Under the pieces are notes generated by a model that worked only from the letters and a program-made list of their open reading frames with translations, had not been told where the DNA came from and did no database searches. The position numbers and the translations under genes are program-made. From contig CM059193.1 of assembly GCA_030323885.1 (NCBI GenBank), positions 89,853,825-89,917,824 of the forward strand: a stretch of DNA of 64,000 bases, given 5' to 3'. Of this stretch, positions 1 to 64,000 are shown piece by piece. How positions within the stretch are numbered: the stretch's first letter is position 1; every line of letters starts with the position of its first letter. The stretch is from Branchipolynoe longqiensis (taxonomy: Eukaryota; Annelida; Polychaeta; Phyllodocida; Polynoidae).

Positions 1-923
1 TGACTGAATCAGCGAAAGAATGACTGAATCACTGAAAGAATGACTGAATCAGGGAAAGAATGACTGAATCAGTGAAAGAATGACTGAATCAGCGAAAGAA
101 TGACTGAATCAGCGAAAGAATGACTGAATCAGCGAAAGAATGACTGAATCAGCGAAAGAATGACTGAATCAGTGAAAGAATGACTGAATCAGTGAAAGAA
201 TGACTGAATCAGTGAAAGAATGACTGAATCAGCGAAAGAATGACTGAATCAGCGAAAGAATGACTGAATCAGCGAAAGAATGACTGAATCAGCGAAAGAA
301 TGACTGAATCAGCGAAAGAATGACTGAATCAGTGAAAGAATGACTGAATCAGTGAAAGAATGACTGAATCAGCGAAAGAATGACTGAATCAGCGAAAGAA
401 TGACTGAATCAGCGAAAGAATGACTGAATCAGTGAAAGAATGACTGAATCAGCGAAAGAATGACTGAATCAGTGAAAGAATGACTGAATCAGTGAAAGAA
501 TGACTGAATCAGTGAAAGAATGACTGAATCAGGGAAAGAATGACTGAATCAGCGAAAGAATGACTGAATCAGCGAAAGAATGACTGAATCAGCGAAAGAA
601 TGACTGAATCAGTGAAAGAATGCTGAATCGTGAAAGAATGACTGAATCAGCGAAAGAATGACTGAATCAGCGAAAGAATGACTGAATCAGTGAAAGAATG
701 ACTGAATCAGTGAAAGAATGACTGAATCAGTGAAAGAATGACTGAATCAGTGAAAGAATGACTGAATCAGTGAAAGAATGACTGAATCAGGGAAAGAATG
801 ACTCAATCAGCGAAAGAATGACTGAATCAGCGAAAGAATGACTGAATCAGCGAAAGAATGACTGAATCAGCGAAAGAATGACTGAATCCGTGAAAGAATG
901 ACTGAATCAGCGAAAGAATGACA
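1..923. repeat. 20-bp minisatellite array
   Basis: About 46 head-to-tail copies of a 20-bp unit, TGACTGAATCAGCGAAAGAA. Almost all variation is at one position (C, T or G before GAAAGAA), so neighbouring units differ by a single base. One unit near 620-637 has lost bases (TGCTGAATCGTGAAAGAA). The array starts before the window and ends in GACAAAAAGGC. There is no coding potential. Confidence 0.97.
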
Positions 924-1410
924 AAAAGGCGGTAGTGTGAGGAAATGGAAAATCTATTCATAAGTGTGGATTAGACTCGAGACAAGCCCCGAGGTGAATG
1001 GTAATATCACAATAAAAGAACAAGTTAAAAGATATTAGCGAAATTTAGATGGATGGTGGGTGGAAAATTCGCTTGGGATCCTAACTTGCTGTGAAGTGTG
1101 GTATTGTATACTGTGGTGTGTGTGTGGGGGGGGGGGGTCAACCGAGAGCGCCCATCAGCAAAAACGGTGGGAAATAGGTCAGCCGTCAGGGGGTGGCAGG
1201 GTAAGTCACACAGGGAAAGGGGTTGAAGGTGGAGTCGCTTGTTGTCTCATGCCAATTGAAGTGCAATTTGAAAATTATGACCAATTTAAACAGATTAAAC
1301 ACTTCTCCGTTGGTTACCATATCATCATTATAACGAAGTAGTAGTTAGATTGTCAAAATAAGTGGCTACTGGGCATATTAACTAATGTTTCGCTCAATAG
1401 CAGGGTCACT
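924..1410. other. Unassigned intergenic sequence
   Basis: Mixed-composition sequence with a G homopolymer near 1127-1138. A short open frame (1060-1341) crosses the G-run and has no recognisable domain, so I do not call it a gene. Confidence 0.6.
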
Positions 1411-1747
1411 GTGGTGGGTTGGTTGTTGGAGTTTCATGTCCTGGCAACATCATAGGTCATATAAGGATGGGTACCAATTTGTGACAGTGCGCACTCACGG
1501 CAACTTTATAGTGCCGCACCACTGGGAAATCAGGCCGCCAGCACCATGACCCGATATCTCATTCCGTCACATTATCCTGATACTGAGCTAAACCAGTCCT
1601 GGCCCTATCCTATTAATACAGAACGCCAGGCTAGGAAGCGACAAGTATAAATTTGATAAGTCATTGGTTTGACTCGACCGGAAACCGAACTCCCGATATC
1701 CCACACGTGATGCCCGCGCTATACCCATTCAGCCACCACGTCCGGTC
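1411..1747 (-). mobile_element. tRNA-derived SINE, family A, tail type 1
   Basis: Read on the minus strand, this has a tRNA-like head, a central block (GTCAAACCAATGACTTA, then TAGCCTGGCGTTC-like) and a long tail with GTGTCAGGATAATGTGAC and CAAATTGGTACCCATCC. The same consensus is found at 27754-28072, 32823-33148 (minus), 50299-50625, 58057-58398 (minus), 58614-58939 and 61451-61776. The head keeps an A-box-like TGGCCGAATG and a B-box-like GGTTCGA in better copies, as in Pol III SINEs derived from a tRNA. Confidence 0.85.
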
Positions 1748-2099
1748 GCTAAATCAGAAACGGACGCCCTAAAGTACCCAACCCACTCGGCCATCCATCC
1801 ACTTCCGGCTCGGCCATCCATCCACTTCCGGGTTGCACCACCATCATTGCAAAACTTTCTATTGGCTAGGCGTGCTTGGTAAAGCCGTGACCCTGGTCCG
1901 ACGACTGTGTTCTAGTTTTATTGGGAGTTTGGGATCAAACACTCGGGGCCGGGATGGGTGGAACTCCCCCCCCCCCCCGCCTCCGAGGGCCGGCGGGCAG
2001 GGTGTTGGAGGCAGACCCTCCTCACCGACGGACTGAGTCCTGACGCTGACAACATCTCAGGCCGGCCATCGACGAGCTTATATTGGCGGCGATTTGGTC
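1748..2099. other. Unassigned spacer with short duplication
   Basis: A 25-bp direct duplication (GGCTCGGCCATCCATCCACT...) lies at about 1782-1831 and a C-run near 1968-1978. Overlapping short open frames here are low-complexity, and no gene is supported. Confidence 0.5.
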
Positions 2100-5000
2100 A
2101 AGGAGGCGGAGAGAGGGTAGGGGAGATGGGGGTAGGGGAGGGGAGAAGGGGCGGGGAGAGAGGGAGGTGAGGAGGCAGGGAGGAGGTGGGCAGAGAGTGG
2201 GGGGAGAGCGCGAAGGGAGCGAGTGAGGTGAGGAGGCAGGGAGGAGGTGGGAGAGGGAGGGGGGGTGAGGAAGGGGAGGGAGAGAGTAGAAGGGAAAGGG
2301 TGAGGTGAGGAGGCAGCGAGGGGAAGGGGAGAGGGGGGAGAGAAGTGAGGTGGAGAAGTGGGGGATGAGGTGGGGAGAGTGGGGGAGAGAGTGAGGGGAG
2401 AGAGTGAGTGACGAGGCAGGGAGGAGGTGGGGAGAGTGGGGGAGGAGTGAAAGGTAGAGAGCAGGTGAGATCAGGGAGAGGTGGGGAGAGTGGGAGAGAG
2501 TGAAGGAAGAGTGTGAGTGAGGAGGCAGGGAGGAGGGGGGAGAGGGGGGAGAGAGTGGGTGAGGAGGCAGGAGGAGGTGGGGAGAGAGGGGGAGAGAGTG
2601 AGAGGAGGAGAGTGAGGTGAGGATGCAGGGAGGAGGTGGAGAGGGAGGCAGAAAAGTGAAGGGATTAGAGGGAGTGAGGAGGCAGGGAGGAGGTGGGAGA
2701 GAGTGGGAGAGAGCGAAGGGAGAAGTGAGGTGAGGAGCAGGGGAGGTGGTCGTGAGAGGGGGGAGAGAGTGCAGGGAGGTGGGGAGAATGGGGGAGAGAG
2801 TGAGAGGGGTAGAGAGTGAGGTGAAGAGGCAGGGAGGAGGTGGGAGAGTGGGGGAGAGAGTGGAGGGGAGAGAGTGAGGTGAGGAGGCTGGGAGGGGGAG
2901 GTGGGGGAGAGATTGGGGGAAGAGTGAGGTGAAGAGGCAGGGAGAGGTGCGGAGAGGGGGGAGAGAGTGAGGGGAGAGAGTGAGGTGAGGAGGCGAGGGA
3001 GGGGGTGAGTAGAGGGGTGGGGAGAGAGTGATGGGAGAGGGAGGTTGGAAGAAGTGGGGAGAGGGGAGGGAGAGAGGGAAGGAGAGTGAGGTGAGGGATG
3101 CAGAGGAGGTGGGAGAGGGGAGGGAGAGAGTGAAGAGAGAGGAGGTGAAGAGGCAGGGAGGAGGAGGGGGAGTGGGGAGTAGGAGGTGAGGTGAGGTGAA
3201 GAGGCACGTAGGAGGTGGGGAGAGCGTGGGGAAAGAGTGAAGGGAGGGATGAGGTGAGGAGGCAGGGAGGAGTGATAGAGAGGGGGGGAGAGAGTGCAGG
3301 GAGGAGGAGGGGAGAGTGGGGGAGAGAGTGAAGGGAGAGAGTGAGGTGAAGAGGCAGGGAGGAGGTGGGGAGAGTGGGGGAGAGAGTGAGGGGAGAGAGT
3401 GAAGGTGAAGAGGCAGGGAGGAGGTGGGAGGAGGGGTGGGGGAGCGAGTGGGGAGAGTGGGGGAGAGAGTGAAGGGAGAGAGTGAGGTGAGGATGCAGGA
3501 GGAGGTGGGCAGAGGGGAGAGAGTGAGGTTAGAGACAGGGAGGAGTGGGGAGAGTGGTGAGAGAGTGCAAGGGAGAGAGTGAGGTGAGGATGCAGGGAGG
3601 AGGTGGGGAGAGGGGAGGCAGAAAGTGAAGGGATAGAGGGAGTGAGGAGGCAGGGAGGAGGTGGGGAGAGAGTGGGGAGAGAGCGAAGGGAGAGAGTTCA
3701 GTGAGGGAGCAGGGAGGAGAGGGATAGGGAAGAGAGTGAGGTGAGGAGGCAGGGAGGAGTGGGGAGAGTGGGGGAGAGAGTGAAGGGAGAGAGTGAGGTG
3801 AGGAGGCAGGGACGGGTTGGGGAGAGGGGTGGGGAGAGAGTGATGGAGAGGGAGGGTTGGAAGGAGGTGGGGAGAGGGAGGGAGAGCGAAGGGAGAGTGA
3901 GGTGAGGATGCAGGGAGAGGTGGGGAGAGGGAGGGAGAGAGTGAAGGAGAGAGTGAGTGAAGAGGCAGCGAGGTGGTCGGGAGAGGGGGAGAAGTCCCAG
4001 GGAGGAGGTTGGGGAGAGTGGGGGAGAGAGTGAAGGGAGAGAGTGAGGTTGAGGAGGCAGGGACGGTGTGGGGAGAGGGGTGGGGAAGAGTGATGGAGAG
4101 GGAGTTGGAAGGAGGAGGGGAGAGGGGATGGAGAGAGCGAAGGGAGAGTGAGGTGAGGATGCAGGGGAGGAGGTGGGGAGACGGGAGGGAGATAGTAAGG
4201 GAGAGAGTGAGGTGAAGAGGCAGGGAGAGGTGGGGAGAGTGGGGGAGAGAGTGAAGGTGGAAGAGGCAGGGAGGAGGAGGGAGAGTGGTGGAGAGAGAGG
4301 TGAGGAGAAGGGAGAGGTGGGGAGAGCGGGGAGAGAGTGAAGGGAGAGAGTGAGGTGAGGAGGGGACGGTGTGGGGAGAGGGGGGGGAGAGAGTGAGGGA
4401 GAGGGAGGTTGGAAGGAGGTGGGGAGAGGGGAGGGAGAGAGCGAAGGGAGAGGAGATGGAAGCAGGGAGGAGGTGGGAGGGGGAGGGAGAGAGTGAAGGG
4501 AGAGAGTGAGGTGAAGAGGCAGGGAGGAGGTGGGGAGTGTGGGGGAGAGAGTGAAGGTGAAGAGGCAGGGAGGAGGTGGGAGAGTGGGCGAGAGAGTGAG
4601 GTGAGGAGGAAGGAGGAGGTGGGGAGAGCGGGGGGAGAGAGTGGAAGGGAGAGAGTGAGGTGAAGAGGCTGAGGAGGTGGGGAGTGTGGGGGAGAGAGTG
4701 AAGGTGAAGAGGCAGGGAGGAGGTTGGGAGAGTGGGCGAGAGAGTGAGGTGAGGTGAAGAGGCACGCAGGAGGTGGGGAGAGAGTGGGGAAAGAGTGAAG
4801 GGAGGGAGTGAGGTGAGGAGGCAGGGAGGAGATGGGAGAGGGCGGAGAGAGTGCAGGGAGGAGGTGGGGAGGGGGGAAGAGACTGAAGGGGAGAGAGTGA
4901 GGTGAAGAGCAGGGAAGTGGGAGATGGGGAGAGAGTGAGGGGAGAGAGTGAGGTGAGGAGGCAGGGAGGGGGTGGGTGGGAGGGGTGGGGAAGAGTGAGG

Positions 5001-5945
5001 GGAGAGAGAGAGTGAGGGTGAGGAGGCTGGGAGGAGGAGGGGAGAGTGGGGGAGAGAGTGAGGTGAGGAGCAGGGATGAGGTGCGAGAGGGGGAGGACAG
5101 TGGGGGAGAGAGTGAGGTGAGGAGGCTGGAGGAGGTGGGGGAGAGTGGGGGAGAGAGTGAGGGTAGAGAGTGAGGTGAGGAGGCTGGGAGGAGGGTGGGA
5201 GAGTTCTCAGTGAAGTGAGGGGATAGTGAGGTGAGAGGAGGCTGGGAGGAGGTGGGGAGGTGGGGGAGAGTGAGGGGAGAGAGTGAGATGAGGGGCGAGC
5301 GATGAGGTGAGGAGGCTGGAGGAGGTGGGGAAGTGGGGGAGACAGTGTGAAGGAGAGAGGGAGGTGAGGAGGCAGGGAGGAGGTGGGGAGAATGGGGGAG
5401 AGACTGAAGGGAGAGGAGAGGTGAGGAGGCTGGGAGGAGGTGGGGAGAGATTGGGGGAGAGAGTGAGGTGAAAGGCAGGGAGGAGGTGGGGAGAGGGGAG
5501 AGTGCGGGGAGAGAGTGAGGTGAGGAGGCAGGGGAGGGGGTGGGGAGAGGGGTGGGAGAGAGTGATGGGAGAGGGAGGTTGGAAGGAGGTGGGGAGAGGG
5601 GAGGGAGAGAGCGAAGGGAGAGTGAGGTGAGGATGCAGGGAGGAGGTGGGGAGAGGGGGGGGGAGAGAATGATGGGAGAGGGAGGTTGGAAGGAGGTGGG
5701 GAGAGGGGAGGGAGAGAGTGAAGGGAGAGTGAGGTGAAGAAGCAGGGAGCCGGTGGGGAGAGGGGGGGAGAGAGTGAAGGGAGAGAGTGAGGTGAGGACG
5801 CACGGAGGAGGTGGGGTGAGCAAGACGGGAGAGCGTAAGGGGAGAGAGGCAGATGAGCTAGAAGGACCTGGTGTGGAGAGGGGAGGGGAGATAGAGTGAG
5901 GTGAATGGGCTGGGAGAGGGTGGGGGAGGGGAGGGAGGAGAAGGG
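2100..5945. repeat. 3.9-kb polypurine degenerate minisatellite
   Basis: The plus strand is almost entirely purine. Imperfect units of roughly 50-80 bp are built from GAGAGTGAGGTGAGGAGGCA, GGGAGGAGGTGGGGAGAG and GGGGGAGAGAGTGAAGG. The long open frames on the minus strand (rich in Ser, Pro, Leu and His) are a by-product of a pyrimidine strand with few stop codons and are not genes. Such tracts can form triplex (H-) DNA. Confidence 0.95.
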
Positions 5946-6118
5946 TAAGGAAGGAGGACTGGGGGATTCGAGTCGAAGTATCGGGAGCGGGATTGGTGCG
6001 ATGGTGAAATGAGGATTGGATGAGGAGGTAGAAAAGGATGGGGTGGAGAGTTGAGAGGTACTGTGGTGGGTGGGGATGTGGGGTGGGCCGTTGGTGATGG
6101 ATTACTGAGGAGTTTGGG

Positions 6119-6252
6119 TGGGTGGTATGGCTGGTATGGCTGGTATGGTTAGTATGGCTGGTATGGCTGGTATGGCTGGTATGGCTGGTATGACTGGTAT
6201 GGCTGGTATGGCTGGTATGGCTGGTATGGCTGGTATGGCTGGTATGGCTGGT
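6119..6252. repeat. 9-bp minisatellite (TATGGCTGG)n
   Basis: About 14 near-perfect copies of the 9-bp unit, with single-base variants (TTAGTATGG, TGACTGG). Because the unit is a multiple of three, frames stay open and read as short tripeptide repeats, which explains the open frames seen here. Confidence 0.95.
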
Positions 6253-6452
6253 AGGATTTAGGGTGTGGCGTTGGGTGAATTGTAGCAAGGGATTGAGGAG
6301 TTGGGCTGGGTGCATTGTAGGTAAGGATTGAGCGGTAGGGTTGATTTCGTTTTAGGGAAATATTTGACAGGTGAGATGCGTTGAGCGGATTGCTGTAGTT
6401 CGGATGATTTGTAGGGAGGGACAATGACATTACTAGGCATGATGGGATAGAG

Positions 6453-7345
6453 GTATTACAGCTGATAGCTGTGATCCTAGAGAATGCACCTGTACTGACA
6501 GTGCGATGCATGACGATAAAGAACTGTGACAGATGTGGTCATAGTGAATGCGCCGGCACTGACCTTGCAATACATGATGGTATAGAACTGTGACAGCTGG
6601 TGTCATAGTGAATGCATGTGTATTGAATGTGTACTTACTGACAGTATAGAGCTGTGGCAGCTATGGTCCTAGTCAATGCACCTGCACTGACAGTACACTA
6701 CCTGACAGTATATAACTGTGACAGCTGTGGTCCTAGTCAATGCACCTGCACTGGCAGTGTAATACTTGACAGCAGAGAACTGTGGCAGCTTTGGTCGTAG
6801 TTAATGCGCCTGTACTGACAGACAGCGCAATACCTGACAGCATAGAACTGTGACAGCTGTGGTCCTAGTCAATGCACCTGCACTAACAGACAGTGCTAAC
6901 CTGACAGTATATAACTGTGACAGTTGTGATCATAGTCAATGCACCTGCACTGATAGTACACTACCTGACAGTATAGAACTGTGGCAGCTGTGGTCCTAGT
7001 CAATGCGCCCACACTGACAGTACACTACCTGACAGCATAGAACTGTGACAGCTGTGATCCTAGTCAATGCACCTGGACTGACAGTACACTACCTGACAAC
7101 ATATAGCTGTGACAGCTGTGGTCTCAGTCAATGCGCATGCACTGACAGTACACTACCTGACAGCATAGAACTGTGACAGCTGTGATCCTAGTCAATGCTC
7201 CTGCACTGACAGTACACTACCTGACAGCATATAACTGTGACAACTGTGGTCTTAGTCAATGCGCAATGCACTGACAGTACACTACCTGACAGCATAGAAC
7301 TGTGAAGCTGTGATCCTAGTCAATGTGCCTGCACTACCTGACATC
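6453..7345. repeat. 64-bp tandem repeat array
   Basis: About 14 diverged copies of a 64-bp unit containing GACAGCTGTGATCCTAGTCA, ATGCACCTGCACTGACAG and TACACTACCTGACAGCATAG. The first copies are the most diverged, and the array fades out after TACCTGACATCATGACGG. Confidence 0.93.
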
Positions 7346-7555
7346 ATGACGGTATCGGGAGTTGACAGCTGATTATAGTGATTTGACGGGTGCGGACCGT
7401 CACAGAGCTGGGGTTGGCTACAAGTCAGGGACGCATGCGCAGAGGTCAGAACGAGGGAAGGAAAGGCAGGAGCGGACAGACGGTATCGGACACAAATTGA
7501 CGCTTTCAATTATTCACCAGTTTGGAGTCCGGAGACGTCCCCGTGGTGTGAGCCC

Positions 7556-7662
7556 GTCCCGCCCCGCCCCGCCCCGCCCCGCCCCGCCCCGCCCCGCCCC
7601 GCCCCGCCCCGCCCCGCCCCGCCCCGCCCCGCCCCGCCACGCCCTGCCCCGCCCCGCCCTGT
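7556..7662. repeat. (GCCCC)n pentanucleotide array
   Basis: About 20 nearly uninterrupted CGCCC pentamers; the minus strand is GGGGC repeated, with a few point changes at the right end. The G-rich strand has many regularly spaced G-runs and could form G-quadruplexes; each unit also resembles a GC box. The proline/alanine or glycine/arginine open frames are artefacts of the repeat. Confidence 0.95.
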
Positions 7663-7734
7663 CTCGGCCCGGGTGTGGATCGACGAGGCGGGACAAGACG
7701 CGAGGGATAAACTGAAAGGGAGGGAGGGGTTAGC

Positions 7735-8487
7735 AGGGATGAGAGGGAGATGTAAGGCAGCAGGTAATGAGGTGGTGGTGATGGTGGGGGTGGTGAAGGG
7801 CTGGTGAGAGGGTGGAGTGGTGCTGTCAGGAGAAGGGGAACAGAGGACAGCAGGAGGAGAGGAGGAGAGGAGGAGAGGAGGAGAGGAGGAGATGAGTAGA
7901 GGAGGAGAGGAGGAGATGGGAGGAGGGGAGGAGGATAGGAGGGGAGGAGGAGAGGAGGAGAGGAGGAGAAGAGGACAGGGGGAGAGGCAGGGGAGGAGAG
8001 GAGGAAGGAGGAGGAGAGGAGGAGGAGAGGAGGAGGAGAGAGGAGCGGAGAGAGCAGGAAGAGGAAGAGGAAAGAGGAGAGAGGAGGCGGAGAGGAGGAG
8101 AATAGGAGAGGAGGGGAGGAGGAGAGGAGGAGAGGAGGAGAGGAGGGAGGAGAGAGGAGGAGCGGAGGAGAGCAGGAGGAGAGGAGGAGAGAAGTAGAGG
8201 AGGCGGAGAGGATGAGAGGAGAGGATGAGAGGAGCAGAGGAGCAGAGGAGCAGAGGAGGAGAGGAGGCGGAGAGGAGGAGAAGAGGAGAGGAGAAGAGGA
8301 GGAGAGGAGGAGAGGAGGAGGAGGAGAGGAGACAAGAAGAGGAGGAGAGGAGGAGAGGAGGAGGAGGAGAGGAGGAGAGGAGCAGGAGAGGAGCAGGAGA
8401 AGAGGAGAGGAGGAGAGAGAGAGAGGAGGAGAGGAGGAGGGGAGGAGTGGAGGATGGGAGGAAAGGAGGAGAGGAGGAGAGAAGAGA
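7735..8487. repeat. GGAGA-type polypurine microsatellite
   Basis: An imperfect GAGGAG/GGAGA tract that is almost pure purine on the plus strand for about 750 bp. It abuts the dispersed repeat that begins at 8488. Open frames on both strands are low-complexity and not called. Confidence 0.95.
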
Positions 8488-9055
8488 AGTTTAACCGTCG
8501 GGCTATTCCACCCCCGCTTAAGGCGACCCTACGTGTTAATATAAATAATTGTTTCCATGTGAATGACTTGTGCCTCCTACTGCCGGTTGTCTGTCATCCT
8601 GCCAGCCTGACCCTTGACTAGCAATGTCCGAGGGAGAGAGTTCGACTCCTGACAGACCATGGGCAGAAGGCCCTTAATTAAATAAGATTATAGAGCAATC
8701 CAAATAGCAATCTGAAGTTGACCATAGCGGTTAATAATATAAGTCTGGAGGACAGTAAAGAATGCAAGGAACGTTCATGTCACTTCTTAGGAGCTCACCA
8801 TTTTATTCTTACCTCTTACTAACAGAATGAATTGATCAATAAAATCTATGTTCTTAGTTAAATATAGTTCAACAGTGGAATGTATGTTATAAGCCACTTC
8901 CCCTCCCATATAATTAAGTTGAATAAGTTTGGAATTTCGACAATAAAAGCCTAAATATCGGCTAACGTATCCAAGCAACACTTTACAGCAGGGAACCCTG
9001 CCTCGCAAAATGAGCGCCCGCGCAAAATGAGGTCGAGCAGTCTCACCCACTTCAC
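8488..9055 (+). repeat. 0.6-kb dispersed repeat, copy 1
   Basis: Matches 19370-19994 in the same orientation over its whole length, from AGTTTAACCGTCGGGCTATT to CTCACCCACTTCAC. Relative to copy 2 it has about 23 extra bases near 8820 (AACAGAATGAATTGATC) and lacks an ~80-bp segment present at 19820-19902. Its left edge touches a GA-rich tract, whereas copy 2 touches one on its right. No protein is recognisable; family unassigned. Confidence 0.9.
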
Positions 9056-10680
9056 AGCCTCCCCAGACGAACAACAGGAACTGATGTTTGTCTAAGAAAG
9101 GAAAAGTGGGAGAGACTACCAGGGTTCGCGGCTGTAGCAACAAATAATAAGCGTAATCGCGACCCCGCTTGATCCACGACTATATGGCGTGGAATGCGAG
9201 GTACCGCATACTTCCTTCTCGTTGTGTAATTTTTTTCGATTTGAGACAAGCCAGCTCTCTGGTCAACAATTTCAGTATTTCACAAGAAATATGTTTCTAC
9301 TTAAATTCCTTCAAAAACAGTTGTGAATCATTACTTGATAAAATTGAAACTACCAGAATCGACCTTCAATTCTGGTATCGGCCCAACTAAAATACTGACC
9401 CTGTCGTAGCTGAATACCCTGCCAGTCAGTCTGGCAATGAGAGAAACTCCACTAGTCACTTGTCATCTGTACAATTGCACACCATCCAATATCACAACCC
9501 TTTATAACACACTCCACCATTTTGACACTTCTGACCACACATGTACTACTAACCCCTGGAAGAAAATTCCCTAGCCCAGTTCCCGCGATGAAAGCTAGCT
9601 CAATATTTCTCCTCTACCAGTAGCCTATACCGTAAACTCATTACAGCCTCAAAAGTACTCTGGCCGGCATTACCATAGTAATATCCCTATCTCAAGTCCG
9701 TATCCCACCGTATGCTAAAAGTGAAGGGTATTTGGAATTCGCTACAGACGACGTTACCCTAAATGTATACAGCTCCAACGACAGGGTCCCGTTTTTCTCT
9801 AAAAATTCACACTTTGACTACTAGACAATGACTACTAAACAATGACTACATTGTAACCAAAGCCGGAAATTCCCGAAGTCCGCTTTTGGTTCACACAAAA
9901 ACTATTTCTAATGGGTTATACAACAGTTTACAGGCCTAGCTATGAAATAGCAGTGTTAACCATGAAAGTCAGTTTTAGTAATATCCCTATCCCGATTTAG
10001 CCAGCAACTCTCCAAGGTGCACTCTTCATACAAGTACCATGGGGTCTGCATGGCACAGAGTACGAAGGGTACTCCCGAGGTAGTCGAAATATCATTTTCT
10101 AAGCTCCCCCCATGTATGTTTCGTGTAACCTTACTGACGGTCTGTATAATAATTTAACGTGTGCTAACTAGTAATAGGACTGATGTCCTTTAAGTAAATA
10201 TTTCGTCCTAGTGACAAGAATAACGATCCAAAACGCGATGATTTCTCAGGATGGCCGATAATAATGAGGGGCACACCCCTAGTAGCGGCAATGGCTATCG
10301 CCGACGCACCACACTACCAGAAAAAAATTGAAATAGCTAATGCGGGTATCCAAAATTGGGTCCTAGTGTAGCCAGGGGTACCGGGCACACACTCTGAGGG
10401 GACACCCGCCCACTCACTCGGTTGTAAACTGATAGCGAATATACGATTGTTACACTAATCTGACCCAATACGGGGTCAATCACGAGCCGTGAACGTTCCG
10501 GCCGTGGGAGTAGATATTTAAATATACAAATACTTCAGCACGGTTAAGTTGTTAGCAATACAGACTTTAGGAAATGCGAACACACGAGGCCTCGTAGAGG
10601 TCTCGCATGGATGTAATATAGCGACAATGCTAAAGTATCACATCAATGTTACTTTCTAGCGAAATTTGTTCTATAATAAT
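9056..10680. other. Unassigned AT-rich sequence
   Basis: Roughly 1.6 kb without a recognisable gene or repeat boundary. Open frames are short and lack motifs. Short blocks such as AGTAATATCCCTATC recur (about 9680 and 9978), hinting at old repeats. Confidence 0.5.
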
Positions 10681-12060
10681 CTGCAAAATTTGTTCTATAA
10701 TAGAATTTGGAATAATCCCTACCCTTGCACACGACCAAACAGGACACCTTAATACTCTACTTGTAGCCCTAATTTTGTATGCATCCTTGTTAACATCTAA
10801 GCTTGTGTAGGTACCTGTTCCTTCATTTACTAAACATTTTGAAATACCTCTAGCCACATGGGTAGTTATACAGTAGCTCCTCTAGATGGTTCCATTTTGA
10901 TGTTTAACCTTATAGATATTTATCTTCATTATTACCATAACAACAATTAATATAGTAACACTGGTAGTTACTTACACAACTTTAGATGGTTCACTTTTTA
11001 TGTTCAACTTTATAGAATGTTTATAGTACTTGGATAATACAATTTAAACATATTTACACCTATACACACTTTGGTCTAGTGGTCGGGTATGAAGGGGATT
11101 TAATGTTTACATGGGAAAACCGTTACAAATACTTTACCTGTAATAGAATTTGGAATAATCCCTACCCTTCCACATGACCAAACAATTCATATTAACATTT
11201 CACTCTTATCCCTAATGTACATGTATGATTAACTAGTGGTTATCCCCAGAGATCACGGCTAGTTACTTCTACAATTTTAAATGGTTTAAATTTCTGTTTA
11301 ATTTGAGTGAATGTGTATGTCTATTTCCCCATAAATTAGTTTTAGGCCTATATTCTAGATAATTTTGAAAACCAAGCTGGTGCCCTCAGAGAGAAGAACC
11401 AGATTCAGTAAATAATTGTTAAGCTTCATAGTTTAGAGACATACATATTCAATGCTCATTTTGAATCAGTTTAACCGTGAAGAATATATTCACCAGTTCA
11501 ACCATGAAGAAAATTCCCTTCGCGCGTATCTAAAATAAATTTGCTGTCTAATCCCCTGGCAGTAGTTGGACCCACCGTTAACCAACCTATGGCAATAGTT
11601 GGACCCACCGTTAACCAACTTATTTCCCCAACAACATGGGGAGCCACAAATAACACATAATACAAACATAACACCTATATCCACCATTTAATAATTTAGT
11701 CAAGTGGTTGGTTATGAAGAGGTGTCTACATTTACCTTAATAAAACAGTTAGAAATGTTCTAGTTTACACAGATAACATTTTGAACATTCCTGTGTCCTT
11801 CCAGATGACCAAATATAAACATTTGCTATATTTTAGTGCCAGTTTTTTTATATTTACTATAATAGGTTTACCAACCACAGGCTGTTTCCCTCCGGAAGAA
11901 AGCAGCCTGGGGAAAATTGCTATTATTATGATAATTACAACAAATTGTAGAATGTTCACATCTGTTTACTCTTATAGAAACCTGGTTAGTTTTATTTTTA
12001 TTTAAATTTAAGTTTAGGGTTAATATGTTCCAATTTGATTTGGCCCCATCCCCTTGTGTA
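10681..12060. repeat. Diverged ~450-600-bp AT-rich direct repeats
   Basis: The block AATAGAATTTGGAATAATCC followed by CTACCCTT(G/C)CACA(C/T)GACCAAACA occurs at about 10700 and 11143, with a weaker third version (CCTGTGTCCTTCCAGATGACC) near 11790. Between them, related segments recur (TTTAGATGGTTCACTTTT near 10985; TTTTAAATGGTTTAAATTTC near 11276). The pieces look like old, diverged monomers of a long tandem repeat. A small direct duplication (GTTGGACCCACCGTTAACCA) lies at about 11566-11619. Confidence 0.6.
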
Positions 12061-12574
12061 CCAGTTTAACCGTGAAGGCTTACAAGGATTCTGTGGTGTA
12101 TTTTACTTTTCTCTACCAACATGTATGATGTAATTATATGTTTGCAAGGGTTTTTGACCTATAATTCTAAATCTGTTTTTACCACAATGCCTAGATTAGT
12201 GCTTAGGCTCACAAGGGTGTTGTGGTATATTTTCAATTGGTTTTACCAACATGTAAGGTTTTAAATAAATTTTTTACTTAGAAATCACCCAGAAATCAAT
12301 AGGTTACAATACTCAATATAAAAGGTGCTCAAAAGAAATGCCAGTGGCCTAACTGATTCCCTGCTCTACAACCAATATACCAATTACACCACATACAATA
12401 TTACAAACTATATACAAATCAAGGTGTATTTTTAATGTGGTGGTGTGGTTTTTACAAGATAAGAATATAAGTGTATCATTTAAATAGACCCCGCATATTG
12501 TATAGCCCCGTGAACCCATCCCCGTAAATAGAATATTCCCAAAACAATACCTAATGTGATGCCCTCCTCCGGAT
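12061..12574. other. Unassigned AT-rich spacer
   Basis: AT-rich sequence with a loose repeat of TTTACCAACATGTA-like blocks (about 12115 and 12242). No gene is seen. Confidence 0.5.
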
Positions 12575-12950
12575 TCTGTGGGTGGCCGCTGCTCGTCCTG
12601 CGAATCCCACGGTCACTGCTGGCTGGTGCTATTTGCGGGTGGCCGTTGGTCGCCCCGTGAAGCCGACTGTCACTGCTGGCTGGACTTGGTATTTGCGGGT
12701 GGCTGTTGGTCGCCCCACGGATCCAGCTCATATCCAGCTCGTAGTGTAGGCTGGATCGGTTAACCGCGGGTGGTTGCTGCTCACCCCGCAAATCCAGCTC
12801 GTAGTGTATGCTGGATCGGTTAACCGCGGGTGGTTGCTGCTCACCCTGCAAATCCAGCTCGTAATGTATGCTGGATCGGTTAACCACGGGTGGCCAATGC
12901 GAATCCCGCGAATCCAGCTCTCACTGCCGGCCGGACTTGTCAACCGTGTG
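12575..12950. repeat. 60-bp tandem repeat
   Basis: About six copies of a 60-bp unit; the best preserved are at about 12750-12930, with CTGGATCGGTTAACCGCGGG, TGGTTGCTGCTCACCCCGCA and AATCCAGCTCGTAGTGTATG. The array is GC-richer than its flanks. Overlapping open frames on both strands encode the repeat and are not called as genes. Confidence 0.9.
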
Positions 12951-13811
12951 TGGCCACCGTGAATCCCTATCTCCTCGTCCTGTCATCGAGCGGTTGATAT
13001 GGTGTGTGCGTCTAAATGTTGTGTGTATGAAATATAAATAGGTTTACATTAATTAGAGTTTATATTATTATATTTATTCAGAAATACAAATCATGTAGTT
13101 CACTGGCCTAATACAAGCACATAAATGAATTGAGCAGAGAATCAGGTTACCTAGAGCATTTTAGAGGATATTTTAGATATATAATAGTTTACTTTACCCC
13201 ATTACATTATTATGGAAATTCAACCACGCACCCCAGATAAGCGAAAATTCGACGGATGGACTATCGCCCTATGTAATCAGTGGTGGTTGGATATATAATA
13301 ATTTACTTTACACTCATTACTATACAGTGACAGATGCATACTTGATATGAGTTGAACAGAGAATCATGACAGAAAGAACACAAGATTTTAGAATATAAAT
13401 GCACCCATTTTACATATAGTCATTACAGTGACATACACCCAGTTACATACATATATATATCATGCTGTGTATATGAAACCAATGGTGATCATGACAGCTA
13501 TTGGTGGTACACCTATGCCTATGGTAGGCAGTTAATGCACAATTGTCTTTGTATTATAACTTTGGTGGGGCATATTTATGGGTTTCTTGTATAATGTTAC
13601 TTTTCAATTTAAATGTCTAGCACAGTAGAAGGCATATAATATATGATTTTAATAAAGAAGTAGTGAAATACACCCGAAATGTATATGCTTAAATAAATAC
13701 AAGTTAACAGTAATTGTGGAACTAAAAGTAACATTAACCTATAATATTTAAATTTTGTGAATAAACACAAAACAAATAACAGTGGCAAACAGCAGTATTT
13801 AATAGTACATT
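12951..13811. other. AT-rich flank with dispersed short repeats
   Basis: No gene. Blocks such as GAGCAGAGAATCAGGTTACC and TTTTAGATATATAATAG (13130-13190) recur in diverged form at 16728-16850, on the other side of the GC-rich element. This suggests that element inserted into an older AT-rich repeat domain. Confidence 0.55.
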
Positions 13812-13858
13812 GATGCGCGAGAAGGAAGAACAGAGGCGGAGGTGGGAAAACTGAGGCG

Positions 13859-13864
13859 TTTATT
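13859..13864 (-). terminator. Poly(A) signal of copy B
   Basis: AATAAA on the minus strand inside GCGTCACAATAAACGCCTCA, conserved in position in copies A and C about 35-55 bp from the element's 3' end. Confidence 0.7.
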
Positions 13865-14226
13865 GTGACGCCTCGGGCAACATACAGAGAAACAGTGAAA
13901 TAACAATAAATGACAAAGTAAGGTACAAACAGGGTAACTGAGGAGGTAAACAGGCTGAGGAGGCACAGAGCAATACAGGGGGCTCATGAGGAGCAGGGGG
14001 CTCGCGAGGAGCAAGGAGTCAGGGGCTCATGAGGAGCAGAGGATAAATAGTGAGGGGCTCATAAGGAGCAGTGTCAGAGTTCTGGTAGAGGGGGGGCCGA
14101 GGAGCCCTCCGCCGCAGAGGGGGGAGGGTAGAGGAGGGAGAGTTGGGTGGGTGGGTGGAGAAGAAGAAGGGGCAGAGAGCTGGAAGGCGGCTGGAGGCTG
14201 AGTGCCTGAGGGAGGCCGGCGGGCGG

Positions 14227-14236
14227 CCTTATAAGG
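14227..14236 (-). promoter_or_regulatory. CCTTATAAGG box of copy B
   Basis: A perfect 10-bp palindrome that reads as a TATA-type element and also fits the CArG (SRF-binding) consensus CC(A/T)6GG. It stands at the same place in copies A (16502-16511) and C (30629-30638), followed by a GGCCTCCCTCAG block. Confidence 0.6.
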
Positions 14237-14477
14237 GGGGAAGTGAGCAGAGGCAGGAGGGGGGTGAGTCGCTCAGGGCCAGGGGGAGGTGAGCAGTGGC
14301 AGGGGTGAGTCCTTAAAGCAGTAGAGGCGGGGGGAGGTGAGCAGTGGCAGGAGGGGGGGGTGAGTCGCTCAGGGCCGGGTGAGTCGCTCTCCCTCCCCTC
14401 GCATCAAAGGAAATGCTTCGCATTACGACCGATGCGCGAGAAGGAAGAACAGAGGCGGAGGTGGGAAAACTGAGGCG

Positions 14478-14483
14478 TTTATT
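14478..14483 (-). terminator. Poly(A) signal of copy A
   Basis: AATAAA on the minus strand within CACAATAAACGCCTCAG, in the same context as the other two copies. Confidence 0.7.
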
Positions 14484-15201
14484 GTGACGCCTCGGGCAAC
14501 ATAAGAGAAACAGTGAAATAACAATAAATGACAAAGTAAGGTACAAACAGGGTAACTGAGGAGGGAAACAGGCTGAGGAGGCAGAGCAATACAGGGGGCT
14601 CATGAGGAGCAGGGGGCTCACGAGGAGCAAAGAGTCAGGGGCTCATGAGGAGCAGAGGATAAATAGTGAGGGGCTCATAAGGAGCAGTGTCAGAGTTCTG
14701 GTAGAGGGGGGGCCGAGGAGCCCTCCGCCAAAGAGTAAGGAGAGGGCTCGAGGCGCGCCCGAGGCGGGAGCGCGGGGCGCCCGAGGCGTGGGCCCGGATA
14801 GGCAGGCCTGGGTGAGAGGAGGGTCCGGGGCCTACGTGGAGGGGGAGCGGGCGGCCAAAAAAGGGGGGGCCCGCTCCTGAGATGTGATGTCGGCAGAGGG
14901 TTCCTGTGAGGCTGGGCTGGGCTGTGGTCTGAGGCTGGGCTGTGGTCTGAGGGTGGACGGTGGTGGACGGCGGTGTCGATACGGTCGGCGGCTGGGGTGC
15001 CGGCAGAGGGTTCCTCGTGAGGCTGGGCTGGGCTGTGGACTGAGGTGTGATGCCCGAGGTGGTGATCCCCGGCTGAGACTGGGCGGCGCTGCGATCGGTG
15101 GTCGCTGGGAGGTTGTCTGGGGGAGGTGCGGGGCTGTCGGCAGTGGTGAAGGTGGGGCGCCGGAGGGGGCCCCCCGGGCCGGCCGGGGGGCGGCCGGCGA
15201 A

Positions 15202-16374
15202 TCAAAAATCCGCCGAGGTGGAGGGGGGGGTCTGGCGCTCACGGGTTTGCTTCGTGATGCAGTCGGCCTCGCTGTGCATGGTGAAGACGCGCCTCACGTT
15301 GGCGCAATACGCGCAGACGTGACGGCGTCTGTCCCCCGCCTCGCTGTGGGCCTCCCCGAGGTGGGCCCGATCGCACGAGGCGGGGGTGCGGTTCCAGGCC
15401 GGGCAGGGCACCCCATGGATCTCTCTATCGTAGGTGGTGCGGGCGTCGGCCTGGGCTCGGGGGAAGTGCGCGCCTCGCTGGAGGTGGTCGAGTGGGCGGG
15501 CGGGGGCAGCGGTGGCATGGTCGTCGGGCATGGCGAGGCAGTCGAGTCTGTGGAGGTTGATGGCCACCAGGTCGTGCCACCCGTGGGGGAGGGTCCCGTC
15601 CGCGATGGCAGAGAACACACTCTCTGAGTATCGGCGGATGGTAGCCCACGGGTATATTAAGTTGTCCCGGCACACCCCGAGGAGGTGGTGGTGGAGTCCC
15701 TGGGCGGAGTGGGCGGGGAAGTCGGGGTGGTCGATGAGGTTGAGGAGGGCGAGCGTGTACTCGTCCTTTGTCGCCTCTCCTCGTTTGACCGGCTTTCTCT
15801 CTGCCCCTCGCTTCACAAGATCAGAAGGAAAGATGTAGTGTGCTGGTATCCCTTGCCGCCTGGTGGAGTGCCGCGCCTCGGCGGAGGCAAAAAGCTCCCG
15901 GACGGCGTCGGCCGCGGATGCGGGGCTGTGGCGGGTGAAGTCCTCCTGGTAGGCCGGGGACGTGGTAGATGGTGCTTGCGTGGAGAGGTGGCGGTACCTC
16001 TCGTACTCCGCCAGCGGTGCCCCGGGCAGGCTCGCGTGAGGCGGCGGCGGGGGCCGGGCTGCAGTGGTGGTGCGTGCCCGAGGCGCCGGGGCGGGTTCCT
16101 CCGGCACGAGGGCGTCGATCCGGGCGTGGAGGTCTGCCGTTGCCTGGCGGGCCTCGGCGGCGGCCTGGGCGGCGGCCTGTCGGTTCTCGAGCTGCATGCG
16201 CTGCATGGCCTCCAGCAGCATGGACACCTCGGAGCCCGAGGCGCGGTCCGAGGGGGCCGCGGGGGACGCCGGGGCTGAAGCCGGCGACTCCTCCCGGGGC
16301 GGTGTTGATGTAGGCCCCGGCATCCGGGGGGCAGCCCGGGAGCTCTTGCGTCCACGACCTTTCCCTCGGGGCAT
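15202..16374 (-). CDS. Gag-like protein with C-terminal Cys/His zinc-knuckle-like motif (390 aa)
   Basis: An intact ORF from ATG at 16374. The N-terminus is basic (MPRGKGRGRKSSR), followed by a Pro/Ala-rich region with an alanine-rich helix (about 45-90), a second Pro-rich linker, and a conserved globular part (about 145-290) with RRQGIPAHYIFPSDLV and GTLPHGWHDLVAINL. The C-terminal 60 residues contain CPAWN-x5-C-x16-H-V-C-A-Y-C-x10-H-S-E-A-D-C. This spacing resembles the gag zinc fingers of DIRS-like and related retroelements (C-x-x-[FW]-N...C...H-x-C-x-x-C). The same protein, clearly diverged but collinear, is encoded at 30765-31904, which argues for selection on the protein. Very GC-rich codon use sets it apart. 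The homology to gag is an inference from motif spacing. Confidence 0.78.
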   Translation of the reverse strand: MPRGKGRGRKSSRAAPRMPGPTSTPPREESPASAPASPAAPSDRASGSEVSMLLEAMQRMQLENRQAAAQAAAEARQATADLHARIDALVPEEPAPAPRARTTTAARPPPPPHASLPGAPLAEYERYRHLSTQAPSTTSPAYQEDFTRHSPASAADAVRELFASAEARHSTRRQGIPAHYIFPSDLVKRGAERKPVKRGEATKDEYTLALLNLIDHPDFPAHSAQGLHHHLLGVCRDNLIYPWATIRRYSESVFSAIADGTLPHGWHDLVAINLHRLDCLAMPDDHATAAPARPLDHLQRGAHFPRAQADARTTYDREIHGVPCPAWNRTPASCDRAHLGEAHSEAGDRRRHVCAYCANVRRVFTMHSEADCITKQTRERQTPPSTSADF

Positions 16375-16501
16375 GGTGCGTTCGTGTTTTGGGCGGCGGT
16401 CCGAGGTGGAAGCGGTCCGAGGTTGAAGTCCAAAGGAGGATGAAGGGCAGAGAGCTGGAAGGCGGCTGGAGGCTGAGTGCCTGAGGGAGGCCGGCCGGCG
16501 G

Positions 16502-16511
16502 CCTTATAAGG
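16502..16511 (-). promoter_or_regulatory. CCTTATAAGG TATA/CArG box of copy A
   Basis: A perfect CCTTATAAGG 128 bp upstream of the ATG at 16374. It sits between the leader repeats and a GGCCTCCCTCAGGCACTCAG block that is conserved in all three copies. It is a likely Pol II TATA element and also an SRF-type CArG sequence. Confidence 0.6.
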
Positions 16512-16698
16512 GGGGAAGTGAGCAGAGGCAGGAGGGGGGTGAGTCGCTCAGGGCCGGGGGGAGGTGAGCAGTGGCGGGGGTGAGTCGCTCAGGGGCGGGG
16601 GGAGGTGAGCAGTGGCAGGAGGGGGGGGTGAGTCGCTCAGGGCCGGGTGAGTCGCTCTCCCTCCCCTCGCATCAAACGAAATGCTTCGCATTACGACC

Positions 16699-16980
16699 AA
16701 AATTACTTTATATGAGTTGAGCATAGATTCAGGTTATTTAGAGCAATTACCATTTCTTAGATATATAATAGTCATACAATCACACAACTCATTTGAACAG
16801 AGAATAAGTTACTTAGAACACTTTTAGCTAAAATTTTAGATATATAATATGAACAGTGCAATACAGATAATATATAAGTTCAATAAATAAATAGTAAGCT
16901 AACATTCTAACTGTATTTATATTAATGGATATACAAAAGTCAACAGTAATTTTGGAATTAAAAGTGACAGTAATAGCTTA
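16699..16980. other. AT-rich flank with repeated TTAGATATATAATA blocks
   Basis: No gene. Two diverged copies of an AGAATCAGGTTACTTAGAGCA-like block followed by TTAGATATATAAT (16728-16790 and 16800-16855) correspond to blocks at 13130-13320 on the other side of the GC-rich element. Confidence 0.55.
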
Positions 16981-18240
16981 ATAATGCCAGAAATATGCAG
17001 TTTAAACATAACACGACGAAAAACGGCCGAATAACGCCGATCTCGTCGTCATATTACTTTTAATGAACCTACAACCATTAGAAATCTATAAATATGAATA
17101 AAATAAAATAAAATGAATCCTAATTTTGGTTCAAAAGAAACATTAATGGCAAAATAATGCCAAAAATATGCAGTTTAAACATAACACGACGAAAAACGGC
17201 CGAATAACGCCGATCTCGTCGTCATATTACTTTTAATGAACCTACAACCATTAGAAATCTATAAATATGAATAAAATAAAATAAAATGAATCCTAATTTT
17301 GGTTCAAAAGAAACATTAATGGTAAAATAATGCCAAAACTACGAAATAAAGAAACATGACGAAAACGGCCGAATAAGCTCGATATCGTCGTCATATTCCT
17401 TTTATATAAACCAAAACGATTCGGAATGCATAAATATGAATGAATATAACACAAATAAATCAAATGTGGGTTAAAAGTAATTTTAAGTATTACATAAATG
17501 CTGACTGGATTACAAACCTATCAAGTATTCCAATCTTCGAACCAATACACTGCTGCCAGACGAACTGCAAATTGTGTACCAGTCGCCCAGCAACCGCGCT
17601 CCAGTTGTTGATGGAAACAGCCACTGACAGGCCTCTCTCAGTACCCGCAAATTTTGCGGTCGAAAGTAAACGGCCGGAGCCTTGACAAGTCTGCCCGTGA
17701 ATTGCGTGTGGATTTTATATTATTACAACCCCATCTCAAAATGCATTAATTACCAGGTTAACCATCCAAAACCATCAGACATGGAAAAGTAGAACGATAA
17801 ACTGCAGAAATAGACCCTAATTTTGAATTGAAAGTCAGATTAATGCCAAAAATAAGACATTCCATAAGAAATACGACGTTCGTCCATGTATTTACCAGTT
17901 CCCCACAAATATTGTATGTAATGCTGTGACTTTCTTGCCCACACAAGCCACCCGAAATGTAGTGATTTAACGAAATATGCTAAAATAAACCCTAGTTTTG
18001 GATTACAAAGTAAGATTAATGCAATAAGACAGTCTAACAGTAAAATAACGAATCCGGCCGTGAGAGGCCAATACACTGGTCCTCACGCCCTCCCCTGCGT
18101 TCGTCCATGTTATTTTGATTTACCATAAACAGGAGATGTATTAATTTAACGAAATATGCTAAAATAAACCCCAGTTTTGAATTAAAAAAAGCCAAAAATA
18201 AGACATTTTAAACAGAAAACACTGAATATGATTGTGAAGA
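16981..18240. repeat. ~173-bp tandem satellite-like repeat
   Basis: Two near-identical monomers (CAGTTTAAACATAACACGACG at 16998 and 17171, period 173) are followed by increasingly diverged ones near 17330, 17760, 17960 and 18140. Each monomer has AATCCTAATTTTGGTT and ACATTAATGGCAAAATAATG blocks. In the best copies an inverted repeat (ACGACGA...CGGC...GCCG...TCGTCGT, 17013-17049 and 17186-17222) could form a hairpin. No coding sequence is supported. Confidence 0.85.
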
Positions 18241-19369
18241 CCGATCTTATGGCCTTCACGTCCTACCCCATGCATGGTTCCTCCAACGACGATGTCTGCC
18301 TGGTGTCTTGCATAATCCAGAGAACATATGAAGTTACAGATGCAAAAATAAAAGAATTTGTACTACAAGTTAGAAATCTCAATAAGATGAGATTAAAAGC
18401 CAGAACAAGTGGTGAGCAAAATAAGTGAAATACACAGTAATATCAGTTGATATTAGTGTTTCTTTAACTTATTTCATTTTCCTAATATATTTATATATAT
18501 ATACGCTTGTAAATTTAGACAATTTTGGAAATTAGTTTATGTTTACAAAATAAATTAATAGATGCCTAAAAGTGTAAAAAGACCACTTTTAGAGATTACA
18601 TTAATGTATACTAAATAAATTAATAGAAGCCTAAAAGTGTAAAAAGACCACAAGTAAAATTGAAAAGGTAGAGTAATAATTAAAAAACAAAAAAACAAAA
18701 AAAACAGAGCAGCACATAGCAAACCTGACCAAACAGTCTGAGATTTACTGAACTACTGCCGTGAAGCTCCAATCACGCATCATGACGTCGCCTCCACTCC
18801 GCGACGCGCTTCATCGCTAGGAGACACCGTAACAAATGGAAAAAGGCGGCTAGTTCAAAGCTATCTGCCTCGGGCCAACTAAACATTCGATTAGAACCGA
18901 CCCTATTGTCGGCAGGCCGCAGTAGCTAATTTATTCTTTTTGTTTAAAAAACTGTAACTAAATATAACGTCCGTTATTGCCTTATGCCGGGGTAGCTAAT
19001 CCTCGCCTATTCGACTCTATCCGTTCAGAGCGACACAAGGGTAACGTAGTTATTATGGGCAGACGCCAGACGCCTTTATAACCCACTGTGGACCTAAGGC
19101 TTGTAGCCCTCACAGCAAAAATTACTACGACTAGCCGCGAAAGAAAACCAGGAATACCAATTTAGTTGAACATTATTATTTCTCCATTATTAATGCAACC
19201 CCGGGTATTCCCTAAACCGTCATGGTATGGCGTGAAACCTCAAAACAGGCGCCGGTCTGACACTGTCAACACTACCCGAATAAGCTATACAAAAAAATAA
19301 AAACAATTTCTAAGCATACAGAAGTGAACTAAAAGGTATTACACTCCTTACTATCCTGGTCACGGCACC
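18241..19369. other. Unassigned AT-rich sequence with a short tandem duplication
   Basis: No gene is recognisable. A block ATAGATGCCTAAAAGTGTAA/AAAGACCAC is duplicated at about 18558 and 18620. A 66-codon open frame at 18228-18428 has no known motif and overlaps the end of the satellite. Confidence 0.5.
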
Positions 19370-19994
19370 AGTTTAACCGTCGGGCTATTCCACCCCCGCT
19401 TAAGGCGACCCTACGTGTTAATATAAATAATTGTTTCCATGTGAATGACTTGTGCCTCCTGCCGCCGGTTGTCTGTCATCCTGCCAGCCTGACCCTTGAC
19501 TAGCATTGTCCGAGGTGGAGAGTTCGACTCCTGACAGACCATGGGCAGAAGGCCCTTAATTAAATAAGATTATAGAGCAATCCAAATAGCAATCTGAAGT
19601 TGACCATAGCGGTTAATAATATAAGTCTGGAGGACAGTAAGGAATGCAAGGAACGTTCATGTCACTTCTTAGGAGCTCACCATTTTATTCTTACCTCTTA
19701 CTATGTTCTTAGTTAAATATAGTTCAACAGTGGAATGTATGTTATAAGCCACATCCCCTCCCATATAATTAAGTTAAATAAGTTTGGAATTTCGACAATA
19801 AAAGCCTAAATATCGGCTAAAACATCGGAGCATGCAAAAACACGTCCGATGGGTCTGGGTCCGAACGCCCGACCTCCTATCGTTGCTAGGATAGTCACAA
19901 TCGACGTATCCAAGCAACGCTTTACAGCAGGGAACCCTGCCTCGCAAAATGCGCGCCCGCGCAAAATGAGGTCGAGCAGTCTCACCCACTTCAC
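19370..19994 (+). repeat. 0.6-kb dispersed repeat, copy 2
   Basis: Collinear with 8488-9055 (same start AGTTTAACCGTCGGGCTATT and same end CACCCACTTCAC). It contains an extra ~80-bp segment (about 19820-19902) absent from copy 1. A GA-rich tract begins immediately at its right edge. Together the copies form direct repeats around a 10.3-kb AT-rich segment. Confidence 0.9.
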
Positions 19995-20200
19995 ATGTAT
20001 AGGAAGAGAAGAGGAGAAGAGGAGAGGATGAGAGAATGAGAGGAGGAGAGGAGGAGAGGAGGGGGGGAGCAGAGGAGGGGTGGAGCAAAGGAGGAGAGGA
20101 GGAGATGAACAGGGGAGGAGAGAAGGAGATCAGGAGAGTAAGAGAGGAGGAGTGGAGAAGAGGAGTAGAGGAGGGTGGTGGAGAGGAGGTGGGGAGTAAA
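19995..20200. repeat. GGAGA-type polypurine tract
   Basis: An imperfect GAGGAGA microsatellite, almost pure purine on the plus strand, directly adjoining the 0.6-kb repeat. Open frames are low-complexity. Confidence 0.9.
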
Positions 20201-21115
20201 GACTAATCTCATACAAATACGGTATACAGAGAAGTGGGTCAAGATCAAAGATTTATTCAATTATAGATAAAGCATGGGCACTGTACACACGCTTGTGACC
20301 TACTGAGTTAGTCACGGATAAGTAAATGAGACTGTGCCACCTTTGCTGTCAATCATGAATGAATAAGGACTATACATAGTTCATTTACATACATTATAAA
20401 CAATTGGCAGGTATGGTGCGATGTGACTGACACTTGTCAACATCTGGTGGAGGTGAGGAGGGTCACAGGTGGCGCCACCGGTACAGTGATGGGTCTTACT
20501 GAGTATAACAATAATAATAATAATTCCCTTGCATTTCTTTATACTTGCATAATATGTTATACTTCATATATATATCTATATATATATACCGTGCATATAC
20601 TAAAGTATATGCATGTGTAGGTATAGCTGGGTAGTGCCAGCATAACTGGCGCTAGGTAGGCTGCGCCGATTTGTCGGAGAGAGGCTCGCTCGGGCAGTGT
20701 TTCTGGACGGATCCGCCAGTCTGCACCAGTCTGCGCCACCTCAATATGCACCTGGTGGGTTCGGGTTTGATCCACTTGGGGCGCTGGTAGACATCCTTTG
20801 TGCCGGACTGAAGATGGCGCATTACTGTCTGCCCGGCCAGCACCGAATGTGCTTCTCGGTGCACGCTCGCCTGGATTTATTTAAATTTTTTTCCCTTTCT
20901 GTTATTCCTTTCTGTGGAATGTTCGGTAGGCGGGAGTTCCCAGCCATTTTGGTTATGATATTATTGTTGCCGCTGTTGCCTAATGTTATTGTCATTATTA
21001 TGTCAACTGAGCACATATATATATAATGTGGCATGTAGGTATGACTGCACTGATTACATGTCATTTGAAATAAAACCGAGAATTGGCTATTCTACCGTTT
21101 TTGGCATTACTTACA
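20201..21115. other. Unassigned sequence with AT and AAT microsatellites
   Basis: An (AAT)n run at 20508-20523 and a TATATA tract at 20570-20590 lie next to a palindromic GGTGGCGCCACC-like block (about 20470). A GC-richer part (20640-20890) contains GAAGATGGCGCATTAC, a YY1-like motif. Short open frames overlap on both strands and none has a recognisable domain. Confidence 0.45.
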
Positions 21116-21280
21116 TATGAAGAGTTCAGGCACAAAACCAGGTAAACACCATTCGAAAAATCTAATTTCAACACAAGAAAATAATTTAAATTTTCACTAA
21201 TTCCACTTTTCATATGATCATATGGGTATCTCCATTTTTGGATTGGCGTTTACATGGTTTCGCGCCTGAACTCTTCATAT
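21116..21280. mobile_element. MITE M1, copy 1
   Basis: A 165-bp element with terminal inverted repeats of about 30 bp (TATGAAGAGTTCAGGCACAA... against the reverse complement of ...GCGCCTGAACTCTTCATA), interrupted by a few mismatches. It is flanked by TA, as expected for a Tc1/mariner-like non-autonomous element. The interior is AT-rich without coding capacity. A second copy is at 24905-25121. Confidence 0.8.
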
Positions 21281-21859
21281 AATAGTTTGCCTACATAATG
21301 AAACAAGAGGAAGACATGATAATGGGTGAGAATGTATTTACTCTGGCTAGAAGAACAAAATATATGCCGCTTGCCTAAAAAATGTTTCAGCGGTACAGTG
21401 AGTGACGGTTACAGTGTGCAGGGGTGGTGGCGCCACCATCAGACCTGGGGTTGGGGAGGCTGGAGCAGTAGAACACTAGGACAGACTCCATCAGTCCATG
21501 GAGCTGAGTGAGTGATGAGGGAAAGGAGGATATTCCAGGTTATTATACTCGTATAATTCTTATACAGCATATATATATACGAGGAATTATTTTTTTTGGG
21601 TTGTAGATGTAAGCAGGCAGGAGTCGATAGAGCTTGCATGGGCTCTCTGGGCACGTGACCACGTGATGTGGCCTCTGCCTAGTTACAGTGACGTCAGACC
21701 AAGATGGAGACAGTAAGGGTCTGGAGAAGGAGCCCCCCCCCCCCCACGACCCGGCCCCATGATTCATCATTGATTGGCAGCCCTTTCCAAACCACCGCCT
21801 CCCACATCAGGAGAGGCTCAATCTGTCACCCTCAGTCTGTTGATATGCGCATTGGCTCG
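21281..21859. other. Unassigned sequence with a transcription-factor motif cluster
   Basis: No gene is seen. It holds the E-box/CRE/YY1-like cluster listed separately and a C-run at 21733-21745. Confidence 0.45.
21652..21712 (+). promoter_or_regulatory. E-box, CRE and YY1-like motif cluster
   Basis: Within about 60 bp there are two CACGTG E-boxes (GGGCACGTGACCACGTGATG), one perfect CRE (TGACGTCA) and a YY1-like CCAAGATGGAGAC. This looks like a CpG-type promoter or a retroelement 5' end, but no downstream gene is recognised, so the function is inferred only. Confidence 0.35.
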
Positions 21860-22765
21860 TGGAGGTGTGTGGGGGGTGTCTGGGTGTGTGTGGTGTATGG
21901 GTGGGTGTGTGGGGGGTGTGGGAAAGGGGTGTGGGAAAGGGTTGCGTGAGTGGGTGTGTGAATGGGTGTGTGGAGCTGTAGGATTGGGGGTGTGGAGGTG
22001 GACGGGTGTGTAGTTATTTTGGGATGGGATTGGTGAGGTGTGTGTGGAGGTGTGTGTGGAGGTGTGTGTGGTGGTGTGTGTGGAAGTGTGTGTGGAGATG
22101 TAGGACTGAGTGTGGGGTATATTGAAGTGCATGGAGGTGTGCGTGAGTGGAGATGTGTGGAGGTGTGTGTGGAGGTGTGGGTGTGCAGGTGTGTGGAGGT
22201 ATGTTGAGGTGCGTGGAGGTGTAGGTGTAGGTGTGTGAAGATGTGTGGAGGTGTCTGGAGGTGTGTGGAGATGTGTGGAGGTGTGTGGAGGTGTGTGTAT
22301 GGAGGGATGGGTGGGGCTGTCCCTGGTTCCTTGATTTGTGTGTGTGGAGGTGTGTGTGGAGGGATGATTGGGGAATGAGGGCTATCCCTGGTGGGTCTAG
22401 AGGGATGGGTGGGGGATGAGGGCCGTGCATGGTTCCTTGATTTGTGTGTGTGGAGGTGTGTGTATGGAGAGGTGGGTGGGGTATGAGGGGCTATCCCTGA
22501 TTCCTTGATGTGTGTGTGTGGAGGTGTGTGTGGAGGGATGGTTGGGGAATGAGGGCTATCCCTGGTGGGTCTAGAGGGATGGGTGGGGGATGAGGGCCGT
22601 GCATGGTTCCTTGATTTGTGTATGTGGAGGTGTGTGTATGGAGAGGTGGGTGGGGTATGAGGGGCTATCCCTGATTCCTTGATTTGTATGTGTGGAGGTC
22701 TGTGTGGAGGGATGATTGGGGAATGATGTGTGTGTGTGTGGAGGTGTGTGTATGAGTCAGTGTGA
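21860..22765. repeat. GT-rich minisatellite with longer duplicated units
   Basis: GTGTGTGGAGGTGTGTGTGG-type repeats on the plus strand. Nested in it is a longer unit of about 170 bp (CTATCCCTGGTGGGTCTAGA, then GGCCGTGCATGGTTCCTTGA) that appears twice (about 22380-22440 and 22556-22620). Open frames rich in Thr/His or Val/Gly are artefacts. Confidence 0.9.
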
Positions 22766-23429
22766 ATCTGGTGGGTGTGGAGGTGGTGTGAACTTGTGGG
22801 GGGTGATGAGGACTGTCGGTGGCAGGGAGGTGTGAAATATTCACCATCCGGGCATTGAAGTGTGTGAAATCACCTCCGCTATCCATGCGCCACCTGGCGG
22901 ACTACTAAGGTGACAGATACAATATGGAGGTCAGGCGGGGCGTGAAGTCGATACTCCAGGTCAGGAAATTTTCGCCCCCAATTACATTTTCGCTAATATG
23001 TAATTTCTGCTTGCAACTTCAATTCTTCTGAGACATTTATTCGCAGGGATTCTCCGTCCCCCCTCTGGGGTATTCTTATACTAGATTGACAGTTTATTGA
23101 TGATTCTTTCCTCCTTTTTGTGGAATCGAAAATAACCACAATTAGAAGCAAAAATAAGGTGTTTTCTTACTGCGCCCGGATTGGTGGCTTCGTCCGGGGG
23201 GGGGGGTAGTTGATTTTCGGGTTCCATGACATTTGGCCACTTAGCCCACTTTAAAATTGCCCACCCTCCTTGACTTTTTCTTTCTTTTAAGAAACTGGAT
23301 TTCTGAGATATTTTAGCTCACCTTTTGGGAGGCAAATCTACTTTGATATTCATGTTAGAGATTCTCGGATTTATAGCCCCATGCTTATAAAGTAGGGGGC
23401 AAGGAGTTCCAATATCTACCATTTGTTTA
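22766..23429. other. Unassigned sequence
   Basis: No gene is recognised. It contains a CTCF-like motif at 22887-22900 and a G-run at 23200-23208. Confidence 0.5.
22887..22900 (-). promoter_or_regulatory. CTCF-like motif
   Basis: The minus strand reads CCGCCAGGTGGCGC, one position off the metazoan CTCF core consensus. It is a single site; binding is not shown. Confidence 0.3.
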
Positions 23430-23478
23430 CATAAATATGTTGCTAGGACGTAAAACAACAAACAAACAAACAAAACAT
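23430..23478 (+). mobile_element. 3'-end fragment of SINE family A
   Basis: ATGTTGCTAGGACGTAAAAC followed by a (CAAA)n tail matches the 3' end of the type-1 family A SINE; the rest of the element is missing. Confidence 0.6.
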
Positions 23479-23485
23479 ACATATG

Positions 23486-23990
23486 TAGTAGTCTGCACTG
23501 ACCTCTCAGGCAAGTAACCACGTAAACAGGTAGGCGTGGGTAGTGTGGTGATATCAGGGAGCCTAGGTGGTGTAATGGTTAGCACACTGACCCGAAATGC
23601 AAAGAGATGTGGGTTTGAGTCCGGCTTAGCACAATATTTCCCATTTACATCACCGCCATGACACTGGTTGTCGTGATCCTGATCCTGTACAAGCTATGCG
23701 CTGTATCGTTGAACCTGCCTTGTGTATGTATGTATTAGTGCACTGCCTGTATATATGTAATTGTAAGCATAAACACACTTACAGTTCCAGGGGGACGAGT
23801 GTAGTGACTCTGCACTGACCTGTCAGGCAAGGAGCCTTATAGACAGGTAGGTGTGGGTAGTATGGTGATATCAGGGAGCCTAGGTGGTGTAATGGTTAGC
23901 ACACTGGCCCGGAATGCAAGCAGATGTGGGTTCAAGTCCTGCTCTAGGTGCAATATTTCCCATTTTCATCAGCCCCATGACAAATATATT
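23486..23990 (+). mobile_element. Tandem pair of tRNA-derived SINE family B copies
   Basis: Two units about 315 bp apart share GTAG...TCTGCACTGACC, GTGGTGATATCAGGGAGCC and a tRNA-like module (23561-23633 and 23878-23950). The module has an A-box TGGTGTAATGGTTAGCACAC and a B-box-like GGGTTTGAGTCC / GGTTCAAGTCC, then CAATATTTCCCATTT. The D-arm region resembles Glu/Gln tRNAs. A third, more diverged copy is at 48975. These are too divergent in the acceptor stem to be tRNA genes. Confidence 0.75.
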
Positions 23991-24327
23991 AAGCTGAAGA
24001 TAATAATCTACATTACACTAGTTTGAAGTACTTCATGTTATAAGTTGCTAACTTTGAATATATTTGAATTGAATGCATGCAAGATTAATTTCTGGGTGCA
24101 GATAATCTGAATCGCTTTTTGGTTTTACGTTTGTTAAAAAGATCATGCATGCTGTTTGCATTGTAAAATTAAACACACATCGGACAGTGTCACGTGTGGG
24201 ATTGGACAAATCCATCAATTACAGACATCAAACAAAACTTTAAGGATCAAACAGAAATATTCCGCAGCTTTAGCCGAAGGAATATCTCTAACCCCCGCCA
24301 TATGGGAAAAACATGAGATGGACAAAT

Positions 24328-24660
24328 ATCATCATCATCATCATGCTGTTGATTGCGATGCGACAAAGACTGCTTTCATTACTTGACTGCCGCTCTCCAT
24401 TTACCTCTCTGCTGTGAGAGTTGTGTCCATGAGTCGGTCTTAATGTCTCTCAGCTTCAGGTTTCTCTTGATGGTATCCTTGAACCAGAGACGAGGGCACC
24501 CTCTCTTTCTATAACCAGAAGACAGTTGAGAATAGAGGATCTGCTTTGGTACCCTGTCTGATGACATCCTCATGAGGTGCCCAGTCCACCGGAGATTCTT
24601 TTTGATCTGAAGATCTTCCATAGAGGGCAGCCAAATATAGGAGGGGGCAAATCGCCCTGG
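24328..24660 (-). pseudogene. 3' end of a non-LTR retrotransposon (RT ORF C-terminus)
   Basis: On the minus strand this encodes LRWTGHLMRMSSDRVPKQ, then RGCPRLWFKDTIKRNLKLRD and a WRAAVK end, with stop at 24379. This is the characteristic C-terminal tail of LINE ORF2 proteins. The 3' end is a (GAT)n microsatellite (24328-24342 on plus as ATC repeats), as in RTE-type LINEs. No RT catalytic domain is present, so it is 5'-truncated. Related fragments lie at 29420-29573 and 43478-43700. Confidence 0.75.
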
Positions 24661-24904
24661 CACCAGGCCACAACCCACGCAGCCTCTGACCGGCACCTCT
24701 GTCGATACCCGGGGAATCAATGACAGAGCACCCGACCAGGGCTTCGTCCAGGAGTCCTATAATATCGCCATTAAGGAGAAAGAAAGGCAATTGTCATGAT
24801 GGAGAAAATATGAAACCAGGTTTCTATGAGTGAGTGAATAGTTCTATGGAAGTTCTACTTAATCGGTAATCAGATAGGCATTCTTGCCATCTCTCAATAA
24901 TTTG

Positions 24905-25121
24905 AAGCGTTCAGGGGAAAATCCCCGTAAACTCCAATCCAAAAATGTAGATTAAATAAAACATTCTTACCTGAAAATAATTTTAATTCTGACTAATTCT
25001 ACTTTTCTTATGATTAAAAGATTATGGAGCAATGAACATACAACTAGGAATGTAACAAAATAAACATTTTGAAGTATTAATTCCAATGTTTTATCTCCAT
25101 TTTTGGATCGGCATTTATGGG
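24905..25121. mobile_element. MITE M1, copy 2
   Basis: Terminal segments GCGTTCAGGGGAAAATCCCC...CCAATCCAAAAATG and the inverted CATTTTTGGATCGGCATTTA...GCCTTAACCCTTC match the ends of the 21116-21280 element. It is more diverged and about 50 bp longer inside. No coding capacity. Confidence 0.7.
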
Positions 25122-25628
25122 GTTTTGTGCCTTAACCCTTCTTTTGTTCTACGTTGCGTAGCCTTTTAATGTAATGTTCTTAATATATCCTTCTGTAAAA
25201 TAGTTTCCTTCATATATACTTGCTTCCATGCATTCTGTAAAATAGCTTTCTTAATATATCCTCCTTGCCATGCCTTCTCGACTGGAGCTACTTTTGACGT
25301 GAGTAATTGATTAAATCATAGATTAATCAAACTTTAAAAGGTAAATTGAGAGCTTTCTGTCGCTGCCATCTTGGTGGTTCCCCTGGATTCCCCTCTCTGT
25401 GGGGAATCCCTCTAGGTCATGTGATGAGGGGATCCCATCCATGATATCATTCATGCATTACCAACCAGAGCACTCTCCCCACACATGTTTGGTTACATGA
25501 ATTGAAAAGACTAAGCAAACTTGTGCTTAGAGAGCTTTTGATATAAGAATCCCCGGTATCGGTGATTAAGACTGTTCAGAGTTCGCTTGCTTTGGTTGAG
25601 CTATAGGCTCCTACCGCGGGGATTTAAG
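25122..25628. other. Unassigned AT-rich sequence
   Basis: No gene. A block CTGTAAAATAG(T/C)TTCCTT / TTAATATATCCTCC is partly duplicated (25175-25265). On the minus strand at 25340-25375 AAGATGGCAGCGACAGAAAG precedes CTCTC, a motif shared with 50155-50182. Confidence 0.5.
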
Positions 25629-26344
25629 CCCCTGTCACACTACGATGTATGGCGCCGGCGCATGCGTAACATGTTGAAATAAATTTCAAATCAAAATAGG
25701 TCGGCATACGCCAAATCTTTCGCACTTCAAGGGATAAAAATGGCCATACATACAATGTAACACAACCTACATACAACGTATGTGATGTATGCAGAACGTA
25801 TCTCTGATCTATCGAGAGTGTTCATGTGCCTCACAAAATATTCGCAAAAAGTTCCATTACGCTCACGGTACGCTGACCAACGTTACGTACTTTTCTCCAT
25901 CGCTAGAAGTATGGATAATACGTTAAGTATGCTGGAGATACAGCAGGCATATGTTCGAAGTATGTTTGGAGTACGTTATGCATCGGTTGGCAGTACACGG
26001 ACTGTACATTCCCAACAGGCTGAAAGTATGGCTAACATGCAGCAACATATTCCAACGTATTCCTAACGTACTCCCAACATACGCCGACGTATCCTGAACG
26101 TACACACAGTGTACGTTCAACGTACGAGGCACACGTCGACACATGTTGGAAATTTTGAGCATGCACAACATATTTTCGGAGCCTCAATGCACGGCGACGT
26201 AAGATGACGTATAATGATGTACCCGAAATGTACTCAATGTACGCCCAACATATATGTACTGTATGACGATGTACGGCGACGTGTTGGTCGAAAATCACAT
26301 ACGTCGGCATACGCTAAGGCTATACATCATAGTGTGACAGCCCC
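25629..26344. mobile_element. CpG-rich MITE M2, copy 1
   Basis: Ends are CCCCTGTCACACTACGATGT on the left and, inverted, GGGGCTGTCACACTATGATG on the right, flanked on both sides by TTTAAG (possible TTAA-type target duplication). The interior is crowded with ACGT, TACG and GTAC motifs (for example CATACGTCGGCATACG), far richer in CpG than the surroundings. Short open frames lack domains. A related element is at 60532-61140. Confidence 0.75.
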
Positions 26345-26512
26345 TTTAAGTAGAAATATTATCTCTCATAAGATTATTAGCCTTACTGATTAAAAGTGGG
26401 TCATATTTCTGGGTTGACTGGTTCCATAGAGATTTAGTTAGAAAAGCCAATTGTGGCATGAACAGTTAGATTGGTATAACTATAAGCAGGAAACACCGAT
26501 AATGAGATTAGC

Positions 26513-26705
26513 ATCCACTTCCGGTGTGGCAGGCTGTGGGATTCAAATACACAATTTTCAAATTTGGTCACATCAAACCAATGACTCAGGAATTTATACT
26601 TGTCAGTAATTACCTGGGCGCTCGGCTTTACGCAAATAAGGCAAGCAGCAGTGGAATGAGGAAATTTCCCTTGCTTAGTTAAAGTTGCATAGTCTGATGG
26701 TTTTG
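26513..26705 (+). mobile_element. SINE family A, tail type 2 (degenerate)
   Basis: Contains the shared central block (TCAAACCAATGACTCAGG, ATTTATACTTGTCAG) followed by the alternative tail GCAGTGGAATGAGGAAATTT. The tRNA-like head is decayed. Confidence 0.65.
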
Positions 26706-27296
26706 AGTTTCTATCATTTTACTCAGATAAATATATTAAATTAATTGTCATTAAAATACATTCCATGAAGTAACATTTATTTTAAATGGCTAACCTTTGA
26801 GATATTTGAAGTGCAAACATATCAAATTAATTTTGGCAAGCACACCAACACTCTGACACCATATGCTTCTGCAGTAACAACTTCCATTAAATTGAGTCAG
26901 TGTTCCCTTCTATGTGGCAACAAATACTTAATATGTGCATCAGTATTTAAGTTAGATATGTAGAATCAAATCTAGATAGTTATTTCATTTTTGAAAATTT
27001 AATGTTTCATCAGACTATGCAGCTCTAATTGAAATGATCCAACACAAACTATATATAACTTAAAAAAAATTAAAATATTGAAATGATAAACAAACTATAC
27101 AATAAAAAATAACTAGAATATGGAAATGATAATAAGTCCAACCATATGTATTTTGTACTTGAATAATAAATAATACATCACATAAAAATTATACTTGTTA
27201 TGGCTAACCCACTGACACACTAACCCCCTTCACAATATACTAATATGCCCTATCCAAGTACCCGCTGATCTACCTATTTACAATGTAATGTAAATG
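26706..27296. other. AT-rich sequence preceding a LINE-type 3' tail
   Basis: No gene is seen. It may include the 3' untranslated part of the truncated element that ends at 27355. Confidence 0.4.
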
Positions 27297-27360
27297 GCCG
27301 GAAGACCAGTGCCTCGGCGCTGAAACAATGTATATTCTGATGAATAAAATGAAAAAACGA
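27297..27360 (+). mobile_element. LINE/SINE 3' tail with conserved hairpin
   Basis: GGCCGGAAGACCAGTGCCTC followed by GGCGCTGA, then ATTCTGATGAATAAAATG and an A-rich end. It matches the 3' terminus of the intact LINE at 43364-43437. AGTGC CTCG GCGCT forms a short stem-loop. It is most simply a 5'-truncated copy. Confidence 0.75.
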
Positions 27361-27753
27361 GGCCAGTGACTACACACTGCGCATTGTGTGCTATACTTTA
27401 TGCCCCCTGTCTCACACCTCACTTGTTCCTAGGTCTCTTTAAGTATAATCTAGGAGCCTGTGAAAAGCTTCATTATCACATTACACCAGTGGGTTCCCCC
27501 TCTCCTCTTCTCTCCTCTTCTCTCCTTATCACACCCTATATCACATCAAGAACCATTTGTTGTTGTTGTTGTTAAATAGACACAGTTAGGCAAGCGGTAT
27601 ATACATTTAAGTTTGTTAGAAATGTTCTAGTGTAACTCTAGTCTAGTCTAGTGTGGTGTAGATATTAAAGGTACACAGCCTGAGTAAATCATAATATCTT
27701 CAAAACCAAGAAATCTACCTAGGTTCAATCCTGCAAATACCACTATGGCCACT
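27361..27753. other. Unassigned spacer
   Basis: A pyrimidine-rich CTCCTCTTCT run (27500-27525) and (TTG)n at 27557-27572. No gene. Confidence 0.5.
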
Positions 27754-28072
27754 CCAGACGGGATGGCCAAATGAGTTGAGCGCCCATCTTCCATTCGAAC
27801 CCTGGTCGGGTCAAACCAATGACCTATAAATTGATACTTGTTGCTTCCTAGCCAGGCACATAACAGTATTAGGATAGGGCAAGGACTGGTTAGCTCAGTG
27901 TCAGGATAATGTGACTGAGCAGGATATCAGGTCATAGTACTGGCGGCCTTGTTTCCCAGTGGGGCAGTGCTATAAAGTCTCCATGAGTGTACACTGTCAG
28001 AAGTCGGTACTGGTCCTGATATCACCACAGATGTTGCCAGGGTGTATAACTCCAACAACCAACCAACCAATC
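27754..28072 (+). mobile_element. SINE family A, tail type 1
   Basis: CCAGACGGGATGGCCAAATG head, TCGAACCCTGGTCGGGTCAA B-box region, central AACCAATGACCTA block, and the long tail with GGACTGGTTAGCTCAGTGTC and GTGTACACTGTCAGAAGTCG, ending in AACCAACCAACC. Confidence 0.88.
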
Positions 28073-28236
28073 ATTTCTTTAGGAGTTTGTTCACAATTAA
28101 TTAGCAATTTAGCTAAGACCTGACACTATCATGATGTATATATTTTGCTGGATAAATTGCTTACTTCCCCTCCCCCAACGTTGGCTTCAGCATTTCCTAA
28201 TTACCAGATTAACTCATTAATTTTGTTTGTTTTGTT

Positions 28237-28425
28237 AGTCGATTAAGGAGGGGAAATCTTAATCGCAGACAATTGGTCTTCCTCATTCCACTGCTCCTTG
28301 CCCTATTCTAATAATATTCGGCACAGGCTTGGTAGCGACAAGTATAAATTCTTACGTCATTGGTTTGACTCAACCATGGTTCAAACCTAGGGGTTCAATT
28401 ACCATGACCTACCAAAATGGCTGAT
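28237..28425 (-). mobile_element. SINE family A, tail type 2
   Basis: On the minus strand the central block (GACGTAAGAATTTATACTTG) is followed by the alternative tail GGAGCAGTGGAATGAGGAAG, ACCAATTGTCTGCGATTAAG. It shares its head with type 1 but not its 3' half. Confidence 0.75.
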
Positions 28426-28737
28426 TATTTAATGCTGTTTTGTCAGCAAGTGTTATATTCCAGGCAAAGAGCTAGTGGTATCCATTCTGTCAGTCTTGTC
28501 AATCGCATTAACATGCCTACATTGAAATTTACGCAAAATCCCGAAAAGGTTAGATCCATTTCAAATGACAGGAAATACCATCTCTGATGCAATTTTGAAG
28601 TGGTTAGACTTGTGTCAACTGACAGCGAAATGTAACTCACAAAATATAGCCAAAATTAGTGCAGGTGATATAGCCAAGTTAACATTCCTTACTGAATCCT
28701 GACATCATCATAGCCTTCAGCAGTAACAAGTTATATT

Positions 28738-28942
28738 ATCTTCTATTACTTAGTATCTAGGTTCTATTACTTAGTATCTAGGTTCTATTACTTAGTATCT
28801 AGGTTCTATTACTTAGTATCTAGGTTCTATTACTTAGTATCTAGGTTCTATTACTTTGTATCTAGGATATATTACTTTGTATCTAGGTTATATTGCTTAG
28901 TATGTAGGTTATATTACTTATTATCTAGGTTCTATTACTTAG
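28738..28942. repeat. 21-bp minisatellite, left part
   Basis: About ten copies of ATTACTTAGTATCTAGGTTCT (21 bp). The same array resumes at 29574; the two parts were separated by an insertion. Confidence 0.93.
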
Positions 28943-29573
28943 GTATGCAGGTATTGCAGGTATAGCAATACCGCAGGGAGTTTGATGCTACAATACCTCA
29001 AGGAGTTTGACGCCCCTGCCTTGCAGAGTTGTAAACCACTGCCTTGTGGTACAGGTTCTTGACAGAACCGAAGGCTAAGGGAGCAAACCCTAAAAAGAAA
29101 ACCATGTCACTGTGGCAGCATTAAGGGCGGTTGATGTATGGAACTCCCAACATCTCCCGACCAGCCACTGCAGGGACAAATAGTTTTGCGCCTGTATTGA
29201 CATGTTCTTGCCGGTGTGAAACCTCTATTTGCTCCCCGAGAGAGTGCCGCTGGTAACTTGCAAAAGCCAGCAGCACTTCAACACTTTTGCAGGTAGCTTT
29301 CATGAAATGTACAATGGCACAAAACACCATACCGGGTTACCAAGGACCGCGCTGCTCGAGCTCATCTTCCGTCGACAGCGGAAAATCAGCCAGGAGGTAG
29401 GCGCCCTCGTCTCCAGTTCAAGGATACCATCAAGAGAAACCTGAAGCTGAGAGACATTAAGACCGACTCATGGACGCAACTCTCACAGCAGAGAGCTAAA
29501 TGGAGAGCAGCAGTCAAGTAATGAAAGCAGACTTTGTCGCATCGCGACTGACAGCATGATGATGATGATGATG
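28943..29573 (+). mobile_element. Truncated non-LTR insertion with 41-bp target-site duplication
   Basis: A 631-bp segment interrupting the 21-bp minisatellite. Its 3' part (29425-29520) encodes DTIKRNLKLRDIKTDSWTQL and a WRAAVK stop, matching the LINE C-terminus at 24379, and ends in (GAT)n. The sequence from ATGTAGGTTATATTACTTAT to ...CTATTACTTAG (41 bp, including an unusual unit variant) is present on both sides (28902-28942 and 29574-29614), as expected for target-primed reverse transcription. The 5' part is unassigned. Confidence 0.8.
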
Positions 29574-30369
29574 ATGTAGGTTATATTACTTATTATCTAG
29601 GTTCTATTACTTAGTATCTAGATTCTATTACTTAGTATCTAGATTCTATTACTTTGTATCTAGGTTCCTTTACTTAGTATCTAGGTTCTATTACTTTGTA
29701 TCTAGGTTCTATTACTTAGTATCTAGGTTATATTGCTTAGTATCTAGGTTATATTACTAGTATCTAGGTTATATTACTTAGTATCTAGGATCTATTACTT
29801 AGTATCTAGGTTCTATTACTAGTATCTAGGATCTATTACTTAGTATCTAGGTTCTATTACTTAGTATCTAGGATCTATTACTTAGTATTTAGGTTCTATT
29901 ACTTAGTATTTAGGTTCTTTTACTTAGTATCTAGGTTCTCTTACTTAGTATCTAGGTTCTAGTCTTTAGTATCTAAGTTCTATTACTTAGTATCTGGGTT
30001 CTATTACTTAGTATCTAGGTTCTATTACTTAGTATCTAGGTTCTATTCTTAGTATCTAAGTTCTATTACTTAGTATCTGGGTTCTATTAGTTAGCATCTA
30101 GGTTCTATTCCTTAGTATCTAAGTTATATTACTTAGGATCTGGGTTCTATTACTTAGTATCTAGGTTCTATTACTAGTATCTAAGTTCTATTACTTAGTA
30201 TCTAGGTTCTATTACTTAGTATCTATGTTCTATTACTTGGTATCTCGGTTCTATTCCTAGTATCTAAGTTCTATTCCTTAGTATCTAACTTCTATTCCTT
30301 AGTATCTAAGTTCTATTACTTAGTATCTAGGTTCAATCACTTAGTATCTAAGTTATATTACTTAGTATT
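29574..30369. repeat. 21-bp minisatellite, right part
   Basis: About 38 copies of the same 21-bp unit as 28738-28942, with variants AGATTC, AAGTTC, GGATCT and occasional 2-bp losses (ATTACTAGTATC). Confidence 0.95.
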
Positions 30370-30628
30370 CCCTTCTATGCAGCAGGAAAGGCTTAATAAA
30401 TGCATCAGCATCCAAGGTGGATATGTACATCAAACCTATGACACTGTCTTGGATTGGTCGTAATGCGAAGCATTGCGCTTGATGCGAGGAGAGGAAGAGA
30501 CCCTCCCCCCACCTCCCCGGTCGTCGCGCAACATTCTCACCTCGCGCGACGCCCGCCTCTCAGCTTTCTTCCTCCCCCCTCCCCCCGCCTTGCTTTCGCA
30601 CCTCACCTGTCACCGCCCTCCTGCCCGC

Positions 30629-30638
30629 CCTTATAAGG
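30629..30638 (+). promoter_or_regulatory. CCTTATAAGG TATA/CArG box of copy C
   Basis: A perfect CCTTATAAGG 127 bp upstream of the ATG at 30765, nearly the same distance as in copy A (128 bp). A GGCCTCCCTCAGTCACTC block follows, so the box is a likely TATA element setting the transcript start. Confidence 0.6.
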
Positions 30639-30764
30639 CCGCCCGCTGGCCTCCCTCAGTCACTCGCCTTCCAGCCGTCCTCCACGCTCTGCCCTTTTTC
30701 TTGTCTGGCTCTTCACCACCGCTGCTTCACCTCGGACCGCTGCCCTGCCTCAGGCTCCTACACC

Positions 30765-31904
30765 ATGCCCGGACACGGAAAGGGAAGAGGCCGCAAGAGC
30801 TCCCGGGCGACTGCCCTGGCCACGCCGGGACCCTCCTCGGGCTCGCCCGGAGACACCTCAACACCTCCGGCCCCGGCCTTCCCCTCGGCGACCTTGGGCG
30901 CTGAGACAGCCCTGATACTCGAGGCCCTGCAGCACCTCGCCACGCGCATGGACGCCCTCGAGTTGGGGGGAGCCCGAGGAGCACCGGAACAACTGCAGGT
31001 GGCATACACCACGCCGCCCGCCCCAGCTCCTCGGGCGCGGGCCGCTGCCGGGGCCCGGCCCCCGCCACCACCTCAAGCGACTCTGCCCGGGGCAGCCCAC
31101 CCCCACTACCAACAGTACGACCGCCTCGCCGCCCGAGGCGGGCCCGCTCCACCCTCCGCCTACCTCCAGGACGTCGCCGAGGAGCACACCCCAGCATCCG
31201 CGGCCGACGCCGTCCGCGACATCCTCGCTTCCGCCGAGGCGCACCGCACCATCAGGCGCCAAGGCATTCCCTCGGGCTACATTTTCCCCTCGGACCTCGT
31301 GGAGAGGGGTCCCGAACGCAAGCCGGTGAGGAGGGGGGAGGCGACCAGGGACGAATACAACCTCGCCCTCCTCACCCTCGCCAGCCATCCAGCCTTCCCC
31401 GCGCACTCCGTCCAGGGCCTACACCACCACCACCTCACCGTGATGAGGGACATCCTGGTGCATCCGTGGCCTACCGTCCGCCGCTATTCCGAGGCCATCT
31501 TCACCTGGATAGCGGACGGGAGACTTCCCCACGGATGGCACGACCCGGTGGCCCTCAACATGCTGAGGATGGACTCCCTCACCACGCCCGCCGCCCCGGC
31601 AACACCAGCTCCCCGAGGCGAGGATTGGGCCCGAGGCGCACACCTGCCCCGGCCCCAAGTCGACACCCGCATCGCCTACGATAGGCACACTCACGGGGCC
31701 CCCTGCCCCGCCTGGAACCGCGAGCCCGCCTCGTGCGATCGGGCCCCCGTCGGGGAGGCCCACGGCGAGGTGGGAGACAGGCACCGGCACGTGTGCGCCT
31801 ATTGCGCCAACGTACGGCGCATACTAACCATGCACAGCGAGGCCGGATGCCTCACCAAGCAAGCCCGTGAGCGCCAGACCCCGGCCGCCTCGGCGGATTT
31901 TTGA
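30765..31904 (+). CDS. Gag-like protein with C-terminal Cys/His zinc-knuckle-like motif (379 aa)
   Basis: An intact ORF starting in good Kozak context (CACCATGC). The N-terminus is MPGHGKGRGRKSSR. A Pro/Ala-rich region and a helical stretch follow (about 45-80). The conserved core (about 135-280) has SAADAVRDILASAEA, RRQGIPSGYIFPSDLV and GRLPHGWHDPVALNM. The C-terminus carries CPAWN-x5-C, HVCAYC, then H-S-E-A-G-C. It aligns collinearly with the 390-aa protein at 15202-16374. The motif resembles the CCHC/CCCH-like finger of DIRS-type Gag proteins. The role is probably nucleic-acid binding and particle assembly (inference). No pol-like ORF follows: the downstream frames are proline-rich and not conserved as protein. 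Confidence 0.78.
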   Translation: MPGHGKGRGRKSSRATALATPGPSSGSPGDTSTPPAPAFPSATLGAETALILEALQHLATRMDALELGGARGAPEQLQVAYTTPPAPAPRARAAAGARPPPPPQATLPGAAHPHYQQYDRLAARGGPAPPSAYLQDVAEEHTPASAADAVRDILASAEAHRTIRRQGIPSGYIFPSDLVERGPERKPVRRGEATRDEYNLALLTLASHPAFPAHSVQGLHHHHLTVMRDILVHPWPTVRRYSEAIFTWIADGRLPHGWHDPVALNMLRMDSLTTPAAPATPAPRGEDWARGAHLPRPQVDTRIAYDRHTHGAPCPAWNREPASCDRAPVGEAHGEVGDRHRHVCAYCANVRRILTMHSEAGCLTKQARERQTPAASADF

Positions 31905-32558
31905 TCCGCCGGCCCGGGGGGCCCTCCCCGGCGCCTCACCCACACCACTGCCGACAGCCCCGTGACCTCCACCGACAACCCCTCAGCGACCACCGATCGA
32001 AACGCCGCCCAGACGGAGCCGGGGATCATCACCTCGCACCTCACACCTCAGACGACACAGCCCAGCCTCACAAGGGACCCTCCCCAGACAGCGCAGCCGC
32101 CGACCCTCACGACACCGCCTTCATCAACCCGCCCGACCCGACCCCGACTCCCACCCCGCCCAGCCCTGAGGAGTTCGCTGCCCCCCTGCTCGACCCTCGC
32201 CGGACCTCCTCCCCTCAGGCCTCAGGAGCGGGCCTCCCTTTTTTGGCCGCCCGCTCCCCCTCCACGTAGGCCCCGGACCCTCCTCTCACCCAGACCTGCA
32301 TCTCCGGGCCCCCGCCTCGGGCGCCCCGCGCCCCCGCCTCGGGCGCGCCTCGAGCCCTCTCCTACACTTTGGTGGAGGGCTCCTCGGCCCCCCCCTCACC
32401 AGAACTCTTTTACCTCTGACATTGCTCCTTATGAGCCCCTGTTGTATTTATCCTTGTTTCTGCTCCTCAGGAACCTTACTTGCCTATGTCCTTACTTTCC
32501 TTTGTTTTCCACTGTTGCTATGTACCATGTCTAACCCCTCTGTTGCCAGAGGCGCCTC

Positions 32559-32564
32559 AATAAA
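32559..32564 (+). terminator. Poly(A) signal of copy C
   Basis: AATAAA within GGCGCCTCAATAAACGCCTC, 47 bp before the element's right end. Confidence 0.75.
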
Positions 32565-32611
32565 CGCCTCTTTTTTCCACCCCCGCCTTGCTTTCTTCCT
32601 TTTCGCGCATC

Positions 32612-32822
32612 AGACAATTTGATCCCTTCATCAGGCATCTTTAATTTTTAATTTCCTTTTCAAAGAAGCAAACAACCAACTCCCTCTGCATCAAAATAAC
32701 CCCCTTTTTGTTAAAAGCATAAATTCCTTTAAATGAAGATATACTGTCACTTCAACAAAGGCCGTGCTTAACATTTGCCATGAATAATGGTGACACAATG
32801 TTATTGTCTTACAAATGTCGAT
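32612..32822. other. Unassigned AT-rich spacer
   Basis: Short AT-rich sequence between copy C and a SINE; nothing recognised. Confidence 0.5.
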
Positions 32823-33148
32823 GATTGAATGTTGGAGTTTTAAGTCCGTGCAACATCTAAGGTCATATCAGCTTGGGTACTAACTTGTGACAATTCACAC
32901 TCATGGTGACTTTATAGTGGTGCCCCACTTGGAAATCAGGCCGCTGGCACCATGACTCAAAATCTCACTCAGTCACAGTATCCTGACACTGAGCCAACCA
33001 GTCCTTGCCGTATCCTATTAATGCCGATCGCCTGGCTAGGGAGTGACGAGTATCAATATTAAAGTCTTTGGTTTGACTGGACCGGGAACATAACTCCCGA
33101 CCTGAACATAACTGCCCGCGCTCTACCGATTAGGCCACCGCGCCTTGT
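32823..33148 (-). mobile_element. SINE family A, tail type 1
   Basis: The minus strand carries the full type-1 structure: tRNA-like head (33100-33148), central block (AGTCAAACCAAAGACTTTAA-like), and tail with CAAGTTAGTACCCAAGC and GACTTAAAACTCCAAC. Confidence 0.85.
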
Positions 33149-33424
33149 CAAATGTCGAAGATGGTGGCACTTAAAAATCGGATAGTGTTATGTAGCATAT
33201 AAAGTTGATAAAAACTGACTACATAATTAATTCTTCTTGGTACACTTTGCTTACTAAGCACCTTATTACCTGTCAACACGCGTCCGATGGGGTGCTGCAT
33301 GCGGCGTTAATTAATCTGATTAAGCCCGGAGGCTGCCTTCATTATCACATGAAAGGGTCGCCCATATGTGGAGATATATATGTATATATGGGTCAGAATC
33401 ACGAAAAGAGGCCAATTGGGGAAA
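33149..33424. other. Unassigned spacer
   Basis: No gene is recognised; a short TATATATGTATATAT run lies at 33372-33388. Confidence 0.45.
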
Positions 33425-33825
33425 GTTGTCGGCGTCGAGCATGGATGTCGGCGTCGATCGGTATAATTATAATTTAGCATTGACAGAGGTGTTGGAAAGT
33501 CTTTAAATTTATCCTGAATGTAAAGGTCGAGAACATACAACAACCTCATTTGTTTCTAGGATAATTATATATAAAACAAAGAAATGCACAAGACTTTAAG
33601 AATTGCAATGCTGACATCTGTTAAAGTTGTCGGCGTCGATCATTGGATGTCGGTGTCGATCGGTATAATTATAGTTTAGCATTGACAGAGATGTTGGAAA
33701 GTCCTTAAATTTATCCTGAATGTAAAGGTCGAGAAAATACAACAACGTTAATTGTTTCTAGGATAATTTAATATGAAACAAAGAAATGCACGACACTTTT
33801 AAGAATTGCGATGTCAACATCTTCA
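33425..33825. repeat. 201-bp tandem duplication
   Basis: Two copies in tandem (start GTTGTCGGCGTCGA at 33425 and 33626), each with GATGTCGGCGTCGATCGG or a one-base variant, ATTTAGCATTGACAGAG and AAATTTATCCTGAATGTAAA. CpG-rich GTCGGCGTCG motifs stand out in the AT-rich region. Confidence 0.85.
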
Positions 33826-33856
33826 ATTGACCACCGATTGGCCCGTTTTCGTGAGG

Positions 33857-33877
33857 CTGACTCATATATATATATAT

Positions 33878-33916
<39 letters not shown>
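33857..33916. repeat. (TA)n microsatellite
   Basis: About 29 TA dinucleotides with one TAGATA interruption. Confidence 0.97.
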
Positions 33917-33920
<4 letters not shown>

Positions 33921-34154
33921 AATTGTACAGGCCAAGGAGATGCCTAAGAGTTTGAAATCAGGGTTGAGAGTACCTGCCCTGCCTGCCGACACGCCGGAAT
34001 TGGCCGGTGGTGGCGCTCACGTAGGCAAGACAGCGGGAAATACGGGGAAGTCACCGATTGGACATAATACATCGAGAAGTAATAATAAACAATAATAATA
34101 ATAATCAGGTTAGAGCTCCGTCCCTTTTATATACGCATAATAAATTATACATCC

Positions 34155-34640
34155 TATACTGTTCAGTATATATCCTATGTATATTGCACAGTATATACTC
34201 ACTATGCATATGCTGTGCTATGTACATTGCACAATTTATACACACACTGTACAGTATATATGCATACACTATGCTATGTATATTGCGCAGTGTATTTATA
34301 GCATATATACTGTACAGTGTGTATATATACATACTGTTCAGTATATATCCTATGTATATTGCACAGTATATACTCACTATGCATATGCTGTGCTATGTAC
34401 ATTGCACAATTTATACACACACTGTACAGTATATATGCATACACTATGCTATGTATATTGCACAGTGTATTTATAGCATATATACTGTACAGTGTGTATA
34501 TATACATACTGTTCAGTATATATCCTATGTATATTGCACAGTATATGCCCACTATGCATACACTGTGCTATGTACATTGCACATTGTATATATAGCATAT
34601 ATATATAGCGCATCATTAATACATATTGATGCCTTGTAGT
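34155..34640. repeat. 175-bp AT-rich tandem repeat
   Basis: Three near-identical copies (ATACTGTTCAGTATATATCC at 34156, 34331 and 34506). The unit is dense in short palindromes (GTATATATAC, TGCATA, TGTACAGT). It stays open in several frames on both strands because it contains few TAA/TAG/TGA triplets; the resulting Tyr/Ile/Cys/His-rich peptides are not credible proteins. Confidence 0.9.
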
Positions 34641-35057
34641 TATATGTACTATATGATATCAATATATTCTTCAGCGCATATATATAATATATTATCTAAC
34701 ATTGGTATAAACTGCCCATTATATATACTGTGTTATGCATATTCCACAGAGTATGAATAGCACATATACTGCAGCATATACACTGCAGTTTGTATGCATC
34801 ACTATATATATATATATTACACAGCACTTTTTTTGAGCAAGTGAATCAGAGTAGTTGGAAATAAGTACCAGGATTACCCCGGTGGCGGCGCCACCATCGC
34901 CCCATAGGCTCTGGCAGAATCCTAGCTGACATCGAACTGGATGAAAACCGAGTGTATACTGATATATAATAATAATAATAAAATACCTCCAACCGAGGAT
35001 TTATACCCGTATAGGAATATACTCACTATATAGTATATATAGTGCAACATATATATA
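34641..35057. other. AT-rich sequence with microsatellites
   Basis: TATATA runs and (AAT)n at 34968-34980. A palindromic GGTGGCGGCGCCACCATCG lies near 34880, similar to blocks at 20468, 21427 and 57846. No gene. Confidence 0.5.
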
Positions 35058-35158
35058 TATATATATGCTATATATATGCTGGGAAACATTTAGAGTGCAG
35101 TGTATATAATATACACTGCACTATAAATGTTTCCCAGCATATATATAGCATATATATA
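35058..35158. repeat. Near-perfect 101-bp palindrome
   Basis: Arms of about 50 bp centred on 35108. The left arm runs ...TATATGCTGGGAAACATTTA GAGTGCAGTGTATAT and the right arm is its reverse complement, with one mismatched pair (35093/35123) besides the centre base. It could extrude as a cruciform. The right arm recurs without its partner at 35591-35640. Confidence 0.93.
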
Positions 35159-35281
35159 CTACAGTATATATACTGTACAGTTGGTATGCTACATGATATA
35201 TATAGAGAGAGAGCAACATATATATGGCATATATAGTGCATCATATGTATATCCTGCACTATATGTTTCACCGCTTATATA

Positions 35282-35536
35282 TGAGCCTGTCTCAAAAGGT
35301 GATAACTCTATGTCTTTGTCCATTGTAACAATTGACACAAAACAGTACAGAAACGGTTACACTGAAAACACAAGGACATTTGCTTCAAATCAATATGCAT
35401 TCTATTGGGATTATGAAAGACCATGTAAGAAACAAATCAGTTTAGCCTGAGCAAATGCATAAGCAGATAGTATGTTGATCTTTACAATGGACAAAGTTTT
35501 GTCCCATATTGCTTAGCACCTTTTGAGACAGTCTCA
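35282..35536. mobile_element. MITE M3
   Basis: A 255-bp element with terminal inverted repeats: TGAGCCTGTCTCAAAAGGTG at the left and TTTTGAGACAGTCTCA inverted at the right, extended by a second inverted block (TTTGTCCATTGTAA / TTTACAATGGACAAA). It lies between TATA sequences. The surrounding AT repeat exists as an uninterrupted paralogue at 35540-35790, where CTTATATATGTACC shows the empty-site context. No coding capacity. Confidence 0.85.
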
Positions 35537-35558
35537 TATACATAGTACATATAGTGCA

Positions 35559-35598
<40 letters not shown>

Positions 35599-36239
35599 TG
35601 CACTATGCATGTTTCCCAGCATATATATATCATATATATACTACAGTATATATACTGTACAGTTGGCATGCTACAATATATATATATATATATAGAGAGA
35701 GCAAAATATATATGGCATATATAGTGCAGTATATGTATATCCTGCGCTACATGTTTCACAGCTTATATATGTACCATATATATATACTGCAGAGTTAGTG
35801 TGTTGCACGGTATATATTATAGTAAGCATAAAACTAGCACATGGAGTGCAACATACATATATATATACTCCATATTATATATGTACTGCACTATGCATTG
35901 CACAACATATATATGGATCGTTTCAAGGGAAATGGGGCCAAAGTGTGACATTAGGGTATAAAATGAATATTGTGTATTTCCCTACTTTTTTCACTGAGTA
36001 GCCAACTCTTGCACATAGGTATACTAGTAATGTGAAGGAAAAGATAGTTTAGGTTACCATCTTCTCAGAATCATAATAATTAATTGACTAGCCAGCCTCA
36101 AAGGTAAATGTAACATAAGATTCATGAATAGCAGCAATTATTTTAGAATATTTAATGCATGAAACAATTAATTGTTATGCTATGAAACCCTAAGTATACA
36201 ACTTCACTATAAAGAAATCTTTATAGGCTAGTTATATTC
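35537..36239. other. AT-rich repeat copy, then unassigned sequence
   Basis: 35540-35790 repeats the unit seen at 35040-35280 (GTGCAACATA, GTTTCCCAGCATATATAT, ACTGTACAGTTGG). From about 35890 the sequence is non-repetitive and AT-rich, without a recognisable gene. Confidence 0.55.
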
Positions 36240-36985
36240 TTCCCAATTTTGGGTTGTCGACATAACACAACTGAGGTGGACACCAAAACGGATAGGGGAC
36301 TTCAACTTCAATTATTTTCATACATATGTACTCGGCGATGTTGGCGAGGTGAGACGTGCTCTAACGGTCGGGACAACAAAATACGGCAAATTAAGCATGA
36401 AATAGCTTCAAAACCACAGAAACGGCACCAAAACGGCAAATTAAATACACAAGGAATACTTTGAATACATCTGAGAGTGCCACCACATCACACTGACAAG
36501 TTAGTTCCAATAACTTGGTGCATTCACTGTCTTGCTGACTGTGGTTGTTGGGAACTTCACTTATTATCACTCACAACAACATTCAACAGTGTGTCAGTGG
36601 GCACACCAAAACTGAATGTACACCAGCAAGCTCAACAAAACGGCATGTACACCAAACAGCACATAAAGCAGACAGGGAGTACAGTGAGTGAGCTGATCAA
36701 CTGAGAGTATTACTGCATACACATACAAGTTGGTTCCAGTGGCTTGGTGCATTCACTGTCTTGCTGACTGTGTGGATATTATCACTCACAACAAAGTCAA
36801 AGGTACTGCAGTGGGCACACCAAAACGGAACGTACACCAACAAGCTCAGGGAGGCGGCGGGTGCACCAGGCAGCACACAGGGCAGACAGGGAATAAGGTG
36901 AGTGTGCTGTCCATCTGAGAGTGTCACTTGTGTTACACTTAAAGTGACTTGGTGCATTCGCTGTCTCACTATCAAATTGACCGAG
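36240..36985 (+). promoter_or_regulatory. LINE 5'UTR with tandem monomers
   Basis: Upstream of the ORF1-NADAR gene, a unit begins CTGAGAGT(G/A) at 36471, 36701 and 36915 (periods 230 and 214 bp). Each carries CTTGGTGCATTC(A/G)CTGTCT, and the first two also GTGGGCACACCAAAAC and CAGACAGGGA. The last monomer is truncated and leads into the ATG at 36986. Tandem 5'UTR monomers acting as promoters are known from rodent L1 elements; that role here is inferred. The left limit is uncertain. Confidence 0.65.
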
Positions 36986-38361
36986 ATGTCGCAACGCCAG
37001 ATGACCGATGTCCGGGGAAACCGGTCTGTGAGATCAACCAGGGTCAACCCTGTTGACCCTGCTCAGTCTCCCCCTGTCTTGAAACGACGCTCAACAAGCC
37101 CAACCACAGACACAAGAAGTGATGAGGCTGTCACACTGCAGGGGATCATGGCGAAGCTGAAACAGCTGGAAATGTCACCACTGGTCATCAACCGAATAGA
37201 TGGGTTGACGGACCAAGTAGCGGCCATGGAAACGAAAATGGATAAGATCTTGGCTGCAAACACAGAATGAGTAGACAGAATGACTGTCGAGCTGGCTGAC
37301 ACCCAAATCCGCCTTGACCAGGACCATCGGCACTTGTCAGCGGTTAAAGCTGAACTGCATGCAGTTAAATCAGATAATGTCAAACTCACAGCTCGAATGA
37401 ATGACATTGAGAATAGGGCAAGGCAGGCCAACATGCAAATTGAAGGAAAAGACGAGCAACACGGTGAGGATTTACGGAAATATGTAGTAGGACTGGCAGC
37501 GGATGTTGGTGTTGTAGACTTCAGGTCTGACCAGATTGAAAGTGTCACTCGGATTGGAAAACAGCAGACAGCGGCACACGGCAAATATCTCAGACCCCGC
37601 ACAATACTTGTGACATTTCGGTCAGCAGTGATGCGAAATGAGATATACTACCGGAGGGCCCAGCTAAAAGATCGGGCCGAGTATAAAGGCATTTACCTGA
37701 ATGACGACAGTACACCTGAGACCATGAGACTACGGGAAGACTACCGGTCAGTGGCTGCAGTGGCTCGTACAAAGGGACACAACATAAAAGTGCATGATGA
37801 TGGTATAGTGATCGACAACAAAAAGATACGACACTCAGAGCCACACCGACTCCCAGAGGGCTGTACACTCGCTGATGCCAAGACGATAAGTGTGAATGGT
37901 GAGATATATTTCCACTCCGAACATTCATATTTGTCTAACTTCTACCTGACACCAATCTTTGACAATGACTTGACGTACAGATCGGCACAACACATGTATC
38001 AAGCAGCAAAGTGTGATCTGGCAGGCAGACAAGACTTGCGCAATCAAGTTCTGGCAGTGTCATCTGCACTGGAAGCCAAACGTATTGGTGATCAGGCTGA
38101 GGAAAATGCAGAGTGGAGATCAAACAGGGAGAGGATACTGGCAGACATTGTTGAGTTAAAATTTGCACAAAACATGAGCCTACGGGGGAACTACTGGGAA
38201 CTGCTAAAGTCAAGTTAAATGAGGCAACCACTAACACATTCTATGGAATCGGCGCTACATTGAACAGCAGAGAAGTGCGCGACAGGACCTACAAGGGTCT
38301 AAACAAGTTGGGTCTGATACTCCAGGCAACGAGAGATAGACTGCAACAAAACAAAGCATAA
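36986..38361 (+). pseudogene. LINE ORF1 protein with C-terminal NADAR (YbiA-like) domain, broken
   Basis: Reads from ATG 36986 (MSQRQMTDVRGNRSVRSTR...). A coiled-coil region (about residues 55-150) is interrupted by an in-frame TGA at 37268-37270. An L1-ORF1-like RNA-binding part follows (VTRIGK, RPRTILVTF, KGIYLNDD). From 37901 the frame continues into a NADAR domain: HSEHSYLSNFY, Y-x-SAQHMYQAAK, LEAKRIGD, KFAQN-x-x-LR. It stops at 38216, but the adjacent frame (from about 38206) supplies the rest of the domain (LNEATTN-x-F-YGIG, G-L-N-K-L-G, then an arginine-containing helix) to TAA 38361, so a frameshift is present. In bacterial YbiA the motif is S-E-H; here the Glu, thought to be catalytic, is Gln (37988-37990). 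NADAR proteins act on ADP-ribose N-glycosidic bonds; a role for one in a LINE is inference. Confidence 0.85.
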
Positions 38362-39940
38362 ATTTTATACTGTATATCCAGGATACTGTATGTCGCATTT
38401 GATTGCTGAACATTGATGGCGATTGGTTCAGAAATTTCTTGTTACATTACCCCTCAAAGTGTTCGGTTGGGTTGGTTGCCTGGCGGACTGTCACTACATT
38501 AGCTGGCCCCATTGCCTCATTTGATGGAACTAGTCGTCCCTGGTGTCACTATTGAACATAAACACACTAAGGTAGATTTGGGTACCTGAGTGATTGCCAG
38601 CTAGTCAATAGGGACAGAGAGCTTGATGCATTACAGGCATACGTGGGGCAGGGACTATCATTAATGACAAGAGTCACACCAAACTGAAATACAGAGAGTG
38701 ACAGTTTCCAGGTTGACTGGCCTACTAAAATGCTTTTCCTGATCTAACCTTGCCTGCTAATTTTAACTGCATGGTATGTGGATGAATGTCTTCTGCTTTC
38801 TGTTTGCTTTTTCTTCCTTCCCGACTTTATACCATAGGTAACAACCCACAAGAATGAGAATAGTAGTCAAAGATGGCCCAAACCATAACATTCTCTGTAA
38901 AACCACAAATGCATGGCCATGAATATATGTCTACATATATTTCTGTGTCTGCATGTGTGTATATGTACATGTATTGGTAAAAATGCACTATTTTTGCAAT
39001 GATGATGAAAGCTTCAATTTGAGTATTTGTTGCAGTATTCAAATGTCCATGTTATCAATGAGAGATATTGATTGTAGATATCTGCTGAAAACTGTTTTGT
39101 TGTTGCTATGTTGTTTTTTCCAGTGGTGCGCATGGTTGTAGTTTTGTGAGTGTGACCATGGGGTTTCTGGACTGAACATAGGAATTGATAGGTATGTTCA
39201 CTGTGATGACTACGGACAGGATATTGCGGAGTGGTTTGACTGCCTGCCTCTCATCCTACAACGTATGGGACTTCATTTCTGGTCCCAACATGTGATCAAG
39301 GTGGGGTGTCAATTGCCATGGGTGAACATTACTGTCTACTGGGACATGCATCTGATGATAGTGCACCACGTGCTCAGTTGTACCTGCAAATCTTAGTCAA
39401 GGTGATGACTGAGCCAAATTTTCCTGAAATTATGAACAACTGGCCGGCCTGAGGCAGATAAAGAAATTTAACCATTGGACTGCGGCATACAGCTAGGTCG
39501 GTCCATAATTCACCTAGCGCGCATGATTGTACCATTGTACACTGGGCAGGATAGCCGTATTTAATGCTCGGTTTGAAACCACTGACTGCACTGACATTTG
39601 CAGAGCATTGGCACATGTTGAGACGTACTTGCAGGAATGTTGAAATATTGGTTCTCTCAAAAAGTACAATGTGGAATATTGATATTTTCTGATTGTTCCC
39701 TCACCCAATCATACAAGGTTATACTAACATGCTACCAACCAATAAGCTATCTGCTGAACATGCACTAACCTGATAAATAATCCACAAATATCTGTCCTGA
39801 CCAAAAAGAAGCACAATGTCTGACATCATGATCATGTCTATGACATTAGTCAACACAAACGGGGGCATATGTATTCCCCCCACTAACTTACACAACAAGG
39901 AGTCCAACCCACCTGAAACACTGGGTCATGAGCCCAGGGT
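38362..39940. other. Unassigned sequence between the two LINE parts
   Basis: No LINE ORF2 follows the ORF1-NADAR gene directly. At 39183-39460 two overlapping frames read like decayed coding sequence (YVHCDDYGQDIAEWFDCLP; then QLYLQILVKVMTEPNFPEIM ending at a stop), but I cannot name a family. The stretch 39816-39940 may be leader of the downstream LINE. Confidence 0.4.
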
Positions 39941-42859
39941 ATGGTGGGTGAGGTGGTGGGGGAGCGTGGGGATGGCAGGGACTGTGTGGAAGGCATTACA
40001 CTTCCTCTAGATGAAATCAAAAGCCAGGCTGGTTTAAAAATAGCACACCTTAATATTAGAAGCTTAATTAACAAAATTGACATGCTCAGAGTTGATCTGC
40101 CGTGGTCAAATATAGATATATTCACAGTATCTGAAACTTGGCTAACAAAAAGCACTGAAGATAAGCTCGCATCAATTAAAGGATACCAGTTAACAAGAGC
40201 AGATAGAACCACCAAACTACCCAATGGAAAGACTAAGATAGGAGGGGGCTTAGCAATATACTCTAAATCAAACATTGATGTGGATGATGAGACATTGAAG
40301 CACTTAAACCTATCTAATGCTACAATTGAAGCCCAGTGGGTTATAATTAAACGAGACAACTGTAAGCGCATTCTATTAGGGAATATATATAGGATGCCTA
40401 ATGGCAGCCTAGATACTGCATTAGACTTATTAACTAACTGTTTGGACCAGATACCAGACATAGACAAAATGGAGACACTGGTTATGGGAGATTTTAATGC
40501 AGATACAGCAGATCCAAGCACACAGACAGCTACAAAAGTTAGTCATTTTGCAGTTTCACAGGGATTGGAGCAGGTCATCAAATCTTGCACTAGAATAACC
40601 CGTAAAAGCAAAAAGATTCTAGACCTAGCCTTCACAGACATGAAATACTGTACTACTACAGGGGTAATTAACTATAATATAAGCGATCATAAACCAATCT
40701 ATGTTATCAAGAAACAACCTAGGGATGTTAGCGGTCTAATAGAGTTCTGGGGTAGAACTTACAGTCAATACTCTACTGATAAATACTGTGAAACTCTAAG
40801 GCAGGAACCAATTGAAAACTTTCTCCAAACAGAGGACCCTAATGCATGTTGGCGACTATTATTGGATAAAATAACGCTAGCAGCAAACGAGAATGCACCT
40901 ATGCGACTCTATAAGGTTAAAGAAAATCGTCCCAAAAGGTTATCTAATGAAATCTTAGAGCTACAGAAAGATAGGGATTACTTTGCGCAAAAATTTGAAC
41001 ATACTGGCAACCCTGAGGATGAATTCATAGCCAAACAACTAAAGAATAAAGCAACGGCAGCCTACAGAGGTGCAAGGGCCAAGTTTCTTAAAACAGGTAT
41101 CATTTTGAATAGAAATAACTCGAGGAAGGCATGGAGGGTAATTAATGATATAGCTCCAGCACCTGTACAGTCAGTGGGACATCTAACCGATGAATTAACT
41201 GGGGATAAAATACCTAGGGGAGAGTTAGCAACTTTCATAAATAACTACTTTGTCGACATTGGTGAAAAACTAGCAAATCAATCAGAGGATATACCACTAA
41301 ATGACAAAACATACCACCCCAAAGTTAATACTCATAAATTTGAACTGCACCCAGTCACAGAGCAAGAACTTATCAAGAAGGTGCAGTTACTCTCTGAATA
41401 CAAGTCATCAGGGCTAGAAGACCTAAGTTCCAGGCTCATCAAAGATGCCATGCTAGCACTGGCTACTGAATTCACATATCTAACCAATCTAATTATTGAT
41501 ACAGGTATCTACCCAGATGCATGGAAAAGGGCAATGATTATGCCAATCCCGAAAACGTCGAACCCTAAAACGTGTAATGAACTAAGACCTATATCACTTC
41601 TTCCAATACCAGGCAAAATAGTTGAGCAACTAATCCATGACCAAATAACAGAATTTTATGAAAGTACAAGTTACCTAGCAATAGAGCAAAATGGTTTCAG
41701 GAAGAACCACTCCACAACCAAAGCAGTGGCAGGTGTGCTAGACACACTAATGACAGGGATGGATCAAGGAAGATTATCTATTGCTGTCTTTATAGACTTT
41801 CGTAAAGCATTTGATGCTGTAGACCACCAACTTTTAATAGAAAAAGCGGCAAATAGTGGTCTGGGCACAGGGACAACTAAACTGCTAAAAAATTACCTAC
41901 TAAACCGTTCACAGTATACTAGACTTGAAGGTGTTAATTCCTCACTGAGAGAAGTGAAGACAGGGGTACTACAGGGATCTACCCTGGGCCCACTATTATT
42001 CTTAATCTACATCAATGACCTCCCACTAGTACTTGAAAAAGCAAAGGGAAGCATATTTGCTGATGATGTGGTACTGGTAGCTACAGATGTTGATGTGAAA
42101 GTAGCTGAATCCAAAATGAATCATGATTTAGAAAGAGTAAACCAGTGGAAAAGGGAAAATAAACTATCCATAAATATTATAAAAACTAAATATGTAATAT
42201 TTGCAACTAAAACTAAACGTTCCAGTTTACCAATTGTCAGTATAAAAATAGGAGAGTGTATACTTACGGAGGCTCTAAGTTATAAATATTTAGGTACTAC
42301 ACTTGACCCTACAATGTCAGGAACCAGTCAATTAAATAGAATTACCAGAACATTGGCAGCCAAAATGAACACCTTCCGGAAAATAAGGCATTATATGAGC
42401 GAAGAGACTGCACTTCTATTGTACAAAACCACAATACTGCCCATCATTGATTATAATGACATAATATATAATATACTAACTAAAAAGCAGCAAGCAAAGC
42501 TCCAAACTATTCAAAATAGAGGTTTGCGCACAGTATTTAAAGGAAAAACACTACATACCATTGAGATGCACAATAAAGCTAAACTAGATGCCCTAAATAT
42601 TCGCAGAGACAAGCACCTATTAGGCCTAATGTACCACCGCACGAAAGACCCATATTACATAGACACACCTACACAAGCCACACGTGCAGCACAAGCCACC
42701 CTCCTGAAAGTGCCGCATGTTAAAACTAGTAAAATGAAAAAGTCACCGGTTGTTCTGGGGGGAGCACTCTGGAACCAACTACCAGCACGTGTCAGGAACA
42801 GTGATTGTTACAAAACTTTCAAGATAAACCTCCATGCACATTTAAATCAACCAGCCTAG
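39941..42859 (+). CDS. Intact LINE ORF2: AP endonuclease plus reverse transcriptase (972 aa)
   Basis: A complete ORF without interruptions. The N-terminal endonuclease domain (about 33-255) shows HLNIRS (36-41), SETW (64-67), YRMPNGS near 150, GDFNAD (183-188) and SDH (248-250), the catalytic set of APE-type endonucleases. The reverse transcriptase (about 500-770) shows the conserved NGFRKNHSTT, FIDFRKAFDAVDH (617-629; first catalytic Asp is 619), GVLQGSTLGPLLF and FADD (706-709). A C-terminal region ends with LGGALWNQLPARVR, typical of the CR1/L2/Jockey group. The protein nicks target DNA and primes cDNA synthesis from its own RNA. Because it is intact it may be recently active. The start at 39941 is the first ATG before the endonuclease, but a downstream start is possible. 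It may or may not belong with the ORF1 at 36986. Confidence 0.93.
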   Translation: MVGEVVGERGDGRDCVEGITLPLDEIKSQAGLKIAHLNIRSLINKIDMLRVDLPWSNIDIFTVSETWLTKSTEDKLASIKGYQLTRADRTTKLPNGKTKIGGGLAIYSKSNIDVDDETLKHLNLSNATIEAQWVIIKRDNCKRILLGNIYRMPNGSLDTALDLLTNCLDQIPDIDKMETLVMGDFNADTADPSTQTATKVSHFAVSQGLEQVIKSCTRITRKSKKILDLAFTDMKYCTTTGVINYNISDHKPIYVIKKQPRDVSGLIEFWGRTYSQYSTDKYCETLRQEPIENFLQTEDPNACWRLLLDKITLAANENAPMRLYKVKENRPKRLSNEILELQKDRDYFAQKFEHTGNPEDEFIAKQLKNKATAAYRGARAKFLKTGIILNRNNSRKAWRVINDIAPAPVQSVGHLTDELTGDKIPRGELATFINNYFVDIGEKLANQSEDIPLNDKTYHPKVNTHKFELHPVTEQELIKKVQLLSEYKSSGLEDLSSRLIKDAMLALATEFTYLTNLIIDTGIYPDAWKRAMIMPIPKTSNPKTCNELRPISLLPIPGKIVEQLIHDQITEFYESTSYLAIEQNGFRKNHSTTKAVAGVLDTLMTGMDQGRLSIAVFIDFRKAFDAVDHQLLIEKAANSGLGTGTTKLLKNYLLNRSQYTRLEGVNSSLREVKTGVLQGSTLGPLLFLIYINDLPLVLEKAKGSIFADDVVLVATDVDVKVAESKMNHDLERVNQWKRENKLSINIIKTKYVIFATKTKRSSLPIVSIKIGECILTEALSYKYLGTTLDPTMSGTSQLNRITRTLAAKMNTFRKIRHYMSEETALLLYKTTILPIIDYNDIIYNILTKKQQAKLQTIQNRGLRTVFKGKTLHTIEMHNKAKLDALNIRRDKHLLGLMYHRTKDPYYIDTPTQATRAAQATLLKVPHVKTSKMKKSPVVLGGALWNQLPARVRNSDCYKTFKINLHAHLNQPA

Positions 42860-43437
42860 GCCAAAGCAGATCAATGATACACTGGGTCGGGGTTGCCGTT
42901 CGTTTCCCTGTCCCCCCGCTCCCCCACCCCCAAACAAACACTGTAAACCCAACCAGTAGGGGCCAACTAGACCAAAAACCCATCTACAATGGAATGAGCC
43001 TGGAAATGATTGTAGTTGGATCCTACTGAAGTACATGATTAATCAATATTAACGTACTTACTAACTCAATAGGCCCCACCTGAGATTACCATGAACGTAA
43101 GTTCAATCACAAAGGCCCACCCTACATCCCCCATCACCCTTTCAAAGAGTATGTTACTACTAGAAAGATAACCAGCTGTGCCCCACCCCCTACTAACGCC
43201 TACCATACTAGTCTAACTTAGCTACCTCCCCGCATGTGTTTCTATTTTTCTTATCTTGTTCTTTAACTATCATTCATGTATCGATGTTTTGCTTATTTTC
43301 CTGTAATTGTCTATTTGTATATTGTTGTAGATTTGTTTACTGTGTAGAGGCAATTGTGATTAGGGCTGGAAGACCAGTGCATTAGCACTGACAACATGTT
43401 ATTCAGAGGAATAAAAACACTTGAACAAAAAAAAAAA
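42860..43437 (+). mobile_element. 3'UTR and poly(A) end of the intact LINE
   Basis: Untranslated sequence after the ORF2 stop, ending with GGCTGGAAGACCAGTGC ATTA GCACTGACAACATG, ATTCAGAGGAATAAAAAC and an A12 tail at 43425-43437. A perfect 6-bp stem (43375-43380 with 43385-43390) is probably the site recognised by the reverse transcriptase. The same tail occurs at the end of several short elements in this window. Confidence 0.85.
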
Positions 43438-43477
43438 ATATATATCGTGCGTATCTATATACTGTGTTCCTTGTATC

Positions 43478-43700
43478 ATCATCATGATGCTGTCAGTGGC
43501 AATGTGACAAAGACTGCTTTCATTTCTTCACCGCTGCTCTCCATTTATCTCTCTGCTGAGAGAGTGATCTCCTTGAGTCGGTCCTAATGTCTCTCAGATT
43601 CAGGTTTCTTTTGATAGTATCCTTGAACCGGAGACGAGTGTCCTTTCTTTCTCTGACCAGAAGACAATTGAGAATAGAGAATCTGCTTTGGTACCAGATA
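43478..43700 (-). pseudogene. 3' end of a non-LTR retrotransposon (RT ORF C-terminus)
   Basis: The minus strand encodes FKDTIKRNLNLRDIRTDS then WRAAVKK, followed by the short ATG/GAT microsatellite tail at 43478-43490. It belongs to the same family as the fragments at 24328 and 29420 and is truncated before the RT domain. Confidence 0.75.
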
Positions 43701-43960
43701 ACATATTTATTACACAATATAAGAGATTTCCAAAATATAAAAACTCACAAAACAGTTTTGAAATCGGCCAGATCATACAAATAAACTTTAATATATATAT
43801 ATATCCAATAAACAATTACATATGTATATGTATCACTCATCAGCACCGAGACACTTGTCTTGTATATACTAACATGGATTTATATAAATTTGTCTAGCTG
43901 TAAACGTCTATAAATCCATGACAAAAGCAGATGACCAGTGTAGTGGAAGCCCTCATTTAT
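43701..43960. other. Unassigned AT-rich sequence
   Basis: TATATA run at 43791-43803; no gene. Confidence 0.5.
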
Positions 43961-43974
43961 TTCTCAGCCCAACA

Positions 43975-44665
43975 CACTAGTCATCCTCCAACTCCCCAGC
44001 TGCAAGTGCAGTGGCCACCCACATGTCATTCACAATCCTGAGCTGAAGGTGGGGGTCCTTAAATCATCAAAAATCGTATCTGAAGCCCAGTCCCCCCTCG
44101 CCCGGAGTTCCTCTATCGTGGCACCGCACATAAACAAGTATGCGCAACCTCCACAACACAGGGAGTGGGATGAACAATCCTGGTCCCCCAAGCCCACCCA
44201 ACCTATTGGCTAAGATCTTGAGGGTCTTCTGGTAAATTTGGTAAGTTAACAGTATGGAACGCCCCCCGGAGCAGGTACACGGAAAGCGAAGTCCGATGGT
44301 GCCGCTTCCAGCTGCGCGAAGTGGAGCTCAGTCCAATCAATACACTGCACTGAGGCCCCTCCTGGGGGGACCTCACCACTTTGATTTCCAGCAGTCGCTA
44401 AAGGAACTGGATCATCTTCGACTTAGTGACAGTAATAATCAATCCACACGGATAGAGTTTAAAATGCTTGTGATGTAAGGTGGAGTCTGATGAGGTCACC
44501 TGTGCTTTCCTCAAAAGCACTCTAAATGAGCAGAGGACCACAGCCCTCCAACTTACATGGCCTGTGTTATTAGTGAGGCCAGCAAATATTTGTAATAACA
44601 TAGCCGGGAGCAAGGGAGGAGCCTGACGTGGAGCATCCCCCTGCTCACTCCTTATTCCCTAAGGG
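43975..44665 (-). pseudogene. Decayed tyrosine recombinase of a DIRS/Crypton-type element
   Basis: On the minus strand three frames together give a tyrosine recombinase catalytic region. Around 44640-44400 are LLPAMLLQIFAGLT, then CSFRVLLRKAQV (the LRK motif carries the first catalytic Arg), and TKSKMIQF. After two or more frameshifts, 44130-44050 reads HSLCCGGCAYLF and EELRARGDWASDT, corresponding to the H-S-x-R-R-G-G box and the G-D-W-x-S-D segment of DIRS-like recombinases. The two box residues expected to be Arg are Cys here (CGN to TGN, consistent with CpG decay). Several stops are present. No reverse transcriptase lies between it and the gag-like ORF upstream, so this is a Crypton-like element or a DIRS element with an internal deletion. 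Confidence 0.72.
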
Positions 44666-44674
44666 TGGTATCAA

Positions 44675-45545
44675 TCACATAACCATCATAAGCAATAGGC
44701 GCATGAGCGTTCTGCCGCAGAAAGAAACTCTTTGCCTCAGGTTAGCCATCCCAAATGCGGAGAAGCCAAGCTTCAAAGCTAATTTGCGTATCGTGCGGTC
44801 ATAGTCAGTGTGTGCGATATCGTAGAACTCGTTGTATTTTGCCCTCTTGGTAAAAAGGCTGATATGTTCGAACACTGACTGATAATCTTGTAAAGACATG
44901 TCCTTCTTGTCCAACACCCAATCCACCGTAGCGCTTATCAGCTCATAGCAATTCGCTTTTCTCAAGTCCTTTTCTTCACTAAGAAATCTTTGTTAATGCC
45001 CACTTACGTTTGCGTTGTTGTGAGGCGCTACAGCTGGAGGAACTGCTGGACCTAGATCTCCGGTGTCTCCTCCTCCTCTCTCTGGGTCTCCTTTGTCGAG
45101 TTGACGTACATGTGTCATCTGCAAACACCTCCGTCTCGTCGTCCCGTGACGGTTTCCGCTTCGATTGGCGCGCAATGGTGGCGCCCTTGATCTCTCCGCC
45201 GCCAGTCTTCCTACGTTCCTTTGCTAGTCCGAGCTTATTCCTCTTCTCCATAAGTGCAGAAACTTCTTCCTCTAATTCCATCTCCTCTATTTCTTTCCGG
45301 GCCAACTTTTTCTTCACCGTTAGCTTTAACCTCGACAGTTCGATGCTGGAGTCAGAGGTATCAGAGCCTACCAGTTTTCTGTTGCAATTCGCCTTGGTCC
45401 TACTTCTAGTCTTCCTTTTTACTGGGCTATCGTCTGCCATTTGATTACAGTGTCCCGTAAAACCTCTGTGTAACGCACCACAAATACTACAATACCCTAT
45501 CGGCATAATCGGCAAGCCACAGGTTTTGCAAGTAACGGATTGAGG
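44675..45545 (-). pseudogene. Gag-like ORF with zinc-binding N-terminus and RS-rich region
   Basis: Minus-strand coding sequence just upstream of the recombinase. It begins with Cys-rich TCKTCG and CSICGALHRGFTGHC (a probable zinc ribbon), followed by a basic and coiled-coil region (KLARKEIEEMELEEEVSALM) and an Arg/Ser-rich stretch (RRHRRSRSSSSSSC). A +1 frameshift near 44985-44965 leads to a helical domain ending in FYDIAHTDYDRTIRKLALKL, similar in pattern to Gag cores of YR retroelements (inference). The translation may start at 45515 (ATG) or further 5', where a MITE interrupts the sequence at about 45550. The family assignment is tentative. Confidence 0.6.
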
Positions 45546-45547
45546 CC

Positions 45548-46345
45548 TCTTGCACCAGGGGCCAAATGTATGAAGCCGGGTTAGCGGTCCAAACCCGTGG
45601 TTAGCGTGGATTTCCGGGGTTAGCGGCGAAAAGTCGCATGGTATGTGGCCGGGTTAAGCAACCCCCGTGAGCTTAACGTCACCGACACTAATCCCAAGAA
45701 ATATCAAGCTCACCGTCGGTGTTAGGGCCCACATCTATTCAATGCGATCATATTTAACAGAATTACATACCCAAATCGTGAAATTTCATTAAATTAACCC
45801 TAAAATCGAAACAATATTAACGCAGCCGCTACATCGGTGACGATATTCATATTGTCGAATCGACGAATGCAAACAGAACAAATCGCCGCCGATGGCACTG
45901 GCACTGACACTCAGAATACACCAACTTTCAATATTATCTCTGATTTTAATCCTTTCAGAGAAAATTGCTCTTAAGTTAAATTAAATACTTCGGATCTTCC
46001 TGTTCAATCACGCATTAAGATATTTTTAATCGACCCAATGAAAACTTTAAAATCTATTTTGCAAAAATAAATGCTCCGCATAGACATAGCATTGCTTCAG
46101 CTCACATACACGTAGCCACTGTCCCTGCCGCCGCCGTATCGGCGGCGATATTGTTAAATTGTGGTGCTCACCGTCAACAGTGTCAGAGTGGTTCCCCAAA
46201 TCTATAAATAACGCATCGGTTAGCTAACCAAGCTGCGCTTTGGCCACATACATTTCCCGCGACACATATACCAACACCGACGTTAGCTAACCTGCTGGCC
46301 GGCCTTAACACCGGAGCCGATAAAAAGTTCTTCATACATTTGGCC
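45548..46345. mobile_element. ~800-bp non-autonomous DNA transposon M4
   Basis: Terminal inverted repeats CAGGGGCCAAATGTATGAAG on the left and CTGGGGCCAAATGTATGAAG (inverted) on the right. Subterminal GGTTAGC blocks are also repeated in inverted orientation. The interior is CpG-containing and non-coding. The TIR style recalls PIF/Harbinger-like elements, but no target duplication could be fixed. It sits exactly at the 5' edge of the gag-like ORF. Confidence 0.78.
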
Positions 46346-46616
46346 CCAGGTCCTTTACGCTTAAAATCTCGAAGAGAATGGCGATTTGGCGGCAGATCGG
46401 CACCGGAAGTGACCGTGGCACCAATAGGCCCGGAACAAATCACCTAGGTACAGGTGTAGTGATAATACATAAATAAATAATGAAGCAAAGGCAGCGGCAC
46501 CAATTTATATATATATAATGCTTATGTTAAACATAAATGCTGACGTATGTAGATTTAAAAGCACAAAACAAAAAATATATAATAAAGATTGGCCACCAAC
46601 TAGTCCGCCTATGGTT
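46346..46616. other. Flank of M4, possibly 5' part of the interrupted gag-like element
   Basis: The minus strand at 46443-46352 has an open frame (DLPPNRHSLRDFKRKG) that stops at the transposon boundary, and contains CACCGGAAGTGACC (ETS-like). It could be the displaced 5' end of the gag-like gene. A short TATATATATA run lies at 46508-46518. Confidence 0.35.
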
Positions 46617-46800
46617 TTCAGATGAAAAGATGACTGAATGAGTTGCGCACCCGTATCAAATCAATTACTTGAAAACTTATACTTGTCGCCACCTAGGTCT
46701 CACATTGAGCACTACTACGATAGGGAAAGGACCAGTGGAATGAGGAAGACCAATTGTCCGCGATTGAAATTTCCCTTAGTTAATTGACTAATATACCAAG
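46617..46800 (+). mobile_element. SINE family A, tail type 2 (degenerate)
   Basis: A degraded head (GATGACTGAATGAGTTGCGC), the central block ATACTTGTCGCCACCTAGG and the alternative tail CCAGTGGAATGAGGAAGACC AATTGTCCGCGATTG. Confidence 0.68.
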
Positions 46801-47394
46801 TCATACAATTCTTTTCAGAATAGTATTATTTTGTCTAGATTTTATCCTATTTACTCAACTAATGTACCAAGCAAACCTACAAAATCCCCCCCCCCCCTCC
46901 CCCGAACACAACATACAATGTATGTCTCATTAAGAAAGGAAACAAAAAAGAGAACACAATTTTCTTTCTTTGCGCCATTTTTCTTGTCGCAAAATCAATA
47001 AAGCGCACTATGTAGGGGGCGAGTTTTATAAGAGTACTCTATACGCTATATCTGTTCCACACCGTCGCCACCAGCCAGCTCTGCCGTGTGGTTCATCGCC
47101 CCCCCTCCTCCCTCCTTCCCCCCTCCCCCCCCCCTCCCCCCACACATATCTGTCGGGCACAGACGGCGAAGTCCCACCACGTTATCGGACTTTAAGCCTA
47201 AGTGCACCAGTGATCCGTCCGAGCCCAATACGTCTGACTGCTCCCCGCCTACAACACGACCCCTCCCCCACCTGCCAGCAGAACGCTACGGGGGGGGGGT
47301 AGAAGGGTGGGAGGGTGGAAGGATGTTGGTGTGGAGTAAGGGGTGGGGGTGGGGGTGGGGCTAGGGCTGCCTTAGGTTACTCCTCCATATCATG
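46801..47394. other. Unassigned sequence with C- and G-runs
   Basis: C-runs at 46887-46905 and 47097-47143 and a G-run at 47290-47299. Proline-rich open frames across them are composition artefacts. Confidence 0.5.
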
Positions 47395-47805
47395 TCTCCT
47401 TTGCTCTCTCTCTCTACCTCTCTCCCTCTCCCTTCCTCCCTCTCTCCCTCCCACCTCCCTCTCTCCCTCTTGCCCCGCCCTCCCTCTCACTCCCTCCCTC
47501 TCTCCTTACCATTCTCTCCCATCCCTTCCTCTCTCCCTATCTCCTTTCCTACCTTTCTCTCCCCATCTCTCCCTCCCTCCATCTCCTCTCCCTCCTTCAA
47601 TCTCTCCCTCCCTCTCCCTTCCTCCTTCTCTCCCTCCCACCCTCCCTCTCTCCCTTCCACCCCCTCTCCCTCTCTCCCTCTCTCCACCTCTTCCTCACTC
47701 ACTCCCTCTCTCCCGCCCTCTCCCTCTCTCCCTCTCTCCCTCCCTCCCTCTTTCCCTCCCTCCCTCTTTCCCTCCCTCCCTCCCTCCTTCCAGCCCTCAC
47801 CCACC
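47395..47805. repeat. Polypyrimidine CTCCCT-type tract
   Basis: Imperfect CTCTCCCTCC repeats, nearly all pyrimidine on the plus strand, the opposite polarity to the purine tracts elsewhere in the window. Ser/Pro/Leu open frames are not genes. Confidence 0.95.
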
Positions 47806-47989
47806 TACCAACCCAATAGTCCGGGCGGGGCATCACCCACAGACAGGAACCGGAAACGTCGAGTCTCCGGGGTGAAATTAGTGACCTGGCGTCACTGCCA
47901 GTGGGTGAGCAGGGGAAGGAGGAGTTGGGGGAGGGAGGAGGGGAGTAGTGCGAGGAGGGAGTGGAGGTGGGGACGAGAAGTGATGGGGC

Positions 47990-48970
47990 CGTTAGTAATA
48001 ATTAATAAAACAGAAGTGTCAGGGTTTGTGACAGAATGGGACGGTTAGGTATAATTAGTAAAACAGAAATGTCAGTGTTTGTGAAAGAATGTGGCTCCTA
48101 GTTATAATTAGTAAAACAGAAGTGTCAGGGTTTGTGACATGATGGGATGGTTAGGTATAATTAGTAAAACAGAAATGTCAGTGTTTGTGACAGAATGTGG
48201 GCTGCTAGTTATGATTAGTAAAACAGAAGTGTCAGGGCTTGTGACAGGATGGGACGGTTAGGTATAATTAGTAAAACAGAAATGTCAGTGTTTGTGACAG
48301 AATGTGGGCTGCTAGTTATAATTACTAAAACAGAAGTGTCAGCGCTTGTGACAGGATGGGACAGGTAGGTATAATTAGTAAAACAGAAATGACAGTGTTT
48401 GTGAAAGAATGTGGCTGTTAGTTATAATTAGTAAAACAGAAGTGTCAGTGTTTGTGACAGGATGGGACGGTTAGGTATAATTAGTAAAACAGAAATGTCA
48501 GTGTTTGTGACAGAATGTGGGCTGTTAGTTATAATTAGTAAAACAGAAGTGTCAGGGCTTGTGACAGGATGGGACGGTTAGGTATAATTAGTAAAACAGA
48601 AATGTCAGTGTTTGTGACAGAATGTGGGCTGCTAGTTATAATTAGTAAAACAGAAGTGTCAGCGCTTGTGACAGGATGGGACAGTTAGGTATAATTAGTA
48701 AAACAGAAATGACAGTGTTTGTGACAGAATGTGGCTCCTAGTTATAATTAGTAAAACAGAAGTGTCAGGGTTTGTGACAGGATGGGATGGTTAGGTATAA
48801 TTAGTAAAACAGAAATGTCAGTGTTTGTGACAGAATGTGGGCTGCTAGTTATAATTAGTAAAACAGAAGTGTCAGGGCTTGCCTCAGGATGGGCCGGTAA
48901 GTTGTAATTAGTAAAACAGAAGTGTCAGGCTTTGTAAAAGGATGGGGTGGTTAGTTATAATTAATAAAGC
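47990..48970. repeat. ~54-bp minisatellite in 109-bp higher-order units
   Basis: About 18 monomers of TTATAATTAGTAAAACAGAA followed by (A/G)TGTCAG.G.TTGTGACAG. Two monomer types alternate: one reads GAAATGTCAGTGTTTGTGAC with GAATGTGGGCTG, the other GAAGTGTCAGGGCTTGTGAC with GATGGGACGG. This gives a dimeric higher-order repeat of about 109 bp. Confidence 0.92.
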
Positions 48971-48974
48971 ATAA

Positions 48975-49133
48975 CCTAAGTTAGCACGCTAGCCCCAGAC
49001 TGTCAAGAAGTGTCGGTTTGAGTCCTGCTCTACATGCAATATTTCCCATTTTAGTTACCAGCATCACACAAGTACACCATCCCACCTCAACGACTAAATC
49101 CAACTTAGCTCCCCGTATAGTCTTTCAGACTAA
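48975..49133 (+). mobile_element. SINE family B, 5' part
   Basis: AACCTAAGTTAGCACGCTAG, B-box-like GGTTTGAGTCCTGCTC and CAATATTTCCCATTT match the SINE units at 23561 and 23878. Its continuation lies beyond an inserted element, at 49736-49895. Confidence 0.65.
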
Positions 49134-49735
49134 AGCCCCGGTCAAATAGCCATTAGTGGGCGTAGTTGAATGTAGTGGAGGCTAACGTAGTTGAAAGTAG
49201 TTGAATTTAGTTGAATGTACAGGCATCCATACTTGTCCGTGATGTTAACTTGGTAATAACGTGGGTGAGCCGTGATCTCCGATTTAAGTTTTGGACATAT
49301 TCAAAAGAGTGGTACATTAGAGGTTGAATTTGCATCCGTGATGCTAACACACTCTAGCATATTCTAGCATATTCTAGCATACTCTAGCATACTCTAGCAT
49401 AATCTAGTATACTCTAGCATACTCTAGCATGCTCTAACATACTCTAGCATACTTGGATGAAGACCTGGTCGCATAGCCGTTAGTGGACGTAGGTGAACAT
49501 AGTGAGGGCTAATGTAGTGGAACATAGTTGAACGTAGTTGAACATACCAGCATTCGTACCATAACGTGTGTATCCATACCATTATGTATTTATCCATACC
49601 ATACCGTATTTATCCATACCGTAACATATTTATCCGTACAAAAACCTGCCATACCTTAACGTATTTCAATGTTTGACCCACGTTAATCTATCCTACGGAT
49701 CACTACGTCCACTAACGGCTATGTCAAGAGGCCTT
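49134..49735. mobile_element. MITE M5 inserted in a SINE
   Basis: Inverted ends: GGTCAAATAGCCATTAGTGG (left) and, inverted, TTGACATAGCCGTTAGTGGA (right). A further internal copy (GGTCGCATAGCCGTTAGTGG) is at about 49465. The interior has a ~10-bp repeat ACTCTAGCAT (49358-49452) and CCATACC..A/TATTTATC repeats (49563-49635). It is flanked by TAAA/TTAA. No coding capacity. Confidence 0.7.
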
Positions 49736-49895
49736 AATTCTCTTGAGTCTTAATTTAAGAAGTCATGCATATTACATGGTGTGCTATATAGGCCTACTTC
49801 TAATTATTGCTATTCATCCCTCTCTATAGCTAGGCATGCTGGAAGACCAGGGCTCCGGCGTTGACAAAATGTATGTTCAGATGAATAAACATATT
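49736..49895 (+). mobile_element. SINE family B, 3' part with LINE-type tail
   Basis: Ends in GCTGGAAGACCAGGGCTCCG GCGTTGACAAAATG and TTCAGATGAATAAACAT, the same 3' tail as the intact LINE. The tail links this tRNA-derived SINE with that LINE family. Confidence 0.7.
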
Positions 49896-50048
49896 TACCC
49901 CCAACAATTATTATAAAGCCCCTTCTCTTACAGTATCTCTGTTCTTAAAACGAGTAAGTGGTAATCTACATATATCCATCACATTGTCTATCTTCATAAA
50001 ACATTACCCACTACTTTTAAGCTGAATCATTTATTAACTCACGTAGAT
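49896..50048. other. Unassigned spacer
   Basis: AT-rich, nothing recognised. Confidence 0.4.
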
Positions 50049-50190
50049 TAATATTTTTTTTTTTTTGGTAAATATTTGTATTCGTCTAAATACATATTTT
50101 TGTCAGCGCCGAGGCACTGGTCTTTCAGCCGTTGGAGCGATTTAAAGTCGAATCGAGAGCTTTCGCCGGCCACCATCTTGTTTTTTTCAC
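50049..50190 (-). mobile_element. Short element with LINE-type 3' tail
   Basis: On the minus strand: ACAAGATGGTGGCCGGCGAA AGCTCTCGATTCG, then CTGAAAGACCAGTGCCTCGG CGCTGAC, and an A-rich end (T11 on plus at 50055-50066). It joins a YY1-like 5' motif directly to the LINE tail, as an internally deleted LINE would. Confidence 0.6.
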
Positions 50191-50298
50191 ATCATCTTCC
50201 AATTACTCAACTCTACACCAATATAAATCGGACTGCGCACTGGAACCAGCGACTCCACAACTTGATTCATACCAAAACAGTTTTTGTTTGCGTATAGG

Positions 50299-50625
50299 AC
50301 CAGACGGGATGGCCGAATGAGTTAGAGCATCCGTCTCCCGTGTTGGTAGACCGTGGGATCGTGGTTTCGAACCCTGGTCGAGTCAAACCAATGACTTAAA
50401 AATTGATACTTGCTTCCTAGCCTGGCGCTCGGCATTATTACGATAGGGAAAGGACTGGTTGGCTCAGTGTCAGGATAATGTGACTGAGTGGGATATCAGG
50501 TCATGGTGCTGGTGGCCTGGTCTTCCAGTGGGGCAGCACTATACAGTTGATATGAGTGTGCACTGTCATAAGTTGGTACCCATCTTTATATGACCTTAGA
50601 TGTTGCTAGGACGTAAACAACAACT
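50299..50625 (+). mobile_element. SINE family A, tail type 1 (best copy)
   Basis: The most complete head in the window: CCAGACGGGATGGCCGAATG AGTTAGAGC (A-box) and GGTTTCGAACCCTGGTC (B-box), then the central block TCAAACCAATGACTTAAAAA and the full type-1 tail to TAGATGTTGCTAGGACGTAA ACAACAAC. Confidence 0.92.
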
Positions 50626-50644
50626 TTGTTTGTGCATAGACTAG

Positions 50645-50870
50645 TTTGTTATTCATCAGGGTAGGGGTACATCTTTATCTACTCCCCGTGATGTCATCAT
50701 GCTCTATCATCTACCAGCTAACCTGCTAATCTGATAATTCTACTAGATATCTATAGCTCGTGAGTAAATAATTGATAAACCTAACTTGTAAAAACGGCTA
50801 GAAGACAATTGCCCCCGCTCTAAATAGAGAGCTCTATTCAGATGAATAAATTATTTACCAAAAATAGAAA
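50645..50870 (+). mobile_element. Truncated copy with diverged LINE-type tail
   Basis: Ends with AACGGCTAGAAGACAATTGC ... TTCAGATGAATAAATTATTT, a diverged form of the LINE 3' tail. The preceding 150 bp are AT-rich 3'UTR-like. Confidence 0.5.
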
Positions 50871-50885
50871 AGAAAGATACGTGTG

Positions 50886-51225
50886 GTGTTCTCTGTGGCA
50901 GAGTGGTTAGAGTGTCTGACTTTTTTCTAGGTCAGACTCCTAATCAGAAGGTTGGTGGTTCGATTCTCTGTGTCCCCCACCTCTGCCAATTTGGATTTCC
51001 ACCACTGTGTATAACTTACAGCGTCATCAAAGGCCAGTTGCTCTCATACCATGTCTATGTGGTATGGGAGGCTAAATATCCCTTGGGTCGGAAAAAGTGT
51101 AGTCTCAGACTTTCTATCTACAAATTGTGTAATGGTGAAAACAAGTCTATTCAGACTTATCCGTTAGAGGCAGTATACATTTTCAAGAAAGACATTGTGA
51201 GTGAGGAGGCTTGAGGTTTCTGCCA
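50886..51225 (+). mobile_element. tRNA-derived SINE family C
   Basis: Begins GTGTTCTCTGTGGCAGAGTG GTTAGAGTG (A-box-like), with GGTGGTTCGATTCTCTGTG (B-box). The body has CAATTTGGATTTCCACCACT GTGTATAACTTACAG and TGGGTCGG. The same structure is at 54251-54505. A weak open frame across it is not a gene. Confidence 0.8.
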
Positions 51226-51679
51226 ACTGTCATGGGTTGCACAACTTACTCTTAGTTAGGTCAAATAATAAAACAAATTGTTGATCATCATTTTGGTCAC
51301 ACAAATATTGGTCGGGTAGGCGGTTTTTATTTGTATTTTAATATATTTCTAGCATATGACATAGACGTAAGTAATACATTACTGTGTTGCACAGATTGTG
51401 TGCTCATGAAAGTTGAATTGCTGATAGCCCAACACATTTTTAACAGTTTCGGCAAAAATTAAAAATTAAAAAAGATTGGCAGGGGCGAGAACATGCACCA
51501 ATCTTTTTTTAAATTTGGCCTTATCTCGGTGATTTTAAAGTATGACAGTGTCTTCGCCCACACACATCATCAGCCTGCTGCTGGTGGAAGGGGCCGACGG
51601 GCTCTGGGATGTTGACGGGAGGTGAGCGAGGACATCCCGGTCACGAACGTTAGCCAGCCCCCTGGGAGCTGGATGACCG
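51226..51679. other. Unassigned sequence with hairpin
   Basis: No gene. Contains an inverted repeat at 51466-51521 (AAATTAAAAAAGATTGG and its complement, around a ~17-nt loop). Confidence 0.5.
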
Positions 51680-53560
51680 CGAGGAGGGAGAGCGTGGAGG
51701 AAGGGTGGAGGGGTGGAGGAGGTGGAGGGGGTGGAGGGGTGGAGGGTGGAGGGGGGAGGGGTGGAGGAGTGTGTTTGTGTGTGGGGGAGGGGGGAAGGGT
51801 CGGGCTGCTGGTTTGTTGTGGGAGGAGGACGGGAGAAGGGAAGGGAAGGGAGGAAATAAGGAGGGAAGGAGAGGATGGGGAAGGAAGGGGAGGAAGGGAG
51901 GGGAGGGGAAGGGGAAAGGAAGGGGAAGGTGAGGGAAATAAAAGGGGAAACGGAACGATAGGTGAACAGAGTGAGGGCTGGAAGGGAAGGAGGGGGGGAG
52001 GAGAGGAAGTAGAAGGAGGGGAAGGAGGGAAGAAGGGGGGAAGGGGGAAAGTGAGGAACGAGAGAAGAGTAGGGGGAGGGAGTGATGGTGGTGTTTGTGT
52101 GGGGTGAGGGAAAGTCAGGCTGCTGGCTTGGTTGTGGTAGGAAGGAACGGAGAGGGAGGGGAAGGAGGGGAAGGAGGGTGAGGAAAGTGGGGTAAGGGAG
52201 GAAGGGGAGAAGATAGGGGGAAGAGGTGATGGTGGTGTATGTGTCGGGTGAGGAAGTCGGGTTGGCCTGCTTGTTGGGGTGGTAAGGAACGGAGAGGGTG
52301 GGTAAGGAGGGGAAGGAGGAGGGGGAAGCGGAAGGAGGCAATGGAGAGGGAAGAAAGTTAGAGGGAGTGGGCACGAGGGGGAAGGGGTGGAAGGAAAGGA
52401 GATAAAGGTGAGGGGAGTGAAAGTAAGTTAGGGGAAGGGGACACAAGATGGAAATAAGAGAGAGTAGGAAGGGAGGGAGGAGTAAGGGGAAGGGGGAACA
52501 GGAAGGAGGAGGGAGGAGGCCAAGGACGTGGACGAGGGGGGAAGGGAAGTAAGGGGGTGGGAGGCGAGGAGTAAAGAGGAAGGAGTGAGAAGGGAGGTCG
52601 AAGGGAAAGGAGTGGAAGGTAAGGAGGAAGGAGGAGGAACAGAAAGGAGTGGAAGGGAAGGAGGAAGGAGGAAGGAGGAGGAAGGGAATTGGGGAAGTAA
52701 AGGTGAATGTGTGCGAGGAGTAAAAAGGAGGAGGGGAGGGGTGTGCGGGGAGTGGAGGGAGTTGGAGGGAGGGTAAGGGAGCGAGGGATGGAGTGGGGTA
52801 GGGATGTGGAGGGTGGGTGGAAGGGTAGGAGAGGGATGGGAGGGAGGGGAGGGTGGGAAGGGAGGAGTGGAGGGAGAGGGGTGAGAGGGGGTTGAGGGAG
52901 GGGAGGGAGGGGGAGGGGAGGGAGGAGGGGAGGGAGGGGATGGGAGGAGAGGGAGTGGAGGGAGGAGGGAGGGGTTAGGAGGGTAGGGGGAGGGAGGGAG
53001 GAGGGAGGTGGGGGGAGGGGAGGAGGGGAGGTTGGGAGGGGTGGTGGGGAGGGGAGGAGGGAGGGTGGGGAGGGAGGGGAGGGATGGGATGGAGGGGAGG
53101 GAGGGGGAGGGAGGGAGGGGAGGGAGGGGAAGGAGGGGAGGGAGGGGATGGATGGGAGAGGAGGTGTGAGGGAAGGGGAGGGAGGGGAGGGAGGGGAGGA
53201 TGGAGGGAGGAGGGGAGGGGGAGGGATGGAGGAGGGAGGGGGTGAAGGAGGAGAGGGAGAGGAAGGAGGTGGAGGGAAGGGAGGGAGGGAGGGATGGGGC
53301 AAGGAGGGTAGGGAGGGGGAGGAATGGGGTGAGGAGGCGAGCGTTAGGGCACACACGTGTAGAACAGACGGGGGGAGCGGAAGGGGGGACGGGCAGGGAT
53401 AGGCAGGTGTGGGCAGGCTGATGGGGAGTGGCAGGCGGGGAGGGATGGGGAGGGCCGGAGAGGAAGGGGAAGAGAGAAGGAGGGACTGGGAAGGAGGGAC
53501 TGGGAGGGTGGAAGCGTAGGGGGGACGGTGCATCTTCGAAGGGAGGAGGGGAGGGAGGAG
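51680..53560. repeat. Polypurine GGAGGG/GGAAGG tract
   Basis: About 1.9 kb of imperfect GGAGGGGAGG and GGGAAGGAGG repeats, purine on the plus strand, with a few unique islands (for example 52080-52135 and 53335-53400). Near-duplicate segments containing GTTGTGG(G/T)AGGA recur at 51817 and 52130. The long Ser/Pro/Leu frames on the minus strand are composition artefacts. Confidence 0.95.
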
Positions 53561-54250
53561 ATGGGTAAGGATGGAAGGTGAGGTGAGAGAGGAATAGGGA
53601 AGGAGAAATATAGACGGTCGACAGAGGGGATGAGGAAAGGAAAGGGATGGAAGGGCGTGACAGAGCAAGGAGGTTCGTGTCCATGAGACCCTCTACCAGA
53701 AGATGAAGCGGGTAGGGAGGTGGAGGGGGGTGGGGTGAGGGGGGCCGTGACAGAGCCTGGGGGGTTGTGGTCACGGGACTCCCCTGTGGGAACGGGAGTG
53801 TGTGTGTGGAAGATTGAGTTGGCCTAGTTGTGGGAGTGAAGGGAGATGGAGGTGTGTGGGTGGGTGGGTGTGGGGAGGGGGAGTGGGGCGGGCTAATGCC
53901 GTGAAAGGGCATGAGGGATCATGACCACGTGAGCACGTGATCACGTGATCCTCTACACTGTCTGTTTTGGAGGGGGGGGGGTATTTCAACAAATAACACC
54001 CACCTGTAATGGTGTAGAGAACATCTCAATTTAATGGCATCTGTACGCAACACTTTTATTTCAGCCTAGGTTTAAGGTGTTCGTGGTTTGGACCCTGGGT
54101 TACTCGTAGGTAGCAGTTTGACATTGGGTGGAGCCAACAGTTAATGGGACCCAAATGGAAGGGAGTCAAGCGTGGACGGAGATGAATCCCGCTTCCATAG
54201 AGATCAAACAAAATTGCGGCGTTCAAATCGCTCGTCAGCACTAGAAGCGG
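53561..54250. other. Unassigned sequence with E-box cluster
   Basis: No gene. CCGTGACAGAGC(C/A) and CCTGTGGG-type blocks recur. Holds the triple E-box at 53925-53951. Confidence 0.45.
53925..53951. promoter_or_regulatory. Triple CACGTG E-box
   Basis: CACGTGAGCACGTGATCACG TGATC contains three CACGTG hexamers at 9- to 10-bp spacing; the third lies in the palindrome GATCACGTGATC. This fits USF/MITF-type bHLH-Zip sites, but no gene is next to it. Confidence 0.35.
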
Positions 54251-54505
54251 GTGGTGTTCTCTGTGGCGGAGTGGCTAGAGTGTCTGATTTTTTTCTAGGT
54301 CGGATGCCTGATCTGAGGGTCGACGGTTCGATTCCCCGTGACCCCCCCCCCCCACCTCTACCAATTTGGATTTCCACCGCTGTGTATAACTTACAGTGTT
54401 ATCAAAGGCTGGTTGATCTCATACCATGTCTATGTGGTGTGGGAGGTTAAAAAATCCCATGGGTCGGTAAAATTGTAGGTCTGGGCTTTCTATCGACAAA
54501 CTGGC
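54251..54505 (+). mobile_element. tRNA-derived SINE family C
   Basis: GTGTTCTCTGTGGCGGAGTG GCTAGAGTG head, GACGGTTCGATTCCCCGTG B-box, then CAATTTGGATTTCCACCGCT and the same body as 50886-51225. The B-box is a perfect consensus. Confidence 0.82.
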
Positions 54506-54989
54506 CACAGCAGGAGCATCCACATGGCGGCCCTGGGAATCAGCTATCTGATTGCAAATCCTGCTACCATCATCCAACACCTCATCGAAAATCCACTGAG
54601 ATAACTGGTGGAAGTACACTATGAAGAAGAACTAGAACAGGGATTATTCAATGTTATATCTTAGGTTCATAGACATACACAGAGTGTAATAATGTGAAAG
54701 AGATGACATGATCCAAAGGACAACTATTTACATTACAAATACATTTGAATTCGTTTGACATGGCTATTATCAAGTTATAAGTTTGGAGAGAGTCAAGCAC
54801 TCTGCCTGGTCACACCAGACCTACGAGCAATTGATTTAAGACAGAATCTGTGGAGAAAGGAGCCGAGGGAGTTTGGTGGGGTTTGGGAAGATGGCGGTGG
54901 CAGTAGGGTTAGGTGTTTGAATGCAGTGGAAAGCGCTCTCCAGGTCGCTTCAACTTGAGTAATATGGAAGCATCTTATACATACAGCAA
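54506..54989. other. Unassigned sequence
   Basis: No gene. Contains a YY1-like GGAAGATGGCGGTGGCAG at about 54887. Confidence 0.45.
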
Positions 54990-55560
54990 GGTACTGGATG
55001 GATGAGAGGAGGGAGGAGGGGGGGGTGGAGGAGGGAGGAGGGAGGAGGGAGGAGGGAGGAGGGAGTAGGGGGAAGGGAGGAGGAGGAGGGAGGAGGGAGG
55101 AGGGAGGAGGGGGAGGAGGGAGGAGGAGGAGGGAGGGAGGGAGAGGGGAGGAGGGAGGTATGGAGGAGGGGAGGGAGGAGGGAGGAGGGAGGGGGAGGTA
55201 GGGAGTGGAGGAGGAGGGGGGGGGAGGAGGGAGGAGGGAAGAGGGAATTGATGGGGAGGAAAGGAGGCAAGAGGGAGGAGAGAGCAGGGAGGAAGGGGGA
55301 GAGAGAAAGGAGGAGGGACGAGGGAGGAAGGAGGGAGGAAGAAGGAGGGAGGAAGGAGGAGGGAGGAAGTTGAGGGAGAAGGGATCAGGGAGGAGGGAGA
55401 AAGGAGGAGGGAGGAAGGAGGGAGGAAGGGGGAGAGAGCAGAAACCAGAGAAGAGGGAGGAGTGAGGAGGGAGAAGGGAGGAGGGAGGAGGGAGGACGGA
55501 GGAGGGAGGAAGGAGGAAGGAGGAGAGAGCAGAGACCAGAGAAGAGGGATGAGGGATGAG
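54990..55560. repeat. GGAGGA polypurine tract
   Basis: Nearly pure GGGAGGA/GGAGGAAG repeats on the plus strand. Open frames of Ser/Pro/Leu or Gly/Glu/Arg are artefacts. Confidence 0.95.
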
Positions 55561-55779
55561 GGAGGAGGAAGGAGGGCCAGAACTAGAAAGGGGAGAGTTT
55601 GGTGTGATGAGCCTGCCCTACTGCCGACTAACCGCAATTAACTATGTACACGAGCAGGTAAGCGACGCCGCCGGCAACGAGCATGGAGCCCGGCACCGGG
55701 CGAGCCCTGCCCGCCGGGGTGTGCGTCAGGGGGACGGGGTGGAGCGGGGTTGAGCGAGGTTGTAACAATTTCAATTTCC

Positions 55780-56209
55780 CCCCTTTTCAAGTTTCCCCCG
55801 GGAATCTGAAAACGTCTTAAATTTCCATCCGGTGAACATTTTCAGATTCCCGGGAGGGAAATTAAAAACAGTTTTCAGATTCCTCCCACTATTTTCAAAT
55901 TCCCCCCTCCGTGAATTTAAAATTGTTTAAAAAACTTTAATTTAAAAAAAAAATTCAGACCTATAATATTTTTTTCTTAGCCATCTTGGAGACTTTTTGT
56001 GTCATTTGGGGTGAAATATGCTTGATTGTACTAGTAATAATTTCCATTATGCTATTCTCTGTGTATTATTATATTTGTCATGAAAAATAACAAAAAATAA
56101 CAAAAATAAAGAAAATTCCCCAAAAATGGGGGGAGGGAAAGTTAAAACGAGGGAGGAAAAACGAAAATGTTTTCAAATTCCTGTTGGATGAATTTGAAAA
56201 CGTTTTCAA
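55780..56209. repeat. Nested inverted repeats next to the assembly gap
   Basis: GGGAATCTGAAAA (55801) and TTTTCAGATTCCC (55841) form the arms of a hairpin. Related TTTTCAGATTCC, TTTTCAAATTCC and GAATTTGAAAACG blocks follow, the last ones running into the N gap. Such self-complementary sequence probably caused the gap. Confidence 0.75.
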
Positions 56210-56708
56210 NNNNNNNNNNNNNNNNNNNNNNNNNNNNNNNNNNNNNNNNNNNNNNNNNNNNNNNNNNNNNNNNNNNNNNNNNNNNNNNNNNNNNNNNNNN
56301 NNNNNNNNNNNNNNNNNNNNNNNNNNNNNNNNNNNNNNNNNNNNNNNNNNNNNNNNNNNNNNNNNNNNNNNNNNNNNNNNNNNNNNNNNNNNNNNNNNNN
56401 NNNNNNNNNNNNNNNNNNNNNNNNNNNNNNNNNNNNNNNNNNNNNNNNNNNNNNNNNNNNNNNNNNNNNNNNNNNNNNNNNNNNNNNNNNNNNNNNNNNN
56501 NNNNNNNNNNNNNNNNNNNNNNNNNNNNNNNNNNNNNNNNNNNNNNNNNNNNNNNNNNNNNNNNNNNNNNNNNNNNNNNNNNNNNNNNNNNNNNNNNNNN
56601 NNNNNNNNNNNNNNNNNNNNNNNNNNNNNNNNNNNNNNNNNNNNNNNNNNNNNNNNNNNNNNNNNNNNNNNNNNNNNNNNNNNNNNNNNNNNNNNNNNNN
56701 NNNNNNNN
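56210..56708. other. Assembly gap (499 N)
   Basis: Unsequenced run of N. Open frames spanning it are meaningless. Confidence 1.
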
Positions 56709-56767
56709 TCAAATCTACAAAAGCACTTCGATTTAGCAATATTAGTTTAATTAATTTATTAAATTAA

Positions 56768-56989
56768 CCAGACGGGATGGCCGAATGAGTTAGAGTGTCC
56801 GTCTCCCGTGCTGGTAGATCGTGGGGTCGTGGGGTCGAATCCTGGTCGAGTCAAACCAATGACTTACAAATTGATACTTGTCACTTCCTAGCCAGGCCCT
56901 CGGCGTTATTAGGATAGGGCAAGGAGCAGTGGAATGAGGAAGACCAGTTGTCTGCGACTGAAATTTCCCCTGCTGAAACAACGAATGTA
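56768..56989 (+). mobile_element. SINE family A, tail type 2
   Basis: Good tRNA-like head (CCAGACGGGATGGCCGAATG AGTTAGAG), central block, then GCAAGGAGCAGTGGAATGAG GAAGACCAGTTG and GAAATTTCCCCTG. A 48-bp minisatellite starts at its 3' end. Confidence 0.88.
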
Positions 56990-57577
56990 CCAACAACAAC
57001 ACAACATGTAGCAGGATCTAAGTTCGGTAGGAAGCAACCAACAACAACACAACATGTAGCAGGATCTAAGTTCGGTAGGAAGCAACCAACAACAACACAA
57101 CATGTAGCAGGATCTAAGTTCGGTAGGAAGCAACCAACAACAACACAACATGTACCAGGATCTAAGTTCGGTGGGAAGCAACCAACAACAACACAACATG
57201 TAGCAGGATCTAAGTTCGGTAGGAAGCAACCAACAACAACACAACATGTACCAGGATCTAAGTTCGGTGGGAAGCAACCAACAACAACACAACATGTAGC
57301 AGGATCTAAGTTCGGTAGGAAGCAACCAACAACAACACAACATGTACCAGGATCTAAGTTCGGTGGGAAGCAACCAACAACAACACAACATGTACCAGGA
57401 TCTAAGTTTGGTAGGAAGCAACCAACAACAACACAACATGTACCAGGATCTAAGTTCGGTGGGAAGCAACCAACAACAACACAACATGTACCAGGATCTA
57501 AGTTCGGTAGGAAGCAACCAACAACAACACAACATGTAGCAGGATCTAAGTTCGGTGGGAAGCAACCAACATATAAG
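56990..57577. repeat. 48-bp minisatellite with 96-bp higher-order pattern
   Basis: About 12 copies of a 48-bp unit (CAACAACAACACAACATGTA then GCAGGATCTAAGTTCGGTAG GAAGCAAC). Units with GGTAGG and GGTGGG alternate regularly after the third, giving a 96-bp higher-order period. Since 48 is a multiple of three, frames on both strands remain open as 16-residue peptide repeats; there is no evidence of translation. Confidence 0.93.
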
Positions 57578-58056
57578 CATTTCGATTTAGCAATTTCAAA
57601 ATGCTTTCGTCAGATTGTGCTTCTTTAATCGCGCAACATTATATGGTTCCTCCAACGATTGTGCAGCTTTAATTAATCAAAGGAACTCACAAATACAACA
57701 CAACAAAAACCCCAAACTAAAACCATTTCATGTCTTGCGTAGAGCACGACCGTGCGTTCAATATTCCAAAAAGGGGAACACAAAATTAAAAAATTAAAAA
57801 TGACTGTAGTTAGACGCGCCATTGATGAAGGTACGGCGTCCCGCGAGGTGGCGCCACCTGGTGGAGTGTGTAGGACATGCGCGAAGGATCTGAGGGAACT
57901 GCTCCTTGGGGTGCACGTGGGGGGCCGTACTAGGAACGCCGAGGTGCTCGCAGACGGTAAAGCACGGGCCTGCCGTTACCATGGTTACCCACCAGAACGA
58001 GCTGAGCGCTAAGCCACTGGGACGCCATAGTCGAGGCGGCACAGTGTCGGTCGTTC
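57578..58056. other. Unassigned sequence with CTCF-like motif
   Basis: No gene. AAGCATTTCGATTTAGCAAT (57573-57593) repeats a block at 56719 on the far side of the SINE and minisatellite. GCGCCACCTGGTGG at 57851-57864 is, on the minus strand, a perfect match to the CTCF core consensus. Confidence 0.5.
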
Positions 58057-58398
58057 GGTTGGTTGTTTGTTGGAGTTTTTATGTCCTTGCAACCTCTGTG
58101 GTTATATCAGGACGGGTACATACCGATTTGTGACAGTGCTCATTCGTGGTGACTTTATAGTGCTGCCCATTGGGAAATCAAGCTGCTGGCACCATGACCT
58201 GATATCCCACTCACTCAGTCGCATTATCCTGATACTGACTGGGCTAAGCAGTCCTTGCCTTATCCTATTAATGCCAAGCATCAGGCTAGGAAGCGACAAG
58301 TATCAATTTGAAAAGTCATTGGTTTGACTCGATCGGGAACTGAATTCCCGACATTCTGCACGCAGGGGCTCTCTACCATTACGGCCAGAGCACCAGGT
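58057..58398 (-). mobile_element. SINE family A, tail type 1
   Basis: Full type-1 structure on the minus strand; the head is at 58340-58398 (somewhat decayed) and the tail at 58057-58200 (AAAAACTCCAACAAACAACC end). It forms an inverted pair with 58614-58939. Confidence 0.87.
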
Positions 58399-58613
58399 AG
58401 GGCAGAGTGTCAATCTTTGTATATGCTAGGAGTAAGAAGGGGCGAGATCTCGGCTGAGTCAAGTTAAATAAAACCCGCTAGCTAGTCCAATGAAAGGATA
58501 TCTTTTCAAATACAGAGCAAAATACTTGCCTCGATTTAATCTTCTAAATCAAGGGTTCAGACGCACAAACTGACAAATCCATTTTATTTGTTTTCTGTCA
58601 AATAGAATTTGGA

Positions 58614-58939
58614 CCAGGCGGGATGTCCGAATGAGTTAGAGCATCCGGTCGTGGGTTCGAACCCTGGTCGAGTCAAACCAATGACTTAACAATTGATACT
58701 TTTTGCTTCCTAGCCTGGCACTCGGCATTATCAGGATAGGGCAAGGACTGGTTGGCTCTGTGTCAGGATAATGTGACTGAGTGGGATATCAGGTCATGGT
58801 GCTGGCAGTCTCGTCTTTCAGTGGGGTAGCACTATGAAGTCGCCATGAGTGCGCACTGTCACAAGTTGGTACCCATCCTGATATTACCTTAGATGTTTCT
58901 AGGACGTAAAACAACAGCAAACAGCAAACAAACAAATAT
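58614..58939 (+). mobile_element. SINE family A, tail type 1
   Basis: CCAGGCGGGATGTCCGAATG head with a 20-base deletion before the B-box (GGGTTCGAACCCTGGTC), then the central block and tail to GGACGTAAAACAACAGCAAA. The tail ends in CAAACAAACAAA. Confidence 0.9.
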
Positions 58940-58963
58940 AATTTGAATAGGTTTTATCGTAAG

Positions 58964-59101
58964 CATGATAAGCGCCAATGCAAACAGTGGGTTTGCAATA
59001 CCAATACCAAGTTCATAGATCTTGTTTAGGAAAAAAGCTCTTCATATATATAAAGAGCTCCTCTTGTATTTATATATGTGAAGATTGGCACTTATCATGT
59101 T
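58964..59101. repeat. Inverted repeat, possible small MITE
   Basis: CATGATAAGCGCCAAT (58964) and ATTGGCACTTATCATG (59084-59099) are inverted with one mismatch. Between them is a second inverted pair (AAAGCTCTTCATATATAT / AAAGAGCTCC). Confidence 0.6.
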
Positions 59102-59313
59102 TTGGAAAAGAGCTTTTCATTTATCGTTGTGCTTTTCACTTAAGATCTATCAATTGAATAATGAACGGGATATTACATAGGAGATGTGGCAGCTTCTGTG
59201 GAAAAATGCATTTGATTATTGGAATAATGGCAGCTTCAGCTGAAATGTGGTAGTCATCATTAATTCCCTGAACCCATCATTTTTAACTTAGATATTGGTA
59301 TAATAAACAGACA

Positions 59314-59367
59314 CAAATTGGAGTGGTATGGTTATATTTCACTTTCATCAAATCAGGCCAAAACCAC
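59314..59367 (+). pseudogene. Fragment of LINE ORF2 C-terminus
   Basis: Encodes EWYGYISLSSNQAKTT and a stop, a decayed version of the segment encoded again at 59536-59590. It is the start of a partial tandem duplication. Confidence 0.4.
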
Positions 59368-59440
59368 ATAATAATTTTTTTGACAATTACAAAAATCCCC
59401 AAAAATCCTTCAATAGTTCATATGCGCCATTACTTTTTAA

Positions 59441-59475
59441 GGCCGGAAGACCAGCGCCTCGGTTTGGAAGAAAAA
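59441..59475 (+). mobile_element. Fragment of LINE-type 3' tail
   Basis: GGCCGGAAGACCAGCGCCTC GG matches the conserved LINE/SINE tail, but the following bases diverge. Confidence 0.5.
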
Positions 59476-59535
59476 TATTATTCAACTAGAACAACAATTT
59501 TGAACAAAAAACAAACAAATAAAACCCCACAAAAA

Positions 59536-59772
59536 CTGCAACGGTTCGGCTTAATTTCACATTCATCAGGTCTGGTCAAAACCATCGTGTAAGGCACAGC
59601 GAAAGGTTGAAGAAGAACACAAGGCGGACAAAGGAAGAGGTGGGAAGACAACATCGGGGAATGGACAGGCCTGGCATTCGGCAAGTCTCAGAGGACAGTG
59701 GAGAATAGCGGAAAATGGAGAAAACTGGTTGCAAAGTCATCTGTGGTGCCCCAACGACTGTCGTGGGGATGA
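59536..59772 (+). pseudogene. LINE ORF2 C-terminus (EWTG-type)
   Basis: Encodes RFGLISHSSGLVKTI, two stops, then QRKRWEDNIGEWTGLAF and KWRKLVAKSSVVPQR before TGA at 59770. This is the well-known C-terminal end of a LINE family widespread in marine invertebrates. It is a different family from the others in this window, and truncated before the RT domain. Confidence 0.75.
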
Positions 59773-59967
59773 TGGCTGGTTGATGTGTTAATTATTTATT
59801 GATGCATTGTAGAAGTTTTAAGTCACTTTACTAGAACCTGTCATTACTGCACATTCTGAACCTATGACGTCTAGTGCTTCAGTATGCACATCAATATTAT
59901 TTTGCCTATATTTGCCTAAAAGTAGTCTAACATAAGGTAGAGTGGTAACATTAAGTCAAGCTTGTTT
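59773..59967. other. Unassigned spacer
   Basis: Possibly 3'UTR of the LINE fragment before it; nothing further is recognised. Confidence 0.4.
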
Positions 59968-60298
59968 TATTTAACGACGCCTCTAGAATACTTTGCTTTT
60001 CATATCAACAGCTATTGGACGTCAAACATATGGTCATTCTGACATATTTCTTTGGGGGAAGCGTGCTGCTGCCTCATAGGTTATTCTTTCCAATAAGCAG
60101 CAAAGGGTCTTTTATATACACTTTCCCACAGATAGGATAGCACACACCACAGCCTTTGATGAACCAGTCGTGGACCATTGGTTCAAACGGAAAATAGCCC
60201 AAACTGTAAAGGGTCCACTGAGCAGTATCGATAGGATGACTAACACCTTCACAGGTGGTGGACACTCTACCACCTGAGCTACATCCCATAAGCTACAG
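59968..60298 (-). mobile_element. Common molluscan tRNA-derived SINE
   Basis: On the minus strand, GGGATGTAGCTCAGGTGGTA GAGTG (tRNA A-box) starts at about 60290. It is followed by GGGCTATTTTCCGTTTGAAC, GGTTCATCAAAGGCTGTGG, GATAGCACACACC-type and CCATATGTTTGACGTCC blocks, ending GTTAAATAAAACAAGC. I recognise this body as the SINE found in many gastropods and bivalves. The B-box is decayed. Confidence 0.82.
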
Positions 60299-60531
60299 CA
60301 GATTAAATTGATCAAACCTGTATATTTATTTATTGAACATGGATGCATTTCAATACAATCGGATTATGCAACTTTAAAACTGCATCCAAATTGGTACAAC
60401 TCGCTGGTGTCTCCTTTGGTAGATGGTATTGTGTGATAGGACAATGCAGCGACTGGTTGGTTGACGTGTTAATTACTTACAATTATCTGCTTAGATGTCA
60501 TGTTATGATCAAAAGCAAATATAATCAGCTA
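60299..60531. other. Unassigned spacer
   Basis: AT-rich, no gene. Confidence 0.4.
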
Positions 60532-61140
60532 TGGGGCTGTCACATTACGACGCTTCTCTCCAATGTGCGTCGACGTGTGTCACTTTTTGGCGAAACGTCA
60601 GGAGACGTCGGGAAGCGTTACGCATGCATTAGGCGCGCATCGGTACACGTCGGTATACTTTGATTGACAGCGACGGTCCCACCCACACGTTGCCATGCAT
60701 CGGCGCGCGTTGATGCACGTCAAAAGTTTTGTGCTTGCACAAAAATTTCGACGAGCGACAACGCGCGTCAACGTATGGGTGCGGACGTTATGGGGACGTC
60801 AGAAACAAGTCGCCATCGCTGGAATAACATAATGCGAATGCTAGGCAGACGCCGCGTGCGTGGGAGGGTCGTTCCCACACATTGCGTCAAACTGGTGCAT
60901 TGTTGTTTTATGCCCTAGCAACATCTAAGGTCTTACGAGGACGGCGCGCCAAACTTTTTTTTTTTTTTTACTCACGCGTCGATATACGTTACCACAACGT
61001 CGGCCGCACTCTACCAACACGCTGCGCTGATGTCAAACTTTTTCCCAAAATTCCGAAAAGTTGGACGTGTCTCGACGCATACAACTTATTTTGCGCGTTG
61101 GTGGCGTGCCAGCGAGAAGCGTTGTAATGTGACAGCCCCA
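60532..61140. mobile_element. CpG-rich MITE M2, copy 2
   Basis: A 609-bp element with ~27-bp terminal inverted repeats: TGGGGCTGTCACATTACGAC GCTTCTC, and the inverted right end differs at one position. Flanked by TA. The interior is full of CGCG, ACGT and GCGT. A SINE A tail fragment (TATGCCCTAGCAACATCTAA GG) is nested at 60908-60945. Shares its terminal motif with 25629-26344. Confidence 0.87.
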
Positions 61141-61450
61141 TAACTGGTGCACACTTTTATAGAAGGCAGCAAATATATTTCAAATGTGTCCTGAAAAATG
61201 GGTTAAAAATGCCCAGCAAGAGATTATCACAATCACTGTCCAATGAGAAGCACCCATTTTATTCATGGGGGGGGGGATGGGGAGGGGGGGGGAGTCATGG
61301 TTGAGATGTCGCAATGGCTAATGTAGCACATTGGTATTCGGTGGCACTGTTTAATCCATTACACTGCCACAGTGCGCATACCACTGTGCCATCTGCAAGC
61401 CAGACTTCAGTCATTGAACCCCCCCAACCACCACCACCACCACACCACCA
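61141..61450. other. Unassigned spacer
   Basis: G-runs at 61267-61291 and a (CCA)n run at 61424-61450. No gene. Confidence 0.5.
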
Positions 61451-61776
61451 CCAGACCTGATGGCCGAATGAGTTTAGCGTCCGCCTCCGTTTTGGTAGAT
61501 CGTGGGATTCAAAAGTTTGTCGAGCCAAACCGATGACTTAAAAATGTATAGTTCTTATGTCCTAGACAGGCGCTCAACATTATTAGGATTGGGCAAGGAT
61601 TGGTTGGCTCAATGTCAGGATAATGTGACTGAGTGGGATACCAGGTCATGGTGCTGGCAGCCTGGTCTTTCAGTGAGGCAGCACTATAAGCTCACCATGA
61701 GTGTGCACTGTCACAAGTCGGTACCCATCCTGATATGACCTTAGCTGTTGCCAGGACGGAAAACTCCTACAATTAA
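61451..61776 (+). mobile_element. SINE family A, tail type 1
   Basis: CCAGACCTGATGGCCGAATG AG head, degraded B-box, AACCGATGACTTAAAAATG central block, and the type-1 tail to TTGCCAGGACGGAAAACTCC. Confidence 0.87.
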
Positions 61777-62062
61777 CCAACCCCGCACCACCACCACCGT
61801 GGCGCTACTCCTCGCCTCAGTGACCTCTGAACTAAGGCGTCCCAGACCAGGGGGTTATTTAACCCTGATCGTCCCACCACATCACCCTGGAGGCGTCCAG
61901 GGGCAGTCTAGGAGCAGTCCAGGAGCAGTCCAGGGGCAGTTCAGGGGTATTCCAGGGCGGCGGGGTCTGATGAGGAATCAGGCTAATGGGCTTCCAGGGA
62001 CCAGGGCATGCGGAAGGACACTACCGCATCGACGGTACAGTGTCTGCCCGTCAGTTATACTG
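61777..62062. other. Unassigned spacer with 12-bp repeats
   Basis: CAGTCCAGGAG/GGGGCAGTCTAGGAG repeats at 61900-61955. No gene. Confidence 0.5.
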
Positions 62063-62569
62063 ACAGCTCCACCAGCACCACCAGCACCACCAGCACCACC
62101 AGCACCACCAGCACCACCAGCACCACCAGCACCACCAGCATCACCAGCACCACCAGCACCACCAGCACCACCAGCATCACCAGCACCACCAGCACCAGCA
62201 GCACCAGCAGCACCATCAACACCACCAGCACCACCAGCATCACCAGGACCACCAGCACCACATCACCACCAGCATCACCAGCACCACCAACACCACCAGC
62301 ACCACCAGCACCACCAGCACCAGCACCACCACCACCACCACCACCAGCACCACCAGCACCACCAGCACCATCAGCACCACAACAGCACCACCAGCACCAC
62401 CAGCTCCACCAGCACCACCAGCACCATCTCTCCACCAGCATCACCAGCATCACCATCACCACCAGCACCACCAGCACCACCAGCATCACCATCACCACCA
62501 GCACCAGCAGCACCAGCAGCACCATCAACACCACCAGCACCACCAGCACCACAGCAGCACCACCAGCAC
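62063..62569. repeat. (CACCAG)n-type trinucleotide/hexanucleotide array
   Basis: About 500 bp of CAC/CAG/CAT triplets, mostly CACCAGCAC. All three plus frames stay open (Thr/Ser, Pro/Ala, His/Gln), so the open frames carry no information. Confidence 0.97.
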
Positions 62570-62696
62570 TGTAATATACGAGTCGACACGGAGAGATCTA
62601 GTTCATGACTGGCGTTTATTCATCGTCCGTTGTCCCTGGTTACATTCCATACCATGCTGGTTATCTGCGTGTCCCGGTTCGCCTACATACATTACA
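62570..62696 (-). mobile_element. Short 3' LTR of a Gypsy-type retrotransposon
   Basis: On the minus strand a 127-bp segment starts TGTAATGTATGTAGGCG and ends CGTATATTACA, with matching inverted ends TGTAAT/ATTACA. It is preceded by a purine tract GAAAGGAGGA (62697-62706), the expected plus-strand primer. AATAAA lies inside (62615-62620 on the plus strand as TTTATT). The 5' LTR would be beyond the right edge, so the assignment rests on these signals. Confidence 0.65.
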
Positions 62697-63723
62697 TCCT
62701 CCTTTCATTAGTTTTATTGATTTCATTATTTTTATTGTTTCATTAGCTTTAAATAATTACATGAACTCTTAAACACCTCCAAACCCTATGAAGAATGCAA
62801 CGTTGCACTGAGACATGACATACGCGACTCTACACTCATCCCATATGTGAATGAGTATCTTAAATACTATGCATGTCATTCGTATAGATAGTAACATCAT
62901 TCTCATAAATAGTAACATCAGTCTTATAGATAGTAACATCAGTCTTATAAATAGTAACATCAGTCTTATAAATATTAACGTTTCGACCACTATCGCATAT
63001 CGATAATTGTATATGTAATGCATTCTCAATAGCCCAATAACCACATCAACTTTTAACAGCGTAACAAATACAGTACCTATTTTGCCATTTCAGTGGAACT
63101 GATAACTGCCTAGGTTCTTAAGAATTCACATACTTTATTAAACTTATGTTGTACTCCAACAATTGGCACTTTGGGTGACTGTTGATTTGAATAGTGTGAT
63201 GTATGAACAACGACTTGATTCACATTTAGGAGTACATAAACATTCGTGACGCCTAGCTGTGAACCATGATACAATAGATCGTACATCATTTCCTGTTCAG
63301 TAAATACGGGATGGTTAACAGTGTAGATGTCCCATCTTAACATGTATATAGTCAAATGCTGCCTTGAGTACGCCTATTGCCGTTTTAATGCTCCGGTAGG
63401 GGAATGTGTTTCGCATTGCCGACAAATTTTTGGATCGTGATTTTTTCACGATACAACTTTGCATCAAGGCATATGTCTTCATATCACAGAAAGTTATAGC
63501 TATTGTATTTAACTTATAACACAGTTAACGGCGTCAGGGTTGAGTCACATGGTATGATATCAGTTCCTATATTTTCAATATGCTATCCTACATACAACGT
63601 TGAACTTATATATTAGTACATACATAAATACTAATGGTATTATGACTGGTCATTTATTCCTAGTCTTTGTATGGGACGAACAACTCGGCCGTATCGTGTA
63701 GTATATTGGTGTGTGTTTGTTTT
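62697..63723 (-). other. Sequence between pol and the 3' LTR
   Basis: About 1 kb. A ~20-bp tandem repeat (ATAGTAACATCAGTCTTAT, 62887-62975) gives a hydrophobic open frame. At 63110-63355 the minus strand has an 81-codon frame (WDIYTVNHPVFTEQEMMYDL...) that looks protein-like but has no family I can name; a decayed third ORF is possible. Confidence 0.4.
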
Positions 63724-64000
63724 TTATTCAGGTCTAATAGGGTGGGTGTCACCCTTATGTGAGACGAAAATGAGTTTTCGATTTCGCCTAATTATATTGT
63801 TTTGTTTATTTACCATAGTGTAATCTCTAGGGCCAGGTGTGTTTGTTTCTACAATTCTACCTGAAGCCCATCCTCCTTTGTGATGGAGATATCGTACCTC
63901 GTCTCCAGTATGCAACTTGTGGTGTTCATGTCCTGCACGGGTATCAAAGTATTTCTTTTGATTCTGCTGTATTCTGCGTATTTCAGTGTTGTTTGTATAT
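63724..64000 (-). CDS. Gypsy-type integrase C-terminus (partial, runs off the window)
   Basis: The minus-strand frame enters from beyond 64000 and stops at TAA 63724-63726. It encodes IRRIQQNQKKYFDTRAG, then LHTGDEVRYLHHKGGWASGR, PRDYTMV and IIRRNRKLI. This is the end of a retrotransposon integrase: the helix with K-Y-F-D, the GD-x-VR strand, and the PR-x-Y ... RRNR motif that is typical of Gypsy-group Pol proteins. The chromosome-joining catalytic core lies outside the window. The frame is open throughout the visible part. Confidence 0.78.
   Translation of the reverse strand, partial: YTNNTEIRRIQQNQKKYFDTRAGHEHHKLHTGDEVRYLHHKGGWASGRIVETNTPGPRDYTMVNKQNNIIRRNRKLIFVSHKGDTHPIRPE

Follow-up and report, generated by a model that had tools for sequence, protein, structure and literature searches.

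Does a LINE in the genome of the annelid Branchipolynoe longqiensis carry a NADAR (YbiA-like) domain inside its ORF1 protein and, if so, what would an enzyme fold of this kind do on a retrotransposon? The question arises from a stretch of 64,000 nucleotides (contig CM059193.1 of assembly GCA_030323885.1, positions 89,853,825 to 89,917,824, forward strand), hereafter referred to as the window, in which the initial annotation had read the end of a LINE ORF1 as running straight into a NADAR domain, with the motifs of the family in order. Searching the 315-residue frame at 37271-38218 with the NADAR profile PF08719 gives a significant match over residues 215-305 (window about 37913-38185; 45.5 bits, E 1.3e-11), above the curated cut-off of 35.1 bits; for comparison, the homologue P0001 scores 91.7 bits. 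The match ends at position 108 of the 163 profile positions. Near 38190 the frame shifts, and the last third of the domain continues in another frame to the stop codon at 38359-38361, so the passage from LINE ORF1 into NADAR stands as first described, whereas two of the listed motifs, YGIG and G-L-N-K-L-G, lie beyond the frameshift. ORF1 itself begins at an ATG at 36986, upstream of the region first noted. A profile built from 63 of 91 homologous ORF1-NADAR proteins (see below) matches the human L1 ORF1p structures 2ykp/2yko with an E-value of about 2e-7 over profile positions 93-265, which comprise the coiled coil, RRM and C-terminal domain (CTD) of a Type II ORF1; further toward the C-terminus, the same profile matches YbiA (2b3w, E 8.7e-21) and a eukaryotic NADAR (8bau, E 4.9e-19). 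The matches to PF08719 and to L1 ORF1p confirm that the fusion of a LINE ORF1 with a NADAR domain is real.

The fusion is part of a LINE of about 7.1 kb (about 36334-43438; Table 1) that is organized sequentially into ORF1, a spacer, an ORF2 encoding an endonuclease and a reverse transcriptase (RT), and a 3' end. ORF2 matches RVT_1 (E 3.8e-29), Exo_endo_phos_2 (E 5.3e-9) and Exo_endo_phos (E 1.6e-5), and, together with the poly(A) 3' end, this APE endonuclease-RT arrangement is that of an APE-type LINE. The 5' edge is well defined: similarity to the window ends at 36329-36337 in 10 of 14 subfamily loci (at 36350, 36486, 36818 and 36967 in the remaining four), and from this edge on GCGATGTTGG is common to the window and three other copies, the flanks before it being different. 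No clear target-site duplication is seen in the window and three further copies, one of which lacks the 3' motif in its fetched stretch. Within the 5' UTR, two diverged units (36468-36761 and 36698-36966) are about 72-75% alike by blastn at a distance of about 230 bp and are possibly promoter monomers; TRF detects no tandem array in the 5' UTR, and Rfam gives no match, for example to an HDV-like ribozyme, at the LINE 5' end. Measured from where the ORF1 match stops, ORF2 starts 1717 bp downstream in the window and 1705-1749 bp downstream in 10 other copies; in eight further copies, some of whose matches are partial, this gap ranges from 1579 to 3907 bp. ORF1-ORF2 spacers are long, about 1.6 kb in the window and roughly 2-3 kb in many of the loci L009-L028. 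The 3' end GGCTGGAAGACCAGTGC could form a 6-bp hairpin: in register, 93.9% of cells pair, against no more than 42.4% after sliding; compensatory changes are absent and there is no excess over shuffles, so covariation support for this hairpin was rejected. The window copy itself is decayed, its ORF1 being broken.

Table 1. Features of the ORF1-NADAR LINE in the window
Feature	Position	Strand	Remarks
5' UTR	36334..36985	+	sharp 5' boundary common to copies; holds diverged repeat
ORF1	36986..38361	+	broken here: in-frame TGA at 37268-37270, frameshift near 38190
ORF1 coiled coil, RRM and CTD (L1 ORF1p-like, "Type II" core)	37271..37900	+	profile match to 2ykp/2yko
NADAR domain	37913..38361	+	PF08719 match up to 38185; remainder in another frame
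Gln codon at conserved-Glu position	37988..37990	+	E88 of E. coli C7 NADAR; E43 of oomycete NADAR
ORF1-ORF2 spacer	38362..39931	+	similar length in subfamily copies
ORF2, APE-type endonuclease and RT, 975-aa open frame	39932..42859	+	Pfam
Conserved LINE 3' end GGCTGGAAGACCAGTGC and poly(A)	43364..43438	+	tail at 43364, poly(A) to 43438

Several other repeats share the window with this LINE. Its 3' tail recurs, with one or two mismatches, at 27296, 49837 and 59441 (+) and at 50114 (-), ending other repeats, which makes five sites including the LINE's own versus 0.01 expected; a second match to the window ORF2 was not found within the window, and the extra sites may belong to truncated copies or to SINEs that employ this 3' end as well. 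Separately, a CPEB3 (HDV-like) ribozyme matches at 54492-54565 (+) with 38.4 bits. All 59 scored CPEB3-type places in the genome, taken from 60,897 loose first-look candidates, lie above the cut-off, and the ribozyme's surroundings share about 79 bp between the window and each of three copies (91-92% identity) and 95-135 bp among those copies; this pattern suggests a short ribozyme-bearing repeat dispersed in the genome. Two ORFs in opposite orientation, 15202-16503 (-) and 30483-31904 (+), of 433 and 473 aa, are alike by eye and share a CAYCANVRR..TMHSEA motif; they perhaps encode a gag-like protein of another repeat family.

Beyond the window, the domain is abundant. All 150 places scored in the 1.85-Gb genome, drawn from 1798 first-look candidates, pass the PF08719 cut-off, and the 15 best places of the ORF1 search other than the window span the LINE-type and the NADAR part of the window's frame alike (residues 1 to 305 or 306). 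Three of the 150 (L001-L003) represent two host-type genes with no ORF1 match. These stand-alone genes lie at 868-1962 of L001 and 1432-2034 of L003, and one of them holds two tandem NADARs in a single 364-aa frame. Twenty loci of 10 kb were picked from the 150 places, mainly for long open frames: a LINE-type N-terminus adjoins the NADAR domain in all 20 (in a shifted frame in L009), and an ORF2 match follows downstream on the same strand in 19. One of them, L014, has both frames open (ORF1 of 483 aa and ORF2 of 998 aa) and shares 98.5% identity with L015 across 8.67 kb. Other copies of the fusion with intact frames and an attached RT, which the initial annotation had proposed to look for, thus do exist. 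Within the window's own subfamily, 12 of 15 loci could be read, the window among them (L034, L035 and L037 gave no usable frame), and the fusion is present in each of the 11 others; several have an unbroken 480-aa ORF1, and identity between copies reaches 99.67% over 3.35 kb, the 5' flanks lying outside the alignment. Near-identical copies together with unbroken ORF1 frames indicate that this LINE family has moved recently. When 35 of 54 ORF2 rows and 48 ORF1 rows (47 of 127 from the ORF1 search and one from the NADAR places) were paired, ORF1 lay upstream of 19 of the 35 ORF2 places and ORF2 downstream of 20 of the 48 ORF1 places; places with no partner are expected if many copies are truncated.

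The fusion is widespread among database proteins. When one intact ORF1 served as the query, 92 proteins were recovered: 91 carry the ORF1-NADAR fusion (32-86% identity, with 80-100% query coverage), and the remaining one, P0092, is a NADAR from a fungus. Three pairs of ORF1 and ORF2 matches lie on contigs of identical size (6596, 9926 and 5567), suggesting that the same element exists outside this assembly. Among viral contigs, the ORF1 profile found a single locus, where a NADAR stands alone on a phage-like contig, and relatives of a LINE-type NADAR occur in 360 phage records. A chance junction or an annotation artefact, to which the broken window copy taken alone would lend itself, can be dismissed with near certainty, since the LINE-type N-terminus is kept in all 20 loci, in the 11 other subfamily copies and in 91 database proteins.

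To which LINEs does the element belong, and has such a domain been seen in one before? The window ORF2 carries the RT motif QGSTLGPLLFLIYINDL where L1 has QGCPLSPLLF; this motif (QGSTLGPLLF) we take to be of CR1/L2/Jockey rather than L1/Tx1 type, and by the motif alone the RT looks CR1/L2/Jockey-like. The RT region scores 41 bits against L1 ORF2p and 52 bits against R2, and one named match of ORF2 is a "transposon X-element" of Exaiptasia at 30% identity. A NADAR domain in a LINE ORF1 is not wholly new: one sentence of a 2025 paper (PMC12477816) places a YbiA-family NADAR in ORF1 of Tx1 LINEs of Crassostrea gigas (Repbase) and suggests processing of the RNA intermediate, and the same paper mentions NADAR in Gypsy elements of Ectocarpus. 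Among the open-licence papers listed by the literature searches, no other was seen to report NADAR in transposable elements; further reports may exist. The oyster LINEs, known here by description, resemble the window LINE in ORF1 but bear the name Tx1 (L1-like), in contrast to its CR1/L2/Jockey-type motif; the two could share one ORF1 lineage. The Ectocarpus Gypsy elements are likewise retroelements with a captured NADAR, but they are LTR elements of a brown alga in which a different protein is involved. Among known ORF1 types, the Type II ORF1 described in PMC4120745 (L1 ORF1p, and also the CR1 and L2 clades) shares the coiled coil, RRM and CTD with the window ORF1 but is described there with no NADAR. 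In the passages of that Jockey-superfamily survey considered here, ORF1 types I-V are named with RRM, CCHC, CTD, PHD or esterase domains, and NADAR is not among them; the Type IV (esterase) ORF1 of CR1/L2 is similar in having captured an enzyme domain, the enzyme itself being unrelated (PMC4120745).

Where the domain came from was addressed with a tree of 114 NADAR rows, in which bacterial loci were sampled one in two and viral loci one in three. All 34 LINE rows cluster together (97/95); the three host rows (two genes, L001 and L003) fall outside this cluster in a group of their own (94/99). The LINE clade stands beside a small group that joins the host rows with three stand-alone proteins, weakly (85/23) and on long branches, in a tree whose bootstrap had not settled, which leaves out RNA-virus and most eukaryotic NADARs, and in which five long-branch rows (bac_L085, bac_L093, bac_L095, bac_L117 and vir_L164) behave as wrong-frame picks. 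The host's present NADAR genes, considered as a source of the captured domain, are at most a possible donor. By eye, the LINE NADAR motifs look closest to YbiA-type stand-alone proteins. Within the LINE clade, families of this genome are interspersed with database proteins, indicating that the fusion predates those families.

The window copy has Gln in place of the first catalytic Glu, from which it had been proposed that the enzyme may be altered or a pure binder. This proposal found no support. The Glu is present in all 92 database proteins (one of them fungal), all 20 other genome copies and all 11 subfamily copies besides the window, which was entered twice in the count (as win and as L029), and Gln is found, among the copies checked, in the window alone; Gln as a family trait was accordingly rejected. 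Once both entries of the window, P0092 and three rows failing a length filter are set aside, 119 LINE NADARs remain. In oomycete numbering, these retain E43 in all 119, K50 in 117, K75 in 118 and W89 in 119, and position 93 is Arg or Lys in 118. The Glu and Lys of the E-H-...-K motif are thus kept throughout the clade, as is E125 (118 of 119), the Glu of the last strand that characterizes the YbiA subfamily. Conservation of the first Glu is, in itself, weaker proof of catalysis than it appears.

A different picture emerges for the residues that contact the pyrophosphate and the adenine side of ADP-ribose (R79, Y84, D86, D130 and W133), which the LINE NADARs do not retain. With positions equated by alignment, R79, the pyrophosphate contact, is Asp or Glu in 115 of 119, D130 is Asn in 110, and W133 is Phe or Tyr in 118; in contrast, 75 bacterial, viral and stand-alone NADARs keep Arg or Lys at 79 in 65, D130 in 68 and W133 in 67. 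Five of these comparison rows show Arg at both E43 and K50 and are probably the wrong-frame picks seen in the tree. Y84 is absent from all 119 LINE NADARs and D86 is replaced by Thr, Ser or Asn in all of them, but neither position sets the clade apart because the comparison rows mostly lack them too (Y84 is missing in 69 of 75, and 63 of 75 have Arg at 86). The clade-wide change, read from the alignment, is thus in part of the phosphate pocket, with the catalytic residues kept. The DarT1-associated NADAR, the oomycete NADAR and E. coli YbiA (PMC11543638, PMC11125620; 8bau, 2b3w) belong to the same family by sequence and have both catalytic Glu residues and the Lys, but they differ from the LINE clade at the equivalents of Arg79, Asp130 and Trp133 and in lacking its fusion to an RNA-binding protein. 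Kept catalytic residues in a changed pocket argue for activity and against assuming the textbook substrate; the changes at R79, D130 and W133 suggest that the mode of ADP-ribose binding may differ from that of known NADARs.

Selection on ORF1 is uneven along its length. From 29 ORF1s that are intact or nearly so, 32 pairs with dS of 0.08-0.15 (pairs below 0.08 were left out of the medians) give a median dN/dS of 0.16 for NADAR versus 0.34 for the rest of ORF1, the pairs sharing copies and hence being non-independent. Single pairs range from 0.08 to 0.22 for NADAR and from 0.19 to 0.69 for the rest, and two pairs with dS of 0.15-0.3 give 0.10 and 0.20, respectively. Purifying selection within ORF1 is therefore strongest on the NADAR domain, which is not passive baggage of the protein.

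LINE ORF1 proteins bind element RNA. A NADAR tethered to an ORF1p that coats this RNA would act in cis on the ribonucleoprotein (RNP), where it could hydrolyse ADP-ribose-type adducts from bases of the element RNA or of newly made cDNA; hydrolysis would undo marks of host ADP-ribosyltransferases that otherwise block translation or reverse transcription, and the changed pyrophosphate pocket would point to a specialized form of the substrate. To this reading, in which the domain is an active N-glycosidase held on the RNP and removing such adducts from element RNA or cDNA, we give a probability of roughly 0.4. A protection of element RNA or cDNA from ADP-ribosylation, as first speculated, is plausible. 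More tentative is the fuller version, according to which the ORF1p of an old, diverse and recently active LINE lineage would have become a dedicated de-ADP-ribosylase of nucleic acids, or a related base-adduct glycosidase, that works in cis with a specialized active site (Arg to Asp/Glu), as a counter-defence against an as yet undescribed invertebrate host pathway ADP-ribosylating retroelement RNA or cDNA.

What is known of the family bears on these readings. NADARs remove ADP-ribose from guanosine in RNA, an activity seen in none of the macrodomain and ARH enzymes tested in that study (PMC11833690), and act on ADP-ribose in DNA as well (PMC11543638), guanine being the known substrate base. 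Positive-strand RNA viruses of invertebrates embed NADAR domains in their polyproteins, for which reversal of host ADP-ribosylation has been proposed (PMC9503650); they parallel the LINE as selfish RNA-using animal elements with a proposed counter-defence, but they are viruses and fall outside the tree made here. The nematode SNA-3 is, like the LINE ORF1, an animal NADAR protein tied to RNA: it has three NADAR domains and is needed for SL1 trans-splicing, and an active-site mutation impairs its function, but it is a host gene with no LINE part (PMC9303266). On the side of possible writers, clam CARP-1 ADP-ribosylates N2 of guanine in DNA (PMC11209040), and PARP1 overexpression did not inhibit human L1 (PMC4441479); no sign emerged of a LINE being restricted by ADP-ribosylation in the present host. 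NADARs are reported absent from vertebrates (PMC11543638). A Scabin/pierisin-like, guanine-specific ADP-ribosyltransferase, considered as a host writer, was not found in the host genome by a search that had no positive control. PARP domains are, to our knowledge, general in animals, so the 25 PARP-domain matches in the host genome, counted exon by exon, say little.

Of the readings that compete with an RNP-tethered de-ADP-ribosylase, the one that survives best, unlikely as we judge it, takes the domain for an active N-glycosidase directed at something other than ADP-ribosyl-guanine, that is, a differently modified base or a nucleoside that lacks the usual pyrophosphate arrangement. The pattern described above, in which both Glu residues, Lys50, Lys75 and Trp89 are kept while the equivalents of Arg79, Asp130 and Trp133 are changed clade-wide and retained in most of the 75 comparison rows, speaks for it; nothing in the element points to such a substrate, however, and the positions are equated by alignment. 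By analogy with a role proposed for phage NADARs (PMC9503650), the domain might instead degrade soluble immune signals or toxins derived from NAD or ADP-ribose rather than marks on nucleic acids. We consider this improbable, as the same authors prefer macromolecular targets for the animal RNA viruses (PMC9503650). Moreover, to reach a diffusible substrate the domain would not have to be joined to an RNA-binding protein.

PARPs act at DNA nicks, and a NADAR that only binds ADP-ribose marks, such as those at PARP-marked nicks or in host granules, could steer the RNP with no catalysis. Reader-like modules such as PHD do occur in other LINE ORF1s (PMC4120745), but a near-invariant catalytic Glu and Lys would be unusual for a pure binder and the Gln of the window is no family trait, which leaves this reading with little probability. 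Smaller still is the chance that NADAR merely adds an RNA-binding or multimerizing surface: accessory domains of ORF1 are varied and apparently exchanged between lineages (PMC4120745), yet here the active-site residues specifically are kept.

In this LINE protein the NADAR active site is conserved, and the domain is more strongly constrained than the RNA-binding part to which it is joined, which makes nucleic-acid ADP-ribosylation a possible ground of conflict between animals and the retrotransposons in their genomes. Little is known of NADAR roles in animals, SNA-3 being one example (PMC9303266), and intact natural ORF1-NADAR proteins are now on hand for a biochemical test. If true, an ORF1p that serves as a dedicated de-ADP-ribosylase would be a retrotransposon-encoded counter-defence, with an active site unlike those of the NADARs tested in the papers cited here.
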